Below are positions 1-64,000 of a stretch of DNA of 64,000 nucleotides, piece by piece. The position numbers and the translations under genes were made by a program. Position 1 is the first letter of the stretch; each line of letters begins with the position of its first letter. Below the pieces are notes generated by a model. The model ran no database searches. It saw nothing but the letters and a program-made list of their open reading frames with translations, and was not told the origin of the DNA. Source of the stretch: an uncultured Prevotella sp. (GTDB lineage: Bacteria > Bacteroidota > Bacteroidia > Bacteroidales > Bacteroidaceae); assembly GCA_900322175.1 (NCBI GenBank), contig ONYZ01000025.1, positions 1 to 64,000 on the forward strand, written 5' to 3'.

Positions 1-2
1 TG

Positions 3-1775
3 AAGGAGACGGACGCGGAGGGCGGCGACTACTCCATCGACGGCGCGACGAAGGCGCTGACGTTTGCCGACGCCACGGGCGTGGCCGCCACGGTGGAGGC
101 GCTGATGACCAAGGGGCTGGTGGTCTCCGGCCTCTACGACGCGGAGAACGACAGGTTTCCGCTCTCCGCCACGCAGCCGATACTCAACTGCACCATCAGC
201 GGGCTGGAGGCCGGCGTCTCGTACAAGGTGGACTACATCTACGGCGCGACGGCGGAGATGGACGGCGGGACGAAGACGCTCGCCGCCAGCATGGAGGCCA
301 CCGACGGCACGCTCTCGTTCGCCTTCATAGCCGAGACGGGCGACAAGTTCCACGGCATCCGGCTGACGAACACCGCCGAGCCCACCGACACGTACGACGC
401 CACCATCGGGCGGAAGGAGTTCGCCTCGAAGGTGTACAATGCCACGCGGACGGCCATCGGCAAGAAGACGCCCCTGACGATAGAGGCCATCACGGACGGC
501 GACATCGTGGTGTGGAGTCCGAAGTCGGGCATGAGGTACAAGATTAACGACGGCGAAATGACAACCTGGACAGGCAATCTCACATTTGCTAAAAAGACTA
601 TCTACGTCGCAGCAGGCGACAAAGTACAGTTCTACGGCAATGGCACTAATATCACCTCCTATAGCGGCACCACGATTTACTTGGGCACGGCCCAAGTGAA
701 GGTCTATGGCAACATCATGAGCCTCGTCGATGAGACGAGCTTTGCCACTGCCACGACGCTGACAGCCGAAAAAGCTTTTTATCAGTTGTTCTACAATTAC
801 TCGGCTCTGAAAGACGCGAGCGGCCTGCTGCTGCCCGCCACGACGCTGTCCAGCAACTGCTACGAGAGAATGTTCGTCACCTGCGACAACCTGACCGCAG
901 CCCCCGCGCTGCCCGCCACGACGCTGGCCGAAGGCTGCTACGACAGCATGTTCATCGGTTGCACCAGCCTGACCGCCGCCCCCGCGCTGCCCGCCACGAC
1001 GCTGGCCAGCAACTGCTACAACTCCATGTTCGGGGACTGCACCAGCCTGACCGCCGCCCCCGCGCTGCCCGCCACGACGCTGGCCAGCAACTGCTACAAC
1101 GCCATGTTCACCGGCTGCACCAGCCTGGCCACAGCCCCCGCGCTGCCCGCCGTGACACTGGCCGAACGCTGCTACGATAAAATGTTCGGTCAATGCACCA
1201 GCCTGACCACAGCTCCCGCGCTGCCCGCCACGACGCTGGCCGACCGCTGCTACAAGCAAATGTTCGAAGGCTGCACCAGCCTGACCACAGTGCCTGCGAC
1301 GCTGCCGGCCACGACGCTGGCCAGCTACTGCTGCTATCAAATGTTCCAGGACTGCACCAGCCTGACCACTGTTCCCGAGCAGCTGCTGCCCGCTACGACG
1401 CTGGCCAAAGGCTGCTACGAACGAATGTTCTGGAACTGCACCAACCTGACCGCAGTCCCCGCGCTGCCCGCTACGACGCTGTCCGAAGGCTGCTACAATA
1501 AAATGTTCGGTCAATGCACCAGCCTGACCACAGCTCCCGCGCTGCCCGCCACGACGCTGGCCGACAACTGCTACGACAGCATGTTCAATGGCTGCACGAA
1601 TCTCAGCTCCGTGACCTGCCTGGCCACCGACATCAGCGCACTAGACTGCACAGATAACTGGCTCTCAGGCGTTGCCGCCACGGGCACGTTCACCAAGGCC
1701 TCGACGATGACGTCATGGCCGTCCAACAGCGCCGACGGCATCCCCGAAGGCTGGACGGTGGTGGACGCGCAGTGA
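3..1775 (+). CDS. Leucine-rich-repeat surface protein, 5' partial
   Basis: The frame is open from base 3, so the true start lies outside the window; the GTG at 81 is only the first internal start-like codon. About ten tandem 26-residue units fill roughly bases 800-1640, each built on CYxxMFxxCTSLTxAP followed by LPATTLA. This cysteine-bearing repeat resembles the BspA-like leucine-rich repeats of Bacteroidales surface proteins, which are often involved in adhesion. The part before the repeats looks like Ig-like or beta-sandwich segments. No sorting tail is visible at the end, which finishes in an EGWTVVDAQ-like stretch. Base composition changes near 540, from very GC-rich to more balanced, suggesting a mosaic gene. 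Function is inferred only from the repeat class. Confidence 0.75.
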   Translation, partial: KETDAEGGDYSIDGATKALTFADATGVAATVEALMTKGLVVSGLYDAENDRFPLSATQPILNCTISGLEAGVSYKVDYIYGATAEMDGGTKTLAASMEATDGTLSFAFIAETGDKFHGIRLTNTAEPTDTYDATIGRKEFASKVYNATRTAIGKKTPLTIEAITDGDIVVWSPKSGMRYKINDGEMTTWTGNLTFAKKTIYVAAGDKVQFYGNGTNITSYSGTTIYLGTAQVKVYGNIMSLVDETSFATATTLTAEKAFYQLFYNYSALKDASGLLLPATTLSSNCYERMFVTCDNLTAAPALPATTLAEGCYDSMFIGCTSLTAAPALPATTLASNCYNSMFGDCTSLTAAPALPATTLASNCYNAMFTGCTSLATAPALPAVTLAERCYDKMFGQCTSLTTAPALPATTLADRCYKQMFEGCTSLTTVPATLPATTLASYCCYQMFQDCTSLTTVPEQLLPATTLAKGCYERMFWNCTNLTAVPALPATTLSEGCYNKMFGQCTSLTTAPALPATTLADNCYDSMFNGCTNLSSVTCLATDISALDCTDNWLSGVAATGTFTKASTMTSWPSNSADGIPEGWTVVDAQ

Positions 1776-1789
1776 CCGCCGGAGGTCTT

Positions 1790-1856
1790 GTCTAAGGAAT
1801 CAAGGAATCAGGGAATGGCTGCGCGTAGCTTCCTGAATTCCTAAATTCCTTAGACA
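1790..1856. repeat. TCTAAGGA-bounded inverted repeat, copy 1
   Basis: GTCTAAGGAAT at 1790-1800 is complementary to ATTCCTTAGAC at 1846-1856, with a second inner stem around AATCAGG/CCTGAATT. It lies between two plus-strand genes and could act as a terminator. The same termini and the internal AATCAGGGAATGGCTGCGCG string recur at 2316, so this is a dispersed repeat rather than a unique terminator. Confidence 0.7.
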
Positions 1857-1916
1857 AAAGAAAAATCCTTAGACAAAGAAAAGAAGAACGTTTCATCAGA
1901 ACAAAAGATTAGAGAT

Positions 1917-2309
1917 ATGGATAGAAGCTACACTTACCGCGTCCTCGGATGCGTGTACGAAGTCTATAAGCAGCTCGGCCCCGGCCTCTTGGAGAGCATC
2001 TACGAGGAAGCCCTCATCCGCGAGCTCCGCAGCCAGGGCTTCGAGGTGAGGAACCAGGTTCAGGTGCCCGTCTATTATAAGGGCGAGCTCATCTGCTCCG
2101 ACCTGCGCCTCGACCTCATCGTCGACGGTCGCCTCATTCTGGAGCTGAAGAGCGTCGTGGAGTACCGAAAGCTCTTCGAGAAGCAGCTGCTGACGTACAT
2201 GCGCCTCATGGACTGTGAGCTGGGCTACGTCATCAACTTCAACAGCGAGAACATCCGCGAGGACATCTTCCCCGTCTACAACAACCGCTACACCGGCTCC
2301 AAGGGCTGA
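1917..2309 (+). CDS. GxxExxY protein (PDDEXK_3 family)
   Basis: A 130-residue protein with the GLLESIYEEAL signature near residues 22-33 that names the GxxExxY family, followed by a compact PDDEXK-like core (DLRLDLIVDGRLILELKSV, where D and ExK would be the nuclease-fold residues). Family members are widespread small proteins of unknown physiological role, predicted to have a restriction-endonuclease-like fold. The ATG at 1917 gives the usual family length. The gene stands alone between two copies of the TCTAAGGA inverted repeat, which may have helped it move. No partner methylase or toxin-antitoxin mate is adjacent. Confidence 0.85.
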   Translation: MDRSYTYRVLGCVYEVYKQLGPGLLESIYEEALIRELRSQGFEVRNQVQVPVYYKGELICSDLRLDLIVDGRLILELKSVVEYRKLFEKQLLTYMRLMDCELGYVINFNSENIREDIFPVYNNRYTGSKG

Positions 2310-2315
2310 TTTTAT

Positions 2316-2426
2316 TCTAAGGAATCTGGGAATCAGGGAATGGCTGCGCGATGGCTTTTATGTCTAAGGAATCAAGGAGGGCTGGCGCCGTCAGGCGAAA
2401 TTCCTAAATTCCTAAATTCCTTAGAC
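2316..2426. repeat. TCTAAGGA-bounded inverted repeat, copy 2
   Basis: This begins TCTAAGGAATCTGGGAATCA and ends ATTCCTTAGACA, with a nested second TCTAAGGAATCAAGGA start near 2372. It shares the AATCAGGGAATGGCTGCGCG string with copy 1. The two copies flank the GxxExxY gene. Confidence 0.65.
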
Positions 2427-2433
2427 AAAAGAA

Positions 2434-2483
2434 AAAAATCCTCGAAACATTTGGTCGTTTCGGGGATTTTTCATATCTTTGCC
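2434..2483 (+). promoter_or_regulatory. Terminator-like stem abutting a -7 box
   Basis: A stem AAAAATCCTCGAAAC / GTTTCGGGGATTTTT (2434-2471) is followed after two bases by TATCTTTGCC (2474-2483), a good match to the Bacteroidetes TAnnTTTGC promoter box. It would end upstream transcription and start a transcript for the gene at 2731, leaving a leader of about 240 nt that holds the repeat array at 2579-2680. Confidence 0.6.
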
Positions 2484-2578
2484 GCTGTTATCAGAGTATT
2501 CACCAACATCAAGAGCCAACGGAGTATGAACGAAAGTCAAACTTGCGACGGCGGGCGCCCTCCGCCTGCGAAATAAGC

Positions 2579-2680
2579 TCTAAGGACCTCCTTAGAGCAC
2601 CGTTCGGAGCGAAAACACGGTCTAAGGACCTCCTTAGAGCACCATTCGGAGCGAAAACATGGTCTAAGGACCTCCTTAGA
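2579..2680. repeat. 42-bp tandem repeat with TCTAAGGA near-palindromes
   Basis: TCTAAGGACCTCCTTAGA starts at 2579, 2621 and 2663, an exact 42-bp period. The spacer GCACCxTTCGGAGCGAAAAC is nearly identical between the first two units. Each core is a near-perfect palindrome. The array lies in the predicted 5' leader of the DUF6261 gene. Confidence 0.85.
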
Positions 2681-2730
2681 CGATGAAAATGAGACGAAAC
2701 AACGAATTATGAACTAAAAACAGAACGAAA

Positions 2731-3828
2731 ATGATTGAAAATGTTCCCTATGTACCCAACATGGACGTATCCGGCTGGCCGAAGGAGCTGCACTCAGGCT
2801 ATGCGAAGAACGTGGTGCGCCGCATCGACGAGTACTTCACGGTCGACAACCCCTCGCCGGCGCAGGTGCAGGCCGTCATCGACCCCTTGAAGGCCGCCGT
2901 GACGAAGGAGGACCAGGACATCGACCAGTCGCGCACCTCCGGCCAGACGGCACAGATCAAGGAGGCCGACGACTCGCGTGACTCGCTGGTGGACCAGGGC
3001 CTGAGCATCATCGACACCATGTCGAAGGCCACGGCCCTCGCCGCGATGCAGCAGGCCGCGCTGCTGCTGGTGCCAGTGGTCAACACCTACAAGCCCAGCT
3101 CGAAGCTCGCACTGCGTACCGAGTCGGAGAAGATTCAGCAGTTCCTGCAGGCCATCCATCAGAGCCAGGAGCTCACCGCAGCCGTGGCCACGCTCGGGCT
3201 GACGCAGCTCTTCGCCGACCTTGAGACGCAGAACGACCTGGTGATACAGCTCATGGACGAGCGCGCCGCCGACCGCGCCGCACAGCAGAGCATCCAGCTA
3301 TCGGAGGACCGCAAGGAGACCGACCGCTGGCTGCGCAACTTCTTCCGCATCATGGATGCCGCCGCCTGCATGGACAGCCACGACGACCGATACAACACGT
3401 TCTTGAATACGCTGGCCGAAGACCAGAAAGAATGGAAGCGCACCTATGAGGACCACCTGCGCGCCAACCGCCGCGTGCGCGTGCTCTCCACCATCGTGGG
3501 CAACCACTACTACTCGGTCTCGCGCGACTGGACCTGGGAGCGCCTGCTCGACGACGGCAAGGCGCTGCTCGCCATCGACGACGATGACCCGACGCGAATC
3601 CTCTCCACCGACAAGAAGGCCGTCAAGGCCGGCGGACTCTACCTCGCGCTCGACGGCGTGCTGGTCGGCCCCGACGACGACATCGACTGCGAGGTGGACT
3701 ACGAGCTCATTGCCCTCGACGACGCCCAGCCCGCGCCGACACCCTCGCCCACGCCCTCCGGCGGCGGCGACGATTCCGGCGACAGCGGCGGCTCAGGCGG
3801 CGAAGTGACGCCCGTCACGCCAGAGTAA
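2731..3828 (+). CDS. DUF6261 family protein
   Basis: 365 residues, no signal peptide and no membrane span, predicted largely helical. The N-terminal block (VPNMDVSGWPKELHSGY) and the Gln/Asp-rich helices through about residue 250 match the DUF6261 proteins common in Prevotella and Bacteroides, whose function is unknown. The last 40 residues are a low-complexity Pro/Ser/Gly/Asp tail. The start ATG at 2731 follows an A-rich stretch typical of Bacteroidetes initiation sites. In related genomes such proteins often sit beside secreted repeat proteins, as here; whether they work together is not known. Confidence 0.7.
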   Translation: MIENVPYVPNMDVSGWPKELHSGYAKNVVRRIDEYFTVDNPSPAQVQAVIDPLKAAVTKEDQDIDQSRTSGQTAQIKEADDSRDSLVDQGLSIIDTMSKATALAAMQQAALLLVPVVNTYKPSSKLALRTESEKIQQFLQAIHQSQELTAAVATLGLTQLFADLETQNDLVIQLMDERAADRAAQQSIQLSEDRKETDRWLRNFFRIMDAAACMDSHDDRYNTFLNTLAEDQKEWKRTYEDHLRANRRVRVLSTIVGNHYYSVSRDWTWERLLDDGKALLAIDDDDPTRILSTDKKAVKAGGLYLALDGVLVGPDDDIDCEVDYELIALDDAQPAPTPSPTPSGGGDDSGDSGGSGGEVTPVTPE

Positions 3829-3849
3829 CGCTCCCAACACCCAACGAAA

Positions 3850-3899
3850 AAAAATCCGCGAAACGCACCGACGTTTCGCGGATTTTTCGTACCTTTGCA
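3850..3899 (+). promoter_or_regulatory. Terminator-like stem abutting a -7 box
   Basis: A perfect 16-bp stem AAAAATCCGCGAAACG (3850-3865) / CGTTTCGCGGATTTTT (3872-3887) ends two bases before TACCTTTGCA (3890-3899). It terminates the DUF6261 transcript and starts the 3926 gene with a leader of about 20 nt. Confidence 0.75.
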
Positions 3900-3925
3900 C
3901 GCGGAAAATAAATACATCGGACATT

Positions 3926-6900
3926 ATGAAACAGACATCAAGAGGACTTGCCCCATCCCTCAACACGGGGCACAGCACATTCAACGGCGCACGGCAGCGG
4001 CTGGCCGTCGCCCTCGTAGCCATCGTCATCGCCTTCGCAGGAGCGCAGACGGCGGGGGCGCAAACCCTGGGCAACGTCAGGTTCGACATCAGAGGCGAGG
4101 GCACGGTCAAGTTACAGAGGGAAGGACAATGGCTGGAGGTCACGAACAAGCAGACCATACCTTGCCTTATTCCGTCTGTCAGCGCTTTGACCATCACGCC
4201 CGAGACAGACTATGTCGTGCCGAGCATTACTTGTGATGCTACAGATGGGCTAAGCATTGACCTGTATCAAATAGATGATTTCCAGTGGAGTTTAAATATT
4301 CATCCGTATGGAGGCTCTGATAGGCCGACCATCACCGTGCACATCGTCTTCGATAAAGGTCTGGCGGGCGGAGATGACGAGGCTTCGGCCGTGGCGCTGA
4401 CGGCGGACAATGATTTGAGCCACCTGGCTGGCGGATGGTACAAGGTGGAGAGTGACCTTACCTTCGGCCACACCGTGAATCTCCACGGCGACACCCACAT
4501 CACCATTGCCACCGGCGCGACGCTCACCGTCAGTACTTCCGGCGAGTATGGCATTTCGGGCTCCGCGCTCACCGACGAGAATGGCATTTCAGGCTACGCG
4601 CTCACCGTCAGCGGCGAGGGCAAGCTCGCAGTCTCGGCAAATCAAAGTGCCATATCTGTTGACAACTACACGCAGACGGGCTGCGCCGTCACGCTGAGCG
4701 GCGACATTGATGGATTAATTGCCGAGAACAATGTCAGCATCAGCGGCGGCTCGCTCACCACGAGCGGGGCATACTACGGCATAGATACAAATATTGGGAG
4801 CATCACCATCAGCGGCGGCACCGTCAGCAGCTCGGGTGAACAGTGCGGACTGTGGGCTGGCGATGCCGTGAGCATCACTGGCGGAACGGTGAGCGCCAGC
4901 GGCGATGATTATGGCATCAGAGGTTATTCAGTGAGCATCACTGGCGGCCAGGTGACCGCCAGCAGCGGCGGCATCAGGAGCTTTGGCGACATCACGCTGG
5001 GCTGTACCTCTGCCACCGACTACATCACGGCCAGCGGCTTCACGGTGGAAGAAGGCAAGCATGTGAAGATTGCCGACGGGCAGAAGCTCTACGGCGGCGG
5101 CTTCCCCTCAGCCTCCTACACCGGCACCGTCGTCGACCCGTCGGCGCTCAACGGACTGATGCTGCGCCCAACAGCTGCCGTCACGGAAAGCGGCACCAAC
5201 GAGTACACCATCAGATACGCCGACGGCTGGGACGCGTTCTGCGACGCCCTGCTGGACAACGACACCTACAACCGCTTCAGCGGCAAGACGGTGAAGCTTG
5301 GCGACGACATCACCGTCACGCGCATGGCGGGCAGCGACCACCATGACTTCTGCGGCACGTTCGACGGCGGCGGCAACACGCTGACCTTCAGCCACACCGC
5401 CACCGACAACTACTGCGCTCCCTTCCGCCACGTGCAGGGTGCATCGGCTGAGACTCCGGCCGTCATAAGCAACCTCAACGTGGTGAGCACCGTCACAGCC
5501 GACGACTACCGCCACCCCGCAGGACTCATAGCCCTGCAGAGCGGCTACGTCAGCGTGACGGACTGCAACGTCGAGGCACACATCAACTGCACAAAAGGTA
5601 CTGTCAACACCTCCGAACTCTATCCCGCCGCCCTCGTCAGCCAGTCGAACAATACTGGCGTGCTCACCGTCAGCGGATGCACCACCACCGGCCAGATAGC
5701 CACCGACGGCAAATACGCCGCCGGACTCGTAGGCATCGTGCAGAACACCGCCACCATCGAGAACTGCCGCGCCAGCGTCACCATCCAGAGCACCACCAGC
5801 GGCGACGGCACACACGGCGGCATCGTGGCCTTAAACAGCGGCACGCTCTCCATCAACGGCTGCGTGTTCGACGGCAAGCTGCTCTCCACCGGCACCAACG
5901 CCACCACCAACTGCGGCGGCTTCGTGGGCTATGGCAACGGCACCATCACCAACAGCCTCTACGCCCCCGCCGACCTCGGCACTGGCGAGACCGAGGTACA
6001 GACTGGCGATGTAAACAACCATCCCAGCGCCACCTTCGCCCGCGACAACGCCACCGTGACCAACAGCTACTACACCCGCGCCCTCGGCACCGCACAGGGC
6101 AAGCAGCTCCGCACCCTCGCCGCCGGCGAGGGCGTCACCCTCGGACACGACGGAGTGGCCACCGAGTACAGCGTCAGCGGCATCACCGCCTACAAGGCAT
6201 CCGACGCCAGCGGCGACAGCGACCCCTTCATCGCCGGTATCATATATAATAATGTGCTCTACGCCGGAGTGGACGACGAGGTGAGCCTGACGCTCACGAA
6301 CAGCGCCGCCGACGCGCCCCTCGGCTACAAGAACGGCGACTACAGCGCCACGGGCGGCGCAACGCTCAGCGGCTCGACGCTCACCATGGCCGACGAGGAC
6401 GTCACCGTCAGCTTCACGCCCGGCGACCAACTGCGCAGCACCGGCCAGGCCGTCAGCGTCAGCTACATCAACGCCGACGGCATCCTCTGCGACGGACAGG
6501 ACGGACGACCCGATCCCGCCAGCGCCATCGCCCTCGACGGCACGGAGGGCAGCCTCGGCCAGTACGGACAGGAGACGTGGTACTTCGTCGGCGCCGACAT
6601 CAGCTACAGCGACGAGATTTACTGCTACGACGACGTGAACATCATCCTCGCCGACGGCAAGACCATGAGCGTGACCAGCGATGGCGCAGGCATCTATGGC
6701 GACGACGGCACCCTGACCATCTACGGCCAGACTCTCGGCACCGGCACCCTCGACATCACCGCCACCAACACCGGCATCTTCCATTACGACGGCAATGTCG
6801 TCATCTGCGGCGGCACCGTCAACGCCACCGGCACCTACAGCGATGGCATCAATGCTTACGGCGACATCACCATCAACGGCGGCACCGTCAACGCCACCAG

Positions 6901-8089
6901 CACCAACAGCGCTGGCATCAAGGCCTACGGCAGCGTCACCATCACCGGCGGCCAGATCACCGCCACCGGCAACGAGGACGGCATCTGTTCCAATAACGGC
7001 AACATCACCCTCGGCTGGACCAGCGCCTCCGACTACATCACGGCCAGCAGCTACGCCCCTGGCGACGGCAAAACCGTGAACATCGCCGACGGCCAGAGCC
7101 TCTATAACGGCAGCGAAGTCCTCGGCATCGGCACCGTCGACGACTATGCGTCCAAGCTCGACGGCAAGACGCTCGTCCCCTACATCGAGAGCACCACCGA
7201 CGACGGCACCGCCATCCTCTATGACAACGACGCCGGACTGCCCGACGGCCACCGCAACGCCGACCGCATCGCCACCCTCGCCGCCGACGGCTCCGCCCAC
7301 GACATCATGCTCATGGGCCGCACCCTCTACAAGGACGGCGCATGGAACACGCTCTGCCTGCCCTTCAGCGTCGGCGACGGGGAAGCCGAGAGCGGTCACG
7401 AGCTCGACGGCACGCCACTCGAAGGAGCCACCCTCATGACCCTCGGCAACAGCCAAGCCTGCAACACCGGCTTCGATGCTCAGACCGGCACGCTCAACCT
7501 CGAGTTCCTGCCCGCCACCACCGTCGAGCCCGGCGTCGCCTACATCGTGAAGTGGTCCATCCCCGACGACATGACCGCCGATGACTTCGCCGCCATCTAC
7601 GCCGCCAACCCCGACGCCTACGACCTGAAGAATCCCGTATTCACCGGCGTGACCGTCACCAATGACGCACCCGCCGACCACGCCACCACCTCCGATGACA
7701 CCTACGTCACCTTCGTCGGCACCTACGGCCCCGCCGCTATCTACACCGACCCCGCTGTCAACCTCTACCTGGGCGCCGCCAACAAGCTCTACTGGCCCAG
7801 CACCGACAGCTACAGGCTCGGCGCCTTCCGCGCCTACTTCCAGCTCGGCAACGGCCTGACCTGCGGCGACCCCACCAACCCGAACGCCGCCCGCGCCTTC
7901 AACCTCAACTTCGGCGACGCCAGCGAGGAGACGGGAATACGCGAGATAGTTACCGACCCCACCCCCGGCCCCTCCCCTGCATGGGAGGGGAGCGCCGGAT
8001 GGTACACCCTCGACGGCCGCAAGCTCCAGGCCCAGCCCACGAAGTCCGGACTGTACATCCACGCCGGCAAGAAGGTCGTGATTAAGTGA
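3926..8089 (+). CDS. Large secreted beta-helix protein with C-terminal sorting tail
   Basis: 1387 residues. The N-terminus has an unusually long polar region before a hydrophobic core (LAVALVAIVIAFAG) and a likely cleavage after AGAQTAGA near residue 45. Most of the body is made of short repeats of the type SISGGTVSSSG and TINGGTVNATG, as in parallel beta-helix or carbohydrate-binding-like proteins. A GLUG-like section lies near residues 510-680 (GLVGIVQNTATIENC). The end, LDGRKLQAQPTKSGLYIHAG plus KKVVIK, matches the C-terminal sorting domains of type IX-secreted Bacteroidales proteins. Just before it a Pro-Gly-Ser linker is encoded by a palindromic repeat (7955-7995). Probably a cell-surface or released adhesin or polysaccharide-binding protein. 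Confidence 0.75.
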   Translation: MKQTSRGLAPSLNTGHSTFNGARQRLAVALVAIVIAFAGAQTAGAQTLGNVRFDIRGEGTVKLQREGQWLEVTNKQTIPCLIPSVSALTITPETDYVVPSITCDATDGLSIDLYQIDDFQWSLNIHPYGGSDRPTITVHIVFDKGLAGGDDEASAVALTADNDLSHLAGGWYKVESDLTFGHTVNLHGDTHITIATGATLTVSTSGEYGISGSALTDENGISGYALTVSGEGKLAVSANQSAISVDNYTQTGCAVTLSGDIDGLIAENNVSISGGSLTTSGAYYGIDTNIGSITISGGTVSSSGEQCGLWAGDAVSITGGTVSASGDDYGIRGYSVSITGGQVTASSGGIRSFGDITLGCTSATDYITASGFTVEEGKHVKIADGQKLYGGGFPSASYTGTVVDPSALNGLMLRPTAAVTESGTNEYTIRYADGWDAFCDALLDNDTYNRFSGKTVKLGDDITVTRMAGSDHHDFCGTFDGGGNTLTFSHTATDNYCAPFRHVQGASAETPAVISNLNVVSTVTADDYRHPAGLIALQSGYVSVTDCNVEAHINCTKGTVNTSELYPAALVSQSNNTGVLTVSGCTTTGQIATDGKYAAGLVGIVQNTATIENCRASVTIQSTTSGDGTHGGIVALNSGTLSINGCVFDGKLLSTGTNATTNCGGFVGYGNGTITNSLYAPADLGTGETEVQTGDVNNHPSATFARDNATVTNSYYTRALGTAQGKQLRTLAAGEGVTLGHDGVATEYSVSGITAYKASDASGDSDPFIAGIIYNNVLYAGVDDEVSLTLTNSAADAPLGYKNGDYSATGGATLSGSTLTMADEDVTVSFTPGDQLRSTGQAVSVSYINADGILCDGQDGRPDPASAIALDGTEGSLGQYGQETWYFVGADISYSDEIYCYDDVNIILADGKTMSVTSDGAGIYGDDGTLTIYGQTLGTGTLDITATNTGIFHYDGNVVICGGTVNATGTYSDGINAYGDITINGGTVNATSTNSAGIKAYGSVTITGGQITATGNEDGICSNNGNITLGWTSASDYITASSYAPGDGKTVNIADGQSLYNGSEVLGIGTVDDYASKLDGKTLVPYIESTTDDGTAILYDNDAGLPDGHRNADRIATLAADGSAHDIMLMGRTLYKDGAWNTLCLPFSVGDGEAESGHELDGTPLEGATLMTLGNSQACNTGFDAQTGTLNLEFLPATTVEPGVAYIVKWSIPDDMTADDFAAIYAANPDAYDLKNPVFTGVTVTNDAPADHATTSDDTYVTFVGTYGPAAIYTDPAVNLYLGAANKLYWPSTDSYRLGAFRAYFQLGNGLTCGDPTNPNAARAFNLNFGDASEETGIREIVTDPTPGPSPAWEGSAGWYTLDGRKLQAQPTKSGLYIHAGKKVVIK
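7955..7995. repeat. In-frame GC-rich palindromic repeat (PTPGPSP type)
   Basis: Arms CCCCTCCC (7969-7976) and GGGAGGGG (7983-7990) surround a six-base loop. The translated PTPGPSPAWEGS linker resembles short GC-rich repeats seen between domains or genes in many Bacteroidetes. It sits exactly between the beta-helix body and the sorting tail. Confidence 0.6.
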
Positions 8090-8108
8090 GAGAAGTTAAG
8101 AAACAAAT

Positions 8109-8156
8109 AAAGACTTCCGCCTTTGCAAATATCAAAATGCAAAGGCGGAAGTCTTT
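8109..8156. terminator. Bidirectional terminator
   Basis: A perfect 19-bp inverted repeat, arms 8109-8127 and 8138-8156 with a 10-base loop, carries A/T tracts on both sides. It lies between the plus-strand gene ending at 8089 and the minus-strand gene ending at 8164. Confidence 0.9.
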
Positions 8157-8163
8157 AAAGTGA

Positions 8164-8349
8164 TTACAGATAATTAGCAGTTGAATTTGGATCGAAATCA
8201 GGAACTTCTGGCATCTGTCCTGGTTGACCTGGTGCAGGCTGGTTGGATTCGGGATACACCTTTTCGGGCGGTACGAAACCACCAGCTACATCATTCAGTT
8301 CGTCTTCATTGAGTTCCTGCTCTACCTTGTTTACATCTTCTTGTTTCAT
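8164..8349 (-). CDS. Small double-glycine leader peptide (possible bacteriocin/RiPP precursor)
   Basis: 61 residues with an acidic leader-like N-terminus that ends ELNEDELNDVAGG, the double-glycine pattern recognised by C39-peptidase exporters. The remaining 37 residues are rich in Pro, Asn and Asp and contain no Cys. A promoter box TACTTTTGC (8392-8400, minus strand) lies about 45 bases upstream, with an A-rich initiation region just before the ATG, so the ORF is likely expressed. No exporter, peptidase or modifying enzyme is adjacent; the rSAM gene at 40315 is 32 kb away. It could instead be a small protein of another class that happens to contain GG. Confidence 0.6.
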   Translation of the reverse strand: MKQEDVNKVEQELNEDELNDVAGGFVPPEKVYPESNQPAPGQPGQMPEVPDFDPNSTANYL

Positions 8350-8391
8350 AATGCTTATTTATTTAGTTAATGATAATGTTTAAATTCGAGG

Positions 8392-8400
8392 GCAAAAGTA
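8392..8400 (-). promoter_or_regulatory. -7 promoter box for the 8164-8349 peptide
   Basis: Reverse complement reads TACTTTTGC, matching TAnnTTTGC, with a predicted leader of about 35 nt before the ATG at 8349. Confidence 0.5.
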
Positions 8401-8525
8401 CGATTATCCGGCCATATAGATGTCTCACAGGCGGAAAAGTATGTCTCAAAACAGGAAAAAGGCATAAAATGTTCTTTTTTTCCGAAAAAATGTCTATCTT
8501 TGCCGCAAATTATTCAGCTATCCTT

Positions 8526-9195
8526 ATGAGAACTATAAGACTCATCACCATACATACCATCGGTGGTAGGAACCATGCAAATAGATGCTGCCAAGGCTAT
8601 CGCACTGGCACGCGAGAACAATCCTGCATATCTGGAGAAAAGACAGATTACGGCCGAAGCCCGTCGAGAAGCTGAGCGCACTAAGGTAGAGAAGAACCTG
8701 AGCGTGAGTCTGGATGCCAGCCTAGGACTGAACCAAGTGGCCGACAATTTCAGCGATGCTTATAGAAATCTGTTGAGTCAGGACAAGGCTACCATCACAC
8801 TATCTATCCCACTGAAAGACTGGGGCAAGCGAAAGAATGCCTATCTGGCGGCTCGCAGTACAGTGGACGTGGCCGAGCGTGCAGAACAGGAATCGGCACG
8901 CGACGTAGAACTGGAGGTAGCACTGACCGTGGCCGACTTTAACGAACGCCAGGCTATAGTGGAGACATCGCGCCAGGCACTGACAATAGCCGAAGACACA
9001 TACGCCCAGACATTGCAGCGCTTTATCCGTGCCCAGGCCAATGCCTATGACCTGTCGCTGGCACAGAGCCACTGGCAGACGGCAAGGCAAAACCAGATAG
9101 CCTCGCTGCAGAACTACTGGCTATCCTACTTCCACCTGCGACGACTTACCCTATACGACTATCAGCATAACAAGCCTATATCATACAGACAATAA
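8526..9195 (+). pseudogene. Truncated TolC-like outer-membrane efflux protein
   Basis: From the ATG at 8575 (or GTG 8563) the frame encodes about 206-210 residues that match only the C-terminal half of an outer-membrane efflux (OEP/TolC) protein: paired coiled-coil helices and a SIPLKDWGKRKNAYLAA segment, ending LTLYDYQHNKPI. Complete members have about 420-480 residues with a signal peptide. A promoter box TATCTTTGC lies at 8493-8501, and a signal-peptide-like start (MRTIRLITIHTI) begins at 8526 in a different frame, with a stop at 8536 in the OEP frame. This suggests an internal deletion with frameshift. No RND or adaptor genes are adjacent. Confidence 0.65.
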
Positions 9196-9228
9196 ACAAT
9201 TACAATCAACAAAACCAATAATTAAAGT

Positions 9229-10743
9229 ATGAGAAAACTATTCTTACCTCTTCTGCTGTTGGTAGCAGTATGTGCCAACGCTGCCGAGAATCCAGTGTTG
9301 ACTATCGAAGGTGGTCAGGTGCAGGGCGTATTGGCCGATGATCATCCTGACGTATTTGTTTATCGTGGTATACCTTACGCTGCGCCTCCTATCAAGGAGA
9401 ACCGATGGAAGGCGCCTCAGCCCGTAGTGCCCTGGAAGGGTGTTAAGATTTGCGATACATTCGGCCGTCCAAGTTACCAGGCCATCCAGTATACCGGTGG
9501 ATACTACACCGAGTGGGGGTATGGCAAGGAGGCTGCATTCAGCGAGGACTGCCTGTATCTTAATGTATGGACCAAGGCTCCTGGCAAGGCAAACAAGAAA
9601 CTGCCCGTAGCACTGTGGATTCATGGTGGCGGCTATCGCGAGGGATTCGGTTCTGAGCCCGAGTTCGACGGTCAGGAGTGGGGAGCCAAGGACGTAGTAC
9701 TGGTAACTATCAACTATCGTCTGGGCGTGTTCGGATTTCTGGTACACCCTGCCCTAACGGCAGAGAGTCCAAATCACGTATCGGGCAACTACGGCATACT
9801 GGACCAGATTGAGGCCCTGAAGTGGATTAAGAAGAATATTGCCCAGTTTGGTGGCGACCCCAATAATGTAACCATCTTCGGACAGAGTGCCGGTGGCGGT
9901 AGCGTTCGTACTCTGTGCGAGAGTCCTCTGGCTCGCGGCCTGTTCCACAAGGCTGTTATCATGAGTGCACAAGGACTAGCTATTCCCGACGAGAAAGGCA
10001 ACATGATGGGTGGCCGCTACAGCGGTGGCACATTCCAGGATGCCGAGGCTAGGGCCAAGAAGGTGTTCGACTGGGCAGGACTGACCGACCTGCAGAAGAT
10101 GCGCCAGGCTTCGACAGAGACCGTGTTTGCCCTGAACACTCTGTATCACCAGATTAACAGCGACGGTCAGCAGGGTGGCGGTCCAATGGCTGCTATGTTC
10201 AGAGGTCTGCCATTCATGCCGATGATCGACGGATATGTAAGCGAGAAGAGTTTCGACGACGCTACACGTCAGGGAACACTTGCCGACGTACCATATATGA
10301 TAGGTTTCACACTGAACGATATGGGTAATATGGCTCCTAACATCGCCGAGTTCTGTAAGGTTCGCGGTGAGAAGGGCGGTAAGGCTTGGGCTTACGAGTT
10401 TGCACGTCCATTGCCCGATGACGGCAGTCATCCTGAAGTGACCGTGCGCCTGAAGGGTGCATTCCACTCTAGCGACCTGTGGTTTGTGTTCAAGAGTCTG
10501 AAGCACTGCTGGCGCCCCTGGACCAAGGGCGACTGGGACCTGAGCGAGAAGATGCTGACAGCATGGACCAACTTTGTGAAGTACAGCGATCCTAACGGAC
10601 CTAAGGGTGGCGTCTGGGCTCCATGCACTGGCAAAAACAAGAAGTTCATGGTGTTTAAGCTTAACGACAAGGACGCCGAGGCATCATACTACGGCGAGCC
10701 AGAGATAGCCCCCCCGCCCACAGGGATTCCCATTCTGATATAA
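9229..10743 (+). CDS. Secreted type-B carboxylesterase/lipase family protein
   Basis: 504 residues, with a signal peptide ending near ANAAE (residues 1-20). Alpha/beta hydrolase features of the carboxylesterase type B family are all visible: FSEDCLYLNVW, the oxyanion-hole HGGGYREG, and the nucleophile elbow FGQSAGGGSV (Ser in GxSxG). The length matches para-nitrobenzyl-esterase-like enzymes. It probably hydrolyses ester bonds of small molecules or acyl or feruloyl groups in the periplasm or outside the cell; the substrate cannot be read from sequence. It follows the TolC remnant by 33 bases and is probably transcribed with or after it. It converges on the symporter gene with a shared terminator. 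Confidence 0.85.
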   Translation: MRKLFLPLLLLVAVCANAAENPVLTIEGGQVQGVLADDHPDVFVYRGIPYAAPPIKENRWKAPQPVVPWKGVKICDTFGRPSYQAIQYTGGYYTEWGYGKEAAFSEDCLYLNVWTKAPGKANKKLPVALWIHGGGYREGFGSEPEFDGQEWGAKDVVLVTINYRLGVFGFLVHPALTAESPNHVSGNYGILDQIEALKWIKKNIAQFGGDPNNVTIFGQSAGGGSVRTLCESPLARGLFHKAVIMSAQGLAIPDEKGNMMGGRYSGGTFQDAEARAKKVFDWAGLTDLQKMRQASTETVFALNTLYHQINSDGQQGGGPMAAMFRGLPFMPMIDGYVSEKSFDDATRQGTLADVPYMIGFTLNDMGNMAPNIAEFCKVRGEKGGKAWAYEFARPLPDDGSHPEVTVRLKGAFHSSDLWFVFKSLKHCWRPWTKGDWDLSEKMLTAWTNFVKYSDPNGPKGGVWAPCTGKNKKFMVFKLNDKDAEASYYGEPEIAPPPTGIPILI

Positions 10744-10753
10744 CAAGGACATA

Positions 10754-10799
10754 AAACAAACATCCGCCTACTTAATTGATAGACGGATGTTTTTTGTTT
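10754..10799. terminator. Bidirectional terminator embedded in a gene end
   Basis: AACATCCGCCTA / TAGACGGATGTT with flanking A and T tracts ends transcription of the esterase. Read on the minus strand, the same hairpin encodes the last residues (NKKHPSIN) and stop of the symporter. Confidence 0.75.
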
Positions 10800-11968
10800 A
10801 CAATAGCTGCCACGCACGAGTCGGACCATACGTTCTCGGCCGTCTCAACCATGTCGATGATAGTGTAGATGGGCAGGATGATGCCAAGCACTGCTACCGG
10901 TGCGCCGATGCCCGACATGAGTGATAGAGTAAGGAAATAACACCCCATAGGCACGCCCGCATTGCCTACTGCCGACACCACCGAGATGACAATCCACGTG
11001 AGTACGGTGACGAAGGTGATGGGCGTGCCACCTTGTTGCATGACAAACAGCGAGGTGACAAGGATGAACGCTGCGCAACCATTCATGTTGATGGTGGTAC
11101 AGATGGGGAGCACAAATCGGGCAATGTTCTTGCGGATACCCAGTCGGTTCTCGGCCGTCTCTATGGTGACAGGCAGCGTAGCAGCACTACTCTTGGTGAA
11201 GAGCGCCATAAGCACAGCCGGAGTCATGCGACCCAGCACATGGATAGGGTTAAGTCCGCGAGCCAGCAGGAACAATGGCAGTACCACAAAGAACTGGATA
11301 ACATTGCCGCCCAGAACTACGAGCACATACTTGCCAATGGAATCGGCAACCACACCTGCAGACACCTGCGCCGACAGCTGAGCAGCAAAGGCCACGATAC
11401 CAAGAGGCAATGCCCAGATGAGTCCGCGAATAAGCAGGAACAGCAACTCCTGAAGTCCAAGCAGCCCCTTTACAACCACCGCTTTGTTTTCTGACTCAGG
11501 CAATTTTGACAGTCCGAACCCGATAGCGAAAGCCAACAATAGCAGCGAGAGCACGTTGCCATCGAGTAATGGCTTAACGATATTGTTGGGGATGATGCTC
11601 AGGATGTGATCAACGTATGAGGTCTGAGGACCGAGATCGGACACCTGCGAAGCATCGACCAATGACTCAAGGGGCAGATTGCCTGGAGCGATAATCACAT
11701 ACAGCACCGCCCCCACTGCTGCTGCCGCAAATGTGGTAAGCAGAGTGTAAGTGAGTGTATGGCCGAAGATACGACCTGACCCTTTAGAACCGAACGTGGC
11801 GAAAGTGGTAATCACCGCCAGCACTATCGTAGGCACAGCCAACAACTGAAACAATCGCGTGTAGACCGTAGCCACAAAGTTCATCGAAGCATCTAGCCAA
11901 TCGGCCCCGAGTAATCCCAGTATAGCACCTATAACAAGTGCACCTATCCAAAGTATAGTATTCTTCAT
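10772..11968 (-). CDS. Dicarboxylate/amino acid:cation symporter (SDF family)
   Basis: 398 residues with eight or more hydrophobic segments. It is a member of the sodium:dicarboxylate symporter family (GltP/SstT-like): the Ser-rich re-entrant region TKSSAATLPVTIETAENRLG and the following TTINMNGCA and VGNAGVPMG loops are family hallmarks. It is the last gene of the minus-strand operon, three bases after the TonB receptor. The family imports glutamate, aspartate, C4-dicarboxylates, serine/threonine or cystine. Given the sulfur context on the other side of the leader ORF, a cystine or amino-acid substrate is possible but unproven. Confidence 0.85.
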   Translation of the reverse strand: MKNTILWIGALVIGAILGLLGADWLDASMNFVATVYTRLFQLLAVPTIVLAVITTFATFGSKGSGRIFGHTLTYTLLTTFAAAAVGAVLYVIIAPGNLPLESLVDASQVSDLGPQTSYVDHILSIIPNNIVKPLLDGNVLSLLLLAFAIGFGLSKLPESENKAVVVKGLLGLQELLFLLIRGLIWALPLGIVAFAAQLSAQVSAGVVADSIGKYVLVVLGGNVIQFFVVLPLFLLARGLNPIHVLGRMTPAVLMALFTKSSAATLPVTIETAENRLGIRKNIARFVLPICTTINMNGCAAFILVTSLFVMQQGGTPITFVTVLTWIVISVVSAVGNAGVPMGCYFLTLSLMSGIGAPVAVLGIILPIYTIIDMVETAENVWSDSCVAAIVNKKHPSIN

Positions 11969-11970
11969 CT

Positions 11971-13944
11971 CTATAATACAAACGAGAAATTCACATAGAT
12001 ATTGCGTCCCTTCTGCGGAATATTACACCAATCAGAATAAGTAGCGTAATACTTGTCAAATAAATTCTCTACACCAAAGCGTATTGACCATTGACTATTG
12101 ACCATTGAGCATTGATAATTGGCCGAGAGATTGAGAATGGCCCATGCCGAAGTTTCGGTCTCGCCATATTTCTTGCCATACTTTGTCTGTCGGGTGTGGC
12201 CTTTCACTTCTGCCTGTAGACCGAGATTGCCCGTGGTGTAGGCCAAACGAGACTGATAAGTAAGTGGAGCGATAAGAGGAAGCGGATCGCCCTCATCATC
12301 TCGCCCAATGCTGTAAGTGCCCTTCGCACTCCATCGAAGTCCTTTGACCGGTTTCCATTCTGCAGATAATGAAGCATTGGCAATAGTGGCATGGTCGATG
12401 TTTCCGTAGACCTTCACGCCCTCGGCTCCAACAGTCATTGCACTCAGACGGTTCTCAAACTGTCCAATGATATAGTTCGAGAAGATGAAGGCATTGCCAT
12501 CGATGCCAATGGATAATTGAGAATTGATAATGGATAATTGATAATTACCACTCAGTTCAATGGCACTCTCGTTCTTCAGACGTGGATTACCTATATAGTC
12601 GTACTGGTCGAACGTATTGTTAAGATAATATCCGTATGCCTCTGTTACGGTGGGCGCACGGCTGCCCCAACCAGCGCCAATTGACAATTGAGAATTGGCA
12701 ATGGATAATTGATAGTTAGCGGCTATGCGGCCTGTTATCTGGTGGTACTCTTGCTTCATACCTGGAAAGAATACGCTCAGTGCCTTGTAACCCTCTTCAT
12801 TGTTCAGTCGCTGGTGCTGCCAAGACAGTTTTCCTGTCAGACGAAGAAATGATTCACTACCCAGTCTGATATTGTCGGCTAAAGCAGCCCCCATGTTCAA
12901 CGTCCCGACATCGGGCCACGTCACCATATACATCGGTGCGGCTCCGCCAGGATACATTGTCATGTCGGCAAACAGACGGTTGTAATAACCATCGATGTTA
13001 AGTTGTGCACCGTGACGTCCAAAACTTCCCGATAACAGTGAGTAGGCACCCGTAGTCCAACTCTTGCCAGGCATATCCATGTGAATAGCGACATCAGGGC
13101 GCTTTGTGTCATCCATCACATGAGTAATATGGTTGTAATACACCTTTGTCTCCCACGACTCCAACTGACGATCCAGGAACAAATGTTTATACGACAGCGA
13201 GGTGATAAAGGCCTCAGCCTTCGCCACATCCATGTTCAGGGCAGGATAGCCCACATCGGTGGCACGGTCGAAGATGAAGGTGGTCTCGATGGCATCGTTG
13301 TCAGCCACCCGATAGCCCCCATTCACGAAAGCATTGACCTTCTGAAACTGGGAGAAAAAGACCTCATTGCCACCACCCGCCTTGTAGTTGTCAGCATGAC
13401 GGTAGAAGGCTCCTCCGTTCACGTATGATCGTTGCGAAGAATGATAAGCATCGGCACCATAAACCTGCACACTACCATTGCTCTCATAGCCAATATTCGC
13501 ACCCAGTCCGTTCAATCTAGTGCTTGAAAACCCCGCCTTACGCAGTCTCAGGTCCAGCGCCCCCCCGATGTTACCTGTAGCCTGCGGATTGCCGTTCAGT
13601 CCACTATTGAGCGTGATGCTCTGCAGATTACTGCTCTCCACGTAACTCGTCACGGGATCCATCTTGTCTGTGCAGGCATAGAAAATCTTCATGCCGTCGA
13701 TAGTAGTCGACAGGCGTTCTGTCTGCATATTGTTCACCGTCGGCTCCCATGCATACGAGCCGCGGCGCACCAACTCTACGTGGTTAAGTTCCTGCAAGTG
13801 CTCGTCAATAGTAGCCACCTGCCCCTTGGCCAATCGCTTGCCGCCCTGTCCGTGGGACACGACCACCACCTCATCTAGATTCTGCGATGAGGTAGCAATC
13901 GTGTCGGACAGGAATATAAATGATAGCAAAACGGTTCCTAACAT
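11971..13944 (-). CDS. TonB-dependent receptor, copper-receptor type (OprC/NosA-like)
   Basis: 657 residues: a short signal peptide, a TonB-box-like LDEVVVVSHG, a plug domain, then an outer-membrane barrel ending in an aromatic-final strand (NIYVNFSFVL). The plug contains ACTDKMDPVTSYVESSNL, close to the Cys/Met-containing loop of copper receptors of the OprC/NosA type. Three in-frame repeat-like stretches (NYQLSIxNSQLSI) interrupt barrel loops. It lies 30 bases after the YtkA-like lipoprotein, whose Met/His motif also suggests copper. Copper or copper-chelate uptake is an inference. Confidence 0.75.
   Translation of the reverse strand: MLGTVLLSFIFLSDTIATSSQNLDEVVVVSHGQGGKRLAKGQVATIDEHLQELNHVELVRRGSYAWEPTVNNMQTERLSTTIDGMKIFYACTDKMDPVTSYVESSNLQSITLNSGLNGNPQATGNIGGALDLRLRKAGFSSTRLNGLGANIGYESNGSVQVYGADAYHSSQRSYVNGGAFYRHADNYKAGGGNEVFFSQFQKVNAFVNGGYRVADNDAIETTFIFDRATDVGYPALNMDVAKAEAFITSLSYKHLFLDRQLESWETKVYYNHITHVMDDTKRPDVAIHMDMPGKSWTTGAYSLLSGSFGRHGAQLNIDGYYNRLFADMTMYPGGAAPMYMVTWPDVGTLNMGAALADNIRLGSESFLRLTGKLSWQHQRLNNEEGYKALSVFFPGMKQEYHQITGRIAANYQLSIANSQLSIGAGWGSRAPTVTEAYGYYLNNTFDQYDYIGNPRLKNESAIELSGNYQLSIINSQLSIGIDGNAFIFSNYIIGQFENRLSAMTVGAEGVKVYGNIDHATIANASLSAEWKPVKGLRWSAKGTYSIGRDDEGDPLPLIAPLTYQSRLAYTTGNLGLQAEVKGHTRQTKYGKKYGETETSAWAILNLSANYQCSMVNSQWSIRFGVENLFDKYYATYSDWCNIPQKGRNIYVNFSFVL
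12081..12120. repeat. In-frame ATTGAC/ATTGAT repeat
   Basis: Short TTGACTATTGACC-like units translate, on the minus strand, to an NYQCSMVNSQWSI segment. Related stretches occur at 12506 and 12676 in the same receptor gene. Confidence 0.7.
12506..12547. repeat. In-frame TGATAATTGAGAATT repeat
   Basis: A run of AATTGA/GATAAT units translates on the minus strand to NYQLSIINSQLSI inside the TonB receptor. Similar AT-rich strings are common between genes in Bacteroidetes, so this looks like a repeat accepted inside a barrel loop. Confidence 0.7.
12676..12720. repeat. In-frame TTGAGAATTGGCAATGG repeat
   Basis: Third copy in the same gene, translating on the minus strand to NYQLSIANSQLSI. Confidence 0.7.
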
Positions 13945-13974
13945 TAGATCTTATTTTTAATTCTTAACTCTTAA

Positions 13975-14913
13975 CTATATCGTCACATCCCAATAGAGCG
14001 TACTTTGATCCTCACCACCAGCTACAACGTTGCCCTCAGCATCCTTCACCTTCAGATGGATGCGCCAAAGACCTGTCATTGTCAGATTGATGGAACCAAG
14101 ATAGCTGCCGTCCTCCTGCTTTACAAGCGGTGTATTGTCAGGCGACGTATGGTTGCCCATGTCAGGCATACGGGGATCGATATCCACAGTAAACGTCTCT
14201 GAAGCCGGTGCATAAGGCGTCGTGATGGGATTGCTTTTCTTCGAAACGTAAGCACGTATCTCGTTCGTTCCCGTTTTCCAATCTGTGGGGTTCACGAGCG
14301 AAAGGAAAAAAGTGTCGTCGCCGACCTTGAACGACTTCAGCCATGCCTGTCCTTCGGGCAATGCATTGACCACAATATCCTTCTTTTCCACACCTCCTGA
14401 CTTGCCTAGCACATCAACCTCGTATGAGTAGGTCCACGATCCGTTCTCACTGCTGTTCATCAGGAACGACACCCAAACGCGCTTGACAGCGAGATAATCG
14501 TAGTTGACAATACGCGACTTATCAGAGACAGGAGTGCTATGATACATATTCATCTTAGACATGTACATCAGCGGCGTGTTGCTGGTCACTGTCAGATCCT
14601 TGATATAGTTGCCAGTCTCCTTTTTGGTGGCGACAAAGTATATATCGTTATAACCAGTATGGAATATTCCAGTCTTGCTATAGACATAGACGTTGTATTT
14701 GCCATCAATTACCGTTGTCAGCTCTGGTATAAGCTTGAGTGTCTGAAGGAAATTGTAAGTATTCAGAGCCTCCTCGGCAGAGCAGCAGTCGGCATCGTTG
14801 GTAATTGTAATACCAGGAATCTCGATACCTGCCTGTACGCCGTCGTCGTTGCTGTTGCAGGCTGTCAATGCAGCTGCGACAAAAATCAGTAAAAATCCTT
14901 TTGCTATCTTCAT
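13975..14913 (-). CDS. Lipoprotein with YtkA/FixH-like C-terminal domain
   Basis: 312 residues. The lipobox LTAC at residues 16-19 marks a lipoprotein. The N-terminal two-thirds are beta-rich and unfamiliar. The C-terminal part carries MPDMGNHTSP, then GSYLGSINLTMTGLWRIHLK, the Met/His motif and beta-sandwich pattern of YtkA/FixH-like domains often linked to copper handling. It sits between SusD and the copper-type receptor in one operon. A role presenting a metal or its complex to the receptor is plausible; the domain assignment is by motif only. Confidence 0.65.
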   Translation of the reverse strand: MKIAKGFLLIFVAAALTACNSNDDGVQAGIEIPGITITNDADCCSAEEALNTYNFLQTLKLIPELTTVIDGKYNVYVYSKTGIFHTGYNDIYFVATKKETGNYIKDLTVTSNTPLMYMSKMNMYHSTPVSDKSRIVNYDYLAVKRVWVSFLMNSSENGSWTYSYEVDVLGKSGGVEKKDIVVNALPEGQAWLKSFKVGDDTFFLSLVNPTDWKTGTNEIRAYVSKKSNPITTPYAPASETFTVDIDPRMPDMGNHTSPDNTPLVKQEDGSYLGSINLTMTGLWRIHLKVKDAEGNVVAGGEDQSTLYWDVTI

Positions 14914-14967
14914 AATTCTAACCTCCTACTAATTCATAATTCTCTTTTTCTAATTTTGGGTATACGC

Positions 14968-16575
14968 TTAGTATCCAGGATTCTGAGGAGTGATACCCAG
15001 ACTCTCACCACTCTTACCTACAGGAATGGGGAAACGGTAGTACTTACCCTGACGGTTGTCGTACTTGGCATGCAGGTGCTTATAGGTCTTGGCAAAGAAC
15101 TCGTTGACCACCTTACCATTCTTGCCGATGTTGCCAGCGGTAGCATAGCTATCATCAAAGTACTCGTTGTTCTTGACACTTTCGAGATCCTTAATAACAT
15201 CCTTCCAACGAGCCAGGTTAAACCATTCCTTCTGCTCATATACAAACTCCAATCCCCACTCACGCTTTATATCATCAAGTGTAACGGTTGCAAGATTGTG
15301 AGCATTGTCGCCATAAGCACGCTGACGGATTTGATTGATTGGATCCTTAGCCTCATCAGCTCTACCAAGAAGTACCAATGCCTCTGCCATGTTGAGCAAG
15401 ACCTCAGCATAGCGCAGTTCTACACGGTCCAAGTCGTTCAGCTTGTAGCACTCGCCAGGACCTTCAGAACCACGGTCAACGAACTTGCCATAGCGTGGAA
15501 GGGTTATAGGTGCCTTGAACTTAGCAATGCTATCGCCTGATGCATCGTAAAGTTCATCGATGTAACTAACATCACGACGTGTATCGGCTTTGTCCCATGC
15601 AGCAAGGAACGAGTCCTGAGCTGGTGAAAGATGGTTCTCCTGTTCTACGTTGAAACCGAAAGTCCATGAGCAATGTACCTGATGGTTACCAGTACCCACG
15701 GCATCACCGTCGTGTACAAAGGTCAGAATCTTCTCATCCTTTGTGGCCTCATTGTCTTTACCCCAGATGCTGGCAAAGCTGCTATTAAGTTTGTAGCCAG
15801 TCACCTTGTTAGCATACTCCACGGCCTTCTCCAAACGGCTTGTAGTATAAGAAGGAGCAGGGTCTGTGGTCTGATCCTTAATGGCATTCACCTGATCGTA
15901 AGTAAGCGGATTACTACCCCAATCAAGATATACTCTTGACAGGAGGCCATATGCGGCAGCCTTAGTAGGAACAGAGGGCAGGCTGGCTGTTGTAGGCAGT
16001 CCTTCAGCGGCTTCCTCCAAATCTTTCACGATCTGTGTGTAGATAGCGTCGATACTGGCACGTGTCTTGGTGTCGCCATTAGAAGAGGTGTAGAGAGGCA
16101 CCTCACCCCAGAGACGTACTAGTACATGATAACCCAGCGCACGAGCCAGCTTGGCACGGGCAATAGATTCTTTCTTTATCTGCTCACTAACGCCGGTTGC
16201 TGCTGTAATCTTCTCAATGGCCTCATTGGCATTGGAAACTGCAGAATTCTTGTTGTACCAACGATTGACGAAATATACATTCGTTGGAGTCAGTTCATGA
16301 CGACTGATCAGTGGACCGTCGGCACTCTCTGGTCCCTCAAAAGAGTGGGTCTTCGATGTGAATGTCTCGACAATGAAAGACAATCCGAAAGCCTTGTGAT
16401 AATACTCGAACAGGGCATTATCGGCCAATGCCAGAGCCTGTTCGTCAGTCAGCGACTCTGATCCTGTCTGGATGGTATTCGCCTCGTCATTGTTGTCGCT
16501 ACTGCAGGATGTTGCTACACCTGAAAAACCTGATGCCAAAATGGCAATTGCTAAAAACTTGTCAATCTTTCTCAT
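14968..16575 (-). CDS. RagB/SusD family nutrient-binding lipoprotein
   Basis: 535 residues with lipobox VATSCSS near residue 24, followed by the all-helical SusD fold: TPR-like helices, RAKLARALGYHVLVRLWGEV, and a C-terminal region with VELRYAEVLLNMAEALVLLG and IKREWGLEFVYEQKEWFNLARW, all typical of SusD/RagB. SusD caps the paired SusC channel on the outer surface. It lies 72 bases downstream of SusC. The substrate is not evident; no glycoside hydrolase or peptidase genes are attached, so this is unlikely to be a standard polysaccharide-utilisation locus. Confidence 0.92.
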   Translation of the reverse strand: MRKIDKFLAIAILASGFSGVATSCSSDNNDEANTIQTGSESLTDEQALALADNALFEYYHKAFGLSFIVETFTSKTHSFEGPESADGPLISRHELTPTNVYFVNRWYNKNSAVSNANEAIEKITAATGVSEQIKKESIARAKLARALGYHVLVRLWGEVPLYTSSNGDTKTRASIDAIYTQIVKDLEEAAEGLPTTASLPSVPTKAAAYGLLSRVYLDWGSNPLTYDQVNAIKDQTTDPAPSYTTSRLEKAVEYANKVTGYKLNSSFASIWGKDNEATKDEKILTFVHDGDAVGTGNHQVHCSWTFGFNVEQENHLSPAQDSFLAAWDKADTRRDVSYIDELYDASGDSIAKFKAPITLPRYGKFVDRGSEGPGECYKLNDLDRVELRYAEVLLNMAEALVLLGRADEAKDPINQIRQRAYGDNAHNLATVTLDDIKREWGLEFVYEQKEWFNLARWKDVIKDLESVKNNEYFDDSYATAGNIGKNGKVVNEFFAKTYKHLHAKYDNRQGKYYRFPIPVGKSGESLGITPQNPGY

Positions 16576-16647
16576 AATGCTTTCTTTTTAAAAATTAATA
16601 CTACTATTGATTATAAATGATTACTACTATCTTTGATACGATAACCG

Positions 16648-19600
16648 CTAGAACAATAACTCTACACCTACTGTGAAGTTACGTGAGGCAGGATAGTCGC
16701 CTCTATCTACGCCACTCTGAATCTCGGGCTCATAGCCCTTATAATTGGTGATGGTGAAGAGGTTTGTAGCAGTTGCCGTCAGATGAATGTCTGTTTTAAT
16801 GAAACGTAGAGGAATGGTATAACCAAGCGTCAGTGTCTTGAGTTTGAAATAGTTGGAATCCTCCACAAAGCGACTGTCAATATAGCTGTACGGACGCACA
16901 TCTGTGACTGTTGGATAAGTGGTGCTGGGTTTAGCAGCTGTCCAACTGTCGAGAATCACTGATGATACGTTGTAACAGTCAGTGGGACTCTCCAGTGTAC
17001 GGCGCAATGAATTATAGATCTGTCCGTTGGCCGTACCCAGGAACTGTATAAAGGCATCGAAACGACCATATTTCAAGCTAGATGACAGTCCATAGGTTAT
17101 GTCCGGATGCGAGTGTCCTAAGATGACGCGGTCAAACTCGTTTACCTTACCGTCTCCATTGATATCACGGAACTTCTCCTGGCCTACCTTAGGACGGCTA
17201 CCATTCTGCGTAGGCAATTTAGAAATGTCTTCATCAGCCTGTACCACACCGTCGAACACAAGACCATAGAACGAACCTACAGATTCTCCTTTTCGTAGAA
17301 TGGTGTAACTGTTGACGTTCAACTCATCGTAATCGCCAAGACTAGTCACCTCGTTTTTATTGTAGCCCAGATTGCCCTGAATGTTCCAAAGGAGTCGCTT
17401 GTTTCTTATTGGTGTAAAATCGAGGGATACTTCAAAACCTCTGTTTACAACATTTCCTATGTTCTGGAGTTGAGACGAAACGCCATATTTGGCCACATCA
17501 ACAGGCACGGTGAGCAACAGGTCGAGGGTTTTCTTGTGGTAATACTCCAGCGTAACGCTTATGCGATCTTGCAAGAACGAGGCATCAAGACCTATATTAG
17601 CAGATACGGTGGTCTCCCACTTCAGATTACTATTGGCAGCATTCGACTTGGTATAGTGAACATTACCGCCAGTAGTACTGGTTGTATAGGCCGTAGAGTA
17701 TTGATAGTCGCCAATCTCCTGATTACCCAAGGTTCCTACAGAAGCACGGAGTTTCAGACTTGTCAGCCATTCCTGACTTTTAAGAAAACGTTCCTGATCA
17801 ACATTCCACGAAAGACCGAGCGAGGGGAACACACCCCAGTTGTGGTTATGCGAGAAACGTGACGAACGGTCGGCGCGAAATGTGGCCGTAGCGTTATATC
17901 TGTCAAGCAGCGTATAGTTGACACGTCCGATGAGTGAATGAAGGTTTGACGAACTCTCGCCAGAGAGCGGAGCAGCAAACAGACTACCACCCGACAAGTT
18001 ATTCTGCTTCAAGCTCTCATCAGTATACTTACTTGACGAGCCTGTCAGGAATGTACGATTGCTAGTTTGATAAGTATAGCCAATCAATGCATCGAGCTGG
18101 TGGTGCTTACCGAAATTGTGCCTATAGTTGAGTGTAAACTCCGTTTGCCAGGTCTCTAAGCGGCGCTTGGCGATGCTGCCAGTACCACCATTGGCAAGAC
18201 CCAAGGCTGTATAATGAGGTGCAAAATAGTTCTGCGTCAGATTGTCGATATCGAATCCGAAACTAGCCTTACCCGTCAGCCCTGGAATGATTTCATAATT
18301 CAGACTGGCATTACCGATGATATCGTCATCAATTGACTGGGCTACACTGTTCTCCAGATCCGACACAGGGTTCGCTGCGATGTCGCCCATAGCAAAGTAA
18401 GCATACTCATAAGGGTTGGTATAGTTGTATGAACCATCAGCTTTGTATACGGGAACTACAGGGGGCATGAGCAATGCGTAAGTAAGGGAGTTGGTGATTC
18501 CGCCCTGATAAGGCGAGGAATTGAACGATACACCTGTAGTGGTAGTAAGTCCGTCTTGCTTGTTGCGGCTCACGTTCAGCGCAGTCTCTATGGTCAGTCT
18601 GTCCGTAAGTTTACGGTCTACGTTCAGACGGAGTGCCGAACGATTGAAACCAGTGTTCAGCACAACACCCTTCTGGTCAACGATATTGGCTCCAAACAGA
18701 AATCGTGTCTTTTCGTCGCCACTGCTGATAGTCAGATTATGTGAATGACTGACTACCGAGCGTAGCACAGCATCCTGCCAGTCGGTGCCTGCACCCAGTG
18801 CCTCAATCTGGTCATCGGTATAGCCACCTTTATTATAGAAATACTGCTTCTGATAGCGAGCCCACTCTGTAGCATTCAGCACACTGAGCTTCTTCGACGG
18901 AGCGGCGTAGGTAAGCTGATAGTTATATTTTATGTTGGTTCCGTCACGCTTTGCCTTCTTCGTGGTAATGATGATGACACCATTGGCGCCACGAGAACCA
19001 TAGATGGCAGTAGCAGAAACGTCTTTTAGCACCTCTATAGACTCAATATCCTGAGGATTGATGAGACTCAACGGACTGATGCCGCCACTTATGCCTGTTC
19101 CACGTTCACCGGTATCGAGAGTACCACTCTCCTTATAATACAAGAAACCATCAATTACGTAGAGGGGATCATTGTTGGCACTGATGGAGTTGCCACCACG
19201 AATTCGTATGGAAGATCCACTGCCTGGCTGACCAGAGGTGGTAACCTGTACACCTGCCACAGAACCTGCCAAAAGAGCATCGGCCGTAGGAAGCACATTA
19301 CTATTCAACACGTCCTGGCTAACGGTAGTTACGCTACCAGTCAACTGGGTACGCTTCTGTGTGCCATAACCCACGATGACTACCTCGTCTAACTTATTGG
19401 AGTTGTCGATGAGTGCAAGATCTATAGGCTCATCGAAGTCGTATACATCAACATCCTGTGAACGATAGCCTACGTACTCTACACGCAGAGTCAGCGGGGC
19501 ATCCTTCTTGGTTCGCAACGAGAAGTTACCATCAGCGTCAGTAACCACGCCCAAGCCTTCCATTCCCGAGCTATGCTCGCCTACCCGTTGCCTTTCGCTC

Positions 19601-19734
19601 TTCACGATGACAGAGGCTCCAATGAGCGACTCACCGCTACGGGCATCGGTGATGTGACCGGTAATCAGGCCTTGCGCAACGGCCACTAAGGGCCCTATTG
19701 CAACAAGCGTTGCAACTAACAATCTCTTTACCAT
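16648..19734 (-). CDS. SusC/RagA family TonB-linked outer membrane protein
   Basis: 1028 residues: signal peptide, a carboxypeptidase-regulatory-like beta-sandwich (residues about 20-105), the SusC motif LDEVVIVGYGTQKRTQLTG, plug (residues about 115-240, with IRGGNSISANNDPLYVIDG), and a 22-strand barrel ending NFTVGVELLF. It forms the TonB-powered channel paired with the SusD gene downstream. A periplasmic binding protein precedes it by 17 bases, an unusual partner for SusC/D. The operon position right after a cysteine-rich leader ORF suggests regulated import of a sulfur compound or metal chelate. Confidence 0.93.
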   Translation of the reverse strand: MVKRLLVATLVAIGPLVAVAQGLITGHITDARSGESLIGASVIVKSERQRVGEHSSGMEGLGVVTDADGNFSLRTKKDAPLTLRVEYVGYRSQDVDVYDFDEPIDLALIDNSNKLDEVVIVGYGTQKRTQLTGSVTTVSQDVLNSNVLPTADALLAGSVAGVQVTTSGQPGSGSSIRIRGGNSISANNDPLYVIDGFLYYKESGTLDTGERGTGISGGISPLSLINPQDIESIEVLKDVSATAIYGSRGANGVIIITTKKAKRDGTNIKYNYQLTYAAPSKKLSVLNATEWARYQKQYFYNKGGYTDDQIEALGAGTDWQDAVLRSVVSHSHNLTISSGDEKTRFLFGANIVDQKGVVLNTGFNRSALRLNVDRKLTDRLTIETALNVSRNKQDGLTTTTGVSFNSSPYQGGITNSLTYALLMPPVVPVYKADGSYNYTNPYEYAYFAMGDIAANPVSDLENSVAQSIDDDIIGNASLNYEIIPGLTGKASFGFDIDNLTQNYFAPHYTALGLANGGTGSIAKRRLETWQTEFTLNYRHNFGKHHQLDALIGYTYQTSNRTFLTGSSSKYTDESLKQNNLSGGSLFAAPLSGESSSNLHSLIGRVNYTLLDRYNATATFRADRSSRFSHNHNWGVFPSLGLSWNVDQERFLKSQEWLTSLKLRASVGTLGNQEIGDYQYSTAYTTSTTGGNVHYTKSNAANSNLKWETTVSANIGLDASFLQDRISVTLEYYHKKTLDLLLTVPVDVAKYGVSSQLQNIGNVVNRGFEVSLDFTPIRNKRLLWNIQGNLGYNKNEVTSLGDYDELNVNSYTILRKGESVGSFYGLVFDGVVQADEDISKLPTQNGSRPKVGQEKFRDINGDGKVNEFDRVILGHSHPDITYGLSSSLKYGRFDAFIQFLGTANGQIYNSLRRTLESPTDCYNVSSVILDSWTAAKPSTTYPTVTDVRPYSYIDSRFVEDSNYFKLKTLTLGYTIPLRFIKTDIHLTATATNLFTITNYKGYEPEIQSGVDRGDYPASRNFTVGVELLF

Positions 19735-19751
19735 AAGTTCCTCTCTCCTTT

Positions 19752-20633
19752 TTATTTAAGATTCAACAATCCGAATTCGTGGTTATATTTTGTTCCCTGG
19801 GCAAGTACCCAATCCAAGAACTTGTTTACTTCATCGTCGGCATTATTCACACTGATGCCTACCTTCTCGATAGCCACTTCCGACACCTTACTGTTCTCGA
19901 GTGCTGTAAGCAGATCGTCGAGTGTACCGTTGTCGCTAAAGCTTTCAGCCAAGTCCTTCTTGACATCGAGCCCCACCAGCGACAGGTTGTCCTTAATGTG
20001 GCGACTCTCGAGGTCGAAGATGTTTGGCAGAGCGTTGAACGAAACACCCAGAGGATCCTTTGCAAGAGCTGTGTTCAGGAACAGGTCGTCGCCCGAGATA
20101 CGCTTGCCACGGAAACTGCTACTCTCCTCGCCGAAATTATGGGCGAACGATGAAGCTACTGATGTGGCGTTGCTGCCACTGTAAATGGTAATGGTTTCGA
20201 ATGTCTTGTTCTTTTTCACGTCCTCATCGAAATCATCGTTGAGGAAGAACAGTTGCTTTAGCTTCTTATTGTTAAGGTGCTTGCCTTCGAGCAGTCGGGC
20301 TGCCTCAGAGCTACGTGCGGTGATAGGCAGCACGGCTGTCTCTCCGAAATAAACGATCTGGCTAAAGTCTTTATCTTCGAGTACTACATTCAGGTCTGTA
20401 TTACCCTGTCCCTTTGCAATCTGGAATTCAACACCCGGCTGGGTCTTGGCATATTCCTTGATCCACTTCTCTACCAGTGGACGTGCAAAGCGTGGAGCTT
20501 TAATGGTTCTTACGGTTGTGTTGGTGGTATTGTTGGTACCGTTAACTTCGTTTACTTTTTTTCCCTCAGCCCAAACCTTGCTGTTCAGCCCGAGACTTAA
20601 AATCAATGCTATTGTAAATGCTATCTTTTTCAT
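19752..20633 (-). CDS. Periplasmic PstS-like substrate-binding protein
   Basis: 293 residues with a signal peptide (residues 1-22, ending VWAEG). The body fits the PBP_like_2/PstS-like fold: a lobe with VVYFGETAVLPITARSSEA-like features, the serine-rich ligand loop NATSVASSFAH and the hinge strand DPLGVSFNALPNIFD. Such proteins bind oxyanions such as phosphate or sulfate. No ABC permease is adjacent; instead SusC/SusD follow in the same operon. The start overlaps the end of the cysteine-run leader ORF by 68 bases, so its translation may be coupled to the leader. Confidence 0.7.
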   Translation of the reverse strand: MKKIAFTIALILSLGLNSKVWAEGKKVNEVNGTNNTTNTTVRTIKAPRFARPLVEKWIKEYAKTQPGVEFQIAKGQGNTDLNVVLEDKDFSQIVYFGETAVLPITARSSEAARLLEGKHLNNKKLKQLFFLNDDFDEDVKKNKTFETITIYSGSNATSVASSFAHNFGEESSSFRGKRISGDDLFLNTALAKDPLGVSFNALPNIFDLESRHIKDNLSLVGLDVKKDLAESFSDNGTLDDLLTALENSKVSEVAIEKVGISVNNADDEVNKFLDWVLAQGTKYNHEFGLLNLK

Positions 20634-20781
20634 ATTCCTTTCGTTTTGCTTGTTTATTACCTATTATTATATATACGCTTCCTTTCATTGTAATTGCCAT
20701 CATCTCACAACAACAGCACTCGCGCATTCTTGCCATGCAAGCGTTCATAGAACGGTTACGCATTCGATTCATTGTCTTCAT
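20566..20781 (-). CDS. Leader ORF with a run of four Cys codons
   Basis: 71 codons starting about 35 nt after the predicted transcription start and running 68 bases into the next gene in another frame. The peptide begins MKTMNRMRNRSMNACMARMR and then has E-C-C-C-C-E-M-M (Cys codons at 20707-20718). It is rich in Met, Arg and Cys and does not look like a folded protein. The position between promoter and first operon gene, the Cys run and the overlap with the next start suggest a translation-based sensor, either of cysteine supply or of a thiol-binding metal such as copper. I infer function from layout only. Confidence 0.6.
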   Translation of the reverse strand: MKTMNRMRNRSMNACMARMRECCCCEMMAITMKGSVYIIIGNKQAKRKEYEKDSIYNSIDFKSRAEQQGLG

Positions 20782-20822
20782 AACTTTAAACTCTTTTTAT
20801 ATGATTAATAACTTTATCTGGG

Positions 20823-20832
20823 TGCAAAGGTA
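20823..20832 (-). promoter_or_regulatory. -7 promoter box of the SusCD/TonB operon
   Basis: Reverse complement reads TACCTTTGCA. Transcription would begin near 20815, giving about 35 nt before the leader ORF ATG at 20781 and about 180 nt before the binding-protein gene. Confidence 0.75.
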
Positions 20833-20943
20833 CGGCGATTTTCGCAATCCCACAATCCCGTTTAATAGTCATTCCGCATACCACATTTTTGGTATTTTGG
20901 CATAAAACTTATCATTTTATGGCTATAATTCACTTTTTTACCT

Positions 20944-20952
20944 TATTTTTGC
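20944..20952 (+). promoter_or_regulatory. -7 promoter box of ridA
   Basis: TATTTTTGC matches TAnnTTTGC and lies about 58 bases before the ridA ATG. It is divergent from the operon promoter at 20823. Confidence 0.6.
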
Positions 20953-21010
20953 ATCCAGAAACAGTACTTTCAAGGAGTAACAATAATCAATAATTAATAT
21001 ACAAAACGCA

Positions 21011-21388
21011 ATGAAAAAGGTTATCAACACAAATCAGGCACCAGCTGCCATCGGGCCATATAGTCAGGCCATTAAAGTAGGAAACCTAGTTTACACATCA
21101 GGACAGATTCCTATCGATCCTGCTACAGGCAACTTTGTAGAAGGTGGCATCAAGGAACAGACCCGTCAATCGCTGACAAATATTAAGGCGATTCTTGAGG
21201 AAACAGGTTTATCAATGAACAATGTAATAAAGACTACTGTTTTCTTAGCCGATATGAACGACTTTGCGGATATGAACTCTGTGTATGCCGAGTTTTTCTC
21301 TGAGCCATATCCTACACGTTCGGCCGTTGCAGTAAAGACACTGCCCAAAGGAGCACTAGTAGAGATTGAGGTAGTTGCCGAAGAATAA
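21011..21388 (+). CDS. ridA: RidA family enamine/imine deaminase
   Basis: 125 residues, full length for the YjgF/YER057c/UK114 family. Motifs: [23 protein letters not shown], a conserved Thr-Thr-Val-Phe-Leu ([13 protein letters not shown]) and the C-terminal [21 protein letters not shown] with the catalytic Arg. RidA hydrolyses reactive 2-aminoacrylate and other enamines released by PLP enzymes acting on serine, threonine or cysteine. It is convergent with the cysteine-desulfurase/MetY operon, whose PLP enzymes could produce such intermediates; the functional link is an inference. Cytosolic. Confidence 0.95.
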
Positions 21389-21396
21389 AAAACTCT

Positions 21397-21547
21397 CATC
21401 TCTCACATCATCATGACTCACATACAAAACCTTTTTTGATTCAACATTAATTTTGGGGTGAATTAATTCAAATCATCAAATGAATTAATTCAAACGATGT
21501 TTTGAATTAATTGACGGTTTTTGACAAGCATTTGTGTGTGAGAGATG
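21397..21547. repeat. CATCTCTCACA-bounded inverted-repeat element
   Basis: CATCTCTCACA (21397-21407) and TGTGAGAGATG (21537-21547) form an 11-bp perfect inverted repeat around the palindrome array at 21438-21525. The CATCTCTCA terminus is shared with the 88-bp inverted repeat at 46659-47018. It lies between the convergent ridA and JAMM genes and may form a large 3' hairpin. Confidence 0.6.
21438..21525. repeat. 22-bp-phased GAATTAATTC palindrome array
   Basis: Units start at 21438 (GATTCAAC), 21460 and 21482 (both GAATTAATTCAAA) and 21504 (GAATTAATTGAC), an exact 22-bp period. The cores GAATTAATTC are perfect 10-bp palindromes. Confidence 0.8.
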
Positions 21548-21563
21548 AAGTTAGAGATGAACC

Positions 21564-21962
21564 TTATAAATGTACTTCCTTATCCACCACTTCACCATTC
21601 AATATCTTGAACGAGTTCAGGTGCACGCCTTCGTATAATGACAGGATGGCGTAGCGGATATTCGGGTCGTTGGCCAAACGAAGATCTTCCTGCGAAGGAC
21701 GCGAAGGCGAAGCAGGATGACTATGCCAATTGGCGAGAATCTTCAAACCATTCTGACGAGCGTACTTCAGGGCAGCAAACTGATCCTTGGGAGCAAAAGA
21801 AAAATGCTCTGGCGAATGGTCAACATTCTCCATCCAATAGTTCTCAGTAACCACGTCACCCTCATCAGAGGTTACGCCCAGCAGGTATCCGCACGTCTCG
21901 TTGGGTGCGTCCTGCCGGGCCTGGTTAATCAATTCATCAATAATCTCTTGTGGAATTCTCAT
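21564..21962 (-). CDS. JAMM/M67 family metallopeptidase (carrier-processing type)
   Basis: 132 residues. The JAMM zinc motif is complete: Glu in NETCGYLLG, then NWHSHPASPSRPSQEDLRLA (HxH...S..D). Small bacterial JAMM enzymes next to ThiS-like carriers (for example QbsD in Pseudomonas and HcyD in Wolinella) trim residues after the C-terminal Gly-Gly of the carrier or release a product from it. Here the carrier three genes upstream ends GGGSL, so removal of Ser-Leu is the expected activity. It is the last gene of the operon, three bases after the E1-like gene. Cytosolic. Confidence 0.9.
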   Translation of the reverse strand: MRIPQEIIDELINQARQDAPNETCGYLLGVTSDEGDVVTENYWMENVDHSPEHFSFAPKDQFAALKYARQNGLKILANWHSHPASPSRPSQEDLRLANDPNIRYAILSLYEGVHLNSFKILNGEVVDKEVHL

Positions 21963-21965
21963 TGT

Positions 21966-22772
21966 TCAATGTTTTAAATCACATGCCGCCTGTTCGTAAT
22001 CTATCAGATGATCGATAGTTGGATTTGTACCGCAGATAACGCAAGAGTCGCGATGTTTCACTGTTACAGTGCGGAACTGCATGGTCTTTGCATCGAATGT
22101 AAGCAGACGATTGGTAAGTAATTCGCCAACACCCGTAAAATACTTAAGTGTCTCAGCAGCCTGAATGGTTCCAAGCATACCTGCGATAGCTCCCAATACT
22201 CCTGCCTGCGAGCATGTAGGTACTGCACCTACTGGAGGTGGCTCCTTGAACATACAGCGATAGCAAGCTGTGCCAGGCAGATGTGTAAATGTCTGGCCGT
22301 TAAAGCGTAATATACCACCATGCGAGAAAGGCTTACCGGCCATCACACAGGCATCGTTGATAAGGAACTTCACTGGGAAGTTGTCTGTACCATCAACTAT
22401 GAAATCGTACTCTTTAATAATATCAAGTGCATTTGCCGAGTTAAGAAACTCATAGTAGGTATCTACCTTTACATCAGGATTGATAGCTTCAATCTTTTCC
22501 TTAGCACTCTGCACTTTAGGCACATTCACGTCTTTGGTGAAATGTATTATCTGGCGCTGCAGATTACTAAGATCTACCACATCGGCATCGATAATACCAA
22601 TCCTACCAATACCTGCAGCAGCGAGGTAGAGCGAGACAGGAGCACCAAGTCCACCTGCACCTACCACAAGTACCTTGGCATTCATTATCTTCTCCTGTCC
22701 CTCTACACCTACATCCTGCAAAAGTATGTGGCGAGAATAACGCTGGATTTGTTCTTCAGTGAAATCTCTCAT
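21966..22772 (-). CDS. HesA/MoeB/ThiF family E1-like adenylyltransferase
   Basis: 268 residues. E1-like features: RYSRHILLQDVGVEGQEK, the nucleotide-binding loop VVGAGGLGAPVSLYLAAAG, DADVVDLSNLQRQIIH, and two CxxC pairs (CYRCMF, CVICG) that would hold a structural zinc. Enzymes of this class adenylate the C-terminal glycine of a ThiS/MoaD-like protein so that sulfur can be added as a thiocarboxylate. The gene overlaps the carrier gene by four bases (ATGA), so they are translated together. It is probably the HcyF/ThiF equivalent of this operon rather than molybdopterin MoeB, because no moa/moe genes are present. Confidence 0.92.
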   Translation of the reverse strand: MRDFTEEQIQRYSRHILLQDVGVEGQEKIMNAKVLVVGAGGLGAPVSLYLAAAGIGRIGIIDADVVDLSNLQRQIIHFTKDVNVPKVQSAKEKIEAINPDVKVDTYYEFLNSANALDIIKEYDFIVDGTDNFPVKFLINDACVMAGKPFSHGGILRFNGQTFTHLPGTACYRCMFKEPPPVGAVPTCSQAGVLGAIAGMLGTIQAAETLKYFTGVGELLTNRLLTFDAKTMQFRTVTVKHRDSCVICGTNPTIDHLIDYEQAACDLKH

Positions 22773-22981
22773 AAAGAGCCTCCTCCCATAAAGTATAGAA
22801 AATCAACTACGTCACCTTCCTTTATCTGCAAGCCGTCCCATTCGGTACGGTCCACGAAGTCATCGTTCACCTGTACACTTACCATATCGGGCTGCAATAC
22901 GTTGTTCAACTTTATCAACTCTGTGAGACTGAGGGGTAACTGTACTTCCTGTGCCTCTCCGTTTACTAATATCTTTGCCAT
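22769..22981 (-). CDS. ThiS/MoaD-like sulfur carrier protein ending GGGSL
   Basis: 70 residues with a beta-grasp pattern: AKILVNGEAQEV, SLTELIKLNNV, VSVQVNDDFVDRTEWDGLQI, KEGDVVDFLYFMGGGSL. Normal ThiS ends at Gly-Gly; here Ser-Leu follow, so the protein must be trimmed before it can be adenylated. The adjacent JAMM peptidase and E1 enzyme supply those steps. Thiamine synthesis is unlikely because no other thi genes are present. With MetY and the cysteine desulfurase in the operon, delivery of sulfide for homocysteine formation, as in the HcyS system of Wolinella, is the best reading. It starts two bases after the desulfurase stop. Confidence 0.9.
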   Translation of the reverse strand: MAKILVNGEAQEVQLPLSLTELIKLNNVLQPDMVSVQVNDDFVDRTEWDGLQIKEGDVVDFLYFMGGGSL

Positions 22982-22983
22982 TT

Positions 22984-24510
22984 TTATCTGCCTATTATTT
23001 TCTTAATTGCAATTACTAACTTGTCTACATCCTCGCGTGTATTATAAAGCGCAAAGGTTGGACGAACGCTCATTTCATATCCAAGAGCACGCAGAGCTGG
23101 TTGAGCACAATGGTGGCCTGCTCTAACTGCTATGCCTTCCTTGTCGAGTAGTGTTCCTACCTCGGGCACAGGAATACCATCTAGGACAAAGCTAACAACC
23201 GAAACACGATTTTTGGGATTAGCAAGAAGCGTAAGCCCAGGAATCAGCGCAAGTTGTTCGCGTGCATACTCTGTAAGTTGGTGCTCGTGGTGCTCGATAT
23301 TACGCAAACCGATCTGACTTACATAATCGAGTGCCGCCCCCAATCCGATAGCATCGGCAACATTTGGAGTTCCAGCCTCGAAACGTGCTGGTGGTTGGTT
23401 GTATTCTGTACGCTCGATGGTAACATCCTTAATCATATTACCACCACCCTGCCATGGCTGCATCTTGTCGAGCAATTCCTTACGACCATATACCACACCT
23501 ATTCCATTAGGACCATATATCTTATGACCACTAAATACAAAGAAATCGGCTCCTAACTGTTGTACATCCACTGGTGTGTGCGCAATCGACTGAGCTCCAT
23601 CTATAAGCACAGGAATATTGTGTGCATGGGCGATTTCGATTATGCGACGAACATCATTGATAGTACCATAGGTATTATTAACATGTCCTACCGAAACAAA
23701 CCGAGTACGCGGTGTGATGATTCGCTCGAACTCAGAGAGTATCAGGTCACCATTCTTATCTGTAGGAATTGCACGCAGAGTGGCTCCTTTCTCCTGGCAA
23801 ACACGCTGCCAGGGCACAATGTTAGCGTGATGGTCAAGCTCGCTGACGATAACATCATCACCTGGTGTGAGGAACTGGCGTCCATAGGTTTGCGCCACAA
23901 GATTAATACCCTCGGTGGTTCCACGCACAAAGATTATCTCCTCGCTAGTGGCGGCGTTGATGAATCGCTGCACTTTTTCGCGAGCCTCCTCGTATGCATC
24001 GGTAGCGCGGGCAGCCAACGTATGTGCACCACGATGAATATTGGAATTGTATGTACGATAATACTCCGATATCTTATCAATAACCTGATTAGGTTTCTGT
24101 GTTGTAGCTCCATTGTCCAGCCAAACCAGATCATGACCATTCACCTTCTGCTGCAACACAGGGAAGTCGCGCTTTATCTGCTCTGAATTCAGAGTATCAG
24201 CCTCCTCATAGTGCAGGTCGCGCAGCTTCTGTGTCTCAGGTATGCCGATACCGAAGCCATCATCCTTGGGTAGCGACGAGGTACTAGCATCTTCATCGCC
24301 GATATATGGCAGTTCGCCATACCCACTGCCACCAGCCAGCAGCGCATTGAAGCCTGTCGCGAGCTCTTCGAGGTTCAGGGTTTCGTCAGGCAAAACGCTC
24401 TGACGAACCTCCTGTAACTCCTCAGGACAATACTTCTGTGCTACCTGCCTCAGCAGTTCAAACCCAGGGTCCTGTATTCCGTATCCGTTTATATTCTGAA
24501 TATCTATCAT
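22984..24510 (-). CDS. Cysteine desulfurase with N-terminal extension (probable encapsulin cargo)
   Basis: 508 residues against about 405 for ordinary SufS. Residues from about 107 form a complete class V PLP enzyme: LDNGATTQKP, FVRGTTEGINLVAQTYG, SELDHHANIVPWQ, the PLP-lysine in FSGHKIYGPNGIG, and the persulfide cysteine in RAGHHCAQPALRALG. The first 105 residues are low-complexity and Gly/Ser/Asp-rich, like the disordered targeting region of cysteine desulfurases loaded into family 2 encapsulins. Its ATG overlaps the shell gene stop by one base (TAATG), so cargo and shell are translationally coupled. It would release sulfane sulfur from cysteine inside the compartment. Confidence 0.9.
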   Translation of the reverse strand: MIDIQNINGYGIQDPGFELLRQVAQKYCPEELQEVRQSVLPDETLNLEELATGFNALLAGGSGYGELPYIGDEDASTSSLPKDDGFGIGIPETQKLRDLHYEEADTLNSEQIKRDFPVLQQKVNGHDLVWLDNGATTQKPNQVIDKISEYYRTYNSNIHRGAHTLAARATDAYEEAREKVQRFINAATSEEIIFVRGTTEGINLVAQTYGRQFLTPGDDVIVSELDHHANIVPWQRVCQEKGATLRAIPTDKNGDLILSEFERIITPRTRFVSVGHVNNTYGTINDVRRIIEIAHAHNIPVLIDGAQSIAHTPVDVQQLGADFFVFSGHKIYGPNGIGVVYGRKELLDKMQPWQGGGNMIKDVTIERTEYNQPPARFEAGTPNVADAIGLGAALDYVSQIGLRNIEHHEHQLTEYAREQLALIPGLTLLANPKNRVSVVSFVLDGIPVPEVGTLLDKEGIAVRAGHHCAQPALRALGYEMSVRPTFALYNTREDVDKLVIAIKKIIGR

Positions 24511-25949
24511 TATTTCTCAACCTTATTCCTATGCTGATAATCGTGATAATAACCTACTTCCACGTTTTCAAGCACGGCGATAGCATCGCCTGTAAGCGCT
24601 GCCAACGAGAAGTACTTAGTAAGCAGATAAGATGCTACACCAAACTTGTCGAGTCCCATCAGTCGGGCACTCAGTGATGGTGCAATCTCACCAGGAATAC
24701 CGCTCTGATGCAAACCTACGACACCCTGGTTTTTCTCGCCTGCACGTACCAGAATTATTTTTGTAGTGCCAACGCCACGACCTGTGAGATACTGCCCTTC
24801 TACTTCAACCTTATCCGATGGAATCAGAGGAACACCACGCCACAATATCACTCTGGTACCAAACAGGTCGGTAGTTACAGGAGGTACGCCACGCCAAGTA
24901 CATTCGCGCTCAAAAGCAGCAATAGCTCGTGGATGAGCGATAAAGAATGAAGGCTCCTTCCATACCAGACTAAGCAATTCATCAAGATCATCGGGTGTGG
25001 GCGATCCATAACGGGTAGTAATACGATAGGCTGGATTCGCTGCAGCCAACAGTCCGAAATTCTTATTATTGATCAGTTCCCACTCCTGACGTTCCTTGAT
25101 ACTCTCGATGCTGAGGCGCAACTGCTCTTCGAGCTGGTTGTAGGGATTATTATAGAGATCACTTACACGAGTATGTACACGTACTACAGTCTGCAATGTA
25201 TTAAGCGAGTACTCAGTAGGATTCTCCTCGTAATCAATATAAGTCTCAGGGATAATATTGTCTTCCTCGTGACCGCTCACCAGGTCGATATGCTTCTCGC
25301 CATTGTCGTTTACGGAGGCTTTTAGTCGAAGTTGCTTGTCAACAGCCTTGGCAAAGGTGTCACGGAAATCGGGTACCTCCTTGATAAACTTAATCAGCTC
25401 CTGAAGTTTTAGGCCAAGGAATACTGTGGGGGTGATGGCACGAACAGATACTGTCGATTCCTGTTCATCAAGCAGATCGGCCTCACCGAAATACTCACCA
25501 TCACCCAATAGGGCAATCCGCAACTCTTCGCCATGCGGTCCCTTGCTGATAACCTCAGCCTGTCCGCTGGCTACGATGAAGAAACGCTGCTTGTCCTTGC
25601 CTTCCTCAACAAACAATTTGTCGACATCAATCTCCTTGGCTTCGAACGAGCTAGCCAATCGATTCAATATCTCATCATCGAACTCTGAGAACAACGGTAT
25701 TGCCTTCAGATCCTTAGCAGCAAATGTTGGAACTCCGTTAAGGTACTGAATAGGCAGACGATCGTTCTTGCGAAGTTCTACCTTAGTACGATTAACACGG
25801 AATGTGCCGCCCGACACCTGTACCCACGGCAAGAGCTTCAACAGAAGTCTTGGAGTGATTGAGCCCATCTGAGGGGCTGTCTTAGTTGTGGTCGCCAGTC
25901 TTCTGGCGGTAGCAGTGGTCACACTGCGCTGAAGATTTGATTCTGCCAT
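24510..25949 (-). CDS. Family 2 encapsulin shell protein with cNMP-binding domain (2B type)
   Basis: 479 residues. The N-terminal arm (residues 1-75, including TPRLLLKLLPWVQVSGGTFRV) and the region from about 215 to the end (SLNTLQTVVRVHTRVSDLYN, NKNFGLLAAANPAYRI, ECTWRGVPPVTTDLFGTRVI, GVVGLHQSG) match the HK97-fold shell of family 2 encapsulins (SrpI-like). Between them, at about 85-190, is a Crp-type cyclic-nucleotide-binding domain with GEYFGEADLLDE, which defines subtype 2B. It forms a protein nanocompartment. The next gene encodes an extended cysteine desulfurase, the known cargo type. Ligand and pore control by this domain are unknown. Confidence 0.9.
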   Translation of the reverse strand: MAESNLQRSVTTATARRLATTTKTAPQMGSITPRLLLKLLPWVQVSGGTFRVNRTKVELRKNDRLPIQYLNGVPTFAAKDLKAIPLFSEFDDEILNRLASSFEAKEIDVDKLFVEEGKDKQRFFIVASGQAEVISKGPHGEELRIALLGDGEYFGEADLLDEQESTVSVRAITPTVFLGLKLQELIKFIKEVPDFRDTFAKAVDKQLRLKASVNDNGEKHIDLVSGHEEDNIIPETYIDYEENPTEYSLNTLQTVVRVHTRVSDLYNNPYNQLEEQLRLSIESIKERQEWELINNKNFGLLAAANPAYRITTRYGSPTPDDLDELLSLVWKEPSFFIAHPRAIAAFERECTWRGVPPVTTDLFGTRVILWRGVPLIPSDKVEVEGQYLTGRGVGTTKIILVRAGEKNQGVVGLHQSGIPGEIAPSLSARLMGLDKFGVASYLLTKYFSLAALTGDAIAVLENVEVGYYHDYQHRNKVEK

Positions 25950-25957
25950 AATTTTAA

Positions 25958-26182
25958 TTATTTTTTAATTATTACTTTGTGAACTTTTCCTTCTACATGT
26001 TCTACAGAGAGTACGTTGTAACCTTGCTCTTTTGCATTGCGAGGCACATTATCGAGAGGCTCACCCTCGCTCAGCAGCACCTCAAGCGTATCGCCATCAT
26101 TAAGCTTCGACAGCTCAATCTTGGTCTTAACAAATGTCATAGGACAATGTTCCTTTGTGATGTCTAATGTTTTTGTTGCCAT
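25958..26182 (-). CDS. TusA/SirA-like sulfur-relay protein
   Basis: 74 residues with the TusA two-layer fold pattern: LDITKEHCPMTFVKTKIELS, then DGDTLEVLLSEGEPLDNVP and a final beta strand VHKVIIKK. The persulfide-accepting cysteine is present, but the usual Cys-Pro-x-Pro is Cys-Pro-Met-Thr. TusA proteins take sulfur from a cysteine desulfurase and pass it to DsrE-type or other acceptors. It sits between the encapsulin and DsrE-like genes, 8 and 17 bases from them. Because it is small and cytosolic, it could collect sulfur leaving the compartment. Confidence 0.9.
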   Translation of the reverse strand: MATKTLDITKEHCPMTFVKTKIELSKLNDGDTLEVLLSEGEPLDNVPRNAKEQGYNVLSVEHVEGKVHKVIIKK

Positions 26183-26199
26183 AACTTTCTGCTTTTGTA

Positions 26200-26679
26200 T
26201 TAAATGAATAATGTTTGTCCGCCTTCCGATAGGTTCAGGAATGATGCCACACCCAACACATCCTTCACTTCTGGTATAAAGTCTTCCTTATTTAAGCCCA
26301 ATACGTGCATAGCCATCTCGCAAGCGTATAGATTGATACCCAGGACTTTTGCAGCCTCAACCAATTCTTCAAGTGTTGCCACATTATTCTTACGCATCAG
26401 ATAGCGGAATATCTTTGGTCCCGCTCCCAGGAAGTTAAACCTGCTTGTTGGGGTATCTTTAAGTCCGCCCATCATAAATCCAAAGATTTTTGTAAGCCAG
26501 TTGCCACCAGTAAAGCTACGTCCCTGCTTCTTTTTAATAGCATCAAGCCCCCAGAAGGTGAAGAAGATATTCACCTCATAGCCCACTGCAGCAGCTCCCG
26601 TTCCTAATGTAAACACAGCTGTCAGCTTGTCGAAATCGCCACTAAAGGCGATGATACTCAGTTTCTTTTGTTTTGCCAT
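26200..26679 (-). CDS. DsrE/DsrF-like (DsrE2-type) sulfur-transfer protein
   Basis: 159 residues with a DsrE-like Rossmann-type layout: KLSIIAFSGDFDKLTAVFTL, VGYEVNIFFTFWGLDAIKKK, then LGINLYACEMAMHVLGL holding the conserved sulfur-carrying cysteine. The hydrophobic FGFMMGG segment is typical of DsrE2-type proteins. Such proteins exchange persulfide with TusA. Its gene starts seven bases after the MetY-like gene. Together with TusA it makes a two-step relay between desulfurase and end acceptor. Confidence 0.88.
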   Translation of the reverse strand: MAKQKKLSIIAFSGDFDKLTAVFTLGTGAAAVGYEVNIFFTFWGLDAIKKKQGRSFTGGNWLTKIFGFMMGGLKDTPTSRFNFLGAGPKIFRYLMRKNNVATLEELVEAAKVLGINLYACEMAMHVLGLNKEDFIPEVKDVLGVASFLNLSEGGQTLFI

Positions 26680-26686
26680 ATTTTCT

Positions 26687-27862
26687 TCATTTTATTATTG
26701 CCTGCTCTATGTCTGCCAGTATATCCTCAGGAGCTTCAAGACCTACGGATAAGCGAATTGTAGTCTGTCGTACATCCATCTGTTCCAACTGACGATCCGC
26801 AAACAATCCAAAGATAGTAGATGCCGGATGAATAGCCAGCGTGCGACTATCGAAGAGGTTTGTTGCACGATGCACTAGTTTCAGTCGGTTCAGAAAGCTA
26901 AAGCATGCTTCTTTTGATTCCAAGTCGATAGTTAGCATTGCACCAGCAGTTTTTCCAAATTGTTGCTGAGCAAGTGCATGATAAGGGTTATCGGCCAAAC
27001 CAATATAATTTACGTTTCTTATACCGTCAACATATTTCAGTTCCTTGGCTATTTTAAGCGTATTAGCTGCCTGACGCTGATAGCGAACATCCAGTGTTTC
27101 CAAGCCCAGTGTCTGCATATAGGCAACTTGTGGAGTCATATAAGCTCCAAGATTCACCAGCAAATCGTACTTTATACGCTGATTTATCTGCGGGAAAGTG
27201 CCATAGTCTATTATCAGACCACCTAATGATGTGCCGCCACCAGATATATACTTTGTGCTGGAAACCACTTCAATATCCACACCAAGCTCCTTCATGGATG
27301 TTTCAGTAAAGGGGATGACGGTGGAGTCGACTATCACTGGAACGTTCTTCCTGTGAGCTATCTCTGCTATGCCCTTCAAGTCGGCCACCTCCAACTGGGG
27401 ATTAGTTACGATCTCCAAAAATACACAACAGGTCTGCTCATCAATAGCTGCCTCCACCGCCTCCAGGTTGGTCAAATCTCTCAATTTAGGTTTTACACCG
27501 AAGCGCAGCAATGTGTTGCTTATCAGAGCCAGCGAATTTCCAAAAAGATGTCGTGATGTCACAATATTCTTTCCCTGTGCACCTACAGCCATCAGAGCAT
27601 TGCTTATCGCCGCCATACCAGAGTTGTAAGCAGATACATGCTCAGCATTCGTCAAGGCTTTAACACGTTGCTCAAAGTTGGTTACGGTGGGGTTGTACAT
27701 TCTACCGTAATCAGGAGCCTTTATGCGATTGCAAAAAGCATCAGACATCACCTGTGCATCGTCAAACTCATACGACACATTACTATATATAGGTACAGCC
27801 AGCGATCCGTAAACGTCTGGACGTACATAAGGCGTACTAATTGCTATTGTTTGTTTCTTCAT
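26687..27862 (-). CDS. MetY-like O-acetylhomoserine sulfhydrylase / Cys-Met metabolism PLP enzyme
   Basis: 391 residues of the Cys/Met metabolism PLP family. Visible motifs: YGRMYNPTVTNFEQRVKALT, SGMAAISNALMAVGAQG, the cofactor-binding VIVDSTVIPFT, the PLP-lysine in VVSSTKYISGGG and C-terminal RLSVGLEAPEDILADIEQAI. The family includes MetY, cystathionine gamma-synthase/lyase and methionine gamma-lyase. The operon's thiocarboxylate carrier, E1 and JAMM match the Wolinella arrangement in which MetY makes homocysteine from O-acetylhomoserine and protein-bound sulfide, so MetY is favoured. A gamma-lyase role cannot be excluded. Confidence 0.85.
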   Translation of the reverse strand: MKKQTIAISTPYVRPDVYGSLAVPIYSNVSYEFDDAQVMSDAFCNRIKAPDYGRMYNPTVTNFEQRVKALTNAEHVSAYNSGMAAISNALMAVGAQGKNIVTSRHLFGNSLALISNTLLRFGVKPKLRDLTNLEAVEAAIDEQTCCVFLEIVTNPQLEVADLKGIAEIAHRKNVPVIVDSTVIPFTETSMKELGVDIEVVSSTKYISGGGTSLGGLIIDYGTFPQINQRIKYDLLVNLGAYMTPQVAYMQTLGLETLDVRYQRQAANTLKIAKELKYVDGIRNVNYIGLADNPYHALAQQQFGKTAGAMLTIDLESKEACFSFLNRLKLVHRATNLFDSRTLAIHPASTIFGLFADRQLEQMDVRQTTIRLSVGLEAPEDILADIEQAIIK

Positions 27863-27869
27863 TATTACG

Positions 27870-28508
27870 TTAAATATAAAATTCTGATGAATCTATCAAT
27901 CCCGCCCGCAAAGCGTATTTCACAACCTCGTGAGCTGTATTTATTTTCAGTTTACGAAAGATATTCTTGCGATGGGTAGTAATAGTATGAACGCTAGAAA
28001 AGCGCTCTTCGGCTATCTCCTTAGTGGTCTTACCCTGGGCAATAGCCTTAACTATCTCAATCTCCGTTTCTGTCAATATGCTTGGACGTTCCTCCTCTTC
28101 CTTCTGCGAAATAATGGTTTCAAGCGCCCTCTGACTGAAGAAACGCTCATGACGAGATGTGGCTTGCAGAGCCTCACGAACACTACTCAGAGGCTCATCC
28201 TTAAATACAATACTGAATTGATGCGACGAATAAACCACCCGACGCAAAAAAGCCGGTGTCAGATCATCGCTTATAAGCACCCATTGTGCCAATGCAAAAC
28301 GTTCGCTCACTATCAGCAGTTGGTCCACATCAGTAAAGTCGAACAACGTATAGTCAAGCAGCACTATCGCATTCTCGTGCTCCTTCAGCAGTTCTACAAG
28401 TCCTGCTTTATTACTGGTCTTGTATACCGTACCTTCTTTCTGCCTGATCAAACTTTCTAGGGCAAATCTAGTCAGTTCCCGATTATCTGCAAGTATATAT
28501 TTCGCCAT
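27870..28508 (-). CDS. LuxR-type response regulator of the sulfur/encapsulin operon
   Basis: 212 residues. The N-terminal half is receiver-like (IVLLDYTLFDF with an Asp at about position 52, later SIVFKDEP with Lys) but lacks the clear acidic pair of true response regulators, so it may sense a ligand or be a degenerate receiver. The C-terminal half is a GerE/LuxR helix-turn-helix (ILTETEIEIVKAIAQGKTTK to HRKNIFRKLKI). It is the first gene of the operon, seven bases before metY-like, and likely controls the operon itself. No histidine kinase is adjacent. Confidence 0.85.
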   Translation of the reverse strand: MAKYILADNRELTRFALESLIRQKEGTVYKTSNKAGLVELLKEHENAIVLLDYTLFDFTDVDQLLIVSERFALAQWVLISDDLTPAFLRRVVYSSHQFSIVFKDEPLSSVREALQATSRHERFFSQRALETIISQKEEEERPSILTETEIEIVKAIAQGKTTKEIAEERFSSVHTITTHRKNIFRKLKINTAHEVVKYALRAGLIDSSEFYI

Positions 28509-28525
28509 AACAATATGATTTTGGG

Positions 28526-28535
28526 TGCAAAGGTA
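28526..28535 (-). promoter_or_regulatory. -7 promoter box of the encapsulin/sulfur operon
   Basis: Reverse complement reads TACCTTTGCA. It lies only 18 bases before the regulator ATG, so the leader is about ten nucleotides. It would drive all nine genes down to 21564, since no other clear box is seen in the short gaps. Confidence 0.75.
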
Positions 28536-28686
28536 CTATGCTTAGAAAATATATCCAAATTTTTGCTTAAATTCAGAAGATACTCCTAAATATCAGATTA
28601 TTACTATAAACATTTTCTTTTATTCACCAATAACAAGCCTGTTTTTAGAATAATATTCCGAATCTACACAAAAAAACGCAAATATC

Positions 28687-28869
28687 CCCTGCAGTTCAGC
28701 TGACTACAGGGGATAAACTCTTACGGACGATTTTATGAATAACCGCTTATCCTACTTCTTAACCTGTTGAGTTGCACCAGTGGTTGCATCTGTGTTCTTT
28801 GCGGGTTTTACCTCGCTGGCATCGTACTTTATCTTCTTGAAGCCCTTGATGATATTCTCAACGTTGAAT
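28687..28869. repeat. 183-bp direct repeat, copy A
   Basis: Identical to 34086-34268 except for three substitutions (offset 5399). It contains a terminator-like hairpin (CCCCTG...CAGGGG, about 28686-28712) and the last 39 codons of an HMA-like gene. The two copies bracket a 5.2-kb segment with the secreted hydrolase gene. Confidence 0.95.
28752..28869 (-). pseudogene. 3' fragment of an HMA-like gene (copy A)
   Basis: Encodes only FNVENIIKGFKKIKYDASEV and the KPAKNTDATTGATQQVKK tail, the same residues as the end of the gene at 34151-34405. The upstream part is replaced at 28870 by the promoter of the 28906 gene, so the fragment has no start or promoter of its own. Confidence 0.85.
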
Positions 28870-28874
28870 TGTCG

Positions 28875-28884
28875 TACCTTTGCA
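28875..28884 (+). promoter_or_regulatory. -7 promoter box of the 28906 gene
   Basis: TACCTTTGCA begins five bases after the end of direct-repeat copy A and 31 bases before the ATG. Confidence 0.75.
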
Positions 28885-28905
28885 GAGGTGTAAATAACTA
28901 GAATT

Positions 28906-31900
28906 ATGAAGTCAAAAACATTATTTGTGTTGATGTCCATGCTGCTGACGGTCCTTTCGGGGTACGGTCAGGAGTCTGGCATCGCCTCATTGCAACCTGT
29001 GAATGTCGCCGATGTGAAGATTACGGCCGTCAACGATGCCTACTTCACCGATGAAGGCATCGTCGTGGTCAGTCCCGACGAAGCCCCGGAGCCCGCACTG
29101 GCCCGCCGGCGTGCCAGCGGGCTGCAAGATGAGGGCAGCGCATACTTCGTCGACGCCAAACTCTACTCCTATACCTATCCTTCGGTGGATGCCGACGGCA
29201 ATAAGGTGACCCTGTCGTCGCTGATGGCCGTACCAAAGGGCGTTCTGGCCTTCCCCAATAACCTGGTCATCGGCTGCCACGTCACCATCACCAGTAACTA
29301 CGAGTGCCCCACGGAATACAACAAGAGTGGCGGTTGGCTTTCGTGGATGACCGACGTAGGCATGCTGATTGACTACACGCGCAACGATGGCGTGCGCAAA
29401 CCCTGCTGTTTGGTTATCATGCCCGACTACGAGGGCTACGGCGTGAGCAAGGATCGTGCCCACCCCTACCTCTACCAGGAACTGACCGCCCGTCAAGTGG
29501 TGGATGGCGTGCGCGCCGGACTGGAACTCTTTAAGCAGAATTCCTCCTTCAACGAATTTGATGACAATTGGAAGAGCGTATGCATAGGTTACTCGCAGGG
29601 CGGCTCCGTGTCATTGGCCACCCACCGCTTCATCGAGGAGAACGGCTTGGCTGACGAGCTGCATTTCGCTGGTTCGGTATGCGGTGACGGACCCTACGAC
29701 CCTGTGGCACACCTGGGCTACTATATGAACGACAATGGCGAGACCTTCGACGGTGGGGAAAATCGCACAAAGCATGAGACGGCCACCGTGTCGATGCCCA
29801 TCGTCATGCCGCTCATCCTGAAGGGCATGTGCGACCGCAACCCCTTCATGCGCCAGCACACGGTGAGAGAATACCTGTCGGAGAAGTTCCTGCGCACCGG
29901 TGTCATCGACTTCATCAACGCCAAAAGCCAGGAGGACAAGAGCAGGCAGTATTCCACCGACGACATCAACGAGGCGTTCCGCCAAATGCGTAAGTATGGT
30001 AAGACATATACGTATTACGACGAAAGAAATCTCCCAGGATTGACACAGGGTTCATATGATGCCGCCCAGATGAAGGAGATGCTCTATAAGGATGATGGCG
30101 ACAATGTACACGGCAAGCTGGAGCAGATGATGACAACGGATGCCTTCGCATATTTCAATGGATCACACTCATCAGTACCGTCAGATCGGGGCGTGATGAA
30201 AGACCTGCACCGCGCACTGGCCAGCAATGCGAGGGTATCGGGATGGACACCCAGCCACCGCATCGCTTTCTATCACTCCAGCTACGACACGGTGGTGCCT
30301 TACGAAAACCTGCTGTCGTTCATCCGTCATCAGGACGGCCTGAACTACTACTTCCATAACCGCCAGCGCTCACAGAACGCTAACGTCAATCCGACGCACA
30401 TGGTGGAGAAAGAAGAAAATGCCGATGTCTATATCTACGACGATGACACGAAGAAAGACCATGTGGATGCCGGTAAGGACTTCTACTTCTTTGGTTCGCC
30501 GTCGCCCGACTACAAACTGATGAAGTGGGTGGTGGAAGGCAAGGAGGCTGGTTCTCTCAGTCCCGCCAGTTCTGACGACAAACTGGTCACCATCACCTTG
30601 CAGAACGGCGACAAGACGGTCAGCGCCGAGGCACTGATAAGCGGTAGCTACAGCCTCTTACTGGGCAACGGACAGAATGCCTGCATATCGCAATACACCG
30701 AGGGTGCCATCACCATTCCCGGCAAGGTGACTATCGGCGGAACTGAATACGACGTAACGGTGAACCAGTTGGCCTTCCGCCTGTGCAACAAGTTGACGGA
30801 GGTGACCATCAGCGAGGGAATCACCTCGATTGGCGACTTTGCCTTCGTGGGCTGTTCGTCGCTGCAGAAGGTGTCGCTGCCCTCTACCTTGCACCGCATC
30901 GGCGACGGAGCCTTTGTGAATCTGCCTAACCTGAAGGAGATGAAGTGTGCTGCCGCAGAACCACCAGTCTGGGAATACAACGACCTGTTTGCCTACGAGG
31001 GCACCGCCAGTGCTACGGCGAAACTCGCTACCCAGCGCACGCTCAACGTGCCTCGCGCCAGTGCCAACAAATACAGAAATTCGAAATTCAACGGCGAAGT
31101 GGGGTGGGCCGATGCCTTCGGACTCATCTGCGAGGCCACCATGCCTACACAGTCCATGAGTATTTCGACGTTCAAAGACTTAGAGGACTTAGCCACCAGG
31201 GTTAACGGCGGCGATAACATGGGCAACTATACCATCCGCCTGACTCAAGACCTCATTCTGGAGGGTGAAAAACGTGACAACTGGTATGCCTTGATACCCA
31301 TCGGCACCGCCGACCATCCCTTCAGCGGCGTGTTCGACGGACAGGGTCATACCATCAAGAACGTGAGGACCCATCATGATGATGATAATAATGTGGGCCT
31401 CTTCGGCTATACCGACGGCGCCGTCATCAGCAACCTCACCCTGCAGAACATCAGCCTGAAGGGTGAGAGCAACGTCGGCGTGGTGGTGGGCAATGCCAAC
31501 TACAGCATGATTCACGATGTGCTGGTCTATAAAGCCGTGCCAACAAATGGCGACGAGTATTACTGTGCCGAGGCCACTGCGGTCAATGCCGGCGGACTGG
31601 TGGGCAGGGCCAACAACACCACCATCATCGACAGCTACTTCTATGGCAAGGTGAAGGGTGTTATGGCTGCCGGCGGCATCGTGGGCGAAAGTGCTACCGC
31701 CAGCGTCAGCGACTGTGCTGCAGGCTATTCCGTAGAATCCGGCGACATCGCCGGCGGCATCGTGGGCAAGGCCGGCACGGCTACGAAAGTGGCCCGATGC
31801 TATTCACGCAGCACGCTCTCGGCAACCACCGTCGCTGGCATTATCGGACAGCATCAGGGCGACAGCGAGTCAAGTGTCAGCAATTGTGCCTACTTCGGTG

Positions 31901-33546
31901 CCAACGAATCGCTGCTCGTGGCTGTAGCTGCAGAAAATGCTCCAGCCATCTCGGCGACAAACAATCGGGTATGCAACACCATAGCCGATATGGAGGGGCT
32001 GAAACTGCAAGACCTCTTAGGTGACGACAAGTGGTACTACTTCCACGAAGAGGTGAGCGACTGTCCTGTACCGGCATCGCTGGCCGACGACTATTTAGCC
32101 TGGGCAGGCATGAAGGATGCCAACGGCTATATCTATACGCTTATCGACGAAGGCGCGAGTTACAGCATCATCGGCTACGAAGGCAGTGAGACCGAACTCG
32201 TACTGCCCAGCACCTATAATAACTTACCCGTGACAGCCGTAGGCGACCGTGCCTTCAAAGGCAGCGCCATCACCGCCATGACCCTCCCCAGCAGCATCAC
32301 CACCATCGGCACAGAGGCATTTGCCGACTGTTCCGATCTGGTATCCTTCACTATGAGCGATGGGGTTACCTCAGCCTACAACGGCTGGCTGAAGAACTGC
32401 CCCAAAGTGGCGTCCATCTCTGGTAGCAACAACCTCGTCTACTGTTGCGAGAACAATACATTATACTACAATGCAAAGGAGCAACTCATCCGTTGCTCAA
32501 CCACAATCAATGGCATACTTACTGTGCCGTCCACCGTCACCACCATCGAGGCCGGAGCCTTTTATGGCTGCGACGACCTGACTGTGGTCGATCTGAGACA
32601 GACCACTACTGAATGGGGCAAAGTGCAGCGCGACCTGCTCAACAACCCCTTCTACGGAGCCAGCAAATATACGCTGTTCATCATGAACCAGAAAAGCTGG
32701 GCTCAAAACAATGTCAGCAGCGAACCTAACGTGGTGAACCTGTCGAACGGTTTCGTTGAAAACGGCTATCAGTGCATGAACCTGTATATCACCGATCGCT
32801 TAGGCATTAATTTGGGCGACAACACATTCCGTTTCACCGCTGTCTCATGCCATTACGACCGTAAGTTTGGGGCGACCCTCACCTACGGACAGGATGGCGA
32901 ACCCGACTTCGTCTATCAGCCCAAGGCATACACCCTCTCGCTACCCTTTACGTTCCGTCTGAAAGCTGGTCAGGGGGCGAAACTCTACCGTTACGATAAA
33001 GTCATCACTGAGGGCGACGTGACCACAGCATTGTTCCAGGAGGTCGCGATTGATAATAGCAACTACTATTTGACACATGCCCGACACCCTTACTACCTCG
33101 TCGTAGAGAGTGAAGACCCCTTCACACTTGAGTCCACATCGGAAAACACTGTGCAGGAATACGGCCAAGGCTCGCAAACTGAGAATGACGGCTACGCCTT
33201 TATCGGTTACAGTGTTAAAATCGACAACGAGCATCTGTATGATCCCAACCAGCCGAAATATATCCTACAGAGTGACGGCAACTGGCATAAAGTGCCGGAG
33301 AATGAGCCGAGGGCCTACGTACCACCTTTCCGCGCCCACTTCCGTGCAAGCGCTGCTTCTGGAGCAAGAGCTCTGATGACGCGTTTTGGCGGCGACGACC
33401 AGACGACGGGCACCAGCCATACTGTGATACGAACCACCGACCGCAACGGCACCCAGTACTATTACGACCTCAATGGCCGTCTGTTGCCCGGCAAGCCCCA
33501 GAAGGGTGTGTACATCATGAACGGTAAGAAATATGTCAACAAATAA
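28906..33546 (+). CDS. Large secreted alpha/beta hydrolase with BspA-like LRR, GLUG repeats and sorting tail
   Basis: 1546 residues. A signal peptide (residues 1-21) is followed by an alpha/beta hydrolase domain to about residue 550: VIMPDYEGYGVSK, and the nucleophile elbow GYSQGGSV with Ser near 230, as in secretory lipases and tannase-like esterases. Two BspA-type leucine-rich blocks (about 625-680, ITSIGDFAFVGCSSLQKVSL; and about 1105-1225) surround a GLUG-like section (about 800-990, AAGGIVGESATASVSDC). The end DLNGRLLPGKPQKGVYIMNG plus KKYVNK resembles a type IX sorting tail. Likely a surface-bound lipase or esterase with adhesive repeats. It shares a transcript with the small gene at 33564. 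Confidence 0.8.
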   Translation: MKSKTLFVLMSMLLTVLSGYGQESGIASLQPVNVADVKITAVNDAYFTDEGIVVVSPDEAPEPALARRRASGLQDEGSAYFVDAKLYSYTYPSVDADGNKVTLSSLMAVPKGVLAFPNNLVIGCHVTITSNYECPTEYNKSGGWLSWMTDVGMLIDYTRNDGVRKPCCLVIMPDYEGYGVSKDRAHPYLYQELTARQVVDGVRAGLELFKQNSSFNEFDDNWKSVCIGYSQGGSVSLATHRFIEENGLADELHFAGSVCGDGPYDPVAHLGYYMNDNGETFDGGENRTKHETATVSMPIVMPLILKGMCDRNPFMRQHTVREYLSEKFLRTGVIDFINAKSQEDKSRQYSTDDINEAFRQMRKYGKTYTYYDERNLPGLTQGSYDAAQMKEMLYKDDGDNVHGKLEQMMTTDAFAYFNGSHSSVPSDRGVMKDLHRALASNARVSGWTPSHRIAFYHSSYDTVVPYENLLSFIRHQDGLNYYFHNRQRSQNANVNPTHMVEKEENADVYIYDDDTKKDHVDAGKDFYFFGSPSPDYKLMKWVVEGKEAGSLSPASSDDKLVTITLQNGDKTVSAEALISGSYSLLLGNGQNACISQYTEGAITIPGKVTIGGTEYDVTVNQLAFRLCNKLTEVTISEGITSIGDFAFVGCSSLQKVSLPSTLHRIGDGAFVNLPNLKEMKCAAAEPPVWEYNDLFAYEGTASATAKLATQRTLNVPRASANKYRNSKFNGEVGWADAFGLICEATMPTQSMSISTFKDLEDLATRVNGGDNMGNYTIRLTQDLILEGEKRDNWYALIPIGTADHPFSGVFDGQGHTIKNVRTHHDDDNNVGLFGYTDGAVISNLTLQNISLKGESNVGVVVGNANYSMIHDVLVYKAVPTNGDEYYCAEATAVNAGGLVGRANNTTIIDSYFYGKVKGVMAAGGIVGESATASVSDCAAGYSVESGDIAGGIVGKAGTATKVARCYSRSTLSATTVAGIIGQHQGDSESSVSNCAYFGANESLLVAVAAENAPAISATNNRVCNTIADMEGLKLQDLLGDDKWYYFHEEVSDCPVPASLADDYLAWAGMKDANGYIYTLIDEGASYSIIGYEGSETELVLPSTYNNLPVTAVGDRAFKGSAITAMTLPSSITTIGTEAFADCSDLVSFTMSDGVTSAYNGWLKNCPKVASISGSNNLVYCCENNTLYYNAKEQLIRCSTTINGILTVPSTVTTIEAGAFYGCDDLTVVDLRQTTTEWGKVQRDLLNNPFYGASKYTLFIMNQKSWAQNNVSSEPNVVNLSNGFVENGYQCMNLYITDRLGINLGDNTFRFTAVSCHYDRKFGATLTYGQDGEPDFVYQPKAYTLSLPFTFRLKAGQGAKLYRYDKVITEGDVTTALFQEVAIDNSNYYLTHARHPYYLVVESEDPFTLESTSENTVQEYGQGSQTENDGYAFIGYSVKIDNEHLYDPNQPKYILQSDGNWHKVPENEPRAYVPPFRAHFRASAASGARALMTRFGGDDQTTGTSHTVIRTTDRNGTQYYYDLNGRLLPGKPQKGVYIMNGKKYVNK

Positions 33547-33563
33547 AGCAGGAGGACGTGAAA

Positions 33564-33704
33564 ATGAAAAAGAAATATCAGAAGCCCGAAAGCCGGGTAG
33601 TTATCTTGAAGCAACGTTCACACCTACTTCAGGGAAGTCCGGTAACAGGCACGTTTATTGATGACGATCCTACCCACAATTGGGATCCTAGTGGTGGTCA
33701 GTAA
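33564..33704 (+). CDS. Short Bacteroidales peptide (KKKYxKPxxxVVxL type)
   Basis: 46 residues: starts MKKKYQKPESRVVILKQRSH, then LLQGSPVTG and an acidic/aromatic end (DDDPTHNWDPSGGQ). This matches the many short Bacteroidales ORFs beginning KKxYxKPxxxVVxLxxxxxLLxGS, whose function is unknown to me. The LLxGS step followed by a variable acidic tail could be a processing point. It starts 17 bases after the hydrolase gene behind an AGGAGG-like ribosome site (GGAGGACG), and is probably co-translated with it. Confidence 0.7.
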   Translation: MKKKYQKPESRVVILKQRSHLLQGSPVTGTFIDDDPTHNWDPSGGQ

Positions 33705-33720
33705 GGACGTGTTACCTCAT

Positions 33721-34065
33721 GAATCACACGGGGTCAGAATCACACGGTGTCAGGAGTGCTGTGCGTTCTTAGAATAGTCATGGGGATTTCTAAGACAAAT
33801 CCAAGAGTATGACGCTTAATTATTGTTAAAGAGCCTCATTTTCTTTATTTTGAGGTTTGAAGATATAGTTTTAGCTGTAACGGAAGAGGTATTATTTCCT
33901 TTTTCGTTACAAAATGATGCGGTCTGTTTCTTTTGATGCGGTCTGTTTCTTTCCTGACTTCGGGAATGCGTCACCCAAATCACCCTAATATTTTTTGCAA
34001 CTTCCTGATTATCAATATGCAATTATCAAAATAAAGGATTTCAATTGCCAATTCCCGAAGTCAGG
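33721..34065. repeat. Intergenic patch of short tandem and inverted repeats
   Basis: This 445-base gap holds no convincing gene. It contains a 16-bp tandem GAATCACACGGxGTCA (33721-33752), a 19-bp tandem GATGCGGTCTGTTTCTTTT (33916-33952) and a 15-bp perfect inverted repeat CCTGACTTCGGGAAT (33953-33967) / ATTCCCGAAGTCAGG (34051-34065) around an 83-bp AT-rich loop. Confidence 0.8.
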
Positions 34066-34085
34066 ATAAAAATGCACAAAAAATT

Positions 34086-34268
34086 CCCTGCAGTTCAGCT
34101 GACTACAGGGGATAAACTCTTACTGACGATTATATGAATAACCGCTTATCCTACTTCTTAACCTGCTGAGTTGCACCAGTGGTTGCATCTGTGTTCTTTG
34201 CGGGTTTTACCTCGCTGGCATCGTACTTTATCTTCTTGAAGCCCTTGATGATATTCTCAACGTTGAAT
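34086..34268. repeat. 183-bp direct repeat, copy B
   Basis: Partner of 28687-28869. It includes the 3' part of the HMA-like gene and the terminator-like hairpin (about 34085-34111). Its right boundary, at GTTGAAT, coincides with the internal junction of the truncated HMA protein. Confidence 0.95.
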
Positions 34269-34405
34269 CGGATATTGTCCTTTATCTTCTTCTCACAGTT
34301 TTCGCAAAGCATCTGCGGATTGGTGGTAAGCACTACGGTTTTGATGTCTTTGGCAAAGCATACGCTTGCGATTGCCAATGCAATGAATAAAGCTTTTGTT
34401 CTCAT
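34151..34405 (-). CDS. Exported HMA-like metal-binding protein, internally shortened
   Basis: 84 residues with a signal peptide (residues 1-18). The start of a heavy-metal-associated domain is present (VVLTTNPQMLCENCEKKIKD, with the CxxC metal site), but it joins directly to NVENIIKGFKKIKYDASEV. The central strand-helix of the usual 65-residue domain, about 25 residues, is missing, and the join is exactly the edge of the 183-bp repeat. It follows the TonB receptor gene by nine bases and would be a periplasmic metal chaperone if still functional. It may be a deletion derivative. Confidence 0.75.
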   Translation of the reverse strand: MRTKALFIALAIASVCFAKDIKTVVLTTNPQMLCENCEKKIKDNIRFNVENIIKGFKKIKYDASEVKPAKNTDATTGATQQVKK

Positions 34406-34414
34406 AACGTTTTC

Positions 34415-36391
34415 TTATATTTTAGTCCAATTATATCTTACACCTATATAATATATAGCACCATGCATGGGGCCCCATACCATTGTGGCATCGAAATGTG
34501 ATCCCCAAGGAACATCAGCTCCGACTATGGGATTCTTCTGTCGTCGACCAGTAATATTCCCACCACCAGCATATATGCTCCAATGGCGGAAGAAGCGGGT
34601 TACCTGAGCGTTTAATTGTTCATAGCCTCCGTAGTTTTTGTCCCACGAGGGAGTTCCGTTTTCGGTAGTATATGCATCGGGCATACGGCCACTACCATTC
34701 AACTGTAGTGTAGCATCAAACTGCCACTTGCCCAGTCCTGGCTTATACTGAGCAGTAATGAGACCTTTATATCGGTTCGTAAGAGGCTTTTCAAGAAGCA
34801 CACCTCCATAAGTCGACTTGACATTTGTACGACGATAAGTGCCTGTAAGCGTAAAACCCTCGAACAGAGAATAACTAGCCTCTGCCTGCCATGTATGAGA
34901 GTGGCTATCACCAACAAGGTTGGTAAAGTGTATTGCATGGGGGTTACTATCCATATCTACCAGCAACTGGTGCACGAATGTAGTGTAATAATACTCAGCA
35001 CTTAAATCAAGTTTCCGCTCACCTATAGATATACTGAGCGCCGCGCTCAATCCGTAGTTCCACGCCTCCTCCTGGTCTAGGTCGCTATCAACAAGAATCT
35101 CTCGGCTACTAGCTAGCAAATAATTGTATTCTGCCATCACATGGTTTGTACGATATCCCTTGCCTATGGAGCCACGCAAGGTAATCAAATCGTTTGGAGA
35201 ATACTTCAGATGCATACGGGGAGTAACAAATCCTCCATAGATGTTACTATGATCCCATCGCAGTCCGCCCATCAGTGTGAACTGTTCACCTATCTTATAT
35301 GTATACTGAGCATAGACACCTGGCGTAGTCTCGTCGAAATCAAAATGGTCATGATTCAGACTGATACCTGTAGAAATACTACTATGCTCATCCAGATCGG
35401 TCTCAAACATCAGCGAGGCATAGCCGTTGCGCTGGTCTGTATTATACAGTTTATGACCATAAACAGCATTTTGATGATGCAATGAACCTGATAATATGAG
35501 AGCTATGTTAGATGCATGCTCTGGGTCGAAGAAATATGCGTTCTTGGCAAAAGCTTCATAACGCTCGTTGGTAATATCTATGAGATAAGGGTGACTGCTT
35601 GCTACATGATGGTCAATCTGACCTCCTTCGCGGTGTTCTTTCAAGCCTTTGACCGCAGCCTGAAAAATATATCTGTCGCTCAAATAAGCCCATCGGCTCA
35701 TCAACGAACCTTGGCGAACCTTTGGCAAGTCAGCAAATCCATCGTTGTTCTCATCGTGCGCCTTGTCCAGAATCTCATAGTGACCTAGCAGAGCAGTTGT
35801 CCAGCGAGAGGATAGTTGCAGGTTAGCCCCCAGATTTGCTTCAAATTTCCCTTTCGTATTCAGGTACAAGTTGGCATCGGCAAAAGGTGTGGCTTGCGGT
35901 TTCTTGAACTCCACGTTAATCTGGCCCGTTATTGATTCATAACCATTCTTTACCGACGAGGCACCCTTTGACACCTGAATGCTCTGCATCCATGGACCGG
36001 GGATATATCCTAACGAATATGGTGCTGATGCTCCACGATAGTTGGGTATGTTTTCAGTAAGCATCTGTACATACGTACCACTCAATCCCAAAAGTTTAAT
36101 TTGCTGAGCACCCGTGGCAGCATCTGCATAGTTCACGTCGACCGACGGATTGGTGGTGAAACTCTCGCCAAGATTACAACAGGCAGCTCGCAACAGATCG
36201 CTACTACTAATAAAATCGGTATTACCCAGTCCCTTAGTCTTTGCGCGTCCTATTTTCGACGACACACTTACCTCCTGCAACAGCTCTCCATCAAGAGTCT
36301 GCAGGCTGTCAGTTTGCTGAGGAGTCTGTCCGCAAACTCCCAAAAACGACATCAATGCAATTAGTCCAGTATAGTAACGTTTTACCTTCAT
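34415..36391 (-). CDS. TonB-dependent receptor of a metal-uptake unit
   Basis: 658 residues: signal peptide ending near VCGQ, a plug with LLQEVSVSSKIGRAKTKGLG and IPGPWMQSIQVSKGASSVKN, and a barrel ending YYIGVRYNWTKI. The barrel loops contain many His and Asp residues (DHHVASSHPY, DSHSHTWQ). Its partner gene 9 bases downstream encodes an HMA-type protein, and the divergent unit also encodes a metal-type receptor, so copper or zinc is the probable substrate. A -7 box lies only eight bases before the ATG, so the transcript may be nearly leaderless or start at a later codon. Confidence 0.88.
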   Translation of the reverse strand: MKVKRYYTGLIALMSFLGVCGQTPQQTDSLQTLDGELLQEVSVSSKIGRAKTKGLGNTDFISSSDLLRAACCNLGESFTTNPSVDVNYADAATGAQQIKLLGLSGTYVQMLTENIPNYRGASAPYSLGYIPGPWMQSIQVSKGASSVKNGYESITGQINVEFKKPQATPFADANLYLNTKGKFEANLGANLQLSSRWTTALLGHYEILDKAHDENNDGFADLPKVRQGSLMSRWAYLSDRYIFQAAVKGLKEHREGGQIDHHVASSHPYLIDITNERYEAFAKNAYFFDPEHASNIALILSGSLHHQNAVYGHKLYNTDQRNGYASLMFETDLDEHSSISTGISLNHDHFDFDETTPGVYAQYTYKIGEQFTLMGGLRWDHSNIYGGFVTPRMHLKYSPNDLITLRGSIGKGYRTNHVMAEYNYLLASSREILVDSDLDQEEAWNYGLSAALSISIGERKLDLSAEYYYTTFVHQLLVDMDSNPHAIHFTNLVGDSHSHTWQAEASYSLFEGFTLTGTYRRTNVKSTYGGVLLEKPLTNRYKGLITAQYKPGLGKWQFDATLQLNGSGRMPDAYTTENGTPSWDKNYGGYEQLNAQVTRFFRHWSIYAGGGNITGRRQKNPIVGADVPWGSHFDATMVWGPMHGAIYYIGVRYNWTKI

Positions 36392-36398
36392 TTCGGCT

Positions 36399-36407
36399 GC
36401 AAAATTA
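36399..36407 (-). promoter_or_regulatory. -7 promoter box of the TonB/HMA unit
   Basis: Reverse complement reads TAATTTTGC. It is divergent from the box at 36483; the two are about 75 bases apart. Confidence 0.55.
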
Positions 36408-36482
36408 CTAAATTAATCATACACATAAGATGTAATTTGCATTTTATAACATAAATACCATGAATATGGGATAATTATTTCG

Positions 36483-36492
36483 TACCTTTGCA
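36483..36492 (+). promoter_or_regulatory. -7 promoter box of the DUF2946-like/ZnuD-like unit
   Basis: TACCTTTGCA lies immediately before the GTG at 36496, again implying a very short or absent leader. Confidence 0.7.
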
Positions 36493-36495
36493 GCC

Positions 36496-36843
36496 GTGAA
36501 ACTGGATAACAGGCGACATATTGCATCGTGGTTGCTGTTGGCCGTGTTTGTGCCAATGCTCATTTTCTCGTGTATTCATGTGCATGAGGAAGTGACTGCT
36601 GGTGCCGATACAGAGTGTGCCGACTGCGTGCACCATAACTGTCACGGACACCTTACGTCTACTGCATCGTGGGCACACGACTGCGTGCTCTGCCAGTTTA
36701 TCTCGCTCACGTTTGTAGCCGCTGCCGTTGCTGCGGTTGCAGTGGTCTTTAATGTATTATTGATTCTCTATGCCCCTAAGCAGTATGCTATCTACAGTAC
36801 TACCAGGGGCTGCATCGTTACTCGCGGCCCTCCTGCAGAGTAA
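36496..36843 (+). CDS. DUF2946-like small Cys/His membrane protein upstream of a TonB receptor
   Basis: 115 residues if the GTG at 36496 is used. A hydrophobic segment (ASWLLLAVFVPMLIFSC) is followed by a His/Cys region with CADC and CVLC motifs (HVHEEVTAGADTECADC, then HDCVLCQF), a second membrane span and a C-terminus RGPPAE. Small DUF2946 proteins precede metal TonB receptors in many bacteria; the Bordetella example CruR acts as a copper-responsive upstream ORF that uses its CxxC and a Pro-rich end. The layout here, 57 bases before a TonB receptor on the same transcript and ending in Gly-Pro-Pro, fits that model, though family membership is by pattern only. Confidence 0.65.
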   Translation: MKLDNRRHIASWLLLAVFVPMLIFSCIHVHEEVTAGADTECADCVHHNCHGHLTSTASWAHDCVLCQFISLTFVAAAVAAVAVVFNVLLILYAPKQYAIYSTTRGCIVTRGPPAE

Positions 36844-36900
36844 CATATCGAAAAAGGAGAATTTCAGGATTAATACAATAAAGAACAATATACATACAGA

Positions 36901-39099
36901 ATGAATACAAGATACATCATTCTGCCCCTGCTATGCCTATGCACAGCGGTGGCAGCACAAGATATAAAACATAATCATGCGAAGGATTCTACCGACGTAT
37001 TCTTCCGCCATCTGCAACTCAACGAACTCACAGTGACAGGGGTAACCGGCGATACAAAGCTGAAACACGCCACAGCACCTGTGAGCATAGTCTCGCCGCA
37101 AATACTGCGCTCCACAGCATCAACCAACATCATCGATGCCATTGCACACCAGCCTGGAGTAAGTCAGCTCACCACCGGTGGAAGCATTTCTAAGCCCATC
37201 ATTCGCGGACTGGGTTATAACCGAGTAGTAGTGATGAGCGAAGGTGTGCGACAGGAAGGTCAGCAATGGGGCGACGAACATGGCGTTGAGGTTGACGGAA
37301 GCAGTGTTGGATCTGTCGAGATACTTAAAGGTCCGGCCTCGCTGATGTACGGATCAGACGCAATGGCAGGTGTGGTGATACTCCACTCCCAACCTACTCT
37401 GGCTGATGGCGAGATGCGTGCCAACGTAAGTTCAGAATATCAGACCAACAACGGACTCTTCGGGTACAACCTCTCGATGGCAGGCAACCAGAAGGGCTTT
37501 GTGTGGGATGCACGCTATAGCTACAATATGGCGCACGCGTATAAGAATAAGTATGACAGATACGTGCCAGGATCGCAGTTCCGTGAGCGTGCCGGTCGAC
37601 TGATGCTTGGACTTAACAAGTCATGGGGCCACTCACGACTTACGTGGACTGCATACCACCTTACACCAGGTATTATCGAGGGTGAGCGCGATGAAGCTAC
37701 AGGCGAATTGATATGTAGCACAAACGATGTAAAGACCTATAGCAAGTCGCTCCCATTCCAGCAGGTAAAGCACTTCAAACTGGTATGGGACAACTCGCTG
37801 AATCTTAACAATGGATACCTGAAGGCTATTATCGGCTACCAGCAGAACCACCGACAGGAGTTCGAGGAGGACATTGATGAGTATGAACTGTTTTTAAAAT
37901 TGCACACTCTTACCTACGACCTGCGCTACGTCACCAACGAGTTTGATGGATGGAAACTGTCTACCGGCATCGGTGGTATGTACCAGAAATCGGGCAACGA
38001 GGGCGAGGAATATCTGATACCCGACTACCGTCTGTTCGACTTTGGTATCTATGCCACTGCCACCAAGACACTTAGCGACCACTGGACACTTAATGGTGGT
38101 GTGCGCTATGACCACCGCCGACTGCACGGCGATGCCCTACAGGAGGATGGCGAGTGGCGCTTCACAGACTTCAGTCGTCACTTTAATGGTGTTACTGGTA
38201 GCGTGGGAGCCGTTTATAATATTAACGACCACCTGAATCTGCGACTGAACCTGGCTCGCGGATTCCGTACGCCAAACATGAGCGAGTTGGCCTCTAACGG
38301 TGTGCACGAGGGTTCTATACGCTACGAATTAGGACAGCAAGACCTTAAAGCAGAGTATAGCCTGCAGGCCGACCTGGGAGTGGATTACACCTCGCGTTAT
38401 ATCTCGGCACAGTTGGCACTGTTTGCCAACCGTATAGACAATTACATCTTCACTCATAGACTGAACAAGGAGATAGAGGAAGGATATCTTACCTACGCCT
38501 ACACTCAGGACGACGCCCGACTGCTGGGCTTTGAGGCAGGTATCGATTTCCACCCAGTACACTCTGTACACTTCTCCAACACGTTCTCGTATGTTGACGC
38601 CCAACTGATGAATGCTTCGGCCGGCACCAAGTATCTGCCATTCACTCCAGCACCTCACTGGTCATCAGAACTTAAATGGGAGTTGCTGCACCACTCGCAC
38701 AGCACTTTCAGTCATCACCATACAGACTACGCCTCTGCCCTTTCACATATTACATCTCACGTCTCACACGCTGCATCTGGCCTCTCATTCAACAATCTCT
38801 ACGTGGCTGCTGGACTAGATTGTTATCTCAAGCAATCACATATCTACAGTGCCGACGAGACAGAAACCGTCACACCAGGATATGCCCTGCTGAGCCTCTC
38901 AGCAGGAACCGATGTACAGGTAAAAGGCAAGAAGATAGCCGAACTGTACGTAACAGCCGACAACCTGCTGAACAAGGCCTACCAAAACCACCTCAGCCGA
39001 CTGAAATATGCCGATGAGAACGTTGTCACAGGCCGCCGCGGTGTATACAACATGGGCCGCAATATCACATTCAAAGTGGTGGTTCCGATAGAACTCTAG
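36901..39099 (+). CDS. TonB-dependent receptor, ZnuD-like (zinc/copper uptake)
   Basis: 732 residues: signal peptide (ending AVAAQ), a His-containing N-terminal stretch (DIKHNHAKD), a plug with SKPIIRGLGYNRVVVMSEGV and QQWGDEHGVEVDGSS, typical of ZnuD-like zinc receptors, and a barrel ending NITFKVVVPIEL. Residues about 598-626 form a His-rich loop (HHSHSTFSHHHTDYAS, then SHITSHVSHAA) likely to capture metal at the surface. It is co-transcribed with the DUF2946-like gene and divergent from a second metal receptor. Zinc is favoured, copper possible. Confidence 0.9.
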   Translation: MNTRYIILPLLCLCTAVAAQDIKHNHAKDSTDVFFRHLQLNELTVTGVTGDTKLKHATAPVSIVSPQILRSTASTNIIDAIAHQPGVSQLTTGGSISKPIIRGLGYNRVVVMSEGVRQEGQQWGDEHGVEVDGSSVGSVEILKGPASLMYGSDAMAGVVILHSQPTLADGEMRANVSSEYQTNNGLFGYNLSMAGNQKGFVWDARYSYNMAHAYKNKYDRYVPGSQFRERAGRLMLGLNKSWGHSRLTWTAYHLTPGIIEGERDEATGELICSTNDVKTYSKSLPFQQVKHFKLVWDNSLNLNNGYLKAIIGYQQNHRQEFEEDIDEYELFLKLHTLTYDLRYVTNEFDGWKLSTGIGGMYQKSGNEGEEYLIPDYRLFDFGIYATATKTLSDHWTLNGGVRYDHRRLHGDALQEDGEWRFTDFSRHFNGVTGSVGAVYNINDHLNLRLNLARGFRTPNMSELASNGVHEGSIRYELGQQDLKAEYSLQADLGVDYTSRYISAQLALFANRIDNYIFTHRLNKEIEEGYLTYAYTQDDARLLGFEAGIDFHPVHSVHFSNTFSYVDAQLMNASAGTKYLPFTPAPHWSSELKWELLHHSHSTFSHHHTDYASALSHITSHVSHAASGLSFNNLYVAAGLDCYLKQSHIYSADETETVTPGYALLSLSAGTDVQVKGKKIAELYVTADNLLNKAYQNHLSRLKYADENVVTGRRGVYNMGRNITFKVVVPIEL
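38691..38777. repeat. In-frame His-rich insert with TCACATCTCAC-like units
   Basis: The DNA is made of imperfect CAC/TCTCAC units (for example CATATTACATCTCACGTCTC) that encode SHITSHVSHAA within a barrel loop of the ZnuD-like receptor. It resembles intergenic TCTCAC repeats elsewhere in the window. Confidence 0.55.
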
Positions 39100-39175
39100 T
39101 AAGTATGATTCTAATAAAATAAGGTCCTAAGACAAAATAATCATATAATTATTTGTTTAATACAGAAAAAGTTAT

Positions 39176-39184
39176 TACCTTTGC
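39176..39184 (+). promoter_or_regulatory. -7 promoter box of the 39231-39897 pair
   Basis: TACCTTTGC lies 46 bases before the ATG at 39231. Confidence 0.65.
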
Positions 39185-39230
39185 ATCAGCAACCATATTA
39201 ATAATAAATATATAGCTATCAATAAAGATT

Positions 39231-39422
39231 ATGCCAACCAAAGAAGAGGTACAAAAAGCCTATAGAAACTTGAACAAGTTGATTAGGGCAGTACAAGAAG
39301 ACAAGAACATCCCAGAATGGAGAAAGGCGCCAATCATAGACAAGCTGTTAGACAGAAAACTTGAAATACAGAAATGGTTACTTGACTATCTGGAAGATGA
39401 AGATTTTGAAAATAAAGTTTAA
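39231..39422 (+). CDS. Small hypothetical helical protein
   Basis: 63 residues, charged and helical (KEEVQKAYRNLNKLIRAVQE, then WRKAPIIDKLLDRKLEIQKW), with no signal peptide or Cys. Own promoter box upstream and a gene 37 bases downstream on the same strand. I do not recognise the family; the pattern could suit a small DNA- or protein-binding helper. Confidence 0.6.
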   Translation: MPTKEEVQKAYRNLNKLIRAVQEDKNIPEWRKAPIIDKLLDRKLEIQKWLLDYLEDEDFENKV

Positions 39423-39459
39423 CGCGGATACTTTCGGGGTCCATTAAATATACAAGGAT

Positions 39460-39897
39460 ATGAACAATATTATCGAACAGATGAAAGAACCGAGGTTTAA
39501 GCAGATGATGGTTAAACTCAGTAAGGCTACTACAGATCAGGAGGTTGATGATATCATTAGTGAGCATAATCAGATAGAGATGTCTGATGTAGAGAAGCAG
39601 CAATACAGCGACCGTGTGATTGCTGATTTGGAGAATGTGCTGAAAGTACTCGACAGCGATATAGAAGAACTGCGTGCAGCCCGTATTCGCGAGAAGATGG
39701 GCGACTTGGATCAAGCTGTTTCTTTTGCCTACATAGCAAAGCACTACTTCGGCAAGTCGTATTCGTGGTTAGTTCAACGATTAAACGGTAGTAAAGTAAA
39801 CGGGAAAGAGGCTCATTTCAATAGAGAAGAAGTGCTGCAACTTCAATCGGCATTGAATGATCTTGGAAGGAAACTATCTTCTATCGTCCTCTTATAA
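39460..39897 (+). CDS. DUF5053-like hypothetical protein
   Basis: 145 residues, no signal peptide. The C-terminal third (DQAVSFAYIAKHYFGKSYSW, then LVQRLNGSKVNGKEAHF and FNREEVLQLQSAL) has a helix-turn-helix-like appearance and matches Bacteroides/Prevotella proteins I know as DUF5053. The N-terminal part is a helical coiled coil. Role unknown. It is in an operon with the 63-residue gene upstream and followed by a clear terminator. Confidence 0.65.
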   Translation: MNNIIEQMKEPRFKQMMVKLSKATTDQEVDDIISEHNQIEMSDVEKQQYSDRVIADLENVLKVLDSDIEELRAARIREKMGDLDQAVSFAYIAKHYFGKSYSWLVQRLNGSKVNGKEAHFNREEVLQLQSALNDLGRKLSSIVLL

Positions 39898-39910
39898 TTG
39901 ACATCGAAGA

Positions 39911-39938
39911 ATCAGGGGAGCAAACAGCCTCCCCTGAT
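39911..39938. terminator. Terminator after the DUF5053-like gene
   Basis: ATCAGGGGAG / CTCCCCTGAT with an eight-base loop, 13 bases after the stop. Further inverted repeats (CGAAGAATCA at 39905 with TGATTCTTCG at 39974) fill the gap to 40084. Confidence 0.8.
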
Positions 39939-40044
39939 ATCCTTAGCTTTTCCTAATCTTGAATCAAAGGTGATTGATTCTTCGAATGAATCAAACACCT
40001 GTCCCTTTGATCTTTATGTGGTTCTGTTGTCGAAAGTACAACAG

Positions 40045-40082
40045 GGCTTCGTGGTTTCTTGATTCATCGAAACCATGAAGCC
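40045..40082 (-). terminator. Probable terminator of the rSAM/peptide operon
   Basis: GGCTTCGTGGTTTC (40045-40058) pairs with GAAACCATGAAGCC (40069-40082) with one mismatch. A smaller hairpin CTGTTGT...ACAACAG follows at about 40024-40044. It lies 18 bases beyond the peptide stop on the minus strand. Confidence 0.55.
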
Positions 40083-40100
40083 TTGTATCGTTAAAGGAGG

Positions 40101-40244
40101 CTAACTGCGCATCCAGTTAGAACCACAGTCGCCAGAGCATCCACAACACTTTGCACTTACATGCCATGTCTCTTCGCTCAGTTTTGCCATTTTTTTACCG
40201 TACATCTGGTTGATGACTTCGATGTTTGTTAGTTTGAAGTTCAT
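40101..40244 (-). CDS. Cys-rich short peptide, candidate substrate of the adjacent rSAM enzyme
   Basis: 47 residues: leader-like MNFKLTNIEVINQMYGKKMA and KLSEETWHVSAK, then a core with four cysteines, CCGCSGDCGSNWMRS (Cys 33, 34, 36, 40). It begins 70 bases after the stop of the radical SAM/SPASM gene on the same strand, with an AT-rich initiation region. A short ORF of leader plus Cys-rich end beside a lone SPASM enzyme is the usual form of thioether- or ranthipeptide-type RiPP precursors. It lacks the Gly-Gly cleavage site of the known Bacteroidales family. Confidence 0.65.
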   Translation of the reverse strand: MNFKLTNIEVINQMYGKKMAKLSEETWHVSAKCCGCSGDCGSNWMRS

Positions 40245-40314
40245 AATTATAAGATTATTAAATTACATGCCCTATTTTACGGAAAGGACAATTATCCGAC
40301 ATATAAAATGTTTG

Positions 40315-41490
40315 TTATTCTACTTCCATTACCCCCATTTCTTCTAAATACGCTTGTGCCATGAGGACTCCTTTGGCAACCATAGACAGTTCATCTTCAC
40401 TATAACCCCTAAGACCAGCATACTTCTGTGGTTCTGTAAGCATTTGTCCAATCATCCATGAGCCTGCCAAAGCACGAAGTTTGGTAATTTCACAGGTATA
40501 TGGATCGCGTTTTGACACATCACCATAAGTGATGTAGTTGCCACCATAGCAAGTAGGGCATACGGGTTCCAAGATGCACCCTTTACACCGCTCGTCTTGC
40601 AATTTCTGAAGGGAACTGAGATCAAAGCCACCTAACTTCTCTCCTTTTTCCTTGCTAACTTCATAAAACAAATGACAGGGCAAGCATTGTCCATCGGGTG
40701 TCCAACAGCGCATAATCGTTCCTGCTCCGCAGAGTTTGTCACTCATTCCTTGTAGGCCTGCTGCTACAGCAATAAACTTTAGGTTTAGCATATCCACAGG
40801 CATGACATTCGGATGCTCCAAATAATAAAGAGCCAACTTCATGAACTGCTCTTGCAAGATTCGTTTGTAATCGATAGGATTTCCCTTTTCGTCATGCTCC
40901 CAGTCTATACCAGTTGCAAAACTACAATTATTGCGTTTGAACCCAAGCTCATGGATATGAATAACACCATCAGCCAGTAAAGCAATAGTTCCTGGTGAGG
41001 GAGTCATCTTTACTCCTTGATTTGGCCAGTTGTCACGGAAAAAAGCCAAATCCAGTTCATCATATGATCCTGACCTGTTGCGGTTATGCATTTCGCGTGT
41101 TCCATCCAGACTCAAACCAACACAAAACCTTTCTTTGTTCTCAAGTAGCCATTGCTTTATCTTGCCTTGAATTAACGTGCCGTTTGTAGTGGCATAGCAG
41201 ATATATTTCACAGGCCATTCTTGCGACCATAGCCAATTACAAATCTCTTTGATACGAGTAAATGCCATAAAAGGCTCACCTCCATGAAAGAGAATCTCAA
41301 CATAATCTATCTTCTCTTCTACAGCACGTTCAAAGGTATCCTTTATTCCTTGTTGTGCCACGTCAAGTGGCATGAGAGCATGGCCCTTGATATGCTCGTA
41401 ACAGTAGATGCAATTCAAATTACAACTTTCTGTCATATAAAGTGTACAAGTGCATCGACGGAATTTCTCGTAGTTATATGTTCTAATCAT
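40315..41490 (-). CDS. Radical SAM/SPASM domain peptide maturase
   Basis: 391 residues from the ATG at 41490; a longer frame begins at 41529 but overlaps the upstream gene. The radical SAM cluster is CNLNCIYC near residue 24, followed by EILFHGGEPFMAF. The C-terminal SPASM region has a Cys series (LCGAGTIMRCW, CLPC, CKGCILEPVCPTCYGGN, CEITK) that would bind two more FeS clusters. This layout is shared by sulfatase maturases and RiPP-modifying enzymes. No sulfatase gene is present in the window, while a Cys-rich peptide gene lies directly downstream, so peptide modification is favoured. The start overlaps the upstream stop as TGATG. Confidence 0.9.
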   Translation of the reverse strand: MIRTYNYEKFRRCTCTLYMTESCNLNCIYCYEHIKGHALMPLDVAQQGIKDTFERAVEEKIDYVEILFHGGEPFMAFTRIKEICNWLWSQEWPVKYICYATTNGTLIQGKIKQWLLENKERFCVGLSLDGTREMHNRNRSGSYDELDLAFFRDNWPNQGVKMTPSPGTIALLADGVIHIHELGFKRNNCSFATGIDWEHDEKGNPIDYKRILQEQFMKLALYYLEHPNVMPVDMLNLKFIAVAAGLQGMSDKLCGAGTIMRCWTPDGQCLPCHLFYEVSKEKGEKLGGFDLSSLQKLQDERCKGCILEPVCPTCYGGNYITYGDVSKRDPYTCEITKLRALAGSWMIGQMLTEPQKYAGLRGYSEDELSMVAKGVLMAQAYLEEMGVMEVE

Positions 41491-41750
41491 CAGGATATTA
41501 TCATTCTTAACCTTTCTTGAATATAGCATTGAAAAATACGCCAGGGGAAGAAAATTTTAGCAAGGCAGAGTATAAGATATAACCAAAAGCCTGTATACGC
41601 ACCAATATTATTACCTGTTCTTTCTCCTATTATATATCCAACAAACGAAAGTATGCCAACTAATATCACAAATAAAAAAATTGGCAATCCCCCCATTTCG
41701 TTGAGAATTCCTAATATACTAATAACAATAATGTAAAGGATCCTAGTCAT
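41490..41750 (-). CDS. Small hypothetical membrane protein, coupled to the rSAM gene
   Basis: 86 residues, almost entirely hydrophobic with two or three membrane spans (ILYIIVISILGIL, GLPIFLFVILVGILSFVGYI, FWLYLILCLAKIFF). Its stop overlaps the rSAM start by one base (TGATG), so the two are translationally coupled. I do not recognise the family. In context it could help export or immunity for the modified peptide, but it is too small for a transporter on its own. A weak TAAATTTTGCA box with non-standard spacing abuts its ATG. Confidence 0.6.
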   Translation of the reverse strand: MTRILYIIVISILGILNEMGGLPIFLFVILVGILSFVGYIIGERTGNNIGAYTGFWLYLILCLAKIFFPWRIFQCYIQERLRMIIS

Positions 41751-41829
41751 TGCAAAATTTAAAAAAAATGTGCCTCCTAAGCTCCCAAATTCAGCTGACT
41801 CGTCATTATAGTTTCAGGTATGTGGAAAT

Positions 41830-42262
41830 GAAAAAGACGTGGGAGTTTGTTCCTCCGCGCCTATCCCAGTTGTCAGGCTCTCGCATTGCCCCCTTTCAAG
41901 GATAAGCAACGCAAGCCAGCCCACGCCGAGCAATATTATATATTCGGCGCAGACGTAAAGCCACTAAGATACTATGACAACTACGGAGCAACCGGGATAT
42001 AATACACCCACGCGAACGCTTCGTTGCATTACCGCTGTGAAAGGATTCAAATTTGCGAGATTTGACAACACAGACAGGTAACGTTCAGAAAACGTCCTTT
42101 CCCTTCGGCTGTCCTTACAAACGGTGTTCTCAGCCTCTAGATTCCATCAATGTTTGTTTTGACCCACCCGTCCTTACAGTCATCTGCCATATTTGCATCC
42201 TTTTTCGGTAGCAAGCGAGCAAAACTCATGTGTCAGGCTTCAGACAGCTTGAACAGGCTTAG
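41830..42262 (-). ncRNA. Possible structured non-coding RNA
   Basis: No convincing ORF in about 430 bases. On the minus strand a TATTTTTGC box (42268-42276) would start a transcript near 42261. The predicted RNA has several stems: GCGCCGA/TCGGCGT around an AT-rich loop (41924-41950), CGAAGCGTTCG (about 42013-42023), GGACGTT/AACGTTACC (42076-42097), and a weak GGAG/CTCC hairpin followed by a U tract near 41833. GTCCTTACA and TGTCAGGCT each occur twice. It does not show the RNase P or tmRNA signatures I know. Could be a mobile-element RNA or degraded sequence. Confidence 0.35.
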
Positions 42263-42267
42263 TCGCT

Positions 42268-42276
42268 GCAAAAATA
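42268..42276 (-). promoter_or_regulatory. -7 promoter-like box facing the possible ncRNA
   Basis: Reverse complement reads TATTTTTGC, matching TAnnTTTGC, with no ORF following on the minus strand for over 500 bases. Confidence 0.45.
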
Positions 42277-42404
42277 CATATATTTTTTCAATTCTTCGTA
42301 TTCTTTGAAAAAAAAACATCTAAATTCTCCGTCTTTTAATTTTTTTTACGTAAAAAGAGGCAGAACATGCCTTTGGTTTCTTTGTGCCAGGGGATGTCCC
42401 GTGA

Positions 42405-42824
42405 CATAACAACTCCTATCTTTCATCCCTGCAGCATAAGCTCCATTTAGGGCGGTATAAGAAAAAGAATTTCAAATGTCAGAACTGTGGATTCAAGAAT
42501 AAGACTTACGAGGAGAAAGAGCCGGACGTAAGAGTTGCAACTGGTATGATTGTCGATTTGTTTGAGAAGCGCTGCGACATCACCATAGTTGTTTCTGCTG
42601 ATAGCGATATGATTCCATCAGTAGAGATTATCAAGGGGTTCGCACCAGAGCATCCTGTTCATGTATTTGTTCCTCCTACGCAGAAGACGTATGCACTGGC
42701 AAGTAAATGTGATAATATGGTTTGGTTGGAACATTATAAAGCAAGGTTCGGACAATCGATGCTATCTGAAGAGGTAATCCTTCCAAATGGCCATAAATTA
42801 ACAAGGCCTGAAAACTGGAAATAG
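42405..42824 (+). pseudogene. 5'-truncated NYN-domain protein
   Basis: The frame is open from 42405, but the first ATG (42546) lies inside the domain. It encodes a CxxC segment (KCQNCGFKNKTYEEKEPDV) and then the second half of a NYN/LabA-like nuclease domain: RVATGMIVDLFEKRCDITIV, VSADSDMIPSVEIIKGF and HVFVPPTQKTYALASKCDNM. The first catalytic-Asp strand (FVDGxNL type) expected about 100 residues earlier is absent. Upstream is the possible ncRNA region, so the gene was probably cut by a rearrangement. Confidence 0.7.
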
Positions 42825-42981
42825 TTGATATGGAGTGTCTTGGAAACAAGGAACTGCTGAAGTTAAAGAAAACAGCTTTCTTAGCCTCATACCTCTCTCT
42901 CAAGAATATAAAGCTAAGCAAATATTCATCGAATATTTTTTTCTGTTCGTTTTGGCTGAACGGAAAATAGCTACCATAACT

Positions 42982-43047
42982 ATGAAACTGCTATCAAAGT
43001 CTAAGTACGCTAAGTATTGTCAGTGCCCTAACTCTGATGATAGCTGA
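42982..43047 (+). pseudogene. Short remnant resembling a DUF2779 protein start
   Basis: MKLLSKSKYAKYCQCP followed by NSDDS and a stop resembles the first residues of DUF2779 family proteins (LSKSxYxxxxQCPxxLW). Only about 16 residues match. The rest of the 42825-43140 stretch shows nothing else I can support. Confidence 0.3.
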
Positions 43048-43147
43048 GAGCAGAACGGAGGAGAAGGATCATTCCGCAGATTTTAAGTAATAATCACGGG
43101 GGGCGTGATTTTTTTATTAGAAATTTGGAAGTTATTAAAAATATTTT

Positions 43148-43156
43148 TATATTTGC
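43148..43156 (+). promoter_or_regulatory. -7 promoter box of the MscS gene
   Basis: TATATTTGC, 84 bases before the ATG at 43241. Confidence 0.6.
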
Positions 43157-43240
43157 GGCGTGATACTAATAACAACAAGCACTCGACAACAACCCGCAGA
43201 AAGGTGGAGGCGGTAAATTAGAAGAATAATATTTCAGACA

Positions 43241-45907
43241 ATGAAAAAACAACTGTTCACAATCATTCTTGCTCTGTGCATGTGCTCACTGCCGCTGATG
43301 GCCGTGGTGAGCGGACGATCGTTGACTAACACGTTAAAAGACCTTTGTACCGAACTGCAGGCAACCTTTATGCAGCGCTCGGATGCGCAGAAGCGATTTA
43401 ACGAGGACTTTGATCGTCAGCACAAGCGGATGATTGACGTGATTACCGAGTCGAACGAGCTCTCAATCCTGCTCTACACACAGGAGCAGGAGATGACGTT
43501 CGACCTGGCCTACGCACTTAAGAAGGTGACGGCCAGCTACAAGGACTTCAGCAAAGACCGACGACCGTACGATCGTATTGTGAACAGTTTGAACTACGAG
43601 ATTGACCGCAATGCTCGATTGATTGAGGCCCTGCGACGACTGCCGCCGATGATGAAGGAGATAGAGATGGAGATACTGCCCGACAGTCTGATGTATCGTA
43701 ACGACTCGCTGGATATGCACCTGACCGACTCGCTCTCGTTGCTGGAAAAAGAGGTTATCAGGATTGCCTTTAAGGATTCGCTCTCGGCACCCTTTGTGCT
43801 AGATTCGATAGGCGAGGCGTATCGCGATTCGTGCATCTTCTTCGTATCCGAAATACTGAAGATGAACGCTAATAACCGTGCTACCATAGTGGCCGACAGT
43901 ACACACTATCAGGAAGCATACCTGCGCCTGAAGGAGACCTACGACTATGCTGAGCAACGCTATCGGGCTTTGGAACGCTATATCTTTGTGGACGGACAGA
44001 CACCGTTTTTGGACATCATGGCCACCCCCACCTATTATTGGAACAAAACCAAAGTTGACCTGCGGGGGCAGTACAGTTTGAAGGAGCTGAACGATGCGAT
44101 GGAAGAAAGCGAACTGGATGATGACGAAGATAATGACATCTCGTTCTTTCAACACTTTTCGAGTAAGGCCGAAAACACAATGTTGGTAATAGTGTGTGTG
44201 TTTCAGTTGGTGGTGCTAGTATTGTTCTGGTTGCTGGCTCTGCTGGTGCTGTGGCTGCTTTACCGCTATACCCGACTGAAGCGCTATGTGCCGAAGAGAA
44301 AACTTTCGATTATCTCGATACTGCTGGGTACCATCCTTTACTTCCTGATATTCGGATTATCGTTGTATGGCGACGAATATATTAATCTGGGCGTGGAGCA
44401 CATCAATACTTTCCTATGGCTGCTGATAGCTATCACGGGCTCGTTGTTGCTACGTGTAAGGCCCGAGCAGTTCCGACAGGGCATTGTGCTCTATTCGGCC
44501 ACATTCCTGGTGGTACTGATGATCATATCGTGCCGTATAACCTTTATGCCTGACAAGATGATGGTGATGCTGTTCCCGCCAATATTGCTGCTGGTCGCCA
44601 TCTGGCAGTTGTGCTGCTGCATATGGGTTAGCGGCAAGGCCACGTCTATTGACCGCACCTTGGGCTGGTGGGCATTAGGCGTTTATCTGGTGGCATTTGG
44701 TTTCGCGTTTGCGGGCTACACCTTTGTGGCATTGCTTATCCTGGTGTGGTGGTATTTCCTGTTGGCAGTATGGCTTACCGTGGTGTGCATACTTGACCTG
44801 ATGAACCGCTACAAAGAACGCTGGCTTGACAAGCGGGTTGACAATCTACGCAATCGCATCACCTATGTTTCGGGCGAAGATCGTGAGCAGCTGTTGTTTG
44901 GTGCTACGTGGTTCTACGACCTGATTCGTCAGGTGGCCATTCCCTGCATTGTGCTGCTGTCGTTGCCGTTGTGTGTGCGCCTGTCGTTAGGTATCTTCGA
45001 CTTCGACGACCTGTTTGTACGCTTCTACGAACGGCCGTTTATCCATCTCACCGACATGAACGATGTAGAGACGTTAAGCATATCTGCCCAGAGCATTATC
45101 TATCTGTTGATACTCTTCTACGTCTTGCGTTATGTCAGCAGGGCCGTACACGCCATTTGGCAGTATGCCCGTTACGTTACATTCATGCGCAAGCATAACC
45201 GTCATTCCATCCGTCCAAACGAAATCAACCTGTCGTTGGGCAATAGTATCATCAGCGTGCTTATCTGGATGGTGTTTGCTTTGGTGGTTATCACGGAATG
45301 GCAGATTCCTACGGGTTCGTTAGGACTGATAGCGGGAGGTCTGTCGGCTGGTGTCGGTTTGGCGCTCAAGGATGTGATCAACAACTTTATCTACGGCATA
45401 CAATTGATGGGTGGACGACTGCGTGTAGGCGACTGGATAGAGTGCGACGGTATTCGTGGTAAGGTAACGGCCATCAATTATCAGTGTGTGCAGGCTGAGA
45501 CCATCGAGGGCACGGAGATGTCGTTCCTTAACTCGTCGCTGTTTGGTAAGAACTTCAACAACCTGACACGTAATAACTCGTACGAGTTGACGATTATTAC
45601 CGTGGGTGTGGCCTACGGTACCTCGGTGCAGCATGTGCGTGAGGTGTTGGTAGAGGCGATGCAGAAGATGTGTACCAAGGATAAGTACGGTAGGGATATT
45701 GTGGATCCCAAGTATGGTGTTTATGTGGTTGTGGGGAATATGAGCGACAGTGCTGTGGACATCTCTGTAAAGCAGTATGTGTTGGTGGCTGAGCAGATTG
45801 GTTATCGTGATCGTGCCAAGGAGGTGATTTACGAAGCCCTCAACGCCGCCGGTATCACCATCGCCTTCCCACAGTGCGATGTACACTTGATTCCAAGCAA
45901 TCTATGA
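43241..45907 (+). CDS. Large mechanosensitive ion channel (MscS family, MscK-like layout)
   Basis: 888 residues. A signal peptide and a long periplasmic helical domain (to about residue 300) are followed by eight or more membrane spans and the MscS pore helix and beta domain: GSLGLIAGGLSAGVGLALKD (pore-lining helix rich in Gly/Ala), VINNFIYGIQLMGGRLRVGD, ECDGIRGKVTAINYQCVQAE, SFLNSSLFGKNFNN. The large periplasmic part resembles MscK/YbiO-type proteins. It opens on membrane tension to release solutes during osmotic downshock. Single gene with own promoter and a strong terminator shared with the next, convergent gene. Confidence 0.92.
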   Translation: MKKQLFTIILALCMCSLPLMAVVSGRSLTNTLKDLCTELQATFMQRSDAQKRFNEDFDRQHKRMIDVITESNELSILLYTQEQEMTFDLAYALKKVTASYKDFSKDRRPYDRIVNSLNYEIDRNARLIEALRRLPPMMKEIEMEILPDSLMYRNDSLDMHLTDSLSLLEKEVIRIAFKDSLSAPFVLDSIGEAYRDSCIFFVSEILKMNANNRATIVADSTHYQEAYLRLKETYDYAEQRYRALERYIFVDGQTPFLDIMATPTYYWNKTKVDLRGQYSLKELNDAMEESELDDDEDNDISFFQHFSSKAENTMLVIVCVFQLVVLVLFWLLALLVLWLLYRYTRLKRYVPKRKLSIISILLGTILYFLIFGLSLYGDEYINLGVEHINTFLWLLIAITGSLLLRVRPEQFRQGIVLYSATFLVVLMIISCRITFMPDKMMVMLFPPILLLVAIWQLCCCIWVSGKATSIDRTLGWWALGVYLVAFGFAFAGYTFVALLILVWWYFLLAVWLTVVCILDLMNRYKERWLDKRVDNLRNRITYVSGEDREQLLFGATWFYDLIRQVAIPCIVLLSLPLCVRLSLGIFDFDDLFVRFYERPFIHLTDMNDVETLSISAQSIIYLLILFYVLRYVSRAVHAIWQYARYVTFMRKHNRHSIRPNEINLSLGNSIISVLIWMVFALVVITEWQIPTGSLGLIAGGLSAGVGLALKDVINNFIYGIQLMGGRLRVGDWIECDGIRGKVTAINYQCVQAETIEGTEMSFLNSSLFGKNFNNLTRNNSYELTIITVGVAYGTSVQHVREVLVEAMQKMCTKDKYGRDIVDPKYGVYVVVGNMSDSAVDISVKQYVLVAEQIGYRDRAKEVIYEALNAAGITIAFPQCDVHLIPSNL

Positions 45908-45908
45908 G

Positions 45909-45967
45909 ATAGTACGGCAGAATCTGCCAGATACTCGTTAACTATCTACCAGATTCTGCCGTACTAT
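45909..45967. terminator. Bidirectional terminator with an 18-bp perfect stem
   Basis: ATAGTACGGCAGAATCTG (45909-45926) is complementary to CAGATTCTGCCGTACTAT (45950-45967), loop 23 bases. It lies between the MscS stop at 45907 and the end of the convergent gene at 45996. Confidence 0.85.
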
Positions 45968-45995
45968 GATTAATGTATTAACGTGCCCTCAGGAA

Positions 45996-46544
45996 CTACC
46001 AAATCAATTCGGAATTGTAATAATACACTACCGAAAGTCGATAGTGAATATCGTCTTTGCTTGCTGTATAAGTATGGCTTGAACGGGCATCAAAATATTG
46101 TGCTTGCTTAATAAGCAGACGATTGCGTGTGGTTTCTCTTATCCAAAATGTAGACTCTGGATTGACATGCATCGATATGGATTCGAACTGTTTTAACAGC
46201 TCCTGGTTGTTGCGGATAATGCTGAGTACCTCTTCTACTTCGGCAGCCTTTGGAAAAGGAAAACTATAATAGTTGGAATTATAGAATAAATGTTCTGTGT
46301 CGTCTTTCACGAAGGGCATGCCTTCAACTATATTTATGAACGATGCTGGCATTTTGCCTAGAACTTTAACTAATATACCTCGCTTTTCGTTGGATGCTTC
46401 GCGAATACATACATATCTTGAAGAAACAAATTGCTTATATGTTTCCATTCTACCATTCTTCAGCATTCTGTCTGAACGCTGAATATTAACGATTTCGCCA
46501 ATTTTCCAATTTGTTTCTATTGATTCCATACTTTCGATATACAT
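45996..46544 (-). CDS. Hypothetical protein
   Basis: 182 residues, or 177 if the second Met is used (MESIETNWKIGEIVNI). No signal peptide, membrane span or Cys cluster. Two beta-rich segments (YKQFVSSRYVCIREASNEKR, GILVKVLGKMPASFINIVEG) and a basic/aromatic C-terminus. I do not recognise it. It has its own promoter box (46569-46578) and lies next to the large inverted-repeat element. Confidence 0.65.
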   Translation of the reverse strand: MYIESMESIETNWKIGEIVNIQRSDRMLKNGRMETYKQFVSSRYVCIREASNEKRGILVKVLGKMPASFINIVEGMPFVKDDTEHLFYNSNYYSFPFPKAAEVEEVLSIIRNNQELLKQFESISMHVNPESTFWIRETTRNRLLIKQAQYFDARSSHTYTASKDDIHYRLSVVYYYNSELIW

Positions 46545-46568
46545 TTTTGTGCTCTTCTGTAAGAGCGG

Positions 46569-46578
46569 TGCAAAGGTA
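46569..46578 (-). promoter_or_regulatory. -7 promoter box of the 45996-46544 gene
   Basis: Reverse complement reads TACCTTTGCA, 25 bases before the start codon. Confidence 0.7.
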
Positions 46579-46658
46579 TTGATTTTTTCTGAAACAAAAG
46601 AATGACATGGTATTTTTTTAGAATCTTTTTTTGATTAGTCATTTCAATAAAAATCTGT

Positions 46659-47018
46659 CATCTCTCAACAGATCTCTCAAAACCCGCATAAATACAGGGG
46701 ATTCGGGCGGTGAGAGATGGTTCTGATCCCTCCCTCATCTCTCCCTTATTTCTCCCTTATCTCTCCCTGCGAGACTCATGCCACCTAGTCGGCGCGCTTT
46801 CCACAGCGTTCGCATTTCCGAGTGCAAGGATACAAAATAAAAAAGCGTTTTGCAAGTTTTTCGGCAATTATTTTGCTATTTTTCTTGAAATGTTAAAATT
46901 TTGACGCGTTGAGAGAAGGCATGAGAGATTAGGGAGAGATGAGGGAGGGATCAGAACCATCTCTCACCGCCCGAATCCCCTGTATTTATGCGGGTTTTGA
47001 GAGATCTGTTGAGAGATG
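46659..47018. repeat. 360-bp element with perfect 88-bp inverted repeats
   Basis: The left arm 46659-46746 (CATCTCTCAACAGATCTCTC to CATCTCTCCCT) is the exact reverse complement of the right arm 46931-47018, with 184 bases between. AAAAATCT just outside both arms extends the symmetry imperfectly. The centre is AT-rich, has no ORF and carries a promoter-like TATCCTTGC on the minus strand (46824-46832). No transposase or obvious target-site duplication is seen. Termini CATCTCTCA match the smaller element at 21397-21547. Confidence 0.95.
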
Positions 47019-47063
47019 GATAGATTTTTGGCGACTTCTATAAATATTAGAATCGTGTGCCGT

Positions 47064-47218
47064 ATTCGGATTATGTCTTTGAGTCATTCGGATTATCTCT
47101 TCAAGTTGTTCGGCCCAGTCCTTATAGTGTGTTCCCAACGTGGGAACGATTCATTCCCAACGTGGGAACATTTCATTCCCAAGGAGGGAACAAGCCGTTC
47201 CCATGATGGGAACAAATG
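47064..47218. repeat. 22-bp-phased repeat array with TTCCC/GGGAA palindromes
   Basis: Units start at 47064, 47086, 47108, 47131, 47153, 47175 and 47197, a 22-bp period with one 23-bp step. The first three begin [A/G]TTCGG. The last four are palindromes, for example GTTCCCAACGTGGGAAC and GTTCCCATGATGGGAAC. The array lies upstream of the promoter at 47279. Confidence 0.85.
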
Positions 47219-47278
47219 CAAGAAGCCACTTATTTTCATTTTCTCGCATAATTATTTGGCAGAATGAAGATTTGTGTG

Positions 47279-47287
47279 TACCTTTGC
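47279..47287 (+). promoter_or_regulatory. -7 promoter box of the 47320 gene
   Basis: TACCTTTGC, 33 bases before the ATG and 60 bases after the palindrome array. Confidence 0.7.
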
Positions 47288-47319
47288 CAGCAGAATAATT
47301 ATCTACCTACCATAATTGT

Positions 47320-47751
47320 ATGACAAGAGGCGTATGTATTTATAAGGTATTAGGGCTTTTAGCTTTGGTTGTTTTTTTGACGGGATGTGCCGCTGAGAAG
47401 GAGCCACTGATTATATCTCCGTTATCTCAGGATTTTATGACAGAACCTACGATGCCGAAATATCCTGGTGGAATAGAGAAAATGTTTGAGTTTATTGCAT
47501 ATAACCTACGCTGGCCAGATGACGATGCTTGCATACAAGGGCGTGTGGTAGTATCTTTCATAGTGGAGAAGGATGGTAGTCTAACTGATGTAAAAGTCAT
47601 AAAGAGTGTAGATCCAGCATTCGACAAGGAGGCCGTTCGTGTAGTAAAGTCTATGCCCAAGTGGGAGCCAGGCATGTGGAGAGGAAAACCTGCCAGAGTA
47701 CATTATTGTATACCAATTAAATTCCGCCTTCTTGCAGATGAAAATAATTAG
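47320..47751 (+). CDS. Lipoprotein with TonB C-terminal domain
   Basis: 143 residues. Lipobox FLTGCAAEK at about residue 20. The rest is a complete TonB_C-type fold: MPKYPGGIEKMFEFIAYNLR, then GRVVVSFIVEKDGSLTDVKV and KEAVRVVKSMPKWEPGMWRG. Such stand-alone lipid-anchored TonB domains are common in Bacteroidetes. Unlike real TonB it has no inner-membrane anchor or proline spacer, so it cannot energise transport alone. The DKNYY gene follows after 33 bases and is probably on the same transcript. Confidence 0.85.
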   Translation: MTRGVCIYKVLGLLALVVFLTGCAAEKEPLIISPLSQDFMTEPTMPKYPGGIEKMFEFIAYNLRWPDDDACIQGRVVVSFIVEKDGSLTDVKVIKSVDPAFDKEAVRVVKSMPKWEPGMWRGKPARVHYCIPIKFRLLADENN

Positions 47752-47784
47752 AGCAATTGTAAGTATACTTATAATTATCCTGTT

Positions 47785-49230
47785 ATGACAAGAGATAATA
47801 AAAACTTTGAGGAATCGATTAAAGATAGTGGACTGATAGCTCGCATTTTGGGAGGGCAGCCAACGGTTCTTCAGAAGGTATTCTTCTGGCTCATGGTTAT
47901 GTCGCTGTTGATATGGTCTTTATTTTTCTTTGGTTCACTATTCCTCTTTGATGCTCCAATCCGTTCGACAATTGACGAAATCTGCCGTTATGGTATATTT
48001 TTCACCATATTACTCTATCCCATCTATCTGTTTCCATTAATGAGGTTTTGTTTGTGGGCATCCAGGCGTTTGAAGGCTTCTTGGCTATTCTTCTTATGTC
48101 CATTGATTCCTATTGTTGTAATTTCTTTCTTTTTCAAAATGGATTCGAGCGAATTTGCTGCTGAGAAGCCAGAAGGATACGACCCGTCTACATTCGTACG
48201 TCTAAATGAAGCATATTCAAAAGACGTAAAACATGTATACTATCACAATGAAATTCTAGATTTGGCAGACCCTTCATCTTTCCGTGTACTAAGCGAGAAC
48301 CATTCTGCTGACAAACGACATGTATGGTATAATAACGATACCATCCCAAGTGCTGATCCAACAACATTTGTTGTTCCTGAAAGCAAAAACGGTCTTAGTT
48401 TTTCTCTCGCGCTTGCACACGATGCCCATGATTACTATCACGGCACATCTCCACTTCACGTGGCAGACGTGAGCAGTTTTAAGAAAATAGATGGCAGTTG
48501 GGCGATAGATTGCAAGAATGTCTATTATCTAGGATTAGATGCTAGCATTGGAGAAAATAATATTCCTATCGGCGATTATGCAACATTTAGAGCTCTAAGT
48601 TTCCGCTATGCTAAGGATTCTAAATGTGTATACTACGAGAATCAGATAGTTGAAGGGGCTGATCCAAAATCTTTCAGAGTGTTGGATGGCGAACAGCACT
48701 TTGCACAAGATAAGAATCGTGTATATTATCAGGCTAGTGGCTCGTCTATACGAGACCTCAAATCGCTAAAGCATAAGAATATGGATATGGGATTGAACGA
48801 TGCATTCCACACTGATGGCAAGACTGTATATAATTCAGAACTTATGGCCATGCCTGCAGGTTGTGACTTTGCAACCATTCATCGGATTGAGCGTTATCGT
48901 GACTGGTATGCAGACAAGAATCGGGTTTATTACGAAAATCGCCTTTTGCCTGGAGCCAACCCTTTGACATTCAGGATATTCCAGTCGCATTATGTATCAG
49001 AGAATCATGTATCGAATAACAACAAAGATGACGATTATTCATGTGATGTCGACCATGTTTATTATCAAGACTCATTGATCACAGGAGTTGATATAGCTTC
49101 TTTTATTTGTGGTTACGATTATGTAGACTCCTGTCCATTTGCCTTCGACAAGAATCGTTATTACCAAGGCAGTCCGAATCCCCGCCTTGAAAAACTACGT
49201 CAAGGCAAATGCCATGTTGACAGCGAGTAA
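47785..49230 (+). CDS. DKNYY-repeat membrane protein
   Basis: 481 residues. Three hydrophobic segments at the N-terminus (about residues 30-130) anchor the protein in the membrane. The remainder is made of DKNYY-type repeats such as YSKDVKHVYYHNEIL, YAKDSKCVYYENQIVEGADP, FAQDKNRVYYQAS and WYADKNRVYYENRLLPGANP. DKNYY proteins have no established function; the repeats probably form a beta structure for binding at the cell surface or in the periplasm. It is downstream of a TonB-domain lipoprotein. Confidence 0.8.
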   Translation: MTRDNKNFEESIKDSGLIARILGGQPTVLQKVFFWLMVMSLLIWSLFFFGSLFLFDAPIRSTIDEICRYGIFFTILLYPIYLFPLMRFCLWASRRLKASWLFFLCPLIPIVVISFFFKMDSSEFAAEKPEGYDPSTFVRLNEAYSKDVKHVYYHNEILDLADPSSFRVLSENHSADKRHVWYNNDTIPSADPTTFVVPESKNGLSFSLALAHDAHDYYHGTSPLHVADVSSFKKIDGSWAIDCKNVYYLGLDASIGENNIPIGDYATFRALSFRYAKDSKCVYYENQIVEGADPKSFRVLDGEQHFAQDKNRVYYQASGSSIRDLKSLKHKNMDMGLNDAFHTDGKTVYNSELMAMPAGCDFATIHRIERYRDWYADKNRVYYENRLLPGANPLTFRIFQSHYVSENHVSNNNKDDDYSCDVDHVYYQDSLITGVDIASFICGYDYVDSCPFAFDKNRYYQGSPNPRLEKLRQGKCHVDSE

Positions 49231-49273
49231 AGCGATTGTTTACTTAACATTTAATCGAAGAGAAAATGGGAAT

Positions 49274-49449
49274 CATAAATCACAGATTGACTTTAATCCT
49301 GCTCTTAAAACTATGGGGCTAGCTGCTATCTGGGAGAGTCTTCAAATCCTGATAAAGTCGTCTTTCGCGCCAATCGCCCCTTCATCTATTTCATCCGCGA
49401 CGGCTTTGGCTCCATCTGCTTTGCAGGGGTATATCGTGGAGGTAAGTGA
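49274..49449 (+). pseudogene. Serpin remnant
   Basis: A first frame reads HKSQIDFNPALKTMGL, like the conserved ydLxxxLxxLGm segment of serpins. In another frame, bases 49351-49449 read VVFRANRPFIYFIRDGFGSI and CFAGVYRGGK before a stop, matching the serpin C-terminal strands (FxADRPFLFxIRDxxTGxILFxG). The reactive-centre region between them is missing. A deleted and frameshifted leftover; no upstream serpin body is present. Confidence 0.6.
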
Positions 49450-49520
49450 GTTATTAATGAATAATTGGTAAGATGGTAAACTTGTTACTAAACGTATCTT
49501 TTGGCATTTTGACGAAATCA

Positions 49521-49556
49521 AAAGAGGATGTGGCAATTACATCACATCCTCTTTTG
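49521..49556 (-). terminator. Terminator of the tRNA-Tyr transcript
   Basis: AAGAGGATGTG / CACATCCTCTTTT-type hairpin just beyond the tRNA 3' end on the minus strand. Confidence 0.8.
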
Positions 49557-49558
49557 CT

Positions 49559-49644
49559 TGGTGGGTGCTGATGGATTCGAACCACCGAAGTCGAAAGACA
49601 GCAGATTTACAGTCTGCCCCATTTGGCCACTCTGGAAAACACCC
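49559..49644 (-). tRNA. tRNA-Tyr (GTA anticodon)
   Basis: On the minus strand the gene starts GGGTGTTTTCCAGAGTGGCC. The acceptor stem GGGTGTT pairs with AGCACCC; the anticodon loop ACTGTAAATC gives GTA; a long variable arm (CTGTCTTTCGACTTCGG) makes it class II, as expected for bacterial tRNA-Tyr; the T arm is GGTTCGAATCC. CCA is encoded (49559-49561). A promoter box, TACCTTTGCA in reverse complement, lies at 49660-49669. Confidence 0.95.
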
Positions 49645-49659
49645 TGTTCTGAAATCGGG

Positions 49660-49669
49660 TGCAAAGGTA
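49660..49669 (-). promoter_or_regulatory. -7 promoter box of tRNA-Tyr
   Basis: Reverse complement reads TACCTTTGCA, 15 bases before the mature tRNA 5' end. Confidence 0.75.
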
Positions 49670-49773
49670 CTAATAATTTCTGAATCCCACAAATTTTCGG
49701 GCAGAAAAATATTCAAAAAGTTGAAATATCTTAAGAAATCGCCTTTAAATTTGGCATTTTGCAATAATTCCAC

Positions 49774-49782
49774 TATATTTGC
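49774..49782 (+). promoter_or_regulatory. -7 promoter box of the alcohol dehydrogenase gene
   Basis: TATATTTGC, 37 bases before the ATG at 49819. Confidence 0.65.
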
Positions 49783-49818
49783 AGCATCATTGCAATCACA
49801 AAAATAAACGTGTAAAGT

Positions 49819-51003
49819 ATGAAGGATTTTAATTACTACGCACCTACCGAGGTGGTATTTGGAGAAAAGAGCGAGGAGCAGGTAGCTACTCTGGTGAAGA
49901 AGTATGGTGGCACTAAAGTGCTGGTACACTATGGTGGACAGAGCGCCATGCGTTCTGGTTTGCTGGATAAGATATGTGGCCTGTTGGCTGAAGGCGGAGT
50001 GGAATATCTGACATTGGGCGGAGTGGTGCCCAACCCACGCCTCTCGCTGGCTCAGCAGGGAATTGAGCTCTGTCGCAAGGAGGGAATCGACTTTATCCTT
50101 GCTGTGGGCGGTGGCAGTGTTATCGACTCGGCCAAGTGTATCGCCTACGGTGTGCCTTACGAGGGCAACGTATGGGACTTCTATCTGGGCAAAGCATCGC
50201 CTGTAGAGATGTTGCCTGTAGCATCGGTACTGACCATCCCTGCCGCTGGTAGCGAGATGAGCGAAGCGAGTGTTATCACCAACGAGGATGGCGACGTGAA
50301 ACTGGGCTACAGCAACAATATGAGCCGACCCAAGTTTGCCATCATGAACCCACGTCGCACCATGACGCTGCCTCCATATCAGACAGCAGCTGGTGTCACC
50401 GACATGATGATGCACACCATGGAGCGCTACTTTACCAAGGATGATGATATGGACTTCACCACCGATCTGGCCGAGGCAGCGCTGCGCTCAATCAAGAACG
50501 CTGTGTTTGCAGTACTCAAGAATCCAGAGGACTATCGCTATCGCGCACAGATAATGTGGGGCGGAAGCCTGATGCACAATGGCCTGACAGGATGCGGAGT
50601 GAGCGACGACTGGGCTACACACCAATTGGAACACGAACTCAGTGCTATGTTCGATGTAACTCATGGTGCCGGTCTGGCTGCAATTTGGCCCAGTTGGGCA
50701 CGCTACACCATGCACGAGAATCTGCGTCGATTTGTGCGATTTGCAGTTAACGTGATGGATGTACCCAACGACTTTACCGATCCCGAAGGCACTGCCGAGA
50801 AGGGAATACAAGCTATGGAGCGATTCTACCACGCCATCGGCATGCCTATCAACATAAAGGAACTGATAGGCAAGGACATCACCGACGAGGAGATAAAGGA
50901 GATGACCCGCAAGTGCAGTCGCAACTATACACGTACCTGCGGATGCCTGAAGGTACTGAAGGCTGAGGACATGGAGGCTATCTACAATATGGCCAGAGGA
51001 TAA
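49819..51003 (+). CDS. Iron-containing alcohol dehydrogenase (YqhD/butanol dehydrogenase-like)
   Basis: 394 residues. Family III alcohol dehydrogenase motifs: FNYYAPTEVVFGEKS at the start, the NAD(P)-binding FILAVGGGSVIDSAKCIA, and the metal-binding helices HTMERYF, THQLEHELSAMFDVTHGAGL and the final domain with NYTRTCGCLKVL. Length fits BDH/YqhD-type NADPH-dependent aldehyde or alcohol reductases. Likely reduces short-chain aldehydes in the cytosol. Single gene with own promoter; a terminator/promoter composite follows. Confidence 0.92.
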   Translation: MKDFNYYAPTEVVFGEKSEEQVATLVKKYGGTKVLVHYGGQSAMRSGLLDKICGLLAEGGVEYLTLGGVVPNPRLSLAQQGIELCRKEGIDFILAVGGGSVIDSAKCIAYGVPYEGNVWDFYLGKASPVEMLPVASVLTIPAAGSEMSEASVITNEDGDVKLGYSNNMSRPKFAIMNPRRTMTLPPYQTAAGVTDMMMHTMERYFTKDDDMDFTTDLAEAALRSIKNAVFAVLKNPEDYRYRAQIMWGGSLMHNGLTGCGVSDDWATHQLEHELSAMFDVTHGAGLAAIWPSWARYTMHENLRRFVRFAVNVMDVPNDFTDPEGTAEKGIQAMERFYHAIGMPINIKELIGKDITDEEIKEMTRKCSRNYTRTCGCLKVLKAEDMEAIYNMARG

Positions 51004-51024
51004 AAAAACATGTAATAACAATTT

Positions 51025-51070
51025 TCCGCGAGAATCTTTGTGATTTTCGCGGATTCTTTGTACCTTTGCA
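51025..51070 (+). promoter_or_regulatory. Terminator-like stem followed by a -7 box
   Basis: TCCGCGAGAAT (51025-51035) pairs with ATTTTCGCGGA (51043-51053) with one G-U type mismatch, then TACCTTTGCA (51061-51070) drives cysS. It shares the CCGCGA core with the composite at 3850. Confidence 0.7.
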
Positions 51071-51089
51071 GCCAAAAATGTAGAGAATT

Positions 51090-52580
51090 ATGGAATCTAA
51101 GTTAGTTATTTACAATACTTTGACGCGACAGAAGGAGCGTTTCGAGCCGCTTCACGCCCCCAATGTGGGCATGTATGTGTGCGGTCCAACGGTGTATGGC
51201 GATCCCCATCTGGGACACGCCCGCCCTGCAATTACATTCGACCTGGTGTTCCGTTACCTGAAGCATCTTGGCTATAAAGTAAGGTACGTGCGTAATATAA
51301 CAGACGTAGGTCATCTGGAGCACGATGCCGACGAGGGCGAGGACAAGATTGCAAAGAAGGCTCGTCTGGAACAGCTTGAGCCAATGGAGATAGCACAGTA
51401 CTATACCAACCGCTATCATGCGGCTATGGATGCACTGAATGTACTGCGCCCATCTATCGAGCCACACGCCACTGGTCACATCATCGAGCAGCAGCAGTTG
51501 GTTCAGCAGATTCTTGACAATGGTTTTGCCTACGAGAGCAATGGTTCGATCTACTTCGACATCGAGGCTTACAACAAGAAGTTCAAGTACGGAATACTGT
51601 CAGGCCGTAGCCTTGAGAATATCAAAGACGCCAGTCGTGAGCTGGACGGTGTAGGCGAAAAGCGCAATCAGGCCGACTTTGCCCTGTGGAAGAAGGCGCA
51701 GCCCGAGCACATCATGCGCTGGCCATCGCCCTGGAGCGACGGATTCCCTGGTTGGCACTGTGAGTGCACTGCTATGGGCCGCAAGTACCTGGGCGAAGAG
51801 TTTGACATCCACGGAGGTGGTATGGACCTGGTATTCCCACACCACGAGTGCGAGATAGCACAGGCTCAGGCTTCGATGGGTCATCCTGCAGTAAAATACT
51901 GGATGCACAACAATATGCTGACCATCAACGGGCAGAAGATGGGTAAGTCGTATAACAACTTCATCACTCTGGAGCAGTTCTTCACAGGTAATCATCCGCT
52001 GCTGAAGAAGGCTTACAGCCCGATGACCATCCGATTCTTTGTGCTCAGCGCCCACTATCGCGGCACTGTTGACTTCTCGAACGAGGCTCTTGAGGCTGCA
52101 GAGAAGGGACTGGAGAAGATGATGAACGCTATTGCCGACCTGGAGCGTGTTCAGGTATCAGACAAGTGCGATGCTGAGACGGAGAAGGTAGTTAAGGCTC
52201 TACGCCAGAAGTGCTACGACGCAATGAACGACGATCTTGCCACACCGCAGGTTATCAGCGCACTCTTCGAGGCTTGCACCGTAGTAAACAAGCTGACCGA
52301 TCACAAGGCAACCATCTGCGCCGAGTGCCTGAAGAAATTGAAAGACACGATGCACCTCTTTGCCGAGGACATCCTTGGTCTGAAGGCTGAGAAGAGCGGC
52401 ACTAACGATGAGCGCGAGGCTGCATTCGGCAAAGTTATGGATATGGTTCTGGAACTCCGTGCCAAGGCCAAGGCCGAAAAGGACTGGGCCACCAGCGACA
52501 AGATTCGCGACGAACTAGCCGCCGCAGGATTCGAAGTGAAGGACACCAAGGACGGTGTAACCTGGAAACTCAACAAGTAA
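51090..52580 (+). CDS. cysS: Cysteinyl-tRNA synthetase
   Basis: 496 residues, full length. Class Ia signatures: [20 protein letters not shown] (zinc Cys and HIGH-like HLGH), [27 protein letters not shown] (zinc ligands) and the KMSKS-type KMGKS. The C-terminal DALR anticodon domain ends [11 protein letters not shown]. It charges tRNA-Cys with cysteine in an ATP-dependent reaction. Its transcript starts at the composite promoter just upstream and ends at a hairpin at 52591. Confidence 0.97.
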
Positions 52581-52590
52581 AGCATATATT

Positions 52591-52624
52591 AATCCCTCGC
52601 TCACTGAGCGGGGGATTGCTTTTT
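52591..52624 (+). terminator. Terminator of cysS
   Basis: AATCCCTCGCTC / GAGCGGGGGATT with a three-base loop followed by GCTTTTT. Confidence 0.85.
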
Positions 52625-52680
52625 GCTGAACAAAAGACACTTTTCGCAGAAAAAGTTTGTATTGTTTGAATAAAAACTTG

Positions 52681-52690
52681 TATCTTTGCC
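52681..52690 (+). promoter_or_regulatory. -7 promoter box of the VTC/DUF4956 operon
   Basis: TATCTTTGCC, 37 bases before the ATG at 52718, with a TTTG upstream at about the -33 position. Confidence 0.7.
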
Positions 52691-52717
52691 GGCGATTTGA
52701 TGAATAACGACTAGAAA

Positions 52718-53191
52718 ATGATGCTCAAGAAGATTATAATGATGCTGATAGTGCTAGCGATGAGCACGACCGTGGGTGCGCAAAACACCGACGAGATATA
52801 TGCTGAAGCCAAAGCACTATACGAGGCCAAAAACTATAAGGCAGCACTACCTAAACTGAAGATTGCAGCCGAAAAGGGTCACAAAAAGGCACAGTACCGA
52901 CTGGGCCGATGCTACGACAAAGGGCACGGAACAGCCGAGAACAACAAGTTGGCTTATGAGTGGTACGCCAAGTCGGCTGCCCAGAACTACGCCAAGGGCC
53001 AACTTGCGCTGGGCAAATGCTATATGAAAGGAAAGGGCACTACTGCCGACCAGGCAAAAGCTAAAGCGTGGCTTACCAAAGCCTTTAAGAACCCTAAAGG
53101 CGGACTTAAACTGAAGGAGAAAATTAAGAAGGACGCCAAAGAGGGCGACAAAGACGCAATAACAATACAGAAACTATTGTGGAAAAAATAA
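52718..53191 (+). CDS. Secreted Sel1-repeat protein
   Basis: 157 residues, signal peptide ending VGAQN (about residue 22). Two clear Sel1-like repeats (HKKAQYRLGRCYDKGHGTAE, YAKGQLALGKCYMKGKGTTA) of the helical TPR-like class that mediates protein contacts. First gene of a five-gene operon; its end overlaps the next gene by 13 bases. In this context it may be an accessory scaffold for the VTC/DUF4956 proteins. Confidence 0.88.
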   Translation: MMLKKIIMMLIVLAMSTTVGAQNTDEIYAEAKALYEAKNYKAALPKLKIAAEKGHKKAQYRLGRCYDKGHGTAENNKLAYEWYAKSAAQNYAKGQLALGKCYMKGKGTTADQAKAKAWLTKAFKNPKGGLKLKEKIKKDAKEGDKDAITIQKLLWKK

Positions 53192-53925
53192 TAGAATCAT
53201 TCAATCCCATCTCGCTCGAAGAGATGAAGAGCGTGAAGCTGATGAATCGCACAGACACCAAGTTTGTGACGAACATCAGTAAACTGTGCGAACTGCTAAA
53301 GATGGCGCAGAACGACTACTATGTGCAGGAGATAGACGGCGAACGTAATCTGGAGTACGACACCACCTATTTTGATACTCAGGCTTTCGACATGTACACC
53401 ATGCACCAGTGCGGGCACACCAATCGGCAGAAGATAAGGTTCCGCACGTACTGCATAAGCAACCTGCAATTCATGGAGGTGAAAACCAAGAACAACCACG
53501 GTAGAACCAAGAAGAAGCGTATAGAGGTGAGCGACATGGACCTGAAAGACGAGGAGAAGCGCCACTTCCTGCAAAAGCATCTGCAATTTGATGTCGATAC
53601 TCTCCAGCCTGCTCTGAGCAATCACTTCAGCCGGATAACGCTGGTGAACAAGGGAATGACCGAACGACTCACCATCGACACCAGTCTGAGATTCCACAAC
53701 CTGCTTAACGGCAAGGATAAGGACATGGGGCAACTAGTAGTTATCGAGCTTAAGCGCGACGGACTGGTTTACTCGCCAGTGCTGCACATGCTACGCCAGT
53801 TGCGCATACAGCCCCACGGATTCTCAAAGTACTGCATGGGCTCGGCGCTTACCGGCAACGACCATCTGCCCGTGAACCGTTTTAAGCACAAACTTATCGA
53901 AATAAACAAATTAGTAAATCAATAA
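53179..53925 (+). CDS. VTC-domain protein (polyphosphate polymerase-like)
   Basis: 248 residues with a GTG start; a later ATG would cut into the domain. VTC tunnel-domain features: LMNRTDTKFV, NLEYDTTYFDTQAFDMYTMH, NRQKIRFRTYCISNLQFMEV with basic and acidic residues lining a tunnel, and GQLVVIELKRDG. Yeast Vtc4 makes polyphosphate with this fold, but bacterial VTC proteins paired with DUF4956 have no settled role. Overlap with the Sel1 gene indicates translational coupling. Confidence 0.85.
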   Translation: MEKIIESFNPISLEEMKSVKLMNRTDTKFVTNISKLCELLKMAQNDYYVQEIDGERNLEYDTTYFDTQAFDMYTMHQCGHTNRQKIRFRTYCISNLQFMEVKTKNNHGRTKKKRIEVSDMDLKDEEKRHFLQKHLQFDVDTLQPALSNHFSRITLVNKGMTERLTIDTSLRFHNLLNGKDKDMGQLVVIELKRDGLVYSPVLHMLRQLRIQPHGFSKYCMGSALTGNDHLPVNRFKHKLIEINKLVNQ

Positions 53926-53941
53926 TAATTTAAAAAAGAAT

Positions 53942-54625
53942 ATGGACCTACTGAATCTTTTTTCAGCCGACTTCGGCGAGACACTACTGAGATTTGTGCT
54001 CTGTTTGGTAGTAAACTGGGGCATAGTATATTACTTGTATTACAAGAAGAGCAAACGACGCGACTTCTACTTCACGTTTATGATTATCTCGGTGGCCATC
54101 TACTTCCTGGTTTACCTGATGATGGGTATGGACCGAGGTAAGGCCACGATGGGTGTAGGACTTGGCTTGTTTGGTATCTTCTCGATCATGCGATACCGCA
54201 CCGACACCATGCCTGTTCGCGAGATGACCTACCTGTTTGTGGTAGTATGTCTGTCGGTAGTTCACGCTATGTCATCAACACTGGGTGTTGACGATCAGGG
54301 AGCAATGACAGGCACTCCGATGGCAGAACTGATTGTTATAGATGCTATAACCATCGCCGCAATCGCTGTGTTCGAAAGAATGCTTAAGGTTGCCGCCACC
54401 AAACTGGTACAATACGATCGTATAGAACTGATTAAGCCCGAGAAGCGCGAAGAACTGAAAGCCGACCTGGAAGAGCGCCTGGGTGTGAAAGTGATAAAGG
54501 TAGATGTTGGTGCCGTTGACTTCCTGCGCGACATGGCTGTGCTGAGAGTGGTGTACGAAGGAAAAAGCGGTGGCGATATAGAGAAGAAACTGAAACTAAA
54601 AGATAGCGACTATGCACACATTTAG
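53942..54625 (+). CDS. DUF4956 membrane protein
   Basis: 227 residues: four membrane spans in the first 150 residues (ETLLRFVLCLVVNWGIVYYL, YFTFMIISVAIYFLVYLMMG), the conserved GLFGIFSIMRYRTDTMPVRE loop, then a soluble C-terminal domain (VKVIKVDVGAVDFLRDMAVL). DUF4956 is found with VTC, CotH and Cthe_2159 genes across bacteria; function unknown. It is 16 bases after VTC and overlaps the next gene by 14. Confidence 0.88.
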   Translation: MDLLNLFSADFGETLLRFVLCLVVNWGIVYYLYYKKSKRRDFYFTFMIISVAIYFLVYLMMGMDRGKATMGVGLGLFGIFSIMRYRTDTMPVREMTYLFVVVCLSVVHAMSSTLGVDDQGAMTGTPMAELIVIDAITIAAIAVFERMLKVAATKLVQYDRIELIKPEKREELKADLEERLGVKVIKVDVGAVDFLRDMAVLRVVYEGKSGGDIEKKLKLKDSDYAHI

Positions 54626-55361
54626 ACAACTGGCGGCAGCACTGATGCTGGCTGCGACAACTGCCGCAACAGCTCAGAGCGAAGGCGGACTGATACTGGG
54701 CGCCGAAGCCGAGAAGAAGATAGACAGCCACTGGAGCGCGAGTCTTGAAGCAGATATGCGAACCCGCAACGACTTTAAGACGATGGACCGCTGGACAGTG
54801 GGAGTTGGCGCAGGGTATAAGTTCAACAAGTATCTCAAGGCCAATGCAGGCTACATACTGATGAACAACAACTTCCACGAGAAGATAAGTTATAAGGACA
54901 ATGGCGCCTACAACAACTGGCGCCCAAGCTACTGGGGCATTCGCCATCGTGTGTATGCCTCGCTCACTGGTACTTATAAGTTCAACAACAACATCCGTCT
55001 GTCGCTGCGCGAGCGCTGGCAGTACACCTACCGCCCTGAGAAGACCACTCAGCGATGGGACTTCGATAATGAGTACTGGGAAGACAAGGTGGTATCGGGC
55101 AAGGCTAAGAACCAGTTGCGCTCTCGCCTGCAGATAGAGTACGACAAGAAGAAAGCCCTGCTAACCCCATACGCCAACGTGGAGCTGTTCAACTCGCCAG
55201 GCATCGAGAGTGTCCGTTACACCGTGGGCACCGACATCCGACTGGCCAAGCAGCACTCGCTGCAGGTGTACTACCGATTTAAGAACACCCGCAATGTAGA
55301 TGAGAATGAGTACGACCCCGATATGCACTATCTGGGTTTGGGATATAAGTTTAAGTTGTAA
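54612..55361 (+). CDS. DUF2490 outer-membrane beta-barrel protein
   Basis: 249 residues, signal peptide ending TAQSE. Alternating amphipathic strands with aromatic girdles (WSASLEADMRTRNDFKTMDR, WTVGVGAGYKFNKYLKANAG, IRLSLRERWQYTYRPEKTT) and a typical final strand YLGLGYKFKL. DUF2490 proteins are predicted porin-like barrels. It could be the outer-membrane exit or anchor for the products of this operon. Confidence 0.85.
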   Translation: MHTFRQLAAALMLAATTAATAQSEGGLILGAEAEKKIDSHWSASLEADMRTRNDFKTMDRWTVGVGAGYKFNKYLKANAGYILMNNNFHEKISYKDNGAYNNWRPSYWGIRHRVYASLTGTYKFNNNIRLSLRERWQYTYRPEKTTQRWDFDNEYWEDKVVSGKAKNQLRSRLQIEYDKKKALLTPYANVELFNSPGIESVRYTVGTDIRLAKQHSLQVYYRFKNTRNVDENEYDPDMHYLGLGYKFKL

Positions 55362-55366
55362 ATACA

Positions 55367-56497
55367 ATGATTATGAAAAAGATACTTTATGGACTGATGG
55401 CAGTGGCACTGATGACAGCCTGCCAGAACGACGATACCGACTTCAGCGATTACACCAATGGCACTACGTCGGGCATCTCGACTATTTACATTACTTACAA
55501 TGGTAGCAGTGTTGACGTTACGGGCGATTCAAAGGGATACGTGACCACAAACTGTGCCGACGTAACAGTTAATGCCGAAAACAGTACAGATTCGCTGTTG
55601 CTGGTACTGAGCGGTAGCACTACCGATGGTTCGCTACTGGTGTATCGCCAGCAGCAGTACGGCATCAAGCTCAACGGCGTGAGCATCAAGAACAATGACG
55701 GTCCTGCCATCAACAACCAGTGCAGCAAATGGCTGTATCTGGATGTTGCCGACGGCACTACAAACACCCTTACCGACGGCACCAGCTATACCGACATTGT
55801 GGTTAACGGCACCACCATCGACCAGAAGGGTTGTGTGTTTAGCGAAGGTCAGGTATATGTAAAAGGTACAGGAAATCTTGCCATCACAGGCAACTGCAAA
55901 CACGGCTTTGCCTGCGACGACTATATCGTTATCGACGACAATGTCACACTGAATGTAAGTTCTACAACTGGCAATGGCATCAAGGTGAACGACGGACTGT
56001 GGATTAACAATGGAACAATAGGCATCAGCGTAACAGCCGATGCTGCACGTGGCATCAAGTGCGACTCGGTGGTAGTGATAAGCGGTGGCAGCACCACCAT
56101 CAGCACTTCGGGCGACTGCGTGTACGACACCGAAGTGCAGGACTATAGCAGTGCTGCGTGCATCAAGTGCGAGAGTCAGTTCACTATGACTGCCGGCACA
56201 CTCAAGCTTATTAGCAGCGGCGATGGCGGCAAGGGCATCAACTGCGCTGCCGATGTAGTGTTCAGTGGTGGCGAACTGATAGCAAAGACCACAGGAAGCA
56301 ACGATAACGGTAAGCCCAAGGCCATCAAGAGCGATACTGGCATCATCGTTAGCGGCGGCTCGTTCTCGGCCTACGTCAACAAGAGTTGGGCCTGCGACAA
56401 CGGCAGTGAGAGCGAAGAACCAGCCGACCACATCACAGTGAAAGGCTCGCCCAAGACACAGAACATCACCAAGAAGACTGTTGAGATAACATACTAA
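55367..56497 (+). CDS. Cthe_2159-like carbohydrate-binding lipoprotein 1
   Basis: 376 residues (374 from the second ATG at 55373, the likelier start). Lipobox LMTACQND. The body is a right-handed beta-helix of the Cthe_2159 type, with repeats such as GIKLNGVSIKNNDGPAINNQ, GNGIKVNDGLWINNGTIG and KGINCAADVVFSGGEL. The founder protein binds acidic plant polysaccharide such as polygalacturonate through calcium; binding here is inferred. Last gene of the operon before a strong terminator. A longer paralogue follows. Confidence 0.85.
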   Translation: MIMKKILYGLMAVALMTACQNDDTDFSDYTNGTTSGISTIYITYNGSSVDVTGDSKGYVTTNCADVTVNAENSTDSLLLVLSGSTTDGSLLVYRQQQYGIKLNGVSIKNNDGPAINNQCSKWLYLDVADGTTNTLTDGTSYTDIVVNGTTIDQKGCVFSEGQVYVKGTGNLAITGNCKHGFACDDYIVIDDNVTLNVSSTTGNGIKVNDGLWINNGTIGISVTADAARGIKCDSVVVISGGSTTISTSGDCVYDTEVQDYSSAACIKCESQFTMTAGTLKLISSGDGGKGINCAADVVFSGGELIAKTTGSNDNGKPKAIKSDTGIIVSGGSFSAYVNKSWACDNGSESEEPADHITVKGSPKTQNITKKTVEITY

Positions 56498-56518
56498 TCT
56501 GATTCATTGAACGAATAG

Positions 56519-56570
56519 GCCGGTTTGCTGAATATTTTTGGCAAACCGGCTTTTTGTATCTACCTTTGCG
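56519..56570 (+). promoter_or_regulatory. Terminator followed by a -7 box
   Basis: GCCGGTTTGC (56519-56528) pairs with GCAAACCGGC (56541-56550) followed by TTTTT, then TACCTTTGCG (56561-56570). It ends the VTC operon and starts the gene at 56593. Confidence 0.8.
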
Positions 56571-56592
56571 CAAAATTTAAAACAATCAAACA

Positions 56593-58371
56593 ATGAAGAA
56601 GAAGATTAATTTCATAGTGCTCGCAATTTCAGTAGCACTGATGACTTGCTGTACGGCAGACGACCCGTTCAGCGATACCGAAAACAGTTGGAGCAATTGG
56701 GGCAACAGCGAGATGCCCACTCAGGGTGGTGGCAGCAGCAGTGGCAGTTCGACCACTACTGGCGAACTAACCACTTTCGAAGTAAATATCGACAAGACCA
56801 CAGCCGAACCATCCACCACAGCCAGCGCATACCTGCCCGATGAGGAAGACGCTCTGGAGAACAACAGCTTTACAACCGAGGTTGCCATCGACATGAGCAA
56901 CCCCACAGCTAAGACCGAAAACGGCGTAGAGATAACCGTGAACGGTGGACACGTCACAGCCAACCACGGCTCGACCAAGAATATATGCTACGTAGTGAGC
57001 GGTACTACCACCAACGGATCGTTCACCGTGATAGGCGACAAGAAATACGAGGTAAAACTCAACGGTGCGAACATCACCAATCCCGACTCGGCAGCACTCA
57101 ACCTGCTGAGCGGCAAACGTGCGTTCATCGTATTGTCCGACGGCACCAGCAACACACTGACCGACGGTACGGGTGGCAGCCAGAAAGGCGCACTCTACTG
57201 CAAGGGAAAACTACTAATTAACGGCAGTGGACAGCTGAGTGTCGTCGGCAATACCAACAATGGAATACATTCAGCCGACTACATCGTGTTCAGCAAGAGC
57301 ACCAACGTCTATGTAAAATCTACCGCCAACCACGGTATCAAGGCCAACGATGGCGTGTTTATCAATGGCGGCATCATCAATGTCGAAGTATCAGCCGCAG
57401 CCGCAAAGGGCATCAACTGCGAGAGCAACATAGTGGTTAACGGTGGACGGACCACAGTGATTACCACTGGCAGCGGAACCTACGACAGCACTGACAAGGA
57501 AGCTAAGGGCGCAGCCTGCATCAAGGCCGACTCTGCCTTCACCATCAATGCCGGCGAACTGTGGCTCAAGAGCACCGGCAGCGGCGGCAAGGGCATCAAC
57601 GTGGATACCGAGGCCAACTTCTGCGGCGGCAATGTGTATGTCGTTACCGAGGGCGGACAGTACAAGAGCAACAACGACACCTCATCTCCCAAGGGCATCA
57701 AGGCTGACGGCAACATCAACATCAGCGGCGGCACCATCTGGGTTCGCACCAATGGATATAACGGCGAGGGCATAGAGACCAAGAGCACGATGAACATTAG
57801 TGGTGGCGAGGTGGCCAGCTATGCCTACGACGACGCCATCAACTCGAAGAGCGACATGACAATCACTGGCGGATATGTTTACGCCCAAGGCAAGAACAAC
57901 GACGGACTGGATGCCAACGGCAACATGTACATCAAGGGCGGACTGATATACGCCATCTGCTCAGGCACTCCCGAGGTGGCCATCGATGCCAATACCGAGG
58001 GCGGCAAGAAGCTATACCTTACCGGCGGCACTGTAGTTGCCGTGGGCGGACTGGAGAACGGCTCACAACTCTCGCAGTCGTGCTATCAGTCATCGTCGTG
58101 GAGCAAAAGTTCCTGGTACACCATGACATACGACAACAATACTTTCTCGTTCAAGACTCCGTCCAGTGGTGGTTCTGGCCTTGTCATCTCGTCAGCAGCC
58201 ACTCCTACCCTATCGTCGGGCACCACAGTCAGCGATGGCAGCAGTGTCTTCGGCGGCATCGGCGTCATGAGCGGAACCGTGAGCGGCGGCACTAGCGTAT
58301 CACTCTCCACCTACACTGGCAACAATGGCGGTGGTCCTGGCGGTGGCGGATGGCCAGGCGGATGGCGCTAA
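56593..58371 (+). CDS. Cthe_2159-like carbohydrate-binding lipoprotein 2
   Basis: 592 residues. Lipobox LMTCCTADD, then a Ser/Thr/Gly-rich linker (residues about 40-75), then a beta-helix with repeats like EVKLNGANITNPDSAALNLL, HGIKANDGVFINGGIINVEV, GEGIETKSTMNISGGEVASY and KNNDGLDANGNMYIKGGLIY. It ends in a Gly-rich GGGPGGGGWPGGWR tail seen in many homologues. It parallels the 376-residue gene but has its own promoter and more helix turns. Likely surface-exposed and polysaccharide-binding. Confidence 0.85.
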   Translation: MKKKINFIVLAISVALMTCCTADDPFSDTENSWSNWGNSEMPTQGGGSSSGSSTTTGELTTFEVNIDKTTAEPSTTASAYLPDEEDALENNSFTTEVAIDMSNPTAKTENGVEITVNGGHVTANHGSTKNICYVVSGTTTNGSFTVIGDKKYEVKLNGANITNPDSAALNLLSGKRAFIVLSDGTSNTLTDGTGGSQKGALYCKGKLLINGSGQLSVVGNTNNGIHSADYIVFSKSTNVYVKSTANHGIKANDGVFINGGIINVEVSAAAAKGINCESNIVVNGGRTTVITTGSGTYDSTDKEAKGAACIKADSAFTINAGELWLKSTGSGGKGINVDTEANFCGGNVYVVTEGGQYKSNNDTSSPKGIKADGNINISGGTIWVRTNGYNGEGIETKSTMNISGGEVASYAYDDAINSKSDMTITGGYVYAQGKNNDGLDANGNMYIKGGLIYAICSGTPEVAIDANTEGGKKLYLTGGTVVAVGGLENGSQLSQSCYQSSSWSKSSWYTMTYDNNTFSFKTPSSGGSGLVISSAATPTLSSGTTVSDGSSVFGGIGVMSGTVSGGTSVSLSTYTGNNGGGPGGGGWPGGWR

Positions 58372-58424
58372 AGCCTCAAATACAATAAATCACAACTTTC
58401 ATCGTTATTTATATAGCAACAACA

Positions 58425-59693
58425 ATGATCTGGATGGAGAATCAGTCGAGACATGAGAATCTGACATACTTGGTAGTGTGGAGCTTGCTCTTTGCAACCC
58501 CACTACTGAGCCTGTATATGCGAGCCATCAACGATCCATACATCACGTTCAACTGGACCGAGGTGTTCTTTATCTGGCGCAAGTTCGGTGTCTTCCTGGC
58601 CTTGTTCCTGATTCACAATTTCCTGTTGGCGCCGCTGCTGATCCATCAGCACCGCCGTGCGCTCTATTTCTCGATTGCGGCAGCACTGGTGGCAGGCTTT
58701 GCTGTGTATCAGTACAATACGCGTCCCTTTGACGGCAAACGTATGAGGGAGTTCCGCCACCAAATGGAGCTGCGCGAGAAAAAGATGAAGCAGCGCGAGA
58801 ACAACATGGAGCAGCGCGAGAACACCCCGCCGATGTTTATGGATGCTCCAGCCGACCAAGCCGACCGTGGCCCGCGACCTGGTGAAATGTCTCAGGACGG
58901 TCCGCGACCCGACAATATGCGGCAAGAAGGTCCGCGACCAGGTGAAATGCCACAGGATGGTCCGCGCATGATGAATGGTCGCCGCACTCCTCCCCCAATC
59001 TTTACCGAGCACGACATACTCAGTATCGTGGTACTCATACTGATGTTCGGCGCCAACCTGAGCACCAAGTACTACTACCGCAGTCGCAGCGACCAGCGCA
59101 AACTAGAGGAACTGGAGAAGCAGAACCTGGAACAGCAGTTGGAGTATCTCAGATACCAGATAAACCCCCACTTCTTCATGAACACCCTCAACAATATCCA
59201 CGCCCTGGTGGATATCGACCCGTCGAAGGCACAGGAGACCATCCTCGAACTGTCGAAGATGATGCGCTTTGTGCTCTACGAGGGCGACAAGAGCGGTGTG
59301 CCACTCACCAAGGAGTTCTCGTTTATCCGCACATACGTCAAACTGATGGAGCTGCGATACACCGACAAGGTGAAGATAACCGTCGACGTGCCCAACGAGG
59401 CCCCTGACAAGACCATACCTCCGCTGATGCTCATCTCGTTTATCGAGAACGCATTCAAGCACGGCATCAGCTATCAGCACGATTCGTTTGTTGACATAAA
59501 GGTAAGCATCGATGGCGACTACCTGCTGTTTACATGCGTCAACTCCAAGGCCGAGAAGCCTAATCAGGAGAAGGGCGGCGTGGGTCTGGCCAACGTGCGC
59601 AAGCGCCTCGACCTGCTTTACGACAAGAGATACAAGCTCGACATCAAGGACGAGCCAGACATATATACCGTTGAACTAAAATTACCACTATGA
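58425..59693 (+). CDS. LytS-type sensor histidine kinase
   Basis: 422 residues. Four membrane spans (LTYLVVWSLLFATPLLSLYM, FLALFLIHNFLLAPLLI, YFSIAAALVAGFAVYQ, DILSIVVLILMFGANLS), with a loop between the third and fourth holding a coiled coil and a Pro-rich tandem repeat. The cytosolic part has the His-kinase motif LRYQINPHFFMNTLNNIHAL (phosphorylated His), N box PPLMLISFIENAFKHG and G box GGVGLANVRKRLDLLY. It overlaps the LytTR regulator by four bases. It probably senses an envelope signal and phosphorylates its partner. Confidence 0.92.
   Translation: MIWMENQSRHENLTYLVVWSLLFATPLLSLYMRAINDPYITFNWTEVFFIWRKFGVFLALFLIHNFLLAPLLIHQHRRALYFSIAAALVAGFAVYQYNTRPFDGKRMREFRHQMELREKKMKQRENNMEQRENTPPMFMDAPADQADRGPRPGEMSQDGPRPDNMRQEGPRPGEMPQDGPRMMNGRRTPPPIFTEHDILSIVVLILMFGANLSTKYYYRSRSDQRKLEELEKQNLEQQLEYLRYQINPHFFMNTLNNIHALVDIDPSKAQETILELSKMMRFVLYEGDKSGVPLTKEFSFIRTYVKLMELRYTDKVKITVDVPNEAPDKTIPPLMLISFIENAFKHGISYQHDSFVDIKVSIDGDYLLFTCVNSKAEKPNQEKGGVGLANVRKRLDLLYDKRYKLDIKDEPDIYTVELKLPL
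58862..58980. repeat. 30-bp in-gene tandem repeat (GPRPGEMxQD)
   Basis: The DNA units GGTCCGCGACCxGGTGAAATG and variants encode GPRPGEMSQD, GPRPDNMRQE, GPRPGEMPQD and GPRMMNGRR in the loop of the LytS-type kinase. Confidence 0.8.
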
Positions 59694-60433
59694 CTATTCG
59701 CTGTATTGCTATCGACGATGAGCCATTGGCTCTGCAACAGATTGTTGCATATATTAAGAAGGTGCCGTTCCTCGAACTGGCTGCCCAGTGTCAGAGTGCC
59801 CTCGAGGCCCGCAAGTTCCTGTCTGACAATGTGGTTGATGCCATCTTCTGCGACATCAACATGCCCGACCTTAACGGCATGGACTTCGTCAAGACTCTGT
59901 CGGCTCCACCGATGATAGTGTTCACTACAGCCTACTCAGAATATGCCGTCGAGGGATTCAAGGTTAATGCCGTAGACTATCTGCTGAAACCTTTCGGCCT
60001 GCAAGACTTCCAGCGTGCTGCCAATCGTTTGAAAGAGCGAATGGAGCACTACTCTGCAGCCGATATTCCACTATCCTCTCTTCCGCCAGTCCTTAACTCT
60101 CAAGACGACACCCTCTTCCTCAAGACCGACTATCGCATAATCAAGGTCAACATCTCCGACATACGCTATGTAGAGGCCATGAGCGAGTACCTAAAGGTGT
60201 GGATCGAAGGCGAAGCCAAGCCCATCATCACTCTGCTGTCGATGAAGAAGATGGAGGAGCGCCTGCCCGCCAATTTCATGCGCATACACCGCTCGTACAT
60301 TATCAATCTGGACAAGATACAGGAGGTGAACAAGAACCGTGTGATAATGGACGCCGATACATACCTGCCCATAGGCGACCTCTACAAGGACGCCTTCCAG
60401 GCTTATCTCGACACAAAGTTCTTGGGCAAATAA
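59690..60433 (+). CDS. LytTR-family response regulator
   Basis: 247 residues. Receiver domain: IAIDDEPLALQQI, phosphoacceptor Asp in IFCDINMPDLNGMDF, Thr in VFTTAYSEYAVEGF, Lys in YLLKPFG. LytTR DNA-binding domain from about residue 140: FLKTDYRIIKVNISDIRYVE, MKKMEERLPANFMRIHRSYI. It is the partner of the overlapping kinase gene; targets are not visible, but the surface-polysaccharide operon upstream is a candidate. Confidence 0.93.
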   Translation: MTIRCIAIDDEPLALQQIVAYIKKVPFLELAAQCQSALEARKFLSDNVVDAIFCDINMPDLNGMDFVKTLSAPPMIVFTTAYSEYAVEGFKVNAVDYLLKPFGLQDFQRAANRLKERMEHYSAADIPLSSLPPVLNSQDDTLFLKTDYRIIKVNISDIRYVEAMSEYLKVWIEGEAKPIITLLSMKKMEERLPANFMRIHRSYIINLDKIQEVNKNRVIMDADTYLPIGDLYKDAFQAYLDTKFLGK

Positions 60434-60442
60434 TCCAGGATG

Positions 60443-61633
60443 CTAGTAGCACTTGATCCTATACATAAATCCCAACTCCACGCGGTTGGTATTCTTGTTT
60501 TCCAGGTTTGACGCCTTGCTGTATTCCACCCTGTTACCCATATAGGCCAGGAATACGCGCAGGTCTTGAGTCTTGTCGGGATAGTACTCCAGCGAGCCTA
60601 TCCAGCCGTAGCTCTTGCGATAGTCCCTGAGCGCCTCTACACTCTTCACATCCACCGTCTCGTACGTACCCTTAAGCATCAGGTTCCACTGGGGGGCAAA
60701 CTGCCAGTTGAGCTTGGTGATAAACGTGTTGTAGCGCACCTTTGAGCATCTGAAGTTGCCATCCACCAGGCCCGGCATATCCTCAGTCACGATGCCCAGC
60801 CGGTCCAGATCGTCGAACTCTCCCATATAGTCAGCATACCACTGCAGCCTGGGCAGATTCAGCTTCTGCCCCAGGGTTATCATGCGCGAGCTGCGGCCCC
60901 GGGCCTCCTTCTGCGTGCCCCACGCCCAGCGGGTCTGCAACTTGTTGTCGAAGAAGCTTCCGTTCCAGTTGGCGATGAATGTCAGCGGATTGTTGGCCTC
61001 CACGGCAGGCTTCAGGCCGTCCTCGTCCACTATCACGAGGTTTTCGCCGTATTCCTCGCTGAGGGTTCCGTTGTTCACGTCCGACACCATGACGGCCAGC
61101 TCTTGCGTAGGCACAGGCTTGACCGACAGCACAGCGCCCGCCTGGAATATCTTCATGTGGTCCAGCATATCGGAGTACTTGTATACAAACATCGGGTTCT
61201 CGTCGTACTCGTAGCCGCCCCATATCTGGGTCACCTTGCCAGCCATCAGCGTTACCTTGTCGCTGAAGTCGTAGCCCACGAGCATCAGGTCGGTGGCCTT
61301 GGCAAAATTGTCCAGTCCAGCAGCCTTGTTGTTTCTGTTCAGTCGGTGGCGCAGGCGATAGTAGAGCTTGTCGGTCAGATTGCCCTTCAGTTCCAGGCGC
61401 AACTCCCGATTGGCAAACCTGGTTCGCCATGTGCCGCCATCCTCAGCGGCCTGGGCGCCGGCAGCGTAGTTGATATAGATGTCCAGCATATCGTGCTTCT
61501 TCTCCACCTTGGCCAGCCGCTCGGCCAGACTCTGGTAGTCGCCGTCCTCACCGCCCATGCCCACGTTGCCGCCCTGGGCGTGGGCAGTCAACGTGGCGAT
61601 GAGCATCGTCAAAGGTATTATCGTTTTCTTCAT
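60443..61633 (-). CDS. Outer-membrane porin (OprP/O-like)
   Basis: 396 residues, signal peptide ending TAHAQ, a short coiled coil (LAERLAKVEKKHD) as in many phosphate-type porins, then 14-16 amphipathic strands (TRFANRELRLELKGNLTDKL, VTLMAGKVTQIWGGYEYDEN) ending VELGFMYRIKCY. It sits 24 bases after the SLC13 transporter gene on the same strand, suggesting that porin and inner-membrane carrier serve one anion. Confidence 0.82.
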   Translation of the reverse strand: MKKTIIPLTMLIATLTAHAQGGNVGMGGEDGDYQSLAERLAKVEKKHDMLDIYINYAAGAQAAEDGGTWRTRFANRELRLELKGNLTDKLYYRLRHRLNRNNKAAGLDNFAKATDLMLVGYDFSDKVTLMAGKVTQIWGGYEYDENPMFVYKYSDMLDHMKIFQAGAVLSVKPVPTQELAVMVSDVNNGTLSEEYGENLVIVDEDGLKPAVEANNPLTFIANWNGSFFDNKLQTRWAWGTQKEARGRSSRMITLGQKLNLPRLQWYADYMGEFDDLDRLGIVTEDMPGLVDGNFRCSKVRYNTFITKLNWQFAPQWNLMLKGTYETVDVKSVEALRDYRKSYGWIGSLEYYPDKTQDLRVFLAYMGNRVEYSKASNLENKNTNRVELGFMYRIKCY

Positions 61634-61657
61634 AACTGGAATGGATAGATTATCACG

Positions 61658-63169
61658 TTACAGGGCTGTCAGCGGGTATATCAGGTTAACTATCAGGATG
61701 TTGGCAGCCAGGATTATCACGTTCATCAGCAGGCCGATGCGCATAAAGTCGCTGAAGCGATAGCCGCCAGGACCGTACACCAGCATGTGGGTGGGCGAGC
61801 CGATAGGAGTGGCAAAGCTGGAACTTACACTTATCATCAGCGCTATGAGGAACGGGAACGGATCGTAGCCCAGCTTCTCGGCGGCCTGATACATTATCGG
61901 GAAGAACATGGCACCGGCGGCGGTGTTGGATATAAACTCGGTGATGAACGTGCCCACGAAGCAGATGGCCGTCATGACCACTATTGGATTCGACCCGCAC
62001 ACATCCAGTATGCCGAATGCCAGTCGCTCGGCTATGCCCGTCTTCTGTATGGCCAGACCCAGTACTACCGATCCGGCAAACACCATCAGGATGTCCCAGT
62101 TGATGGCCTTCATGGCCTGGTTGGGGCTACAGCAGCGGCAGATGAGCATGGCGGCAGCAGCCAGGAATGCGCACTGCAGCAGTGGTATCACCTTGAGCGC
62201 AGACAGCACCACCATAGCTATCATGATGAGCGATGATATCAGCGTCTTCGAGCCCACGTTGATCACCTCTTCGCCCAGCTTCAGTCCGTGACTCTCGGCC
62301 AGGGTCTGGATGGACTTTATATGTCCGGCATACACCAAGCGGTCGCCACCCATCACAAACTCCTCTGGGTCCAGATTCACCGGCACGTCGTCGAAGTGGC
62401 GAACCTTTATCAGTCGGGCGCCCTCTATTTCAAACAGTCCTGCCTCGGCCAGCGTATTGCCGATAAACTTGTTCTTCGACGGCACCAGCATCTCTAAGGT
62501 ATAGTCCACGGTGTCGTCGCCGTCGCTCTCGGGGGCTGTACGGTTGGGCAGCAGCTTGCTCATGGCGATTATCGACAGCACGCCTACCAACAGACAGAAC
62601 AGTCCGGGTATCGTCGTGGTCAGCACGTTCATGGTGTCGCCGGTCTTGTCGGCATACAGCCCTGAGATAATCAGGTTCGGCGGCGTACCGATGAGGGTGC
62701 ACACACCGCCCATGCCCGAGGCGTAGCTCAGCGGGATAAGCAGCTTGGATGGCGAGATGTTCAGCTTCTTCGACCACATCTTCACGATGTTTACGAAGAG
62801 TGCCACCACGGTGGTGTTGCTCAGGAATGAACTGAGTGCGGCCACGGGCAGCATCAGTCGCAGCACGGCCTTCGAGTAGCTGTTGGGCTGGCCCAGCAGG
62901 TTCTTCACTATCCACTGCAGCACTCCGGTGTGGGTCAGTCCGGCCACTACCACAAACAGCACGCCGATGATGACCACCGACGTGGATGCGAAGCCCGAGA
63001 ATGCCTCCTTGGCATCGAGCACTCCGGTGACGAACAGCACTGAGATGGCGCCGAGGAACACGAGGTCGGCGCGAAGCTTGGTACATAGTAGTACTGTGAA
63101 CATGGTTAGCACAGTGGCTATGGTGATCCAGGCATAGAGGTTGAATCCCCCAAAAACGATTGATTCCAT
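61658..63169 (-). CDS. SLC13/DASS family anion transporter with TrkA-C domain
   Basis: 503 residues, about eleven membrane spans. Conserved SNTTVVALFVNIV and SNTAAGAMFFPIM segments (the paired SNT motifs of divalent anion/sodium symporters) and IGTPPNLIISG. A TrkA-C domain lies at about residues 215-300 (FEIEGARLIKVRHFDDVPVN). Bacterial relatives carry sulfate, phosphate or dicarboxylates. Sulfate would fit the sulfur genes in this window, but the link is distant. The porin gene is 24 bases downstream. Confidence 0.88.
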   Translation of the reverse strand: MESIVFGGFNLYAWITIATVLTMFTVLLCTKLRADLVFLGAISVLFVTGVLDAKEAFSGFASTSVVIIGVLFVVVAGLTHTGVLQWIVKNLLGQPNSYSKAVLRLMLPVAALSSFLSNTTVVALFVNIVKMWSKKLNISPSKLLIPLSYASGMGGVCTLIGTPPNLIISGLYADKTGDTMNVLTTTIPGLFCLLVGVLSIIAMSKLLPNRTAPESDGDDTVDYTLEMLVPSKNKFIGNTLAEAGLFEIEGARLIKVRHFDDVPVNLDPEEFVMGGDRLVYAGHIKSIQTLAESHGLKLGEEVINVGSKTLISSLIMIAMVVLSALKVIPLLQCAFLAAAAMLICRCCSPNQAMKAINWDILMVFAGSVVLGLAIQKTGIAERLAFGILDVCGSNPIVVMTAICFVGTFITEFISNTAAGAMFFPIMYQAAEKLGYDPFPFLIALMISVSSSFATPIGSPTHMLVYGPGGYRFSDFMRIGLLMNVIILAANILIVNLIYPLTAL

Positions 63170-63208
63170 ACTCTCTTTTACTTTGTTTACATATTATTTA
63201 TTATTAGG

Positions 63209-63943
63209 TTAATCATTTATCACTCCGTGGCCGAACAGCGCGAAGTCGCCCTTCAGCGGGTCGTCGGGGAATATCGCGGCCAGCGCCTTGGTCAGCTTGC
63301 GGGCGGCTGCCATCGATGCCTGCTTGCTGGTAGTCAGCCCCAGCTTCACGCTCTGCTGCAGCACGTGGGTGTCGAGCGGGATTATCAGCGTGCGACGGTC
63401 GATGAAGTCGGCCCACAGGCCCAGGTCTACGGGCGAGTCCGTGCGCACCATCCACCTGAGAAACATGCACACGCGCTTGCAGGCGCTCTTGGTGTCCTTG
63501 GGTATTATTACGCTGATGTCGTGACTGGCAAAGTAGCGGCAGATGGCATCCACGGCGCCCAGCCCGTCGGTGGCCTCGCGACGGACATACTGGCCCAGCG
63601 TGCCATGCTCCTTGAGCAACTGCTGATATGCGTGCAGGAAGTGGTACATGGTATCGCAGGTGTACATACGGTAGAAGCAGCTGGTGTCGCCCTCGCGCAG
63701 GTGCTCGGCATAGCGGCCCGTGCGCACCCAGGCGTCCACGTCGCCGCGCGCCCACAGCAGCATCGCCTGTATCTTCTTCATAAACTGCTGCCTGCTGCCG
63801 AAGCTCAGACTGGCGGCTATGAAGGCCATCGCCTCCTGGTTGGCTTCGCCGCTCACCTGGTGCATAAACCACGACGGGTCGCCGTCCAGGAATTCCACGG
63901 TCTCGTACTGCTCTGCGTATTGTTTTAGCTTCTCTCTGTTCAT
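63209..63943 (-). CDS. TIGR02757/DUF2400 family protein
   Basis: 244 residues from the ATG at 63943; a GTG one codon upstream also fits. Features: EFLDGDPSWFMHQVSGEANQ, IAASLSFGSRQQFMKKIQAM and the C-terminal LIIPLDTHVLQQSVKLGLTT resembling HhH-type DNA-glycosylase helices. Widely conserved single-copy gene in Bacteroidetes with unknown function, possibly nucleic-acid repair. A TATCTTTGCC promoter box lies upstream at 63964-63973 (minus strand). Confidence 0.9.
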   Translation of the reverse strand: MNREKLKQYAEQYETVEFLDGDPSWFMHQVSGEANQEAMAFIAASLSFGSRQQFMKKIQAMLLWARGDVDAWVRTGRYAEHLREGDTSCFYRMYTCDTMYHFLHAYQQLLKEHGTLGQYVRREATDGLGAVDAICRYFASHDISVIIPKDTKSACKRVCMFLRWMVRTDSPVDLGLWADFIDRRTLIIPLDTHVLQQSVKLGLTTSKQASMAAARKLTKALAAIFPDDPLKGDFALFGHGVIND

Positions 63944-63964
63944 CACGATTTATAGATTTTGCTG

Positions 63965-63973
63965 GCAAAGATA
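63965..63973 (-). promoter_or_regulatory. -7 promoter box of the TIGR02757 gene
   Basis: Reverse complement reads TATCTTTGC, 22 bases before the ATG. Confidence 0.65.
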
Positions 63974-64000
63974 GTAATTCTTCACGAATTATGTGTACCT

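Follow-up and report, generated by a model that had tools for sequence, protein, structure and literature searches.

An encapsulin shell and its predicted desulfurase cargo in one operon with a ThiS-type carrier, E1, JAMM protease, and MetY in an uncultured Prevotella species

The operon occupies positions 21564 to 28508 of the window, i.e., of the whole stretch of 64,000 nucleotides analyzed here, and consists of nine open reading frames, all on the minus strand. An ORF check confirmed their coordinates and strand and agrees with the spacing described in an earlier note: the intergenic gaps are 7, 7, 17, 8, -1, 2, -4, and 3 bases, with a maximum of 17 bases and two gene overlaps. The first gene (27870..28508) encodes a LuxR/NarL-type regulator of 212 amino acids (aa) with a GerE C-terminal DNA-binding domain and a receiver-like N-terminal part. 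It is followed by the genes for a MetY-like PLP enzyme (26687..27862; 391 aa; Cys_Met_Meta_PP domain), a DsrE2-like sulfur-trafficking protein with a conserved YAC cysteine (26200..26679; 159 aa; DrsE_2 domain), and a TusA-like sulfur carrier with a CPMT motif (25958..26182; 74 aa; TusA domain). The central pair encodes a SrpI-like family 2B encapsulin shell protein with an inserted cNMP-binding domain (24510..25949; 479 aa) and its predicted cargo, a SufS-type cysteine desulfurase (Aminotran_5/SufS) with a 105-residue N-terminal extension (22984..24510; 508 aa). The last three genes encode a ThiS-like carrier (22769..22981; 70 aa; ThiS domain), an E1-like adenylating enzyme of the ThiF/MoeB/UbaA type that has a ThiF domain and no rhodanese domain (21966..22772; 268 aa), and a JAMM metalloprotease (21564..21962; 132 aa; Prok-JAB domain) with the WHSHPASPSRPSQED motif. 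The carrier ends in MGGGSL, a pro-form with residues after the GG. Every part of the operon belongs to a known family, and profile searches agree with the initial assignment of all nine proteins.

A predicted promoter-like site, TTTG-N20-TAnnTTTG, which we take to be the Bacteroidetes-type promoter consensus, lies on the minus strand just upstream of the LuxR-type gene (28528..28559). The window as a whole contains 10 such sites versus 0.49 expected; this one is the only minus-strand match between positions 21000 and 29500, and the operon contains no other. In relatives, a site of this kind is found at most 300 bases upstream of 18 of 58 LuxR-type genes, 35 of 127 MetY-type genes, none of 119 DsrE genes, and 1 of 101 ThiS genes; in the comparison set of random stretches, the figure is 29/2500.

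The shell protein scores 562 bits against the NF041163 (encap_f2b) profile, which has a cut-off of 400. Its residues 5 to 466 align (E = 1e-115) with 9bje, the HK97-fold 2B shell of Streptomyces lydicus, so that its previously suggested encapsulin identity extends to a solved structure along nearly the whole length. These 2B shell scores and the gene context led us to reject a phage capsid. The cNMP-binding domain (PF00027; residues 113 to 190; 54 bits) contains an FGEADLL...SVRAIT motif, which is presumably of the phosphate-binding type. Two AlphaFold models of the shell have mean pLDDT values of 44 and 51.5; most of the HK97 part lies below 50, and neither is usable as a model.

The desulfurase, whose gene overlaps that of the shell by 1 base, scores 562 bits against TIGR01979 (SufS; cut-off 475) and 721 bits against the encapsulin cargo profile NF041166, under its cut-off of 800. 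It aligns only to positions 218 to 623 of the latter profile and thus lacks the 2A-type N-terminal part. Its own extension, which is not present on the other SufS of the same genome, contains the motif FG[IVL][GD][ILV]PE. Across the 136 loci, 110 of 126 desulfurase ORFs have a motif of this FGxGxPE type and all other ORFs lack it, suggesting that the desulfurase is packed in the shell through its N-terminal extension. TusA and DsrE were searched for this motif in the same 136 loci and do not contain it; therefore, both are probably located outside the shell, and it is doubtful that they touch the desulfurase directly. Co-packing of either protein was rejected on the same grounds.

The gene set, carried by Prevotella-type bacteria of gut and rumen, is highly conserved in the family, far more so than chance would give. 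Among the 45 other family shell loci, examined in stretches of at most 20 kb, DsrE and TusA are found in 45, the desulfurase in 44, and the MetY type in 42; ThiS, E1, and JAMM are all present in the same stretch as the shell in 39. CysK is found in 31 and PatB in 9 of these stretches. A serine acetyltransferase-like gene is seen in 17 of the 136 loci; one such protein, when scored, gave 162 bits on cysE, under the cut-off of 211. The active-site motifs are largely intact in relatives, including that of JAMM (107/107), E1 PTCSQAG (107/109), DsrE YAC (119/120), and TusA CPMT (121/124), and the GG is followed by further residues in 108 of 109 carriers, which would fit maturation by JAMM. RidA was considered and dropped as a member of the system, being nearby in 15 of the 80 named loci, which are those that best match a Prevotella-type query, and in 1 of the 45 family loci.

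The shell and the carrier module also show a matching phyletic distribution. Among 399 family genomes, 46 encode a shell over the cut-off and 49 a strongly matching JAMM, with 44 encoding both, 2 the shell only, and 5 JAMM only (Fisher p = 2e-50, the genomes not being independent); a sub-cut-off shell match (G124) and a weak JAMM match (G351) were set aside before counting. Of 30 genera, 13 have JAMM, and these include all 10 that have the shell (p = 1e-5). An order-wide sample of 198 genomes contains four with a shell over the cut-off, the window's own and three others from outside the family, all four of which have JAMM, and three JAMM genomes without a shell; a weak shell match in G831, under the cut-off, was left out of this count. 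The two modules are both present on separate contigs in G023, G049, G066, and G171 and are separated by 13 to 20 kb in G199 and G778; in G066, both are close to contig ends and so are perhaps nearer than they look. Within the samples examined, the shell-JAMM tie is restricted to Bacteroidales. Class-wide, the 15 JAMM matches besides the window's own are all weak (<55 bits) and probably represent other JAMM families. Four control shell loci from elsewhere in the class (2A or divergent 2B) encode the shell and the desulfurase, with no TusA, DsrE, ThiS, E1, JAMM, or MetY at any of the four (one of them a contig of 4.9 kb); two of these loci, which have no carrier genes, are flanked by cysteine synthases. 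The linkage anticipated in the earlier note is therefore tight, including the few genomes with the modules apart, and, together with the match of the shell, gives good support to the two halves being a single system. The description "fused" applies to the operon; no proteins are fused.

With respect to known systems, 1281 family 2A and 199 family 2B desulfurase operons have been reported (PMC8346489). The locus resembles family 2 encapsulins such as Synechococcus SrpI/CyD in the shell fold family, the inserted cNMP-binding domain (2B), and the SufS-type desulfurase with an unannotated N-terminal extension adjoining the shell gene. In the accessible part of PMC8346489, the accessory genes are rhodanese and serine acetyltransferase, whereas here they are DsrE, TusA, ThiS, E1, JAMM, and MetY. 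The desulfurase extension also differs, with 105 residues and its own motif here versus 225 to 281 residues in three of the class-wide controls. Class 4e of Iyer 2006 (PMC1779556) shares a ThiS/MoaD-like carrier, JAB, a rhodanese-less E1, SirA (TusA family), and O-acetylhomoserine sulfhydrylase; however, it includes sulfate/sulfite transport and reduction genes, of which the window operon has none, and in the portion of that paper available, the text has no mention of a cysteine desulfurase and the class row lists no shell. The thiocarboxylate methionine synthesis of Wolinella succinogenes, as far as the accessible descriptions go, is similar in the carrier, E1, JAMM, and nearest-type MetY, and a carrier whose GG is followed by further residues, E1, JAMM, and a 3ri6-type MetY are all found in this one operon. 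Unlike in Wolinella, genes for sulfite reductase and sulfate assimilation are missing from the window operon; in their place stand the encapsulin-desulfurase pair, TusA, and DsrE. We take the Wolinella carrier, E1, and JAMM genes to be those named HcyS, HcyF, and HcyD. The mycobacterial CysO-CysM-Mec system (compare row 4d of PMC1779556) serves cysteine synthesis. It shares the logic of a carrier, JAMM, and a PLP enzyme, and CysK is found in many relatives of the operon; in contrast to it, the window operon has MetY and no cysteine synthase, and its E1 lacks a rhodanese domain. Thiamine or molybdopterin synthesis is not favored, because the neighbors of the carrier gene are JAMM, TusA, and, in most cases, MetY.

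The ThiS-E1-JAMM module adjoins a sulfite reductase-TusA fusion in two of the five shell-less carrier modules (G236 and G028), in G028 also with CysH, CysN, and CysD beside the carrier. The fusion (at least 500 bits) is encoded in 10 of 52 JAMM genomes versus 0 of 28 without JAMM (p = 0.012), and 3 of the 5 shell-less carrier genomes have another TusA-bearing donor; G039 and G217 have the carrier with neither shell nor fusion. The two donors do not exclude each other, since 7 of 49 shell genomes encode the fusion as well. From the conservation of the block, the shell-only class loci, and the fusion beside shell-less carriers, the encapsulin-desulfurase-TusA-DsrE block can be read as a sulfur donor to a thiocarboxylate carrier, one of two that are interchangeable.

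We consider it fairly probable that the shell-desulfurase and carrier-E1-JAMM genes form a single pathway, in which DsrE and TusA would bring cysteine sulfur to the carrier and MetY would make homocysteine from the resulting thiocarboxylate. On its way into a methionine precursor, the sulfur would thus likely be handed between proteins rather than set free. The desulfurase, packed in the shell through its extension, would free sulfur from cysteine; this would exit the shell either as a small species or bound to protein and be picked up by DsrE and TusA. JAMM would trim the tail of the carrier, exposing the GG, after which E1 would adenylate the carrier and TusA-borne sulfur would convert it to the thiocarboxylate. 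MetY would use the latter on O-acylhomoserine to form homocysteine, CysK, in many relatives, might use it on O-acetylserine, and JAMM would free the product from the carrier. An HTS-family protein, which we take to be a homoserine acyltransferase supplying O-acylhomoserine, is encoded in G000. The shell block would act as a donor module, swappable with the sulfite reductase-TusA fusion. It is a rather speculative extension that the shell banks cysteine sulfur, with a cyclic nucleotide bound at the shell domain gating its release through DsrE/TusA and the ThiS-type carrier into both homocysteine and cysteine, without free sulfide, and that it replaces the sulfite reductase-TusA donor of relatives.

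The acceptor is the less certain part of this pathway. The closest solved enzyme to MetY is 3ri6 (311 bits; the next scores 229), the Wolinella O-acetylhomoserine sulfhydrylase (identified as such in a passage of PMC11568248), and the Wolinella enzyme is described in part of PMC6271081 as using a protein thiocarboxylate. However, MetY of the same type is found without the carrier in G005, G056, and G092, in all three with the PatB C-S lyase directly after it, and G000 has a second LuxR-MetY-PatB set as well. The MetY tree intermixes carrier-linked and carrier-less kinds, so similarity to 3ri6 is no proof of thiocarboxylate use and was given up as such. MetY might instead act on cysteine as an enzyme of the cystathionine gamma-synthase type, as the PatB neighbors would suggest, with CysK or an unseen protein or tRNA as the acceptor of the carrier and no homocysteine made from the thiocarboxylate. 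Given that the nearest solved enzyme is a thiocarboxylate user and that MetY in shell loci mostly precedes DsrE or CysK or follows the desulfurase, with PatB after it in only one case, this alternative appears improbable, if worth keeping in mind. CysK offers another possible acceptor, which, in the absence of sulfur storage, would amount to a futile cysteine-to-cysteine loop; the window operon itself has no gene for CysK or serine acetyltransferase. Of the proposed route from shell to MetY, the unity of the two halves is well supported, and MetY as the acceptor is less certain because of its counterparts beside PatB in carrier-less genomes and the frequency of CysK in shell loci; the sequence of the DsrE and TusA steps and the exit of sulfur from the shell are likewise tentative.

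Two other readings part the modules in time or in function. The shell could be a sulfur store in which surplus cysteine is turned into persulfide or elemental sulfur, to be withdrawn later by DsrE/TusA and the carrier for CysK and MetY, with no direct relay. The CysK and serine acetyltransferase-like genes of relatives and the cysteine synthases beside two of the four controls are best explained by cysteine being consumed and also formed anew; polysulfide storage is one of two fates proposed in part of PMC8049743, and desulfurase encapsulins are cited as "involved in sulfur storage" in a passage of PMC12407261, with reference to Benisch 2024. The sequence, though, contains nothing indicative of storage, and the window operon has neither of the two cysteine-forming genes; we regard such a store as unlikely. 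Alternatively, the operon could comprise two pathways in one regulon, co-transcribed because both answer sulfur supply: the desulfurase with TusA/DsrE would serve Fe-S clusters or tRNA thiolation, and ThiS-E1-JAMM-MetY would take up free sulfide. The modules do lie apart in some genomes, and each is found alone, in carrier-only genomes and shell-only class loci. A mere regulon, however, would predict neither that the shell is nearly always found with the carrier module (44/46 in the family and 4/4 order-wide) nor that three of the five shell-less carrier modules have another TusA-bearing donor, which renders this reading quite unlikely. The single pathway from the predicted encapsulated desulfurase to the carrier remains the preferred one.

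Among the papers listed in the literature searches, mostly open-access ones, none joins an encapsulin with ThiS, E1, JAMM, and MetY, although supplementary figures of PMC8346489 may draw the operon; nor does any contain both "encapsulin" and "thiocarboxylate." A passage of PMC8049743 leaves open the fate of the sulfur that an encapsulated cysteine desulfurase releases. The operon names likely partners for this sulfur and is present in records of the named strains Prevotella aff. ruminicola Tc2-24 and Xylanibacter ruminicola D31d, which makes that fate directly testable. If true, the proposed pathway would connect a nanocompartment with amino acids made through the chemistry of ubiquitin-like carriers. 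Among the titles of the 80 named loci, 17 name a host animal, and in all 17 it is a ruminant, a type of host to which methionine made by microbes is important.

The nine-gene operon on the minus strand at 21564 to 28508 is a real, conserved, and coherent system. Its open reading frames (ORFs) lie where the earlier note had placed them, with the tight spacing that it described, gaps of at most 17 bases and two overlaps (7, 7, 17, 8, −1, 2, −4, and 3 bases). Family models identify all nine products as named there, including the encapsulin shell, which scores 562 bits against the family 2B model NF041163 (cut-off 400). Shell residues 5 to 466 align to 9bje; according to PMC12407261, 9bje and 9bix are the family 2B shells of Streptomyces lydicus, two proteins with an HK97 fold. 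The desulfurase is of the SufS type with 105 additional N-terminal residues, a part missing from the second SufS of the same genome (G000). It stays below the cut-off of the curated cargo model (721 versus 800 bits) because the long 2A-type N terminus is absent. The parts belong to known families; the combined set was not found described in the literature searched.

The active-site motif of JAMM (HSHP...S..RPS.ED) is intact in 107/107 ORFs, that of E1 (PTCSQAG) in 107 of 109, and that of DsrE (YAC) in 119 of 120. The CPMT motif of TusA is intact in 121 of 124 ORFs (121 of the 122 shorter than 130 residues) and the desulfurase RAGHHC in 119 of 126, the 7 others being 4 ORFs cut off at the stretch boundary and 3 that are short or split. 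At least one residue follows the glycines in 108/109 ThiS-like carriers; each would therefore need trimming, which fits JAMM. We infer both the sulfur relay through the operon and its product. DsrE-to-TusA sulfur transfer is known in Metallosphaera (PMC4175335), and Escherichia coli TusA receives sulfur from the desulfurase IscS (PMC11302665).

Among 399 genomes of the family, the shell is found above the cut-off in 46 (a 47th, G124, falls below it and is excluded) and the window's JAMM in 49, excluding a weak match in G351 (E = 9e-4). Both occur in 44 genomes. The shell is found without JAMM only in G209 and G230 (completeness, 78 and 86%; the G230 contig is 4 kb long), and JAMM is found without the shell in G028, G039, G217, G236, and G360. 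The P value of 2e-50 for this association is overstated because the genomes are related; by genus, all 10 shell genera fall within the 13 JAMM genera out of 30 (P = 1e-5). Order-wide, 4 of 198 genomes, the window's own included, have the shell above the cut-off, all 4 with JAMM, and 3 further genomes have JAMM without the shell. Within the window's genus, g1, the shell is patchy (3 genomes with it versus at least 20 listed without), which points to the full set having been lost or transferred.

The synteny survey of relatives proposed in the earlier note bears out the linkage: ThiS, E1, and JAMM share one stretch of up to 20 kb with the shell in 39 of 45 family shell loci (window excluded). 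DsrE and TusA are present in 45/45, the desulfurase in 44 (it is missing only from G230, where the locus reaches a contig end), the window-type MetY in 42, CysK in 31, LuxR in 24, and PatB, a C-S lyase, in 9. The best 80 named loci, many truncated by contig ends, contain desulfurase (80), TusA (75), DsrE (74), ThiS (62), E1 (61), and JAMM (58). Gene order is shuffled among relatives, with three recurrent arrangements: that of the window, one with a divergent carrier module (ThiS-E1-JAMM), and LuxR-MetY-CysK-ThiS-E1-DsrE-TusA-JAMM-shell-desulfurase. The carrier module is on a separate contig, yet present, in G023, G049, G066 (both modules near contig ends), and G171, and lies 13 kb from the shell in G199. 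That the shell-desulfurase pair and the carrier module form one system is well supported.

Class-wide, 5 of 325 genomes besides the window's own match PF19307 (3 of 2A size, 1 of 2B size, and 1 weak), all 5 lacking a JAMM match. Control loci, obtained for 4 of them (one contig is just 4.9 kb), all contain shell and desulfurase; the other seven window genes were not found near the shell in these 4 loci, save a weak LuxR-type match 9 kb away in one. The carrier tie is therefore a trait of the Bacteroidales lineage, not general to desulfurase encapsulins. A cysteine synthase adjoins the shell in 2/4 control loci (CysM, 479 bits; CysK, 404 bits; both above the cut-off), so the cysteine-synthase link is wider than the carrier tie.

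In the carrier-only genomes G236 and G028, ThiS-E1-JAMM adjoins a protein of 779 to 780 residues that combines sulfite reductase domains with TusA at its C terminus. A uroporphyrinogen methyltransferase-type gene is nearby in G236, and CysH, CysN, and CysD are nearby in G028. Such fusions, in loci L190 (6904 to 9240), L191 (13170 to 15509), and L230 (4060 to 6474), neighbor either the carrier module or the E1 and JAMM of that module. Among 80 genomes, at a threshold of ≥500 bits, the fusion is found in 10 of 52 with JAMM versus 0 of 28 without (P = 0.012), these negatives being few, with 12 from the window's genus and 2 with a shell. It accompanies JAMM without the shell in G028, G236, and G360 (in the last, fusion and carrier are on different contigs) and with the shell in G023, G049, G183, G262, G274, G294, and G778. 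Taken together, the distribution of fusion and JAMM suggests that the carrier module is the constant receiver, with TusA-bearing donors swapped, either sulfite reductase-TusA or encapsulin-desulfurase-TusA-DsrE. This reading agrees with Iyer 2006 (PMC1779556), according to which the E1 of such operons lacks rhodanese and a SirA protein, a member of the TusA family, is always present. In G039, which has neither the shell donor nor the fusion, TusA and DsrE were called only as fragments; at its locus L193, carrier, E1, and JAMM occur together with CysK and a serine acetyltransferase-like gene and without shell and desulfurase, as though this genome had lost the donor block. G217 also has neither donor, and its JAMM is in pieces across two contigs.

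The Wolinella O-acetylhomoserine sulfhydrylase draws sulfur from a protein thiocarboxylate, according to PMC6271081. Its structure, 3ri6, is the nearest to the window MetY (311 versus 229 bits for the next structure) and to the type B MetY of relatives (349 versus 251 bits). Elsewhere, G000 encodes a canonical O-acetylhomoserine sulfhydrylase (923 bits to that of locus L038, itself at 639 bits to TIGR01326, cut-off 495) and an HTS-family protein, which we take to be a homoserine acyltransferase; substrate is therefore available, and the operon MetY is not the sole such enzyme. PatB (TIGR04350, 459 to 468 bits; cut-off 340) follows a 3ri6-type MetY in 3 of 4 carrier-negative genomes inspected, G005, G056, and G092, and in G000 itself a second LuxR-MetY pair (L226, contig 14, 162 to 3153) is followed by PatB rather than by shell and carrier genes, the MetY being compared with solved structures in G056 only and placed by tree in G005, G092, and G000. 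In the fourth, G033, none of the PF01053 matches is a MetY of this type. Carrier-linked and PatB-linked enzymes are intermixed in the MetY tree. From these findings, MetY may use cysteine or sulfide in the PatB settings. One reading is that homocysteine output is kept in both, via cystathionine with MetY and PatB and via thiocarboxylate with MetY, carrier, and JAMM. Most relatives carry CysK, suggesting cysteine as a possible further product and thereby pointing toward storage.

A RidA-family enamine/imine deaminase is encoded at 21011 to 21388 on the plus strand, convergent with the operon end, and repeated palindromic GAATTAATTC stretches are seen by eye between the two (~21455 to 21520). 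RidA-type enzymes handle 2-aminoacrylate from PLP enzymes; RidA is found near the operon in 15 of the best 80 named loci and 1 of 45 family loci. The minus strand at 16648 to 20633 encodes a TonB-dependent-receptor-like protein, recognized by eye, and a periplasmic-binding-like protein without a Pfam match. This pair possibly imports a sulfur source; of 136 loci, 51 have a relative of the receptor-like protein near the operon and 45 a relative of the periplasmic-binding-like protein.
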